A stretch of 29,071 nt of DNA, taken from an uncultured Sphingomonadaceae bacterium. Its GTDB lineage: Bacteria > Pseudomonadota > Alphaproteobacteria > Sphingomonadales > Sphingomonadaceae. This document shows positions 1-29,071 of this stretch, in pieces (the first letter of the stretch is position 1; the number at the start of each line of letters is the position of its first letter). The DNA lies in contig CAMLGC010000030.1 of NCBI GenBank assembly GCA_946479505.1, positions 1 to 29,071 on the forward strand, written 5' to 3'. The notes beneath the pieces were generated by a model. The model was not told where the DNA came from. It saw nothing but the letters and a program-made list of their open reading frames with translations, and made no database searches. The translations under genes were made by a program, and so were the position numbers.

Positions 1-295
1 GATGCGCCTTCGCATCTGCGATCGCGGCATGAAAACCGGCGAGATCGGTCGTCTGGTCCATGCCATCGGGCACGTCGTGTCCGGCGACGCGCGCCGTCCA
101 GCTTCGCGTGAAGTTGACGACCACCGCCGCCTGGAAGCGCAACGGATGCATGTCCTCGACCAGCCGCCAGTCGAGCATCTCGTCGGTCGATATGCCGTGC
201 TCGCCGGCATAGGCCTCGCCCTTGTCGAGCAGGTGCGACAGGGACCCGAGCACACGATCGTAGAGATCGACGAAGGTGTAGAGCGTGACGGTCAT
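1..295 (-). CDS. DUF1993-like protein, C-terminus cut by window edge
   Basis: The first 98 codons are present; the gene runs off the left edge. The N-terminus begins MTVTLYTFVDLYDRVLGSL and continues with motifs such as DEMLDWRLVEDMHPLRFQ. These resemble the DUF1993 family (about 170 residues), whose biochemical role is not established; a DinB-like helical fold is possible. The ATG at 295 lies 13 bp downstream of the SDR stop, so the two genes are probably co-transcribed, last in the hom-thiolase-SDR run. Family assignment is from memory of the motif pattern. Confidence 0.72.
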   Translation of the reverse strand, partial: MTVTLYTFVDLYDRVLGSLSHLLDKGEAYAGEHGISTDEMLDWRLVEDMHPLRFQAAVVVNFTRSWTARVAGHDVPDGMDQTTDLAGFHAAIADAKAH

Positions 296-308
296 CGGTC
301 GCGTGTCC

Positions 309-1091
<783 letters not shown>

Positions 1092-1122
1092 GCCCATGCC
1101 TCTCTCCGTTGGGGACACATGA

Positions 1123-2292
1123 TTACAAGCGCTCGACGATCGTCACATTGGCGATCCCGCCGCCCTCGCACATCGTCTGCAGGCCGTAGCGCAACTCGCG
1201 CTTGCCCAGCGCATGGACGAGCGTCGCCATCAGCTTCGCGCCGGTCGCGCCGAGCGGATGGCCGAGCGCGATCGCGCCCCCGTTGATGTTGAGCTTCGCC
1301 GGGTCCGCCCCCGTGTGCCGCAGCCACGCGAGCGGCACCGGCGCGAACGCCTCGTTGACCTCGTACAGGTCGATGTCGTCGATCCGCATCCCCGCGCGCT
1401 TCAATGCCTTGTCGGTCGCGAACAACGGCTCTTCGAGCATGACGACGGGGTCGCCTCCCGTCACCGTCAAATTGTGGATGCGCGCCAGCGGCGTCAGTCC
1501 GTGCGCCCTGAGCGCGCGTTCGGAGACGACCATCACCGCGCTCGCACCGTCGCAGATCTGGCTCGCATTCGCCGCCGAGATCACGCCGTTTTCGGAGAGC
1601 AGCTTGACCGAGCCGATCCCCTCGCGCGAGGCATCGAAGCGGATGCCCTCGTCGACGCGGTGCTTCTCCTCGCCCTCGGCCGTCGTGACCGTCAGCGGCA
1701 CGATCTCGTCGTCGAAATCGCCCCGCTCGGTCGCCGCGGTGGCGCGGCGGTGGCTTTCGAGGGCGTAGTCGTCGAGCGCGTCGCGCGAGAAGCCGTATTT
1801 CCGCGCGATGCTCTCCGCGCCCAGGAACTGCGAGAAGGTGATGCCGGGGTAGCGCTCTTCCTGCCGCGGAGACTTGGCGCGTCCCAGCCCCGCATCCGCG
1901 AACAGCTTGCCGGTCGATCCCATCGGCACGCGCGTCATGCTCTCGACGCCCGCGGCGATCACCACGTCCTGCGTCCCCGACAGCACCGCCTGCGCCGCGA
2001 ACTGGATCGCCTGCTGCGAGGAGCCGCACTGCCGGTCGATCGTCACCGCGGGCACGCTTTCGGGGAGCTTCGAGGCGAGCACCGCGCCGCGCCCTACCTG
2101 AAACCCCTGCTCGCCCCCCTGGCTGACACAGCCCATGACGACATCTTCGATTGCGGCCGGATCGATCCCCGTCCGCTCGACCAATGCGTCGAGCACCGCG
2201 CCGGCCATGTCGGCGGGGTGCCAGCCGGCGAGCCGCCCTCCGCGCTTGCCGCCTGCGGTTCGCACCGCCTCGACGATATAGGCCTCGGCCAT
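1123..2292 (-). CDS. Acetyl-CoA acyltransferase (thiolase), FadA6/steroid-thiolase-like
   Basis: This is a thiolase of 389 residues that cleaves or forms 3-ketoacyl-CoA with CoA/acetyl-CoA. The nucleophilic Cys89 lies in DRQCGSSQQA, the NEAFA motif is present, His345 is in GGAIALGHPLGATG, and the second catalytic Cys375 is in TMCEGGG, so all catalytic elements are intact. The CGSSQQAI block resembles thiolases annotated as steroid or branched-chain 3-ketoacyl-CoA thiolases (FadA5/FadA6 type). The ATG at 2292 is preceded by GGAGAG, which decides against the upstream start at 2355. It is followed within about 30 bp by the SDR gene and probably forms an operon with it. The 94-bp gap from hom may hold its own promoter, but none is obvious. 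Confidence 0.93.
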   Translation of the reverse strand: MAEAYIVEAVRTAGGKRGGRLAGWHPADMAGAVLDALVERTGIDPAAIEDVVMGCVSQGGEQGFQVGRGAVLASKLPESVPAVTIDRQCGSSQQAIQFAAQAVLSGTQDVVIAAGVESMTRVPMGSTGKLFADAGLGRAKSPRQEERYPGITFSQFLGAESIARKYGFSRDALDDYALESHRRATAATERGDFDDEIVPLTVTTAEGEEKHRVDEGIRFDASREGIGSVKLLSENGVISAANASQICDGASAVMVVSERALRAHGLTPLARIHNLTVTGGDPVVMLEEPLFATDKALKRAGMRIDDIDLYEVNEAFAPVPLAWLRHTGADPAKLNINGGAIALGHPLGATGAKLMATLVHALGKRELRYGLQTMCEGGGIANVTIVERL

Positions 2293-2386
2293 TCCGCGCT
2301 CTCCATCAGGTTCGCGTTTGAAACTGATCCTGCGCGAATCCGGGGGCGTCGGCAAGGGGCGTTGCCATACCGGAACGTCGAAAAAT

Positions 2387-3676
2387 CTAGCCCAGGATAT
2401 GCATCCACATCGGCGCGCTCGTCAGGCTGGGCGATCCGGCGAGCTTGTCGAGCGCGTGCGCCACCGCGCGCTCGGGCCCCTCGTGCGTCACGATGGCGAC
2501 GATGACGCTGCCGTCGGGCATTGCGCCGCGCTGGATCAGGCTCTCGATCGAGACGCCGGCGTCGCGCATCGCGGCGGCGATCTCGGCGAGCACGCCCACC
2601 TTGTCGGCGACGGTGAAGCGCAGATAGGCGCGTCCGCGGCGCTCGCCCGTGTCGGCCTGGGGCTCGTCGGCAAGGCTTGCCGCGGGCATCGCGAAGGGCG
2701 GCCCGAACTCGCCGCGCGCGATGTCGATCAGGTCGGCGACCACGGCGGAGGCGGTCGGGCCGTCGCCCGCGCCCGCGCCCTCGAAGAACAGCCGCCCGAC
2801 AAAATTCCCTTCGGCGACGACGGCGTTCAGTGAGCCCGCGACATGCGCCAGCGGATGGCTTAGCGGCACCAGATGCGGGTGGACGCGCTGGAACAGGCCG
2901 TTCGCGCCCGCCTCGGCCACGCCCACCAGCCGGATGCGATAGCCGAGCGCCGCCGCCTCCGCGATGTCGGCCGCGATGACGTCGCGGATCCCGGTGATCG
3001 CGACCTGGTTGAAGGCCGGCCGCGTCCCGAAGGCGAGGCTGGCGAGGATGGCGAGCTTGTGCGCCGCGTCCACCCCGTCGATGTCGAAGCCCGGATCGGC
3101 TTCGGCAAAGCCCAAGGCCTGCGCCTCGGCGAGCACCTCGGCGAAGTCGCGGCCTTCCTCCTCCATCTTGGAAAGGATGAAGTTGCACGTGCCGTTGAGC
3201 ACACCATAGACGCGGCTGATCTCGTTCGCCGCCGCGCCCTCGCGCAGCCCCTTGATGACGGGGATGCCGCCCGCGACCGCCGCTTCGAACTTGAGCGCCG
3301 CGCCCGCCGCTTCGGCCGCTTGCGCAAGCTCGAACCCGTGATGCGCGATCATCGCCTTGTTGGCCGTGACGAAGTTGCGCCCCGCCTTGAGCGTTGCGCG
3401 TGCAAGCGTGAGCGCCGGCCCGTCCGATCCGCCGACCAGCTCGACCACCACGTCGACGCCATCGTGCGCCGCGAGTTCGGCCGCGTCGTCCACCCAGGCG
3501 AAGCGGCCGATATCGACGCCGCGATCCTTCGCCCGGTCGCGCGCGGTAACCGCGACGATCTCGATCGGCCTGCCGGCGCGCCGCGCGATCAACGATCCGT
3601 TGGTATCGATCAGCCGGATCACGCCGGCCCCGACGGTGCCAAGCCCCGCAAGGGCGATGCGCAATGGTTCGGTCAT
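2387..3676 (-). CDS. hom: Homoserine dehydrogenase with C-terminal ACT domain
   Basis: The enzyme reduces aspartate semialdehyde to homoserine (EC 1.1.1.3), the branch point to threonine and methionine. At 429 residues it has the usual length of monofunctional enzymes. The Rossmann motif GLGTVGAGV is at residues 11-19. The catalytic domain carries NGTCNFIL and DIDGVDAAHKL, with the conserved Asp and Lys. The last 80 or so residues (YLRFTVADKVGVLAEIA onward) form an ACT domain, known in this family for threonine feedback. The start ATG has AAGGGG five to six bases upstream. It is the first minus-strand gene of a run that continues into thiolase and SDR genes, with no metabolic link obvious from the sequence. 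Confidence 0.97.
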   Translation of the reverse strand: MTEPLRIALAGLGTVGAGVIRLIDTNGSLIARRAGRPIEIVAVTARDRAKDRGVDIGRFAWVDDAAELAAHDGVDVVVELVGGSDGPALTLARATLKAGRNFVTANKAMIAHHGFELAQAAEAAGAALKFEAAVAGGIPVIKGLREGAAANEISRVYGVLNGTCNFILSKMEEEGRDFAEVLAEAQALGFAEADPGFDIDGVDAAHKLAILASLAFGTRPAFNQVAITGIRDVIAADIAEAAALGYRIRLVGVAEAGANGLFQRVHPHLVPLSHPLAHVAGSLNAVVAEGNFVGRLFFEGAGAGDGPTASAVVADLIDIARGEFGPPFAMPAASLADEPQADTGERRGRAYLRFTVADKVGVLAEIAAAMRDAGVSIESLIQRGAMPDGSVIVAIVTHEGPERAVAHALDKLAGSPSLTSAPMWMHILG

Positions 3677-3687
3677 TCAATCCCCTT

Positions 3688-3711
3688 CGTCACCCCGGCC
3701 TGGTTCCGGGG
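3688..3711. repeat. REP-like half palindrome
   Basis: CGTCACCCCGG, a short loop, then CCGGGG forms a GC-rich hairpin just upstream of hom. It resembles one arm of the paired elements at 9337-9417 and 13004-13072, but its partner arm is not recognisable. The remaining 140 bp up to 3849 shows no gene and must contain the hom promoter if hom is transcribed separately. Confidence 0.5.
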
Positions 3712-3849
3712 GGCCACTCTTCCACTCGGGCTCAACGCCAGCGACGGCGCGACCGAGACCTTCGCGCTAACGGCCTGGTGGGTGTCGGAGCAAGTCGCTT
3801 CCCCTCAAAGCAATACTTTGACGGGTGCCCTGTCCGGCATGACGACAAA

Positions 3850-4803
3850 TCACTTCTTCACCAGCCCGATCTCTACCAGCCGCTCGTGGAGGTAATCGTG
3901 CGCGGTGATCGGCTCGGGATAACGGTTCGGGTTGTCGGCGCTCACGCAGCCCGGCAACGTCTCGATCAGGAAATCCGGCGCCGGATGCAGGAAGAACGGC
4001 ATCGAATAGCGCGATCGGCCACGGCGTTCGGGCGGCGGGTTGACGACGCGGTGCGTGGTCGAGGGCAGGACATGATTGGTGAGCCGCTGGAGCATGTCGC
4101 CGACATTGACCACCATCGCCCCCTCGGGTGGCTTGATCGCCAGCCAGCGTCCGTCCTTGTCGAGCAGCTCGAGCCCCGCTTCCTCGGCGCCGAGCAGCAG
4201 GGTGATGAGGTTGATGTCCTCATGCGCGCCAGCGCGCACGCCTTCGGCATCGGCCGGGATCGGTGGGTAATGGAGCAGCCGCAGCACGCTGTTTCCGTCC
4301 TTCACGGCCCGATCGAACCAGTCGGGGGCGAGCCCCAGATGCCGCGCGATCGCCGAGAGCAATTGGTCGCCCGCGGTGTCGAAGGCGGAGAACAGCGCAA
4401 GGAAGGTCTCGCGAAAGCCCTCGGGCCGCTCGGGCCAGACGTTGGGCGACATGTTCTCGGTAAACCGATGCCCCTCGGGCAGCTCACGGCCGACGTGCCA
4501 GAATTCCTTCAGGTCGACGATGCTCGCGCCCTTGGCGATCTCGGTCTTGAACGGCGTGTAGCCGCGCGCGCCACCGCCGCCGGGAACATGATATCCCCGC
4601 TTCTCCTCCTCGGGCAGGCGGAACAATTCCTCGGTCAGGCTCCAGGCGCGGTCGATCAGCCCCTTGTCGATGCCGTGATCGGCGACGATCGCGAAGCCGA
4701 ACCGCTCGAACGAGCCGCCGAACGCGGCTGCGAACCCATCCGGATCGTCGGCCGCATCGGCGAGGCTGAGCGTGGGAACCTGGGCGGCGGGAGTATCCAA
4801 CAT
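3850..4803 (-). CDS. 2-oxoglutarate/Fe(II)-dependent oxygenase, isopenicillin-N-synthase family
   Basis: The product is a 317-residue cytosolic oxygenase. It has an N-terminal DIOX_N-like region (residues 8-120) and a C-terminal double-stranded beta-helix domain. The iron ligands are His194 and Asp196 in GAHEDINLITLLLG and His251 in PSTTHRVVNPP. Arg265 and Ser267 (the RxS motif that holds the 2-oxoglutarate carboxylate) are in SRYSMPFFLHP. Members of this superfamily hydroxylate or desaturate small molecules; the substrate cannot be predicted here. The gene stands alone: its downstream neighbour hom is 173 bp away and its upstream neighbour lipoprotein is about 100 bp away. That 4804-4907 spacer shows no strong promoter by eye. 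No clear ribosome site precedes the ATG. Confidence 0.92.
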   Translation of the reverse strand: MLDTPAAQVPTLSLADAADDPDGFAAAFGGSFERFGFAIVADHGIDKGLIDRAWSLTEELFRLPEEEKRGYHVPGGGGARGYTPFKTEIAKGASIVDLKEFWHVGRELPEGHRFTENMSPNVWPERPEGFRETFLALFSAFDTAGDQLLSAIARHLGLAPDWFDRAVKDGNSVLRLLHYPPIPADAEGVRAGAHEDINLITLLLGAEEAGLELLDKDGRWLAIKPPEGAMVVNVGDMLQRLTNHVLPSTTHRVVNPPPERRGRSRYSMPFFLHPAPDFLIETLPGCVSADNPNRYPEPITAHDYLHERLVEIGLVKK

Positions 4804-4907
4804 GACGAAATCGAATCCAGAAAAAGCGGAAACGATCCGTATAGAGGCGCGGGTCCCCTGCGAACAGCCCGAACCCTCGGTCTGGGCCGTGTCGGGATCG
4901 ATACGGC

Positions 4908-5405
4908 CTAATCGCTGAGCGTGATCGTCCCCGTACTATGGTCGCCGCCCGCCGGCACGATCGTCATGCTGAACGGTTTGCCCTCGTCGGTGGTGCCCGC
5001 GAGGCCCGTGCCCTCGGCATGGAGCGTGAACCCGGCATCTGTCAGCTTGGGCCGGAACCAGTCGCGCACCTTCTCGGGCGCGGCGGGGCTCTCGAAGCCG
5101 ACCACGACGCTGCTGTTCTCGTCCTTGCCGTCGATGTTCATCGTCGTGATCTTCGAGCCCGGATAGAGGTGGACACCGTTCAGATCGAAATCCTCGGCAT
5201 CGAGCTGGATCTTGGGCAGGTCGATCTTGGCGGAAAAGCCCGGCAGGTCGAGCGAGACCTCGCCGGTCTTGCCATCCATCGCCGCGGTGACGTTGCCGTC
5301 GCCATCATTCGCGTTGAGCGCGATCGTCGTGCCCTCCTCGTCGTGCGACCCGCAGGCGGCGAGCGGCAGCGCGAGCGCGACGAGGCCGAGAGACAGGCGG
5401 TTCAT
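4908..5405 (-). CDS. Small putative lipoprotein
   Basis: The product is a 165-residue predicted lipoprotein. The signal sequence MNRLSLGLVALALPLAAC ends in a lipobox with Cys18 as the lipidation site. The mature part is acidic, soluble-looking and rich in Gly/Asp. It has alternating beta-like segments (EVSLDLPGFSAKIDLPKIQLDAEDFDL is split here only as a description of residues 47-73). No known family is recognised. The ATG at 5405 is chosen because TTGGAG lies seven bases before it; the in-frame ATG at 5411 is too close to that site. Expression is probably controlled by the palindrome at 5421-5440, which overlaps the predicted promoter. Confidence 0.85.
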   Translation of the reverse strand: MNRLSLGLVALALPLAACGSHDEEGTTIALNANDGDGNVTAAMDGKTGEVSLDLPGFSAKIDLPKIQLDAEDFDLNGVHLYPGSKITTMNIDGKDENSSVVVGFESPAAPEKVRDWFRPKLTDAGFTLHAEGTGLAGTTDEGKPFSMTIVPAGGDHSTGTITLSD

Positions 5406-5420
5406 GGGCATTCTCCAAGG

Positions 5421-5440
5421 TGTATTGTTTACGCAATACA
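5421..5440. promoter_or_regulatory. Palindromic operator TGTATTG-N6-CAATACA
   Basis: A perfect 7-bp inverted repeat with a 6-bp centre stands out as AT-rich in very GC-rich surroundings. It lies 16 bp upstream of the lipoprotein start and overlaps the -10 hexamer of its predicted promoter. Architecture and position fit a repressor operator. The size is typical of TetR-like dimers, but neither adjacent gene is a regulator, so the binding protein is unknown. Confidence 0.7.
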
Positions 5441-5466
5441 CTAGTGCCGGTCGCTGCGATCGTCAA
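5438..5466 (-). promoter_or_regulatory. Sigma70-like promoter of the lipoprotein gene
   Basis: On the minus strand, TTGACG (5466-5461), a 17-bp spacer and TAGTGT (5443-5438) match the vegetative consensus reasonably. The predicted start at about 5431 falls inside the palindrome, so a protein bound there would block initiation. Confidence 0.5.
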
Positions 5467-5496
5467 TAGGAGGTGACGCGGCCGCGGGGTTGGTGC

Positions 5497-6741
5497 ATGT
5501 CGCAGCGCAGCATGACGAGCCAGACCGCCCGTATCGCGCCCGACGAGGCACCGCTCGGCTTTCGCGAGTTCGTCGCGCTCGTCGCCGCGCTGATGGCGCT
5601 GACCGCGCTCGGCATCGATTCGATGCTGCCCGCGCTTCCCGCGATCGGCCGGAGCCTGGGCGTCGAGACCGCGAACGACCGCCAGCTCGTCGTGACCGCC
5701 TTCCTGATCGGTTTTGGCGTTGCCCAACTCGTGCACGGTCCGCTCGCCGACCGGTTCGGGCGCAAGCCCGTGCTGGGTATCGCGCTCGCCGCCTATGTAG
5801 TCGCGAACCTCGTCGCCGCCTTTTCGGGCAGTTTCCCGCTGCTCCTCGTCGCCCGCTTCATCGGCGGCACCGCGATCGCCGCCTCGCGCGTCGTCACCGT
5901 CGCGCTGGTACGCGATTGCTACTCGGGCCGCGCGATGGCGCGCGTGATGAGCCTCGCCTTCATCGTCTTCATGGCCGCGCCCGTGCTCGCGCCCACCGTC
6001 GGGCAGACGATCCTGCTCGTCGGCTCGTGGCGGCTGATCTTCGCGATGATCGGCGCCATTTCGGCCGCCGTCCTGCTCTGGTTCTGGGCGCGCATGCCCG
6101 AAACGCTCCAGCCGATCGATCGCATGCCGCTCTCGCTCGGCCGTCTCGCCGGGGGGTGGAAACGCACGATCACCGATCGCTGCTCCCTCGGCTATACGCT
6201 CGCCTCGACCGCGCTGATGGGGGCGCTCTACGGCTTCATCAACTCGGTGCAGCAGGTCGTGTTCGATGTCTTCGGCGCGCCCAGGCTGCTCGTCGTCATC
6301 TTCGCGATCACCGCCTCGACGATGGCGGCCGCGAACTTCCTCAATTCGCGCATCGTCATGGCGATCGGCACGCGCCGCATCTCGCATTCGGCGCTCGTCG
6401 GGGTGATCGTCTTTTCGGGCATTCATCTCGCGGTCGCGCTCGCCGGGTGGGAGTCGCTCGCCGCCTTCGCCGTGCTCCAGGCGCTGACGATGGGCTGCTT
6501 CGGGCTCGCCACCTCCAACTTCTCCGCAATGGCGATGGAGAATATGGGCGCAATCGCCGGCACCGCATCGAGCGTGCAGGGATTCACCACCGTCACCTTC
6601 GGTGCGCTGATCGGCGCGCTCATCGGTCAGGCGTTCGATCGCAGCGTGGTGCCGCTCGTCGCCGGCTTCTTCTGCGCCGGCCTGGTGTCGCTCGCGATCG
6701 TCGCACTGATTGAGCGGGGCCGGCTTTTCCGCCCGGCCTGA
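5497..6741 (+). CDS. MFS multidrug transporter, Bcr/CflA subfamily
   Basis: The product is a 414-residue integral membrane protein with about 12 hydrophobic segments. It has the MFS motif A as GPLADRFGRKPVLG after the second segment. The GIDSMLPALPAIG stretch near the N-terminus and the arrangement LVRDCYSGRAMARVMS are typical of the Bcr/CflA (DHA1) drug-H+ antiporters. These expel drugs such as bicyclomycin, chloramphenicol or sulfonamides; the true substrate is unknown. The start is uncertain: GTG 5473, ATG 5497 and ATG 5512 are in frame. The AGGAGG at 5468-5473 is not well spaced for any of them. The gene is divergent from the lipoprotein and shares its operator-bearing spacer, so it may be co-regulated. 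Confidence 0.93.
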   Translation: MSQRSMTSQTARIAPDEAPLGFREFVALVAALMALTALGIDSMLPALPAIGRSLGVETANDRQLVVTAFLIGFGVAQLVHGPLADRFGRKPVLGIALAAYVVANLVAAFSGSFPLLLVARFIGGTAIAASRVVTVALVRDCYSGRAMARVMSLAFIVFMAAPVLAPTVGQTILLVGSWRLIFAMIGAISAAVLLWFWARMPETLQPIDRMPLSLGRLAGGWKRTITDRCSLGYTLASTALMGALYGFINSVQQVVFDVFGAPRLLVVIFAITASTMAAANFLNSRIVMAIGTRRISHSALVGVIVFSGIHLAVALAGWESLAAFAVLQALTMGCFGLATSNFSAMAMENMGAIAGTASSVQGFTTVTFGALIGALIGQAFDRSVVPLVAGFFCAGLVSLAIVALIERGRLFRPA

Positions 6742-6830
6742 CGGCAGCTCGGCGCAGCGCGAGGGAACCGCCGCGGGGCCATCACCGTTCGCGCTTCAAT
6801 GACCGCATGGAGCGGCGACGGAGACGAACG

Positions 6831-7175
6831 ATGGGTGGCTTTCAGGTTTCTGGACATGGCTCGGGCGACGACGGCTATGACGAGGATGGTTTCGACGAGA
6901 GCCAGCGCGCCGAAATCCTCGAGGCGACGCGCAATGGCCCCAATGACGGCACCGTTCAGACCGATCTCGATCCCGATCTCGGCGACGACGATATCGACGA
7001 CGAGGCCGACGAGGACGAACTCCTGATGGGGGACGACGAGGTCGGCGAGCTCGACGACGACCGCCGCGAATCCGAGGAGGACATGGAGGAAGACGAGGCG
7101 CAGGAGGATTTCGAGGACGGCACCGCCGACGAAGACGATCTCGACGACGACGAAGAGGACGCGATCGAGCCTTAG
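6831..7175 (+). CDS. Extremely acidic small protein of unknown function
   Basis: The product is 114 residues, of which 53 (46%) are Asp or Glu; there are four Arg, one His and no Lys, so the pI must be very low. The N-terminal third (MGGFQVSGHGSGDDGYDEDG, then SQRAEILEATRNGPNDG) is less biased and looks like a conserved core. The rest consists of long Asp/Glu runs and is likely disordered. The start at 6831 is preceded by GGAG; the earlier in-frame ATG at 6807 has no ribosome site. There is no signal peptide or membrane segment. A DNA mimic, a cation buffer or a chaperone-like tail are possible, but nothing in the sequence decides. It sits alone between two unrelated plus-strand genes. Confidence 0.8.
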   Translation: MGGFQVSGHGSGDDGYDEDGFDESQRAEILEATRNGPNDGTVQTDLDPDLGDDDIDDEADEDELLMGDDEVGELDDDRRESEEDMEEDEAQEDFEDGTADEDDLDDDEEDAIEP

Positions 7176-7246
7176 GGTCGCCGTCGGGAACGGGGGCAGC
7201 GAACGGCGCGTTCTGGTTCAGGCTGATGTGAATTAGGAATCGGTTC

Positions 7247-8128
7247 GTGCGCGTACCCATCTCGACCCTCGCCCTGCCGCTCCTGCTCGCCGCGTGCGGG
7301 GGGTCGGCGGCGGATAACGGCCGCGACGCCGAGGCGCGCAACGGCGTCGATATCAACGCCGCGGCGGTCGAGGCGCAGGGCGATATCGACACCTATCGGG
7401 CGAGCTCGCTCCAAAACCAGCCGATGTCCGCCCCGCCCGAGCCCGGCCAGCCGGGCGGGCTGCCCGACGATCGCACACCGGTGTCGGAGGCAAGCTTCAC
7501 CCCCGATAGCGCGCAGGGCGCCGCACAGGTGGTCCAGCATTATTACGCGCTGCTCGAATCGGGCCGCTATCACGAGGCGTGGCAGCTCTGGAGCAATGGC
7601 GGTGCGGCATCGGGCATGAACGCCGACGCCTTTGCCGCGAGCTTCGACAAATATCGCGAATACCACGCCAATATCGGCGCGCCCGGCCGCATCGATGCCG
7701 GCGCGGGGCAGCGTTATGTCGAGGTGCCCGTCCAGGTTTACGGCACGCTCGAGGAGGGCGATCGGCCCTTCAACATGCGCGGCAATGTGATTCTCCACCG
7801 CACCGCCGACATCCCGGGCGCGACGGCCGAGCAGCGGAGCTGGCATATCAAGGACACCAGCATCAAGCCGCGCCCGCTGGAGGGCATGCCCGCCACCGCT
7901 GACGCCGATTTTACCTGCGCCGACGGCAGCCGGTTCCACATCCACTTCGACAACAGCGCGAACACGGGGGCGCTCTCGATCGCGGGCAAGCGGGTGGCGA
8001 CGCTCGATGCGCAGCGCACCGGCTCGGGCATCCGCTACGCGGCGGATGGCTACGAATGGCGCGGCAAGGGCGGGAAGGGGATGTTCACTCGCCCGGGGCG
8101 CGACGCGATATCGTGCACCGCCGCCTGA
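7247..8128 (+). CDS. Lipoprotein with C-terminal MliC (C-type lysozyme inhibitor) domain
   Basis: The product is 293 residues. The signal peptide ends in LPLLLAAC with the lipid-accepting Cys17. A low-complexity linker covers residues 18-90. A middle domain of about residues 91-208 (QVVQHYYALLESGRYHEAW onward) resembles NTF2-like folds. The last 73 residues match the MliC/PliC pattern: FTCADGSRF, a beta-rich stretch, an SG-x-RYAADGYEW block and a final Cys. Cys224 and Cys290 probably form the domain's disulfide. MliC proteins bind and inhibit C-type lysozyme in the periplasm; the middle domain is an unusual addition. The start is GTG, supported by TTAGGA eight bases before it. The gene converges on the downstream thiolase across a 9-bp gap. 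Confidence 0.85.
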   Translation: MRVPISTLALPLLLAACGGSAADNGRDAEARNGVDINAAAVEAQGDIDTYRASSLQNQPMSAPPEPGQPGGLPDDRTPVSEASFTPDSAQGAAQVVQHYYALLESGRYHEAWQLWSNGGAASGMNADAFAASFDKYREYHANIGAPGRIDAGAGQRYVEVPVQVYGTLEEGDRPFNMRGNVILHRTADIPGATAEQRSWHIKDTSIKPRPLEGMPATADADFTCADGSRFHIHFDNSANTGALSIAGKRVATLDAQRTGSGIRYAADGYEWRGKGGKGMFTRPGRDAISCTAA

Positions 8129-8137
8129 GCCGGCGGT
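8117..8137. terminator. Bidirectional terminator-like hairpin
   Basis: ACCGCCG (8117-8123), a 7-nt loop and CGGCGGT (8131-8137) form a perfect 7-bp stem between two converging genes. It overlaps the end of the MliC-domain gene and abuts the thiolase stop codon. The U tract is short, so intrinsic termination may be weak. Confidence 0.5.
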
Positions 8138-9316
8138 TTACAGCACCTCGAACAATCCGGCCGCGCCCATGCCGCCGCCGACGCACATCGTCACGACGAC
8201 GTACTTCGCGCCGCGCCGCTTGCCCTCGATCAGCGCATGCCCCGTCATCCGCGCGCCGGACATGCCATAGGGATGCCCGATCGAGATCGCCCCGCCATCG
8301 ACGTTGAGGAGGTCGTTGGGAATACCGAGCTTGTCGCGGCAATAGAGCACCTGCACCGCGAACGCCTCGTTGAGTTCCCACAGCCCGATATCGTCCATCT
8401 TGAGATCGAACCGCTCGAGCAGCTTGGGGATCGCGAAGACCGGGCCGATCCCCATCTCGTCGGGCTTGGTGCCCGCGACCGCCATGCCGACATAGCGGCC
8501 GAGCGGCGCAAGCCCGCGCTTTTCGGCGACCTTCTCCTCCATCAGCACGCTCGCGGCCGAGCCGTCCGAAAGCTGGCTCGCATTGCCCGCGGTGATCGTC
8601 TTGTCGGGCCCCAGCACCGGCTGGAGCGCGGCCAAGCCTTCCGCATTGGTGTCGGGGCGGTTGCCCTCGTCCTTGGCGAGCGTGATCTCTTTCTGGCTGA
8701 CCTCCTTGGTCTCCTTGTTCACCACGTTCATCGTCGCGGTGACGGGCACGATCTCGGCATCGAACCTGCCCGCGGCCTGCGCGGCGGCGGTGCGCTGCTG
8801 CGACTGGAGGGCGTATTCGTCTTGTCGCTCGCGGCTGATGCCGTAGCGGGCGGCGACCACCTCGGCGGTCTGGAGCATCGGCATGTAGATGTCGCCGTGC
8901 ATCGCGAGCAGCTCGGGATCGGGGGCGACGCGCATCTGCGGCGTCTGGACGAGGCTGATCGATTCGACGCCGCCACCGATGGTGATGTCCATGCGATCGT
9001 CGATGATCTCCTTGGCGGCGGTGGCGATCGCCATCAGCCCCGACGCGCACTGCCGGTCGACCGACATCCCGGCGACCGTGACGGGCAGCCCCGCGCGCAG
9101 CAGCGCCTGCCGCGCGATATTCCCCGCCTGGTGCCCCTGCTGGAGCGCCGCGCCGAATACGACATCATCGACCTCGCCCCCGTCGATTCCGGCGCGCGAA
9201 ACCGCGGCCTCGATCGACTTGGCGGCGAGCGTCTGCGACGGCAGCGCGTTGAATGCCCCGCGATAGGCGCGCCCGATCGGCGTGCGGGCGGTGGAGACGA
9301 TGACGGCGGAACGCAT
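8138..9316 (-). CDS. Acetyl-CoA C-acyltransferase (thiolase)
   Basis: This is a second complete thiolase, 392 residues. Nucleophile Cys90 is in [20 protein letters not shown] is present, His348 is in [14 protein letters not shown], and Cys378 is in TMCVGGGMG. The active site is therefore intact. It differs clearly from the thiolase at 1123-2292 (QCASG versus QCGSS), so the two are paralogues with likely different acyl chain preferences. It lies downstream of the MaoC dehydratase on the same strand, separated by a REP element. A degradative beta-oxidation role is more likely than biosynthesis, but the sequence does not prove it. The ATG start is preceded by AGGAGG in the minus sense. Confidence 0.94.
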
Positions 9317-9336
9317 GACGGAAACCTCCTGGTTTT

Positions 9337-9417
9337 CGTCACCCCAGCGAAGGCTGGGGTCTCAGGCCGCGAGCGCTCGGCGTGCGGCATGAGATCCCAG
9401 CGTGCGCTGGGATGACG
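9337..9417. repeat. REP-like paired inverted repeat
   Basis: CGTCACCCCAGCGAAGGCT at 9337-9355 and its inverted partner ending GCTGGGATGACG at 9406-9417 flank a 9364-9390 centre that also pairs (TCTCA/TGAGA). Each half is itself a CCCCAGC/GCTGGGG hairpin. This is a typical extragenic palindrome and fills the gap between MaoC and thiolase genes, where it may attenuate or stabilise the transcript. Confidence 0.8.
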
Positions 9418-9419
9418 GG

Positions 9420-9878
9420 TTAGACGAATATCTGCGACATCCACTCCGCGATCATCGCGGGCTTGTCCTCGCCTTCGATCTCGACGGTGAACTCGTTGAC
9501 CTGCTGCCATTGGCCGGCGCGCTTCTCGTCGAAGGCGAGCAATTTGAAGCGCCCGCGCACGCGCTTGCCCGAGCGCACCGGCGTGAGGAACCGCACGCGG
9601 TTGCCGCCGTAATTCACCCCGATCTTCGCGCCCGCGATCTCGATCCGATCGGGCACCTTCGAGGCGAGCAGCGGCATCAGCGACAGCGTCAGGAACCCGT
9701 GCGCGATCGTGCCGCCGAACGGCGTCGCAGCGGCACGCGCCGGATCGACATGGATGAACTGGTGATCGCCGGTGGCATCCGCGAAGGTGTCGATCATCGC
9801 CTGGCTCACCTCGACCCAGTCCGACACCGTCTCGGAACCGATGCGCGCGGGCATCTCCTCGGGCGAAATCGTCGGCAC
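9420..9878 (-). CDS. MaoC-family dehydratase (hot-dog fold)
   Basis: The product is 152 residues, a single hot-dog domain of the MaoC/NodN type, which hydrates enoyl-CoA to (R)-3-hydroxyacyl-CoA or acts on related thioesters. The catalytic Asp38 and His43 are in FADATGDHQFIHVDPARA, with the five-residue spacing known for R-hydratases. The oxyanion segment PFGGTIAHGFLTLSL follows. The start is GTG at 9878 with AAGGA seven bases upstream. It is transcribed toward the thiolase, from which it is separated by the REP element, and is divergent from putA. The 95-bp spacer 9879-9973 must hold both promoters, though none is clear by eye. Confidence 0.9.
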   Translation of the reverse strand: MPTISPEEMPARIGSETVSDWVEVSQAMIDTFADATGDHQFIHVDPARAAATPFGGTIAHGFLTLSLMPLLASKVPDRIEIAGAKIGVNYGGNRVRFLTPVRSGKRVRGRFKLLAFDEKRAGQWQQVNEFTVEIEGEDKPAMIAEWMSQIFV

Positions 9879-9973
9879 GGCTTTCCTTTCGGCCTCACTT
9901 CGTCGTAGCGCGGGCCATCAGATACATGCCGAGCCCCGCGGCGGGCAAGGCTTACCCGACCGGAAGCACGAAA

Positions 9974-12958
9974 ATGACCGTTGACGTACCGTCCGCTGCG
10001 CGTGAAAGCATGGCCACGCTCCACCGCGCGCCCGAACCCGATGTTCTAAAACCGCTTCTGGAGCGTGCCGACAGCGATTCGGCGACACGCTACAAGATCA
10101 TGGGCGAGGCCTCGGCACTGCTCGCGGACCTGCGCGCGGCGCAGAACAAGGGCTGGGTGAACCAGTTTTTGCAGGAATATCAGCTCAATTCGTCCGAAGG
10201 CATCGCGCTCCTGAGCCTCGCCGAGGCCTTCCTGCGCGTGCCCGACCCCGAGACCGCCGATTTCCTGATCGCCGACAAGCTGGGCGAGGCCGACTGGCGC
10301 GCGCACACCGGCAAATCGAACTCGAAGCTGGTCAATTCGGCGACCTGGGGGCTTGTCGTGGGTCGCGCGCTGGTCGGCGAGGGGCAGGCGGGGCCGCTTC
10401 GCCGCTTGATCGCGCGCGCGGGCGAGCCGTTCGTGCGCCAGGCGGTCGGCGCGGCGATGCGGATGATGGGCGAGATCTTCGTGATGGGCCGCACGATCGG
10501 CGAGGCGCTCAAGCGCATGAAGAAGCCCGAGCACAAGGGCTTCACCGCCAGCTTCGACATGCTCGGCGAGGCCGCGCGCACTCAGGCCGACGCCGAGCGC
10601 TATTTCGCGGCCTACAGCAAGGCGATCGACGCGGTCGGGCGCGATGCCTCGCGCGGCCATTCGATCTCGGTCAAGCTCTCGGCATTGAACGCCCGCTACG
10701 AGGTCGCGCAATACGATTCGTGCGTCCCCGCGCTTACCGAGATGCTCACCGCGCTCGCGGTGCGCGCCGCCGAGCGCGGGATCGCGCTCACCGTCGATGC
10801 CGAGGAGCAGGAACGGCTCGAGATGAGCCTCGACATCATCGGCGCGGTCGCCGCCGATCCGAGGATCGAGGGCTGGGACGGGTTCGGCATGGCGGTACAG
10901 GCATACGGCAAGCGCGCGCGGCCGGTGATCGCCTGGGCGAACGCCCTCGGGCGGCCGATGAGCGTCCGGTTGGTCAAGGGCGCCTATTGGGATACCGAGA
11001 TCAAGAAGACGCAGGTCGAAGGGCTCGACGGCTATCCGCTCTTCACCCGCAAGGCGGCGACCGACGTGTCGTACCTCGCCTGCGCGCGCGACATGCTCGA
11101 CGCGGAGAACATTCGGGCGGCGTTCGCCAGCCACAACGCGCTCACCGTCGCGACGATCGTCGAATGGGCGGGCAACCGCCGCGATTTCGAGTTCCAGCGG
11201 CTCCACGGCATGGGCGACGGCCTGTACGAGCGGCTGGTGCGCGAGCACGGCTATCATTGCCGCATCTATGCGCCCGTCGGCGGCCACAAGGACCTGCTCG
11301 CCTATCTCGTCCGGCGGCTGCTGGAGAACGGCGCCAATTCGAGCTTCGTCCACCAGCTCGCCAACGACCAGCTTTCGGACGAGGATTTGCTCGCCGATCC
11401 GGTCGAGAAGATCCGCGCCGTCGGCGGCACGCGCCACCCCTCGATCCCGCTCCCCAAGGACCTGTTCCAGCCCGAGCGGCTCAACAGCGCCGGGATCGAC
11501 CTTCAAGACCGCGCGGTGCTCGAAGCGGCTGCCAGGGCGGTCAACGCGCCGCACCCGCTGATGGTCGACGGGGCGGTTACGGCGCTCGACACCGTCACCG
11601 TCTGGGAAGCGATCGACCGAGCCCACGCGGCATTCCCCAGATGGACTTCCCTCGCGGTCGATGATCGCGCGGGCATGCTCGAGAAATTGGGCGACCTGCT
11701 CGAGCAGCACCGCGACGAACTGATGGCGCTGTGCATCCAGGAAGCCCACAAGACGATCCCCGATGCGCTCGGTGAGGTGCGCGAGGCGGTCGATTTCTGC
11801 CGTTACTACGCCGCCCGCGCGCGCGCCGACCTGCAATCGGTCGAGCTGCCCGGGCCGACCGGCGAACGCAACATGATGCACCTCGACGGCCGCGGCGTGT
11901 GGGCGACGATCGCGCCGTGGAACTTCCCGCTCGCGATCTTCCTCGGGCAGACCGTGGCGGCGCTCGTCACCGGCAACACCGTCATCGCCAAGCCCGCACC
12001 GCAGACGCCGCGCATCGCGGCGCGCGCGGTTGCGCTTGCGCATCAGGCGGGAATTCCCGACGACGTGCTCATCCTCGTCCCCGGTGGGCCCGAGGTGGGC
12101 GCGGCAATCACCGCCGACAAGCGCGTTCAGGGCGTCGCCTTCACCGGCTCGACCGGCACGGCGCGACGCATCGCGCAGTCGCTGCTCGCCGACGAGGAGC
12201 GCGCGATCCTGCCGCTCATCGCCGAGACCGGCGGGATCAACGCGATGATCGTCGATTCGACCGCGCTTCCCGAGCAGGTCGTGGCAGACGTCGTCGCCTC
12301 GGCGTTCCGCTCGGCGGGCCAGCGTTGCTCGGCGCTTCGCCTGCTGCTGCTCCAGGAGGATGTCGCCGACGGCATGATCGAGATGCTCAAGGGCGCGATG
12401 GACCTGCTCCAGGTCGGCGCACCCGGCGATCCGGCTACCGACGTGGGGCCGGTGATCGACCAGCAGGCCTATGACAAATTGATGTCGTATCGCGATGCCA
12501 TGCACCATGCCTGGCTCAAGACGGTGCCGGTGCCCGAGGAGGGGCTGTTCGTGCCGCCGACGCTGATCCGTCTCGATGCGATCGAGGATCTCAAGCAGGA
12601 ATGGTTCGGCCCGATCCTGCACGTCGCGACCTGGCCCGCGGGCAAGCTCGTCGAAACGATCAAGCGGGTGAACGAGAAGGGCTTCGGCCTCACCATGGGC
12701 CTGCACAGCCGCATCGCGCGCGCCGCCGATGTCACCGAGGCACACGCGCACATCGGCAACCTCTACGTCAACCGATCGATGATCGGCGCGGTGGTGGGCT
12801 CGCAGCCCTTCGGCGGCGAGCGACTGTCGGGCACCGGCCCCAAGGCCGGCGGCCCGCATTACCTGTTCCGCTTCGTGGCGGAACGTGCGGTATCGATCGA
12901 CACCACCAGCGCGGGGGGAAATGCGACGTTGCTGAGTTTGGATGAGGAGGGAATCTAG
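9974..12958 (+). CDS. putA: Bifunctional proline dehydrogenase / P5C dehydrogenase
   Basis: PutA oxidises proline to glutamate in two coupled steps. The product has 994 residues, close to short type-A PutA such as the 999-residue Bradyrhizobium enzyme. After an alpha-helical arm comes the FAD proline dehydrogenase barrel (about residues 190-480), with VRLVKGAYWDTEIKKTQ and YLVRRLLENGANSSF. The NAD-dependent aldehyde dehydrogenase domain follows, with FTGSTGTARR, the general-base ETGG and nucleophile Cys785 in SAGQRCSALR. There is no N-terminal ribbon-helix-helix domain, so unlike the E. coli protein it should not repress its own gene. The ATG at 9974 with GGAAG upstream is chosen over 9926. 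It is monocistronic, ending before a REP element and converging on the TonB-like gene. Confidence 0.97.
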   Translation: MTVDVPSAARESMATLHRAPEPDVLKPLLERADSDSATRYKIMGEASALLADLRAAQNKGWVNQFLQEYQLNSSEGIALLSLAEAFLRVPDPETADFLIADKLGEADWRAHTGKSNSKLVNSATWGLVVGRALVGEGQAGPLRRLIARAGEPFVRQAVGAAMRMMGEIFVMGRTIGEALKRMKKPEHKGFTASFDMLGEAARTQADAERYFAAYSKAIDAVGRDASRGHSISVKLSALNARYEVAQYDSCVPALTEMLTALAVRAAERGIALTVDAEEQERLEMSLDIIGAVAADPRIEGWDGFGMAVQAYGKRARPVIAWANALGRPMSVRLVKGAYWDTEIKKTQVEGLDGYPLFTRKAATDVSYLACARDMLDAENIRAAFASHNALTVATIVEWAGNRRDFEFQRLHGMGDGLYERLVREHGYHCRIYAPVGGHKDLLAYLVRRLLENGANSSFVHQLANDQLSDEDLLADPVEKIRAVGGTRHPSIPLPKDLFQPERLNSAGIDLQDRAVLEAAARAVNAPHPLMVDGAVTALDTVTVWEAIDRAHAAFPRWTSLAVDDRAGMLEKLGDLLEQHRDELMALCIQEAHKTIPDALGEVREAVDFCRYYAARARADLQSVELPGPTGERNMMHLDGRGVWATIAPWNFPLAIFLGQTVAALVTGNTVIAKPAPQTPRIAARAVALAHQAGIPDDVLILVPGGPEVGAAITADKRVQGVAFTGSTGTARRIAQSLLADEERAILPLIAETGGINAMIVDSTALPEQVVADVVASAFRSAGQRCSALRLLLLQEDVADGMIEMLKGAMDLLQVGAPGDPATDVGPVIDQQAYDKLMSYRDAMHHAWLKTVPVPEEGLFVPPTLIRLDAIEDLKQEWFGPILHVATWPAGKLVETIKRVNEKGFGLTMGLHSRIARAADVTEAHAHIGNLYVNRSMIGAVVGSQPFGGERLSGTGPKAGGPHYLFRFVAERAVSIDTTSAGGNATLLSLDEEGI

Positions 12959-13003
12959 AGCGGTATTTCGCAGATTCGAGTCGGCCGTCTCCAACATATT
13001 TCT

Positions 13004-13072
13004 TTCCCCGGCGAAGGCCGGGGGCCCCAGCATCGAGCCGGTCGCAACTGGACCCCGGCCTTCGCCGGGGAA
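13004..13072. repeat. REP-like element with 23-bp inverted arms
   Basis: TTCCCCGGCGAAGGCCGGGG begins the left arm (13004-13026) and its inverted copy ends at 13072 (right arm 13050-13072). Over 23 bp the arms differ at one base. It lies between the converging putA and TonB-like genes and could form a large cruciform or RNA hairpin that ends both transcripts. The GCGAAGGC core is shared with the element at 9337. Confidence 0.88.
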
Positions 13073-13096
13073 CCGCTTGAAATTACCAGTCGGCTC

Positions 13097-13873
13097 TCAC
13101 CGCTCCCGCTCGCGCCGTTCGCGGATGGCCTCCAGCATCGAATCGTCGACGATCCATTCGTGGTCGGCAACGATGATCGAGCGGACGGGGGTGCCGTCGG
13201 CGGTGCGCGAGGGCTCGTAGCGGAAGCGTTCGGTGATGAGGCGGCACGTCGTCTCGTCGAGCGCGCGGTTGCCGCTCGAATGCGTGATGCGGCAATCCGA
13301 GACGCTGCCGTCGGGCAGCACGTAATAGCGAACCGAGACGACGCCGCCCTTGCCTGCGGTGCCTGCGGAATCGGGGTAATCCGAATCGCTGATGCGGCCG
13401 GAAATGTGCCGCGGCGGGCTGTTCCCGCCGGCACCCCCTCCGGTGCCGCTGCCGCCGCTGCCGGTGCCGTTCCCGACGCCGCCCGCCCCTGTGCCCGGGC
13501 CGCGCACGTCAGCATTGCCCTGAGTGGCGTCGGGGCCTTCGTAGGGTTTGATCGAGGTGACCATCACCGGCGGCACGGGCATGCGGATGACCGGCGTCGG
13601 CGCGACGACGGGGGTCGCGCGCGAGGTGATGTTGGGCGGGGCAGCCGCGCCTTCGGGCTTGGGGCTGATCTTGGGCTGGACGGTGACCGGCTCGGGCGGG
13701 GGAGGCGGCGGCGGCTCGGGTGCGACCCCGAACACCTTGAGCGTCGAATCGACGACCTCGGGAAAGCGCACCGCCAGCCCGGTCACGAAGATATAGCCCA
13801 GCAGCGCCATCACCGCGGCGGTGAGGCCTGCGGAGGTGAGCCGGGTACGCACACTGGGCTCGGCAAAAGCCAT
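13097..13873 (-). CDS. TonB-family energy transducer
   Basis: The product is 258 residues with the TonB layout. A short cytoplasmic start is followed by one membrane anchor (about residues 13-36). A proline-rich periplasmic span PEPPPPPPPEP follows at about 52-62, then a glycine-rich linker (about 124-150). The TonB C-terminal domain covers about 160-245, with VRYYVLPDGSVSDCRI and FRYEPSRTADGTPV. It would couple the proton-motive force from ExbB/ExbD to outer-membrane receptors. No exbBD or receptor gene is in the window, so its partner is unknown. Sphingomonads often carry several such transducers. It is 48 bp downstream of the MscS gene and may be the last gene of that run. Confidence 0.9.
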   Translation of the reverse strand: MAFAEPSVRTRLTSAGLTAAVMALLGYIFVTGLAVRFPEVVDSTLKVFGVAPEPPPPPPPEPVTVQPKISPKPEGAAAPPNITSRATPVVAPTPVIRMPVPPVMVTSIKPYEGPDATQGNADVRGPGTGAGGVGNGTGSGGSGTGGGAGGNSPPRHISGRISDSDYPDSAGTAGKGGVVSVRYYVLPDGSVSDCRITHSSGNRALDETTCRLITERFRYEPSRTADGTPVRSIIVADHEWIVDDSMLEAIRERRERER

Positions 13874-13921
13874 GCGCCCAACGTGGTTATTACCGACGCT
13901 TCCGGCAACCGGTTCGCCGGA

Positions 13922-15103
13922 TCAGGCTTTTTCCTCGTCAACCCGCTTGACCGGCTGCACTTCGGGATAGGGCATGATCATCTTGCCCGCGGGATCGGCG
14001 GTGAAGGTCGTCTGCGTCGGATAGGCGATCTCGATATGCTCGGCATTGAGCCTGGCGAGGATCGCGAGGCCGATGTCGGTACGCGCCTCGTAGAAGGTCG
14101 CGTAGTCGGGGCCTGCTGTGTCGAAGATCAGCTCGAAATCGAGGCTCGACGCACCGAAATTGATGAAGCCGCAGCGCACGAAGGTCGCGTCGTGCGCCTC
14201 GACGATTCGCTGCATCATATCGGAGATCGATGCGCATACCTCGGGCGTGGTCTGGTAGGTGAGCCCGATCACGAAGGTGTGGCGGCGATGGTCGCGATGC
14301 GTGTTGTTGAGGATTTCCTTGTCGAGCAGGTTGCGGTTCGAGATGATCCGCTCCTCGCCCGTGAACGATCGGATGCGCGTCGATTTGAGCCCGATCTCCT
14401 CGATCGTGCCGTTTGTCGTGTCGTAGCTGATGCTGTCGCCCTTGCTGAACGGGCGATCGAAGATGATCGCGAGCGCGGCGAACAGGTCGGCGAAGATCCC
14501 CTGCGCGGCGAGGCCGATCGCGATGCCGCCGATGCCGAGCCCGGCAACGAGGCCCGTCACGTTGACCCCGAGATTGTCGAGCAGCACGACGATCGCGATC
14601 GCGAACACGACGACGCTGACGAGCAGCCGGATCAGCCCCATCGCGTTGACGACGGCGTGCCCGCGATAATGGTCGGCCGACGTGCGGTGCTCGATGAAGC
14701 CGAGCATGAGCTCACGTGCCCAGATCGCGCCCTGGAGCACGGCGGCGACGGTGAAGAGGAAGTCCACCACCTCGGCAACCGCCAGCGGCGGCGCGGCATA
14801 ACCCGAGACGAGCCGTACCGCGACCATGATGATGAAGAAGCTGGTCGTCTCCCAGGCGACCTTGCCGGCGATCGTCGCCCAGTTGCCGGTCGGGCGATCG
14901 GGGCGGCACAGGCGATGGCCGAGGCCGCGCAGCGCGTAGAGTGCGCTCACGATTGCCGCGGCGACCGCGGCGGCGATGATGATCTGGAGCCAGTGGCTCT
15001 GGAACCAGGCGGCAAGGTTGACCAGAAAATCGTGAACTTGCGCCTGGAAGCTCGCGGCTGCGGCAGGCGCCTTCGCGGGGGCGGAGGTGTTGCTGGCGAT
15101 CAT
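13922..15103 (-). CDS. MscS-family mechanosensitive channel
   Basis: The product is 393 residues. It has about four hydrophobic segments in the first 220 residues. The MscS pore helix and beta-domain follow: GLGIGGIAIGLAAQGIFADL is the pore-lining stretch, then RPFSKGDSI and the GTIEEIGLKSTRIRSFTGE strand that mark the family. The channel sits in the inner membrane and opens under membrane tension during hypo-osmotic shock. The C-terminal cytosolic domain is complete. It starts 14 bp after the topoisomerase IB stop codon, so the two are likely co-transcribed. Confidence 0.94.
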   Translation of the reverse strand: MIASNTSAPAKAPAAAASFQAQVHDFLVNLAAWFQSHWLQIIIAAAVAAAIVSALYALRGLGHRLCRPDRPTGNWATIAGKVAWETTSFFIIMVAVRLVSGYAAPPLAVAEVVDFLFTVAAVLQGAIWARELMLGFIEHRTSADHYRGHAVVNAMGLIRLLVSVVVFAIAIVVLLDNLGVNVTGLVAGLGIGGIAIGLAAQGIFADLFAALAIIFDRPFSKGDSISYDTTNGTIEEIGLKSTRIRSFTGEERIISNRNLLDKEILNNTHRDHRRHTFVIGLTYQTTPEVCASISDMMQRIVEAHDATFVRCGFINFGASSLDFELIFDTAGPDYATFYEARTDIGLAILARLNAEHIEIAYPTQTTFTADPAGKMIMPYPEVQPVKRVDEEKA

Positions 15104-15117
15104 CGGGCTCTCTTGGG

Positions 15118-16110
15118 CTAGGTGGCGGCCGTCGCTTCGTCTTCGAGAAAGGCGATCAGGCCGCGTTCGGCACGCGACAGATACTTGGTTTTGCGCGGCA
15201 GCGTCAGCGCCTCGCGAAACGCCGCCTGACCGTTCTTGGCAAGATCGATCAGACGCGGATGCACATAGGATTTGCGCGCGATCGCGGGCGTGTTCCCAAG
15301 TGCCTCGGTGACGGGCTCTAGCATCGTCTTGAGGCTGATGTCACGCTTGGCGCCCGCCAGCGCCCCGAAGGCGAGCACGCTCGCCCCCCAGGTGCGGAAG
15401 TTCTTGGCGGTGAAGTCCTGCCCCATCGCGGCGTGGATATACTCGTTGACGTCGGACGAGGTGACGGGGTGCGCCTCGCCCCCCTCGTCGAGCCAGCCGA
15501 AGAGATGCTGGTCGGGCAGGTCCTGGCACCGGCGGACGAAGCGGATCAGCGATCCGTCCGCGATCGACATCTGCCGCATCTTGCCCGATTTGGCCTTGTA
15601 CTGGAGCTTGAGCACGCGGCCGTCGACGTCGGCGTGGCGCTTCCTGAGCGTGGTCGCGCCGTAGCTCTTGTTCGATTTGACATAGGCCTCGCTGCCGACG
15701 CGCACGAAACCCAGGTCGAGCAGCCGGACGACCGCGGCGGCGGCGCGGGCCCTGTCCATCTTGCGGTGGCGAAGATCCTGCTCGACCTTCTTCCGAAGCT
15801 TGGGCAGGCGACGACCGAACTCGGCGCATAGCTCGTATTTTTCCGCTTCGCGCGCCTCGCGGAAATCGGGGTGGTAGCGATATTGCTTGCGGCCCTTGTC
15901 GTCCCAGCCGACCGCCTGGATATGGCCGTTGGGCTTGGGGCAGAACCAGGCATCAATATAGGCCGGCGGGAGGCCGATGCCGTTCAGGCGGTCGATCTCG
16001 TCGCGATCGGTGATGCGGTCGCCTTTGGGATCCCAGTAGCCCCAGCCGTGGCGGACCTTCTTGCGGGTGATCCCGGCCGCGCTGTCATCGGAATAAACGA
16101 TCCTGGCCAA
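15118..16110 (-). CDS. DNA topoisomerase IB, poxvirus/Deinococcus-like
   Basis: The product is a 330-residue monomeric topoisomerase that relaxes supercoils through a 3'-phosphotyrosine intermediate. Nucleophile Tyr282 is in IARKSYVHP. Arg137 (VRVGSE), Lys174 (KAKSGK) and Arg239 (FRTWGAS) complete the active site. Asn273 replaces the vaccinia His265, as known for bacterial members such as the Deinococcus enzyme. The length is that of the short bacterial family. AAAGGAAG nine bases before the ATG is the ribosome site and lies inside the end of the acyltransferase gene, which overlaps this one by 26 bases. It is an odd partner for glycan genes. Confidence 0.95.
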   Translation of the reverse strand: MARIVYSDDSAAGITRKKVRHGWGYWDPKGDRITDRDEIDRLNGIGLPPAYIDAWFCPKPNGHIQAVGWDDKGRKQYRYHPDFREAREAEKYELCAEFGRRLPKLRKKVEQDLRHRKMDRARAAAAVVRLLDLGFVRVGSEAYVKSNKSYGATTLRKRHADVDGRVLKLQYKAKSGKMRQMSIADGSLIRFVRRCQDLPDQHLFGWLDEGGEAHPVTSSDVNEYIHAAMGQDFTAKNFRTWGASVLAFGALAGAKRDISLKTMLEPVTEALGNTPAIARKSYVHPRLIDLAKNGQAAFREALTLPRKTKYLSRAERGLIAFLEDEATAAT

Positions 16111-17212
16111 GGGCTTCCTTTCGCGCTCTGGGGCGGGCTTCCCAATGCGCGGTGGATCGCTTCGTTCCGTTGATCCAGCGCTGCGCGGGGCGCTCGACGA
16201 GATGGTAGAGCGCGACCGAGGCAGCGAGGACGAGCGCGAGGTAGAGGCCGATCAGCACGGGCGGGATCGCGGTCGCATCATCGACCATCAGCAGCTTGAA
16301 GACGACGAACAGCAGGAAGTGCGAGAGGTAGGTCGCGTAGCTGATCTCGCCGAGCGCATGGAGCGGCGCCCAATCGAGCGGGTTGCCGCGCATTCCCGAG
16401 GTGAGCGCGAGCACCAGCAGCAGCGCGGCGAAGGCGAAGGGGATGGCGATGAGTTCGGGCACATGCGCGGTGGCCCCGCCGATGAGCAGCACGGCGCCGA
16501 GCATGGCGGCGGCGAGCGCAGGAAATAGCGGGCGGCCGGCCCAGCGCAGCCACAATGCGCAGATTGCCGTGCCCGCGCTGAATTCGGTGAGGCAGCGGAG
16601 CAGGCCGAAGCTCGTGATCTCCCAGCCGAGATTGGGCGCGCCTGCCTGCGCCATCACGCCGGCGAGGATGAGGAGGAAGGCGGCGATCGCGGCGAGCACC
16701 GCGGGCGTCGGCACGCGGCGCCAGTCGATCGCCCAGGCGAGCAGCGGGAAGAGCAGGTAGGCGGCAAGCTCGGCGCTGATCGACCAGGCGGGGTCGTTCC
16801 ACGCGAGTGCGTCGGTGAAGCCCCAGTTCTGGAGCAGCAACAGGTGGAGCGGCAGCTCGGCGAAGGGGAATTCCGCGGGATCGTGCCGCCCGGTCGCGGC
16901 GAGCGCCAGCGCGAGCAGGATCGCGGCCGAAAGTATGAAGAGGTGCAGCGGGTAGATGCGCGCGATCCGGCGCTTCCAGAAGGCGGGGACGGCGGCGGTC
17001 TCGCCCTCGCGCAGCCGTTCGCCATAGGTCAGCCAGATGACGAAGCCCGAGAGCAGGAAGAAGAAATCGACGGCGAGATAGCCCTTGGCGAACACATCCA
17101 CCCACGTCTGCGGCAGCCCCGCGATCGACAGGCGGATATGGTAGAGCACCACCATCCACGCGGCGATCCCGCGCACGCTGGTGAGCGCGCGTAGCTCGGG
17201 CTTGCCGCTCAT
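16085..17212 (-). CDS. Membrane O-acyltransferase, OafA/acyltransferase-3 family
   Basis: The product is 375 residues with about ten transmembrane segments. The N-terminal signature is present: ALTSVRGIAAWMVVLYHI with Arg14 and His25, then FFFLLSGFVIWL and RRIARIYPLH. This family transfers acetyl or other acyl groups onto sugars of exopolysaccharide, O-antigen or glycolipids at the inner membrane. Its ATG overlaps the TGA of the upstream ligase (ATGA), so the two are translationally coupled and probably act on the same glycan. The same frame stays open far upstream through the ligase gene, but this is a GC-rich shadow and not an extension. Confidence 0.93.
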   Translation of the reverse strand: MSGKPELRALTSVRGIAAWMVVLYHIRLSIAGLPQTWVDVFAKGYLAVDFFFLLSGFVIWLTYGERLREGETAAVPAFWKRRIARIYPLHLFILSAAILLALALAATGRHDPAEFPFAELPLHLLLLQNWGFTDALAWNDPAWSISAELAAYLLFPLLAWAIDWRRVPTPAVLAAIAAFLLILAGVMAQAGAPNLGWEITSFGLLRCLTEFSAGTAICALWLRWAGRPLFPALAAAMLGAVLLIGGATAHVPELIAIPFAFAALLLVLALTSGMRGNPLDWAPLHALGEISYATYLSHFLLFVVFKLLMVDDATAIPPVLIGLYLALVLAASVALYHLVERPAQRWINGTKRSTAHWEARPRARKEALGQDRLFR

Positions 17213-18567
17213 GCCGCCGCCCGTGCGTGGCTCGGTCGACGCGTGATCGGGCGCCATGTGCTCTCGCGGCGCTTGCGCGCGCAATAGGTGTCGAGCCCGA
17301 TCTGCGCGCCGATCAGCATATAGACGAACGGCTGGAACGCGATCGCGATGAAGGCGGCGCCGAGCAGATAGATGAGATGCCCGTGCTGGAGCGCGCTCGC
17401 GAGCGGGGCGATCCACGCCTCGTCGGCCCCGGCGCGCTTGTAGCGGCGGCGCAGCACCTCCATGCGGAACAGGCCAATGAGATTGATCGCGAGCCACAGC
17501 GCGAGCCCCGGATAACCCTGCTCGCCGAGCATCTCGAAATAGGCGCTGTGATAGGCGCGCGCCTTGTCCACCTCGAGCGTCTTGTCGACGGTCTGCTGCG
17601 GGCCCTGACCCTCGATCTTCACCGTCTTGTAGCGGATATGGTTCTGCCGATACGCCTCGAACCCGCCGCCGAAGGGGTTCTCCTTGGCGAACTCGATCGT
17701 CCACGCCCAGACGGCCAGACGCGTCGAGGCGGATTCGTCCGCCTGGTAGCTCTGGATCGTTTCCATTCGCTCGGTGAAGGATTTGGGAAGCAGCGGCACG
17801 GTCGCGAGCCCGACGATGCCGAGCATCGTGAGATAAAGCACCCGGCGCTTGACGTCGCGCAGCGTCAGCACTGCGAGAAGGCCGATGCAGAGCAGCCCGG
17901 TGCGCGTCGAGGTGCCGACCGGAATGAGCAGGCACGCGAAGACGAGCGCGTAGCAAAACAGCTTCACCCGCCAATCGGGCGGGAAGATCGTGCCGTGCTT
18001 CGTGAACCACAGGATCGTCGGGATAATCGCGATCGCCACGGCCGAGATGGTGCTGCCTTCGTAGAGGCCGCTGTTGTTGGTCACCATCAGGTTCAATTCG
18101 CCGTAGCCGCCGCCGGATGCCAGCGTCTTGATTCCGCCGACGATGATGATCGCGGAAGCCGAGAGGATCATGAAGGCGAGCAGCGCCTCGATCCTGAGCT
18201 TGGTGCGCAGCGTCAGCGGAAGGAAGATCGCGAAGGCGAGCGCCTTCCACACCCAGTCCCATTTGGTGAGCGCTTCCTTGGGGAAATCGGCACCGAGCGT
18301 GGTGATCCAGCAATAGATGAGCAGCAGCAGGATGAGGAGCTGGCGCGGGGCGATGCGCATGTCCTTCTTGTCGTCCGCCACCACCCAGCCGGCGACCGCG
18401 AGCACCACCGCGATCAGCGAGATTGGCACGGCATTGAGCAGGAAATAGCTCAGCCGCTGCGGTGAGACGACGTCGATATAGACGTAGGTGAGGACGAACA
18501 GGAACGGCTTGCGGAATCCGGCCGCGATCAGCGCGAGGAGGAAGCCGACAAAGGCGAGATCATGCAC
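17209..18567 (-). CDS. O-glycosylation ligase/Wzy-like protein, exosortase A-associated type
   Basis: The product is 452 residues, inner membrane, about 11-12 hydrophobic segments. The N-terminal VGFLLALIAAGFRKPF, YVYIDVVSPQRLSYFLLN and GGIKTLASGGGYG blocks match the DUF5935 region. The Wzy_C/WaaL region has Arg283 (STRLAVWAW) and His340 in YHSAYFEMLGEQGYPG. This combination is the family described as a probable O-glycosylation ligase associated with exosortase A (TIGR03097). It would polymerise or transfer glycan on the periplasmic side. The GTG at 18567 is preferred: it has GAAAGG upstream, and the longer frame to 18675 reads as a low-complexity Arg/Ser shadow. It overlaps the 42-aa gene by eight bases. 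Confidence 0.9.
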   Translation of the reverse strand: MHDLAFVGFLLALIAAGFRKPFLFVLTYVYIDVVSPQRLSYFLLNAVPISLIAVVLAVAGWVVADDKKDMRIAPRQLLILLLLIYCWITTLGADFPKEALTKWDWVWKALAFAIFLPLTLRTKLRIEALLAFMILSASAIIIVGGIKTLASGGGYGELNLMVTNNSGLYEGSTISAVAIAIIPTILWFTKHGTIFPPDWRVKLFCYALVFACLLIPVGTSTRTGLLCIGLLAVLTLRDVKRRVLYLTMLGIVGLATVPLLPKSFTERMETIQSYQADESASTRLAVWAWTIEFAKENPFGGGFEAYRQNHIRYKTVKIEGQGPQQTVDKTLEVDKARAYHSAYFEMLGEQGYPGLALWLAINLIGLFRMEVLRRRYKRAGADEAWIAPLASALQHGHLIYLLGAAFIAIAFQPFVYMLIGAQIGLDTYCARKRRESTWRPITRRPSHARAAA

Positions 18568-18688
18568 CGCGCGGGCCCTTTCGATCCTCCGCGGCCGGCT
18601 CCTTGTCGAGGTCGGGACGGCGCAGCAGGCGCCAGACCGTGAGGATGAGCAGCCCGTGCGAGAGCGCGAGCGCAAAATTGTCGATCAT
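18560..18688 (-). CDS. 42-aa single-span membrane protein
   Basis: A short frame begins MIDNFALALSHGLLILTVW, continues RLLRRPDLDKEPAAEDRKGPRGA, and stops at 18560. It has one hydrophobic segment (about residues 4-20) followed by a charged tail, so the C-terminus is probably cytosolic. AGGA lies ten bases or so before the ATG. Its TGA overlaps the GTG of the ligase gene by eight bases, which suggests translational coupling and argues that it is real. It may be an accessory subunit of the glycan ligase; no family is recognised. Confidence 0.65.
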   Translation of the reverse strand: MIDNFALALSHGLLILTVWRLLRRPDLDKEPAAEDRKGPRGA

Positions 18689-18775
18689 GGTTGCCCGGTC
18701 CTCACGCAAACGCCGGAAAGGCTTAGCGCGACGGGGTTGACGCGCCGTTAAATGATCGGGGTGCATGGGGGCGGG

Positions 18776-19984
18776 ATGCGCATCCTCCACATTCTCGACC
18801 ACGGGCTGCCGCTCCAGAGCGGGTACACGTTCCGCACGCGGGCGATCCTGAAGGCGCAAGAGGCGAAGGGCTGGAAGGCGGCGGCGGTGACCGGGCCGCG
18901 CCACGGCGTAGCGCCGGCCGATGAGGAGGAGGTGGACGGACTGCGCTTCTTTCGCACCACGCCGGTGGCGAAGGCGCTTAGCCCGGTCGGCGAAATGCGC
19001 GAGATCGGCGCGTTCGCCGCAAGGATCGAGGAGGCGATCGACGCCTTCAAACCCGATCTGCTCCACGCGCACTCGCCGGTGCTCGGCGCGCTCGCCGCGC
19101 TTCGGGTCGGGCGGCGATGCGGTTTGCCGGTGGTGTATGAAATCCGCGCCTTCTGGGAGGACGCGGCGGTCGGCAACGGGACGGGGCGCGAGGGATCGCT
19201 GCGCTATCGGCTGACCAAAGCGCTCGAGACATGGGCTGTACGGCGGGCCGGCGCGGTCGCGGTGATCTGCGAAGGCCTGCGCGACGATCTGATCGGTCGC
19301 GGGATCGATCCGGGCAAGATCATGGTCTCGCCCAACGGGGTGGACCTCACCTTGTTCGGCGATCCGCCGCCGCGCGACGAGGCGCTCGCGGCCGACCTGG
19401 GGTTCGACGATGTCGAGGTGATCGGGTTCATCGGCAGCTTCTACGATTACGAAGGGCTCGACGATCTGATCGCGGCGATGCCCGCCCTGATCGCCGAGCG
19501 ACCCAAGGCACGGCTGCTGCTGGTCGGCGGCGGACCGATGGAGGCGGGGCTGCGCGCGCAGGCGGCGGCCTCGTCCGCGGCGGGCCATATCGTCTTTGCC
19601 GGCCGCGTGCCGCATACCGAGGTCGAGCGGTATTACAGTCTCGTCGACGTGCTCGCTTACCCGCGCAAGAAGATGCGGCTGACCGACCTGGTGACGCCGC
19701 TGAAGCCGCTGGAGGCGATGGCCCAGAGGAAGCTCGTCGCGGCGTCGGACGTCGGCGGACATCGCGAGCTGATCCAAAGCGGTGAGACGGGGACGCTGTT
19801 CGCGGCCGATTCGCCGCCTGCGATCGCGGGCGCGCTGGCGGGGCTGCTCGCCGATCGCGGCGGCTGGGAGGCGCGCAAGGATCGGGCGCGGGCGTTCGTC
19901 GAGGCCGAGCGTAACTGGTCGTCAAACATTTGCCGTTACGAACCTGTTTACCGAAGGCTCGTCGAAGCCGCAGTCCCTGAGTAG
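18776..19984 (+). CDS. Glycosyltransferase GT4-type, exosortase A-associated family
   Basis: The product is 402 residues. The opening RILHILDHGLPLQSGYTFRT followed by RAILKAQ is very characteristic of the PEP-CTERM/exosortase A-associated glycosyltransferases (TIGR04063). The GT-B fold has an acceptor half, then PNGVDLTLF, a GFIGSFYDYEGLDDLI segment and the donor-binding ASDVGGHRELIQSGETG. It would transfer a sugar from an activated donor to a growing lipid-linked glycan on the cytosolic face. The ATG at 18776 (GGGGGCGGG before it) aligns with the family start better than 18752. It is divergent from the ligase run across 87 bp, a shared promoter region. Confidence 0.93.
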   Translation: MRILHILDHGLPLQSGYTFRTRAILKAQEAKGWKAAAVTGPRHGVAPADEEEVDGLRFFRTTPVAKALSPVGEMREIGAFAARIEEAIDAFKPDLLHAHSPVLGALAALRVGRRCGLPVVYEIRAFWEDAAVGNGTGREGSLRYRLTKALETWAVRRAGAVAVICEGLRDDLIGRGIDPGKIMVSPNGVDLTLFGDPPPRDEALAADLGFDDVEVIGFIGSFYDYEGLDDLIAAMPALIAERPKARLLLVGGGPMEAGLRAQAAASSAAGHIVFAGRVPHTEVERYYSLVDVLAYPRKKMRLTDLVTPLKPLEAMAQRKLVAASDVGGHRELIQSGETGTLFAADSPPAIAGALAGLLADRGGWEARKDRARAFVEAERNWSSNICRYEPVYRRLVEAAVPE

Positions 19985-19987
19985 AAC

Positions 19988-20743
19988 ATGGTCGCGTCTC
20001 TCCGTCGTCAACGCCTGATCCTGCCGATCGCGCCCGTGTTCGCGGGTGCGCTGGGGCTCCTTACTGCGCTCGCCTTCGCGCTGTTGCCGATGGCGGCGAT
20101 CGAGCGGGGCGCGATGGAAAGCGGGCTCGCCGGCCTCCTTCCCGCCGCCGCACCGCCGCTCGGCGTCACCGCGCGCATCGCGCTGATCCTGGCCGGCGGC
20201 GCGGGCGTCACCGCGATTCTATGGGCCGGGCTCACGCTCGCCGTCGGCACCCGCGCGCTTGCGCTGACCTTCGGCAGCGGCGCGGAAGAAGCCGACGAGG
20301 TGCCCGTGCTCCGCCGTGCCGATGCGCATCCCGACGCGCCCGCGCGCCGCCCGATCTCGGCCGCGCGCGATCTCGGCGAGCCGATCGAGGAGGTGCCGCC
20401 GATCGTCGAGCGCGACCTGCCCGAGGATCTCGACCAGCCGCTCGCCGCTTATGATCCCGGCGCGATCCGCCCGGTGCCGGCGGAGCCGGTGCGCGCGGTT
20501 GCGCCGCTGGCGAAGGTCGAACGCCCGCAGACCTTCGATGCGACCGAGCGGTTCGAAACCTTTGCCCTGATCCTGCCCGCAGCCAAACCGAGCCCGGAAG
20601 CAACGATCCATGCGCTGCTCGACCGGCTGGAGCAGGGTGTCGCCCGCCGCGATCGGCCGCTGCCGGTGTTGTGCGACGCGGCCACGGGAAGCCGGGTTGA
20701 TGACGCGCTCGGCGCATTGCGCAACCTTGCATCGGGGCGCTGA
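19988..20743 (+). CDS. Membrane-anchored protein of unknown function
   Basis: The product is 251 residues. Two hydrophobic segments (about residues 12-36 and 60-90) are followed by a long cytosolic region rich in Pro, Ala and Glu. A short, more ordered C-terminal end begins around FDATERFETFALILPAAKP and contains IHALLDRLEQGVARRD. No family is recognised. It starts three bases after the glycosyltransferase stop codon and so is probably expressed with it, perhaps as a cell-envelope accessory protein. Convergent with the minus-strand gene ending at 20803; the 59-bp spacer shows no clear terminator. Confidence 0.75.
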   Translation: MVASLRRQRLILPIAPVFAGALGLLTALAFALLPMAAIERGAMESGLAGLLPAAAPPLGVTARIALILAGGAGVTAILWAGLTLAVGTRALALTFGSGAEEADEVPVLRRADAHPDAPARRPISAARDLGEPIEEVPPIVERDLPEDLDQPLAAYDPGAIRPVPAEPVRAVAPLAKVERPQTFDATERFETFALILPAAKPSPEATIHALLDRLEQGVARRDRPLPVLCDAATGSRVDDALGALRNLASGR

Positions 20744-20802
20744 CGCTCCGTCTCGGCGCGAGGCAAAGTTGACCAAGTTGACTGTCCCATCGCGAGTCCA
20801 GT

Positions 20803-21117
20803 TCATCGATCCTCGACGGTGAGTGCCTGGATGTCCGCCTCGATGCGGTCGTGCGAGGCGCGCATCGCGACGACCGTGAGATCGGCGACCAAATGGCCGC
20901 GCAATGCGAGCTCGCGCTCGGGCAGCGCGGTAAGCCAATCGTCGAGCGCGGGTGATGCCGGCCCCGCGACCGACAGCCGGTGCTGCGCCCCGACAAAAGT
21001 CGCGCTCGCCCAGTGCGTCCAGTCCGACGCGATCAGCGTGAGGGCGACGCCATCCGCCTCGGCGGCGGCGAGCAGCGCGCGGGCGAGGAGCGTCCCCGCA
21101 TCGGGACCGCGGCTCAT
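20803..21117 (-). CDS. Small protein of unknown function, second gene of a GTTC-box pair
   Basis: The product is 104 residues, soluble, with a helix-rich first half (TLLARALLAAAEADGVALTL) and a central DWTHWASATFVGAQH stretch with two Trp and two His. The C-terminal half is predicted helical (LRGHLVADLTVVAMRASHD). No known domain is recognised. Its ATG overlaps the TGA of the upstream small gene as ATGA, so it is translationally coupled. The frame is open further upstream to 21342, but that part is a shadow of the upstream gene. Confidence 0.75.
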   Translation of the reverse strand: MSRGPDAGTLLARALLAAAEADGVALTLIASDWTHWASATFVGAQHRLSVAGPASPALDDWLTALPERELALRGHLVADLTVVAMRASHDRIEADIQALTVEDR

Positions 21118-21296
21118 CGGGCGCCTCCAAGTCGCGTAAGCGTCGCTTCGATGCGCGCCACCAGGCGCGGCCCCGGTTCGCGGCCGCGCCTGAGGTCGCC
21201 GACCAGCCGCGGGTCGTTGACCGCAATTCGCCCGAAGCGAGTCGGCGGCATCTCCGATTGGCGCAGAAAGCGTTCGATCTTGCTCAAAACTGCCAT
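21114..21296 (-). CDS. 60-aa putative DNA-binding protein, first gene of a GTTC-box pair
   Basis: A short basic protein starts MAVLSKIERFLRQSEMPPTR and ends in EATLTRLGGAR. The order helix (SKIERFLRQ), PPTRFGRIAVNDPRLVGDLRRGREP, helix resembles a compact helix-turn-helix of the kind found in sphingomonad small regulators; this is an inference from pattern. The start at 21296 has GGGGAT six bases before it; ATGs at 21302 and 21308 are less well placed. The gene is divergent from the S24 regulator, and the GTTC-N7-GTTC motif lies 27-41 bp upstream of its start, inside its likely promoter. Confidence 0.75.
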   Translation of the reverse strand: MAVLSKIERFLRQSEMPPTRFGRIAVNDPRLVGDLRRGREPGPRLVARIEATLTRLGGAR

Positions 21297-21320
21297 TGTC
21301 ATCCCCATGCGACTCGATTG

Positions 21321-21349
21321 ATGTTCTCAAATTGTTCTCCATTTTCCAA
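21321..21349 (-). promoter_or_regulatory. Candidate promoter of the small-gene pair
   Basis: On the minus strand, TTGGAA (21349-21344), a 17-bp spacer and GAACAT (21326-21321) form a moderate sigma70 match. A start near 21314 would give an 18-nt leader that includes the ribosome site. The GTTC repeats lie within the spacer and -10. Confidence 0.35.
21323..21337. promoter_or_regulatory. GTTC-N7-GTTC, alphaproteobacterial LexA-box form
   Basis: GTTC at 21323-21326 and 21334-21337 are separated by seven bases (TCAAATT), exactly the direct-repeat form known for LexA in alphaproteobacteria. The repeat extends to TGTTCTC in both copies with 11-bp periodicity, one helical turn. It overlaps the predicted promoter of the small-gene pair. 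It could bind LexA or the neighbouring S24 protein; sequence alone does not tell. Confidence 0.65.
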
Positions 21350-21350
21350 C

Positions 21351-21379
21351 TTGTCTAGGAAAAATCCTGCGACTATGAT
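21351..21379 (+). promoter_or_regulatory. Sigma70-like promoter of the S24 gene
   Basis: TTGTCT (21351-21356), a 17-bp spacer and TATGAT (21374-21379) give a good vegetative match in an AT-richer stretch. Counting seven bases past the -10 puts the start at about 21386, the first base of the GTG start codon. Confidence 0.6.
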
Positions 21380-21385
21380 GCGGGC

Positions 21386-22015
21386 GTGGCAGCGGCCGAT
21401 CCCCGCGCCGCGCTCGCGCGGCTGGTGGCGGCGCATGGCGAAAGCTATGCGGCGCTCTCGCGGCTGCTCGGGCGCAACCCGGCCTATCTCCAGCAATATG
21501 TGATGCGCGGCACCCCGCGGGTGCTTTCCGAGCGCGACCGGGCGAGGCTCGCGTCGTGGTTCCGGGTGGACGAGGCGGTGCTCGGCGGACCCGAACGCGC
21601 GGTGGGGCCGGTGGTGGTGCCGCGGCTCGACGTCGCGGCCTCTGCGGGGCCGGGCGGGATCGTCGAAGGCGAGGCGGCGCTGGGCGGGATGGCGATCGAC
21701 GCGGGGCTGGTGCGCAGCCTCGGCGTCGATGTGGGCGCACTCTCGATGATCCGCGCGCAGGGGGATTCGATGCTGCCGACGATCGCCGACGGCGACGAGA
21801 TCCTGATCGATACGAGCGACCGTCGCGTGACCTCGCGCGGCGGGATCTTCGTGGTGCGTCTCGACGGCGCGCTGATCGTCAAGCGCATCGCACGCGACGG
21901 ACTGGGACTAACGATCCGCAGCGATAACCCGGCCTATGGGGCGATCGAGGGCGATATGGCGCGGAAGGCGGAGATTATCGGGCGCGTGGTCTGGCTCGCG
22001 CGGGCGTTGCGGTGA
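21386..22015 (+). CDS. S24-family LexA/CI-like regulator with helix-turn-helix
   Basis: The product is 209 residues. The N-terminal 60 or so residues form a small helix-turn-helix (SYAALSRLLGRNPAYLQQYV). The C-terminal S24 peptidase domain (about residues 75-205) has Ser128 in AQGDSMLPTIADGD and Lys166 in GALIVKRIA. The 38-residue Ser-Lys spacing resembles LexA. An Ala-Gly pair in VAASAGPGG (residues 87-88) is a possible self-cleavage site. It is not LexA itself, whose winged HTH differs, but could be a cleavable or retired repressor. The start is GTG and no ribosome site precedes it, consistent with a leaderless transcript. It is divergent from the small-gene pair and may regulate it. Confidence 0.88.
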   Translation: MAAADPRAALARLVAAHGESYAALSRLLGRNPAYLQQYVMRGTPRVLSERDRARLASWFRVDEAVLGGPERAVGPVVVPRLDVAASAGPGGIVEGEAALGGMAIDAGLVRSLGVDVGALSMIRAQGDSMLPTIADGDEILIDTSDRRVTSRGGIFVVRLDGALIVKRIARDGLGLTIRSDNPAYGAIEGDMARKAEIIGRVVWLARALR

Positions 22016-22023
22016 GCGGCCCC

Positions 22024-22040
22024 CTCCCTTTGCAAGGGAG
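22024..22040. terminator. Hairpin between converging genes
   Basis: CTCCCTT (22024-22030), a TGC loop and AAGGGAG (22034-22040) form a perfect 7-bp stem. It lies eight bases past the S24 stop and twelve before the stop of the 58-aa gene on the other strand. No long U tract follows on either strand. Confidence 0.45.
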
Positions 22041-22051
22041 TGAGGGACGTC

Positions 22052-22228
22052 TTACCGCCGCCGGTCGATCAGCCAAACGGCGACGGCCATTCCGATGCCC
22101 GCGGCGGTACCGACGAGGAAACCCTCGGTCGGTTGATAGAGAACGAAGCCGATGATCGCGCCGCCGAGCGCGCCCAGCGCGATCAGCGCGCCGCCGGCGA
22201 CGGGGGAGCGGGAAGGAGGGGTGGCCAT
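22052..22228 (-). CDS. 58-aa membrane protein
   Basis: A short frame reads MATPPSRSPVAGGALIALGA, continues LGGAIIGFVLYQPTEGFLVG and ends TAAGIGMAVAVWLIDRRR before a TAA. Two hydrophobic segments (about residues 11-31 and 36-54) separated by a short YQPTEG turn suggest a hairpin in the inner membrane, with the basic end RRR in the cytosol. Purine-rich GGGCGGG precedes the ATG. The frame is below common length cut-offs and easily missed. Function unknown. Confidence 0.7.
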   Translation of the reverse strand: MATPPSRSPVAGGALIALGALGGAIIGFVLYQPTEGFLVGTAAGIGMAVAVWLIDRRR

Positions 22229-22403
22229 GGCGCCCGCCCTGCCATGTCCCGTTGCGGCGCGCCAGTGTTCCGTTGCGGGATGCGCGGGGCAGCCAAAGCG
22301 GCGATGGTGAACGGCGATTGACCATCACTTTGCACGCACTGTCCACGAACCCGCGTTACCGAACGGGGCTTATCACGGCGCCGCGGTTCGCTCGGGAGAT
22401 TTA

Positions 22404-22610
22404 ATGCCGCTCTATCTTTCGAGCCGCGCCGATGTGCGCGACGCGGTCGAGCTCGTTTCGCGTTTCGGCGGCATGGCCGCGGCGGAAGCCGCGCTGCGGG
22501 CCGACCGGAGCCGCGCGCTCGGCAACGCGCTCCATTTCTGCCGCTGGCGCCAGATCGAGCGACTGATCGCGCTGATGGAGGCAGAAGAGGCCTCGGGCAC
22601 GGTGCATTGA
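22404..22610 (+). CDS. 68-aa soluble protein of unknown function
   Basis: The product reads MPLYLSSRADVRDAVELVSR, with a central FGGMAAAEAALRADRSRALG and a LHFCRWRQIERLIALMEAEE end. It looks fully helical and may be a small regulator or adaptor; no domain is recognised. GGGAG six bases before the ATG is a good ribosome site. The 175-bp region upstream (22229-22403) contains a near-repeat of GTTGCGG at 22250 and 22270 and otherwise nothing clear. It is 78 bp before tamA and could be co-transcribed. Confidence 0.75.
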   Translation: MPLYLSSRADVRDAVELVSRFGGMAAAEAALRADRSRALGNALHFCRWRQIERLIALMEAEEASGTVH

Positions 22611-22688
22611 GGCCACGCCGCGGCGGAAGTTGCGCGGCGCGCATGCAAAACCCTGTTGCTCGGCTGCGCGCCGGGCTAGGACAGCGCC

Positions 22689-24668
22689 ATGAAATGCGGG
22701 TCCGGGCGGCGCGGCGCGGGGTTGAGCGCCGCTTCCATTCTTTGCGTCGTCCTGGCGTCGCCCGCCCTTGCGCAGGCGGCGGACGACACGCCCGCGCTCC
22801 AGTCGCAGCCGGGGGTGCAGGAGACGCCGCTCGATCCCGATGCACCGCTCGCACCGCTGCCGGGGCTCGGGGTGGACTGGCCCGATCTTTCCGCCGCGCC
22901 CCAAGAAGCCACCGCCGATACCGGACAGACCAGCGAAATCGCGGCCGAGCGGCGCTACGAGTTCGCGGTTGAAGGATTGGACGAGGCGGCGACGCCGCTC
23001 CTGCGCGAGCGGTTCGAGCAGCTTTCGGCGCTCAAGGCGCATGAGGGCGATCCGGCCAATGCGGCGCAGCTCGACCGCCGCGCCCGTGAGGATTCCGAGC
23101 TGCTCACCACGCTGCTGCGCGGCGAGGGCTATTACGACGCGCGGGTGACGACCAGCGTCGGGCAGCGGGACGGCGTGCCGCTCGTCACGCTTACCGCCGA
23201 GCCGGGCACGCTCTATCACTTCGCCGACGTGACGCTCGCGGGTGTGACGGCGGCGGGGGACAAGACCGACGACCTGCGCCGCGCGTTCGGGGTGCGCGAG
23301 GGCGACCCGGTCAACGCCGATGCGATCGCGGGCGGCACGACCAGCTTGCGCACCGCGATCGGCAACCAGGGCTTCCCGTTCGCCGAAATCACCGATCCGC
23401 AGATCGTCGTCGATCACGCGACGCAGACCGCAACGCTCGATCTGTCGGTGACGCCGGGCGGCGAGCGACGCTTCGGCGCGATCACCACGCCGCCGGGCGA
23501 GATTTTCGGCGCGAAGCACATCCAGGAGATCGCGCGCTTCGAACCTGGCGATCCCTATGACGCGGCCGAGGTCGACGACCTCCACCGTGCGCTGATCCAG
23601 ACCGGGCTGGTCTCGTCCGCCGAGATCACGCCCGTCGAGGGAGGCACGCCCGGCACGGTGGACCTCGCCGTCGCCATGTCGCCCGCGCCGCCGCGCACGA
23701 TTGCGGGCGAGCTCGGCTACGGCACGGGCGAAGGCATCCGCGCCGAGGTGGACTGGACGCACCGCAACCTGTTCCCGCCCGAAGGCGCGCTGACGCTGCG
23801 CGGCGTGCTGGGGACGCGCGAGCAGCTCGCCAACATCGTCTTCCGCCGCAACAATTTCCACGCGCGCGATCGCGTGCTCACCGGCCAGATCGCGGCGGCG
23901 CACACCAAGCGCGACGCCTATGAGGCGAACACCTTCACCCTTGCGGGCAGCCTCGAGCGGCAGAGCACGATCTTCTTCCAGAAGGCGTGGACCTGGTCGC
24001 TGGGCGCCGAGCTGGTCGCGACCGATGAGCGCGACGTGATTCTGTCGACCGGCGAACCGCGGCGGCGGACCTATTTCATCGGCGCACTGCCGCTCAGCCT
24101 CGGCTATGACGGATCGGACGACCTGCTCAACCCGACGCGGGGTTTCCGCCTTTCGGGAAGACTCTCGCCCGAGCTGTCGCTGTCGGGCAAGGCATTCGGC
24201 TATGCGCGCACGCAGGTCGATGCGAGCGCCTACCAGTCGGTGAGCGACACCGTCGTGCTCGCCGAGCGCGTGCGGCTGGGGACGATCCTCGGCGCGCCGC
24301 GCGATCGGATCGCGCCGTCGCGGCGCTTCTACGCCGGCGGCGGCGGATCGGTGCGCGGCTACGGCTATCAGGATATCGGCCCGCGCGACCCCAATAACGA
24401 CCCGATCGGCGGGCGCAGCCTCACCGAATTCTCGATCGAGGCGCGGGTGAAGGCGTTCGGCGATTTCGGGATCGTGCCCTTCCTCGACGCGGGCAACATC
24501 TACACCTCGCCGCTACCCAAATTCTCCGACCTGCGCTTCGGCACGGGGCTTGGCGTGCGATACTATTCGAGCTTCGGGCCGATCCGCGTCGATGTCGGCA
24601 CGCCGATCAACCCGCAGCCGGGCGACGCGCGCATCGCGGTCTATGTCTCGCTGGGCCAGGCGTTTTGA
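22689..24668 (+). CDS. tamA: Outer-membrane assembly factor TamA (Omp85 family)
   Basis: TamA, with TamB, helps insert autotransporters and other proteins into the outer membrane. The product is 659 residues. A signal peptide ends near SPALAQA (about residue 28). A linker follows, then POTRA-like repeats (about 90-330, including LLRGEGYYDARV and LVSSAEITPVEGG), and a C-terminal 16-strand barrel from about 335. The Omp85 VRGYGYQDIGP motif (lid loop L6) is present, and the chain ends in Phe, the outer-membrane insertion signal. It is longer than E. coli TamA (577 residues) mainly through its N-terminal linker. AGGA lies seven bases before the ATG. Its last codons overlap tamB. Confidence 0.95.
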   Translation: MKCGSGRRGAGLSAASILCVVLASPALAQAADDTPALQSQPGVQETPLDPDAPLAPLPGLGVDWPDLSAAPQEATADTGQTSEIAAERRYEFAVEGLDEAATPLLRERFEQLSALKAHEGDPANAAQLDRRAREDSELLTTLLRGEGYYDARVTTSVGQRDGVPLVTLTAEPGTLYHFADVTLAGVTAAGDKTDDLRRAFGVREGDPVNADAIAGGTTSLRTAIGNQGFPFAEITDPQIVVDHATQTATLDLSVTPGGERRFGAITTPPGEIFGAKHIQEIARFEPGDPYDAAEVDDLHRALIQTGLVSSAEITPVEGGTPGTVDLAVAMSPAPPRTIAGELGYGTGEGIRAEVDWTHRNLFPPEGALTLRGVLGTREQLANIVFRRNNFHARDRVLTGQIAAAHTKRDAYEANTFTLAGSLERQSTIFFQKAWTWSLGAELVATDERDVILSTGEPRRRTYFIGALPLSLGYDGSDDLLNPTRGFRLSGRLSPELSLSGKAFGYARTQVDASAYQSVSDTVVLAERVRLGTILGAPRDRIAPSRRFYAGGGGSVRGYGYQDIGPRDPNNDPIGGRSLTEFSIEARVKAFGDFGIVPFLDAGNIYTSPLPKFSDLRFGTGLGVRYYSSFGPIRVDVGTPINPQPGDARIAVYVSLGQAF

Positions 24669-27600
24669 GCGAGGAAGCCGATCTCGAGCAAGACGCGCCG
24701 CGCGCGCGGCCGGGATGGGTGCGTTGGGTTGCCGGCGCATTCGCCGCGCTGCTCGTGCTGGTGGCGGCGGTCGGCTGGGTGCTCGACACCGATGTCGGCC
24801 ACCGGCTCATCACCGACAAGATCGCGGCGCTCAGGCCCGCCAGCGGGCTGAGGTTCACGATCGGGCGGATCGAAGGGTCGATCTATTCCAACGCGACGCT
24901 GATCGATGTGCGGGTCTATGATCCCGAAGGGCTGGTCTTCGCGGCGCCGCGCGCCCAGCTCGACTGGCGGCCGCTCGCCTGGTTCTCGAACGAGCTCGTC
25001 ATCAACCGGCTGATTGTGCCGCGGGCGCGCCTCGTCAAGCTGCCGCACACGCGGCCCTCGGCCGAGAACAAGCCGATCCTGCCCGGGTTCGACCTGCATC
25101 TGGGCGAGCTGAGGATCGACCATCTCGACGTGGCGAAACGCGTCACCGGCGTTGCGCGGGAGGGCGGATTGCGCGCGCGGGCGGAGATACGATCGGGGCG
25201 GGCGCTGGTCGATCTGGCGGCGGTGATCGAGGGTAGCGATCGGCTGCGGATGCGGCTCGACGCCGAGCCCGAGCAGGACCGGTTCGACCTCGATGTGCAG
25301 GCGAAGGGCGAAGCGAGCGGGGTGCTCGCGCGGTTGACGGGCATCCGCCGTCCGCTCGCGCTCGCCGTCACCGGCGACGGGCGCTGGGCGATGTGGCGCG
25401 GGAGCGCGGTCGCGACCGCGGGCAAGACGCGCGTGCTCGATCTCGCGCTTACCAACCGCAGCGGGCATTACACGCTCACCGGCACGCTCGTGCCGCACCT
25501 GCTGACGCACGGCAAGCTCCGGCGGCTTACCGACCCGAGGGTCAGCGTCAACGGCGATGCGACCTATGCCAACCGGCGGGTCGAGGGCGCGCTGTCGCTG
25601 CGCTCGCCGGCGCTCGCGGTCGATGCGACCGGGACGATCGATCTCGCGCGCAGCGCCTATCGCAACGTCCGCATCCGCGCGCGGCTGCTTCAGCCCAAGG
25701 CGCTGTTCCCGAACATGAGCGCGCGCAACATGGAGCTGCGCGCGATCCTAGACGGCGCGTTCGCAACCGCGAGCTTCGACTATCGCATCACCGCCGATCG
25801 CTTCGCGTTCGACAAGACGGGATTCGAGCAGGCGCGCGCGGCGGGCAAGGGGCATTTCTCCAAGGCGCCGATCGTCGTGCCGGTGGCGTTCACCGCGGCG
25901 CGGGTGACGGGGGTGGGGGATGTCGCGGGCGGCATCCTCAAGAACCTGTCCGTGTCGGGGGCGCTGCGCGTGACCAGCGCGTTCGTCACCGGCAACGACC
26001 TCACGCTGCGATCGGACAAGCTGTCGGGGAAGGTCGATCTGCTGCTCGACCTCAAGACCGGGCGGTATGAGGTCAACCTCAACGGCGGGTTGCAGCGATA
26101 TCTGATTCCCGGACTGGGCGTGGTCGACGTGACCTCGCGGCTTCAGGCGGTGCCGGGGCCGGGCGGGCACGGCACGCGGCTCGTCGGCACCGGCACCGCG
26201 CAGATGGTGCGGCTCGACAATGCGTTCTTCCGCAGCCTCGCGGGCGGGCTGCCCAGGATCGTGACGCGGCTCGAGCGATCGACCGATGGTGTGCTCCACT
26301 TCACCGATCTCGTCCTCACGGCGCCCGATATCCGCATCACCGGCACCGGCATCCGCCGCCGCGACGGGACCTTCCACTTCGAAGGCCGCGGCGTGCAGCG
26401 CAGCTACGGGGCGTTCTCGATTCAGCTCGAAGGCAAGATCGACCGGCCGACGCTCGACCTGCATTTCGACGCGCCCAACGCAGCCCTGGGACTGGCGGAC
26501 GTGACCGCGCATCTCGATCCGACGCCGCAGGGATTCGACTTTACAGCGAAGGGCCGGTCGCGATTGGGGCCGTTCACCAGCCGCGGGCGAATCCTGCTGC
26601 CGCCCGGCGGACAGGCCCGGATCGCGATCGCCGCGCTCGATGTGAGCGGGACACATGCGACCGGCGTGCTCGACATCGTCCCGGGCGGGTTCTCGGGCAC
26701 GCTCGACGTCGCTGGCGGCGGGTTGACGGGAAGCCTCGGCTTCCGCCCGGCGGGGGAGAACCAGCGGATCGAGGGGCATCTCGCCTTCGAGCGCGCGCGG
26801 CTGGCGAGCGCGACCCTGCGCCGGGGCAAGCTCGATTTGGTCACCGTGCTCGATCCGGCGGGCACCTCGATCGAGGCGAGCGCGAGCGGCGTCGGTCTGC
26901 GGCAGGGGCCGCTGACGATCGGGCGGTTCTCGGCGCAGGCGAGCCTGCGCGGCGGAACCGGCGAGGTCCGGGCCTCGATTTCGGGCTCGCGCGGGCGCTC
27001 CTTCTCGATCGAGACGATCACCCAGGTGCGCCCCGATCGCTATGTGGTGCGCGCGAAGGGGACGGTCGATCGGCGCGATCTCAAGCTGCTCACCCCCGCG
27101 GTCGTCACGCGAGAGGGCGAGGGGTGGCGGCTCGCGCCGACGCGGCTGTCGTTCGCGGGGGGCGAGGCGGAGGTTGGCGGGCGGTTCGGCGCGGGTGCGG
27201 TGGCGCTCGACGCGAGCCTCGCCAGGCTGCCGCTCTCGATCCTCGATATCGGCTTTCCCGGGCTCGGGCTCGGCGGAACGGCATCGGGAACGCTGCATTA
27301 TGCGGCGAGCGACGGCGGCGCGCCGACAGGCCGGATGGACCTCACCGTGCGCGGGCTGACGCGATCGGGCCTCGTCCTCACCTCACGCCCGATCGATGTC
27401 GGCATCGCGGCGGTGCTCGAGCCCGGCAAGGCGGCGGCGCGCGCGGTGATGGCGAGCGGGGGCAAGACGATCGGGCGCGCGCAGATGCGGCTCGCGCCGC
27501 TCAGCGGCGGCGGCCTCGCGAGCAGCCTGATGAACGCACCGCTCTTTGCCCAGCTTCGCTATGCCGGGTCCGCCGACACCTTGTGGCGGCTAACCGGGGT

Positions 27601-28822
27601 GGAGATGTTCGATCTCTCCGGCCCGGTATCGATCGCCGCCGACGCGACCGGCCGCCTCGCCGATCCGCGCATCCGCGGCGTGGTGAACGCGAACGGCGCG
27701 CGGCTCGAAGGCGCGACCACCGGAACGGTGCTCACCGACGTGCGCGCGCACGGCGCGTTCGACGGCTCGCGGCTGGTGATCGATCGGTTCGCGGCCGATG
27801 CCGGAAAGGGCGGCACCGTCTCCGGATCGGGGGCGTTCGACTTCGCCGCGGTGCGTGGGTTCGGAATGGACCTCGATCTGCGCGCGGACCATGCCGTGCT
27901 CATCGACCGCGACGATATCGGCGCGACGGTGACGGGGCCGCTGCATTTCCTCTCCGATGGGTCGGGCGGCACGATTTCGGGCGACGTCGTCGTCAACGAA
28001 AGCCGCTACCGGCTCGGCCGCGCGTCCGCCGCGACCGCGGTGCCGCAGCTCGACATCAGGGAGATCAACCTGCCCGGCGGGATCGAGGAGGAAGAGATTC
28101 CGGCCAGGCCCTGGGCACTCGACGTCCACGCGACGATGCCCAATCGGCTGAGCGTGACCGGGCTCGGGCTCGACAGCGAATGGTCGGCCGATCTCCAGAT
28201 CGGCGGCGCCCCCGATAATCCCGCGATCACCGGCCGTGCCGATCTGATCCACGGCGATTACGAATTCGCCGGCCGCGACTTCGAGCTCGACCGCGGCATC
28301 ATCCGCTTCGCCGGCGAGGTGCCCGCCAACCCCGCGCTCGATATCGCCGCCAACGCCAGCGAGACCGGCATCAACGCCACGATCCGCGTCACCGGCACCG
28401 CGCAGAAGCCCGAGATCAGCTTCACCTCGATTCCCGCGCTGCCCGAGGACGAGCTGCTCTCGCGCCTGCTGTTCGGCACTTCGATCACCAACCTCTCGGC
28501 GCCCGAGGCGCTCCAGCTCGCGGCCGCGGTGGCGGCGCTCCAGGACGGCGGCAGCGGGATCAACCCGATCAACGAGTTCCGCCAGGCCGTGGGGCTCGAT
28601 CGGCTGCGCATCCTGCCGGCGGATCCGCAGACGGGACAGGGCACCTCGGTGGCGGCCGGAAAATACATCACGCGCCGCCTGTTCGCGGAGATCATCACCG
28701 ACGGACAGGGCTATTCGGCGACCCAGGTCGAGTTCCAGGTGACGCGGTGGCTGTCGCTCCTGTCGAGCATCTCGACGCTGGGGCGGCAGAGCGTCAACGT
28801 GCGCGTGTCGAAGGATTATTGA
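24665..28822 (+). CDS. tamB: Translocation and assembly module subunit TamB
   Basis: TamB spans the periplasm, anchored in the inner membrane, and contacts TamA; AsmA/TamB proteins are also linked to lipid transport. The product is 1385 residues. A single N-terminal membrane segment covers about residues 19-40 (WVRWVAGAFAALLVLVAAVG). A very long repetitive beta region follows (beta-taco type). The C-terminal DUF490/TamB domain (about residues 1150-1385) contains PDNPAITGRADL, ALDIAANASETG, LLSRLLFGTSI and the final VSKDY. The first possible start is a TTG at 24665 that overlaps the tamA TGA; a GTG at 24719 is less likely because it would cut the membrane segment. Pairing and overlap with tamA confirm the assignment. 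Confidence 0.94.
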   Translation: MSEEADLEQDAPRARPGWVRWVAGAFAALLVLVAAVGWVLDTDVGHRLITDKIAALRPASGLRFTIGRIEGSIYSNATLIDVRVYDPEGLVFAAPRAQLDWRPLAWFSNELVINRLIVPRARLVKLPHTRPSAENKPILPGFDLHLGELRIDHLDVAKRVTGVAREGGLRARAEIRSGRALVDLAAVIEGSDRLRMRLDAEPEQDRFDLDVQAKGEASGVLARLTGIRRPLALAVTGDGRWAMWRGSAVATAGKTRVLDLALTNRSGHYTLTGTLVPHLLTHGKLRRLTDPRVSVNGDATYANRRVEGALSLRSPALAVDATGTIDLARSAYRNVRIRARLLQPKALFPNMSARNMELRAILDGAFATASFDYRITADRFAFDKTGFEQARAAGKGHFSKAPIVVPVAFTAARVTGVGDVAGGILKNLSVSGALRVTSAFVTGNDLTLRSDKLSGKVDLLLDLKTGRYEVNLNGGLQRYLIPGLGVVDVTSRLQAVPGPGGHGTRLVGTGTAQMVRLDNAFFRSLAGGLPRIVTRLERSTDGVLHFTDLVLTAPDIRITGTGIRRRDGTFHFEGRGVQRSYGAFSIQLEGKIDRPTLDLHFDAPNAALGLADVTAHLDPTPQGFDFTAKGRSRLGPFTSRGRILLPPGGQARIAIAALDVSGTHATGVLDIVPGGFSGTLDVAGGGLTGSLGFRPAGENQRIEGHLAFERARLASATLRRGKLDLVTVLDPAGTSIEASASGVGLRQGPLTIGRFSAQASLRGGTGEVRASISGSRGRSFSIETITQVRPDRYVVRAKGTVDRRDLKLLTPAVVTREGEGWRLAPTRLSFAGGEAEVGGRFGAGAVALDASLARLPLSILDIGFPGLGLGGTASGTLHYAASDGGAPTGRMDLTVRGLTRSGLVLTSRPIDVGIAAVLEPGKAAARAVMASGGKTIGRAQMRLAPLSGGGLASSLMNAPLFAQLRYAGSADTLWRLTGVEMFDLSGPVSIAADATGRLADPRIRGVVNANGARLEGATTGTVLTDVRAHGAFDGSRLVIDRFAADAGKGGTVSGSGAFDFAAVRGFGMDLDLRADHAVLIDRDDIGATVTGPLHFLSDGSGGTISGDVVVNESRYRLGRASAATAVPQLDIREINLPGGIEEEEIPARPWALDVHATMPNRLSVTGLGLDSEWSADLQIGGAPDNPAITGRADLIHGDYEFAGRDFELDRGIIRFAGEVPANPALDIAANASETGINATIRVTGTAQKPEISFTSIPALPEDELLSRLLFGTSITNLSAPEALQLAAAVAALQDGGSGINPINEFRQAVGLDRLRILPADPQTGQGTSVAAGKYITRRLFAEIITDGQGYSATQVEFQVTRWLSLLSSISTLGRQSVNVRVSKDY

Positions 28823-28845
28823 GCCGCTCTGGCCAAATGCCCTCG

Positions 28846-28873
28846 CCGCGCGGCACGGTGTCCGCCCGCGCGG
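28846..28873. terminator. Stem-loop downstream of tamB
   Basis: CCGCGCGG occurs at 28846-28853 and again at 28866-28873. The octamer is self-complementary, so the two copies can pair across a 12-nt loop 24 bp after the tamB stop. No U tract follows, so its role in termination is a guess. The rest of 28823-28935 holds no gene that can be seen. Confidence 0.3.
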
Positions 28874-28935
28874 ATCGGCATCTGGGAAAAACGACGCGCT
28901 CGACACTGCGACCGCGATCGCCGGCTTCCGAGCAC

Positions 28936-28955
28936 CTCCGCCGGCCTCGGCGGAG
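28936..28955 (-). terminator. Hairpin at the tRNA-Glu 3' end
   Basis: CTCCGCCG (28936-28943), a 4-nt loop and CGGCGGAG (28948-28955) form a perfect 8-bp stem one base past the encoded CCA of the tRNA on the minus strand. It probably ends or guides 3' processing of the tRNA transcript; there is no U tract. Confidence 0.5.
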
Positions 28956-28956
28956 A

Positions 28957-29032
28957 TGGTGACCCCTACGGGAATCGAACCCGTGTTTCAGCCGTGAAAG
29001 GGCCGCGTCCTAGACCGCTAGACGAAGGGGCC
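28957..29032 (-). tRNA. tRNA-Glu (UUC)
   Basis: The minus strand folds as a 76-nt tRNA. The acceptor GGCCCCT pairs with AGGGGTC with one G-U, followed by discriminator A and an encoded CCA. The anticodon stem CGGCC/GGCTG carries loop CTTTCAC, giving anticodon UUC for glutamate (28998-28996). The T arm has GGTTCGAATCC. All arms are intact. The promoter would lie right of the window. Confidence 0.96.
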
Positions 29033-29071
29033 ATGCCTGGCGAAGGCAGCCGGTTAGGGAAAGCGGGGCGG

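What the first reader, a model, noticed from the sequence alone, without database searches (positions are those of the whole stretch)
21114..22015. GTTC-N7-GTTC-controlled pair of tiny genes divergent from a LexA/CI-like S24 regulator
Seen: GTTC-N7-GTTC at 21323-21337 lies inside the predicted promoter of two ATGA-coupled small genes (60 and 104 aa), with an S24-family HTH regulator on the other side. Known: this motif is the LexA box form in alphaproteobacteria. Inference: the pair is either a small SOS-induced unit of unknown function or is controlled by the S24 protein as a two-sided switch. Neither small protein belongs to a family I recognise.
Basis: partly seen in the sequence, partly recalled or inferred. 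Interest (0 to 1): 0.72.

Follow-up and report, generated by a model that had tools for sequence, protein, structure and literature searches.

The report
SOS-linked gene switch shared with phages
Most sphingomonad bacteria examined carry a small gene switch whose DNA often shows sites for two repressors likely to be released by DNA damage, and some phages carry the same sites without a detectable gene for the second repressor, which suggests, but does not prove, that they listen to their host's damage alarm.

Summary
GTTC-N7-GTTC at 21323-21337 is a chance-level match in this window alone, but sits in the same spacer in 66 of 80 relatives and is the motif upstream of lexA (14 of 14 genomes) and recA (12 of 14).

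p104 occurs in 261 of 298 genomes of the family sample; S24 is divergent within 400 bp in 183 of 190 loci. The S24 protein keeps its Ala-Gly bond, Ser and Lys. By prediction the 60-aa protein is a repressor-type HTH and the 104-aa protein resembles phage tail terminators in fold, without sequence support. Best reading: a damage-responsive CI/Cro-like unit under LexA and its own S24 repressor. Nothing was tested at the bench.

The parts
21386..22015 (+). S24 (LexA/CI-like) HTH regulator, 209 aa, GTG start, possibly leaderless
   Evidence: Peptidase_S24 1.8e-18, phage repressor family phrog_4 1.9e-33; Ala-Gly, Ser and Lys kept in orthologues; promoter position puts the start codon at about +1 (inference)
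21351..21379 (+). S24 promoter: -35 TTGTCT 21351-21356, 17-nt spacer, -10 TATGAT 21374-21379
   Evidence: only promoter-like site found in 20700-22300; a similar spacing to the start codon is seen in the spacers printed
21345..21369 (+). S24 operator candidate: half-sites TCCAA (21345-21349), TAGGA (21356-21360), TCCTG (21365-21369)
   Evidence: core found by pattern in 173 of 182 spacers; TAGGAN4TCCTA once per genome in 7 of 8 genomes, at this spacer; upstream of S24 in 4 of 6 genomes where S24 lies apart from the pair and in L023
21323..21337 (+). LexA box GTTC-N7-GTTC
   Evidence: 66 of 80 loci; same motif at lexA and recA of relatives
21310..21316 (+). CGACTCG, a GANTC (CcrM-type) site; its complement CGAGTCG fits the published GcrA motif YGAKTCG
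   Evidence: GANTC in 170 of 182 spacers; within 40 bp of the box in 87 of 95 pair spacers versus 1 of 14 lexA and 1 of 12 recA; motif from PMC7987155 (passage)
21114..21296 (-). hth60: 60-aa protein, predicted repressor-type HTH
   Evidence: homologues; model pLDDT 91.5; PDB rows include P22 c2, HigA, SinR and CUT domains, none with Foldseek E <= 0.001
20803..21117 (-). p104: 104-aa protein with a tail-terminator-like predicted fold, overlapping hth60 by ATGA

Best explanation
This is a conserved, damage-responsive CI/Cro-like unit of the sphingomonad core genome. In undamaged cells the S24 repressor binds TCCWA-N6-TAGGA-N4-TCCTA across its own -35/-10 region and limits its own synthesis, while LexA (in other lineages a second S24 site) holds down the hth60-p104 operon. 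RecA filaments trigger self-cleavage of LexA and of S24, so both sides are released together. hth60 acts as a Cro-like small repressor; p104 is the output protein, possibly descended from a phage protein. The GANTC site adds CcrM/GcrA (cell-cycle) input. A set of phages carries the same LexA box, S24-type site and usually GANTC upstream of a small Cys-rich gene, but no detected S24 gene, so these phages are probably wired to the host's two repressors. Shown here: sequence elements, conservation, gene order, intact catalytic residues, folds by prediction. Inferred: binding, cleavage, damage induction, leaderless start, direction of evolution, function of hth60 and p104, phage hosts.
For: LexA motif identity: lexA 14 of 14, recA 12 of 14. 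Synteny: hth60 and an S24 match in 80 of 80 loci that had been chosen by p104 (in L023 S24 is about 2 kb away); divergent S24 in 28 of 30 further loci. S24-operator link: one TAGGAN4TCCTA per genome in 7 of 8 genomes, each at this spacer, and the one extra site is again a GANTC + LexA box + palindrome composite. In L023 an insertion splits the spacer: hth60 keeps the LexA box, S24 has an intact core. Where S24 lies apart from the pair, a core or palindrome is upstream of S24 in 4 of 6 genomes, and it is degraded beside the pair in L168, L172 and L215. Of seven more distant S24 relatives (L332-L338), four have a palindrome with at most 2 mismatches upstream (L332-L334, L338; no chance control was run). 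Catalysis: Ala in 180, Gly, Ser and Lys in 181 of 182 rows. Phages: 12 contigs match the composite pattern versus 0 for the reversed pattern; 2 of the 12 are host loci beside a prophage, 10 are phage contigs; 3 more phage contigs found through the Cys-rich protein alone also have the LexA box, 3 of 3. PF00717 finds no S24 domain in 11 of 11 phage contigs, while it rings in the 2 host-locus contigs; an S24-orthologue search of the other 2 is empty.
Against: No binding, cleavage or expression data. 41 of 182 spacers have neither a LexA box (one mismatch allowed) nor a second palindrome, so LexA control is not universal. In a Sphingomonas group the first half-site is GATC instead of GTTC. TAGGAN4TCCTA is not more frequent than chance in whole genomes: 9 sites in 8 genomes against 16 for the pattern read backwards; only its place is telling. 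G318 and G237 have no core upstream of their S24 gene or gene piece. The apparent exchange of LexA box and palindrome (Fisher p 1e-6, uncorrected) is not supported once phylogeny is considered: 5 independent pairs on supported branches, median p 1. Phage contigs may be fragments and their hosts are unverified; the tool warns that the empty answer had no positive control. No Foldseek row reaches E <= 0.001 in the PDB for either model, and p104 has no sequence link to tail terminators.
Confidence: 0.6

Rival explanations
1. Plain SOS gene pair: LexA alone controls hth60-p104; the S24 gene is an autoregulated neighbour that does not act on the pair.
For: The LexA box is on the pair's side and in many lineages the S24 core overlaps only the S24 promoter.
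Against: S24 is divergent within 400 bp in 183 of 190 loci; 29 of 182 spacers have no LexA box but an S24-type palindrome on the pair's side.
Confidence: 0.15
2. One-box switch: the S24 protein itself binds the GTTC box and controls both sides through it, without LexA.
For: The box-to-core distance is nearly fixed: 5-7 bp in 77 of 79.
Against: The box equals the lexA and recA boxes; lineages without it keep S24 and its own core.
Confidence: 0.08
3. A RogA-like regulator of gene transfer agents: the S24 protein and the pair govern GTA or prophage production, and p104 is a relative of a GTA tail protein.
For: RogA is a 213-aa HTH-S24 repressor with two ChIP peaks whose target promoters have GGAA-N4-TTCC repeats (PMC9632790); the best fold match of p104 is a chain of a GTA particle, 6tba_4A.
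Against: RogA is described as lacking the catalytic residues, which are kept here; half-site spacing differs; no second operator elsewhere in 7 of 8 genomes; no sequence link to sphingomonad DUF3168 proteins.
Confidence: 0.1
4. Toxin-antitoxin-like pair, hth60 as a HigA-like antitoxin and p104 as the toxin.
For: HigA antitoxins are among the fold rows of hth60; two small overlapping genes.
Against: p104 has no toxin-family match; it is present in 261 of 298 genomes of the family sample, mostly as one match, unlike a typical mobile pair.
Confidence: 0.05

Closest known systems
FddR unit of Francisella (PMC13148647; abstract and outline seen)
   Different: There canonical SOS genes are not damage-induced and the site is GTG-N11-CAC; here a true LexA is present, its box lies in the same spacer, and phages carry the same kind of composite region.
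RogA of Caulobacter crescentus (PMC9632790; passages and one section seen)
   Same: HTH-S24 repressor of about 210 aa with GGA-type inverted repeats and very few genomic sites.
   Different: RogA is said to lack catalytic residues and represses gafYZ; its repeat is GGAA-N4-TTCC rather than AGGA-N4-TCCT; no RogA sequence was available here to align.
Alphaproteobacterial LexA regulon, GTTC-N7-GTTC (form stated in PMC7987155, passage)
   Same: Identical motif at the pair, lexA and recA.
   Different: A second regulator's element and a GANTC site share the spacer.
Phage GIL01, repressed by host LexA (PMC4551915; abstract and outline seen)
   Same: A temperate phage promoter under host LexA.
   Different: Here the phage region also carries the site form of a second host repressor, S24.
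Lambda-type CI/Cro immunity regions (recalled)
   Same: Divergent S24 repressor and small HTH protein with operators between them.
   Different: Chromosomal core locus; the second product p104 has a tail-terminator-like predicted fold; LexA box in the control region.

Membership tests
LexA (SOS) regulon | Operator of the same form as at lexA and recA of related genomes | tested here: met
   lexA 14 of 14, recA 12 of 14, this spacer 66 of 80; the window's own genome is not held
LexA (SOS) regulon | LexA binding and damage induction | not testable with these tools
   needs EMSA and RNA measurement
Self-cleaving S24 repressors (LexA/CI/UmuD) | Ala-Gly bond plus Ser-Lys dyad in an S24 domain behind an HTH | tested here: met
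   Ala 180 (one Thr), Gly 181, Ser 181, Lys 181 of 182 rows, one row with a gap at each position; PF00717 1.8e-18, Pfam HTH models below cut-off; phrog_4 covers residues 12-207
LexA proper (TIGR00498) | Score above the family cut-off | tested here: not met
   29.1 bits versus 110.95; a separate LexA over the cut-off exists in 14 of 14 genomes
RogA | Catalytic residues missing | tested here: not met
   residues are kept (RogA description)
RogA | Represses gafYZ | not testable with these tools
   no expression data
GcrA/CcrM-controlled promoters | Conserved GANTC, YGAKTCG type, near the promoter | tested here: met
   GANTC in 77 of 79 close spacers, flanks mostly fitting; motif from PMC7987155 (passage); the pair's promoter itself is not located
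GcrA/CcrM-controlled promoters | Methylation-dependent GcrA binding and transcription | not testable with these tools
   needs ChIP and ccrM depletion
Phage tail terminators (DUF3168/PF11367) | Fold | tested here: met
Phage tail terminators (DUF3168/PF11367) | Sequence profile match | tested here: not met
   PF11367 not among matches of 107 members at E 0.5; hhalign probability 0.3% against 6 sphingomonad DUF3168 proteins
Cro/lambda-repressor-like HTH proteins | Repressor-type helical fold | tested here: inconclusive

The most novel reading that the evidence does not exclude
A host core-genome S24 repressor and LexA act together as the lysogeny repressors of a group of sphingophages that carry only the composite operator (LexA box, S24 site, GANTC) and no S24 gene. 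The host unit and the phages would then form one shared damage-alarm network in which an old domesticated CI/Cro-like switch decides, with cell-cycle methylation, when both hth60-p104 and the phages are released.
Probability: 0.38. Interest if true: 0.86.

Novelty: new variant of a known kind. Interest (0 to 1): 0.68.

Why it matters
It adds a second lineage to the idea that SOS networks can grow from phage-derived S24 units, here beside a working LexA, and makes the use of LexA versus S24 operators at one promoter testable. If phages really rely on two host repressors, their immunity would be encoded by the host core genome, which would change how superinfection and induction are understood in sphingomonads. 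It also gives a widespread sphingomonad gene of unknown role (p104) a concrete context.

Tried and rejected
Scan of the window's own genome: not possible; genomes behind homologous loci were used instead. Sequence homology of p104 to DUF3168/GTA tail terminators: no support. Cys-rich phage protein in INPHARED: no match for L304, one 36-residue match in an unannotated record for L301; PHROGs: 1 of 9 members at E 0.015. Operator exchange as a proven event: not proven. GANTC as a generic neighbour of SOS boxes: not so at lexA (1 of 14) or recA (1 of 12) in these genomes, although a passage of PMC7987155 discusses conserved GANTC overlapping LexA motifs at SOS genes such as ruvC and imuA. Wider viral matches to the core alone: of 19 contigs 8 are host loci beside a prophage, 2 are composites (L290, L292), and 9 have no S24/hth60/p104 match and no LexA box in the 75 nt shown; taken as chance. 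Literature: searches listed nothing on this locus in their titles or abstract starts; only that open-access library was searched.

Rows dropped or not examined: 63 of the 143 relatives were not returned by the tool. L154 (same genome as L001) was left out. Of the places listed, 80 were fetched; G216, G294, G317 and G268 within that range were passed over and later rows were not fetched. L202 was dropped for lack of an hth60 hit; one duplicate spacer was dropped; the 7 loci without S24 within 400 bp are not in the 182 (L024 among them is a parsing fault: searches show the usual order). L023 and L068 are not among the 79 parsed spacers. In one search L190 (one-mismatch box plus palindrome) was set by hand to the palindrome group for the state counts. 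Of the 11 rows, 8 matched over 13 residues only and were not examined.

Full report
WHAT IS THERE. The window encodes, leftwards, hth60 (21114-21296) and p104 (20803-21117), overlapping by ATGA, and rightwards an HTH-S24 gene (21386-22015, GTG). The box GTTCTCAAATTGTTC is at 21323-21337, the only exact GTTC-N7-GTTC in the window, with 0.69 expected by chance. In four whole relatives the bare motif occurs 72 to 152 times against 23 to 77 for the pattern read backwards, so a large part of bare matches is chance. Pfam and NCBIfam know neither small protein. The S24 protein matches Peptidase_S24 (1.8e-18) and the phage-repressor family phrog_4 (1.9e-33), and lies far below the LexA cut-off. No whole genome of the window is held; the nearest named relatives are Hephaestia species.

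CONSERVATION. A scan of genome contigs with a p104 alignment gave 143 relatives, of which the tool kept the best 80. All 80 have hth60 and an S24 match; in L023 S24 is about 2 kb away. The exact box is in 66 of 80, in the divergent spacer; 13 of the other 14 differ by one base and one by two, mostly GATC-N7-GTTC. p104 was found in 3 of 190 genomes drawn from the class, all three of which are also in the family sample, and in 261 of 298 genomes of the family, four listed genomes having two matches. Of 30 further loci all have hth60 and 28 have the divergent S24. Over the combined 191 loci (window included), 190 had p104 and hth60, 183 of them with S24 within 400 bp. The loci were chosen by p104, so this says nothing about S24 genes without p104.

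FOUR ELEMENTS IN THE SPACER. First, the LexA box: the same motif is upstream of lexA in 14 of 14 and of recA in 12 of 14 genomes tested. Second, the S24 core, TCCWA-CTTGTC-TAGGA-N4-TCCTA, overlapping the -35 and filling the -35/-10 interval of the S24 promoter; in the window TCCAA 21345-21349, TAGGA 21356-21360, TCCTG 21365-21369. Its central palindrome occurs once in 7 of 8 genomes and twice in the eighth; the 8 expected sites are at this spacer. The count itself is no excess: 9 in all, against 16 for the pattern read backwards. The single extra site, in the genome of Sphingomonas sp. QA11 (L089), again has GACTC, a LexA box and the palindrome side by side. Third, GANTC, in 170 of 182 unique spacers, against 19.5% in shuffled spacers; within 40 bp of the box in 87 of 95 pair spacers but 1 of 14 lexA and 1 of 12 recA promoters. 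Fourth, the S24 promoter itself, the only consensus promoter in 20700-22300, which puts the start of transcription at about the start codon; leaderless transcription is an inference. No promoter of the pair was identified.

WHO BINDS THE CORE. No binding was tested. The indirect case for S24: (a) position in its own promoter; (b) in L023 an insertion cuts the spacer, hth60 keeps the LexA box and S24 has an intact core; (c) in six genomes whose S24 orthologue lies apart from the pair, a core or palindrome is upstream of S24 in four (G230, G462, G398, G221) and not in two (G318; G237, where S24 is in two pieces on two contigs), while beside the pair it is degraded in L168, L172 and L215; (d) of seven more distant S24 relatives, L332 and L333 (near-identical) and L338 have the palindrome with two mismatches upstream, L334 an exact one farther upstream, L335-L337 none; no chance control was run. 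hth60-like genes also occur beside S24 in L336-L338, where no p104 was found, so the S24-hth pair may be older than p104.

LEXA VERSUS S24 SITE ON THE PAIR'S SIDE. Of 182 unique spacers, 93 have an exact LexA box (8 also a palindrome-like stretch), 19 have one mismatch (one also a palindrome), 29 have a second palindrome with at most two mismatches and no LexA box, and 41 have neither; shuffled spacers give 0.17% exact boxes and 1.7% palindromes. The raw association has p 1e-6, but related genomes are not independent: on a quick S24 tree the box (exact or one mismatch) changes at least 15 times, yet only 5 independent pairs lie on supported branches and the sign test is undecided. Replacement of one operator by the other is therefore a suggestion, and the 41 spacers with neither are unexplained.

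PHAGES. A pattern of LexA box plus core found 12 virus contigs, the reversed pattern none. Two are host loci beside a prophage (L266, L268). Ten (L290, L292, L300-L307) have no S24 or p104 match in the stretch held. In 9 of these 10, not L306, the gene on the pair's side is a small protein with C-x3-C-x2-C-x3-C. A search with two subsets of that protein found three further contigs, L309, L310 and L312; all three have the LexA box, with S24-like half-sites that are diverged in L309 and L312. Thus 13 contigs; GANTC lies within 40 bp of the box in 11 (not L300, L306). hth60-like genes occur in L303 and L312. PF00717 finds no S24 domain in 11 of 11, while it rings in L266 and L268; the S24-orthologue alignment finds none in L290 and L292, without a positive control in that call. 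Six contigs are 41-48 kb, others are shorter. Integrases were seen in L300 and L306, Erf and RecE-like exonuclease in L292, exonucleases in L300 and L306, an O-like replication protein in L303; the other contigs rest on IMG/VR's call that they are viral. Hosts were not established.

COMPARISON. FddR of Francisella is the closest described unit: an S24 repressor probably taken from a phage, controlling itself and divergent genes (PMC13148647, abstract). RogA is similar in size and half-site but is described as lacking the catalytic residues (PMC9632790). LexA and GANTC sites near each other are discussed for Caulobacterales (PMC7987155, passage). Phages using host LexA are known (PMC4551915, abstract). 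The combination of LexA, an autoregulated S24 site and GANTC in one widespread chromosomal spacer, and its recurrence in phages without detected S24, was not seen in the searches listed under Tried and rejected.

VERDICT. Real, conserved, and more structured than described; a new variant of the co-opted phage-repressor unit, with an unproven but testable phage connection.

Noticed in passing
L265-L272 (virus contigs): In 8 virus contigs that hold the S24 core (L265 and L267 are identical over the stretch compared), foreign sequence that looks like a prophage end abuts this operon: within the first codons of hth60 in L266, L268, L272 and just after hth60 in L265, L267, L269, L270, L271; no p104 was found. 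It may be a repeated insertion place; the phage type was judged by eye only.
   Followed up: partly
L089 / L358:14162 (Sphingomonas sp. QA11): A second GANTC + LexA box + TAGGA palindrome composite elsewhere in the chromosome, beside genes of uncertain origin without S24, hth60 or p104 matches in 57 kb.
   Followed up: partly
L336, L338: hth60-like gene with two tandem copies of the HTH beside a distant S24 gene.
   Followed up: no
L079: Record titled Bacillus sp. 2B10 carries a locus like those of sphingomonads; probably mislabelled or contaminated.
   Followed up: no
window 22404-22610 +: 68-aa ORF without a family match that has a tblastn match in 71 of 81 of these loci, window included.
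   Followed up: no
L023 about 1790-3740: A roughly 2 kb insertion splits the divergent spacer within the -35 region of the core.
   Followed up: partly
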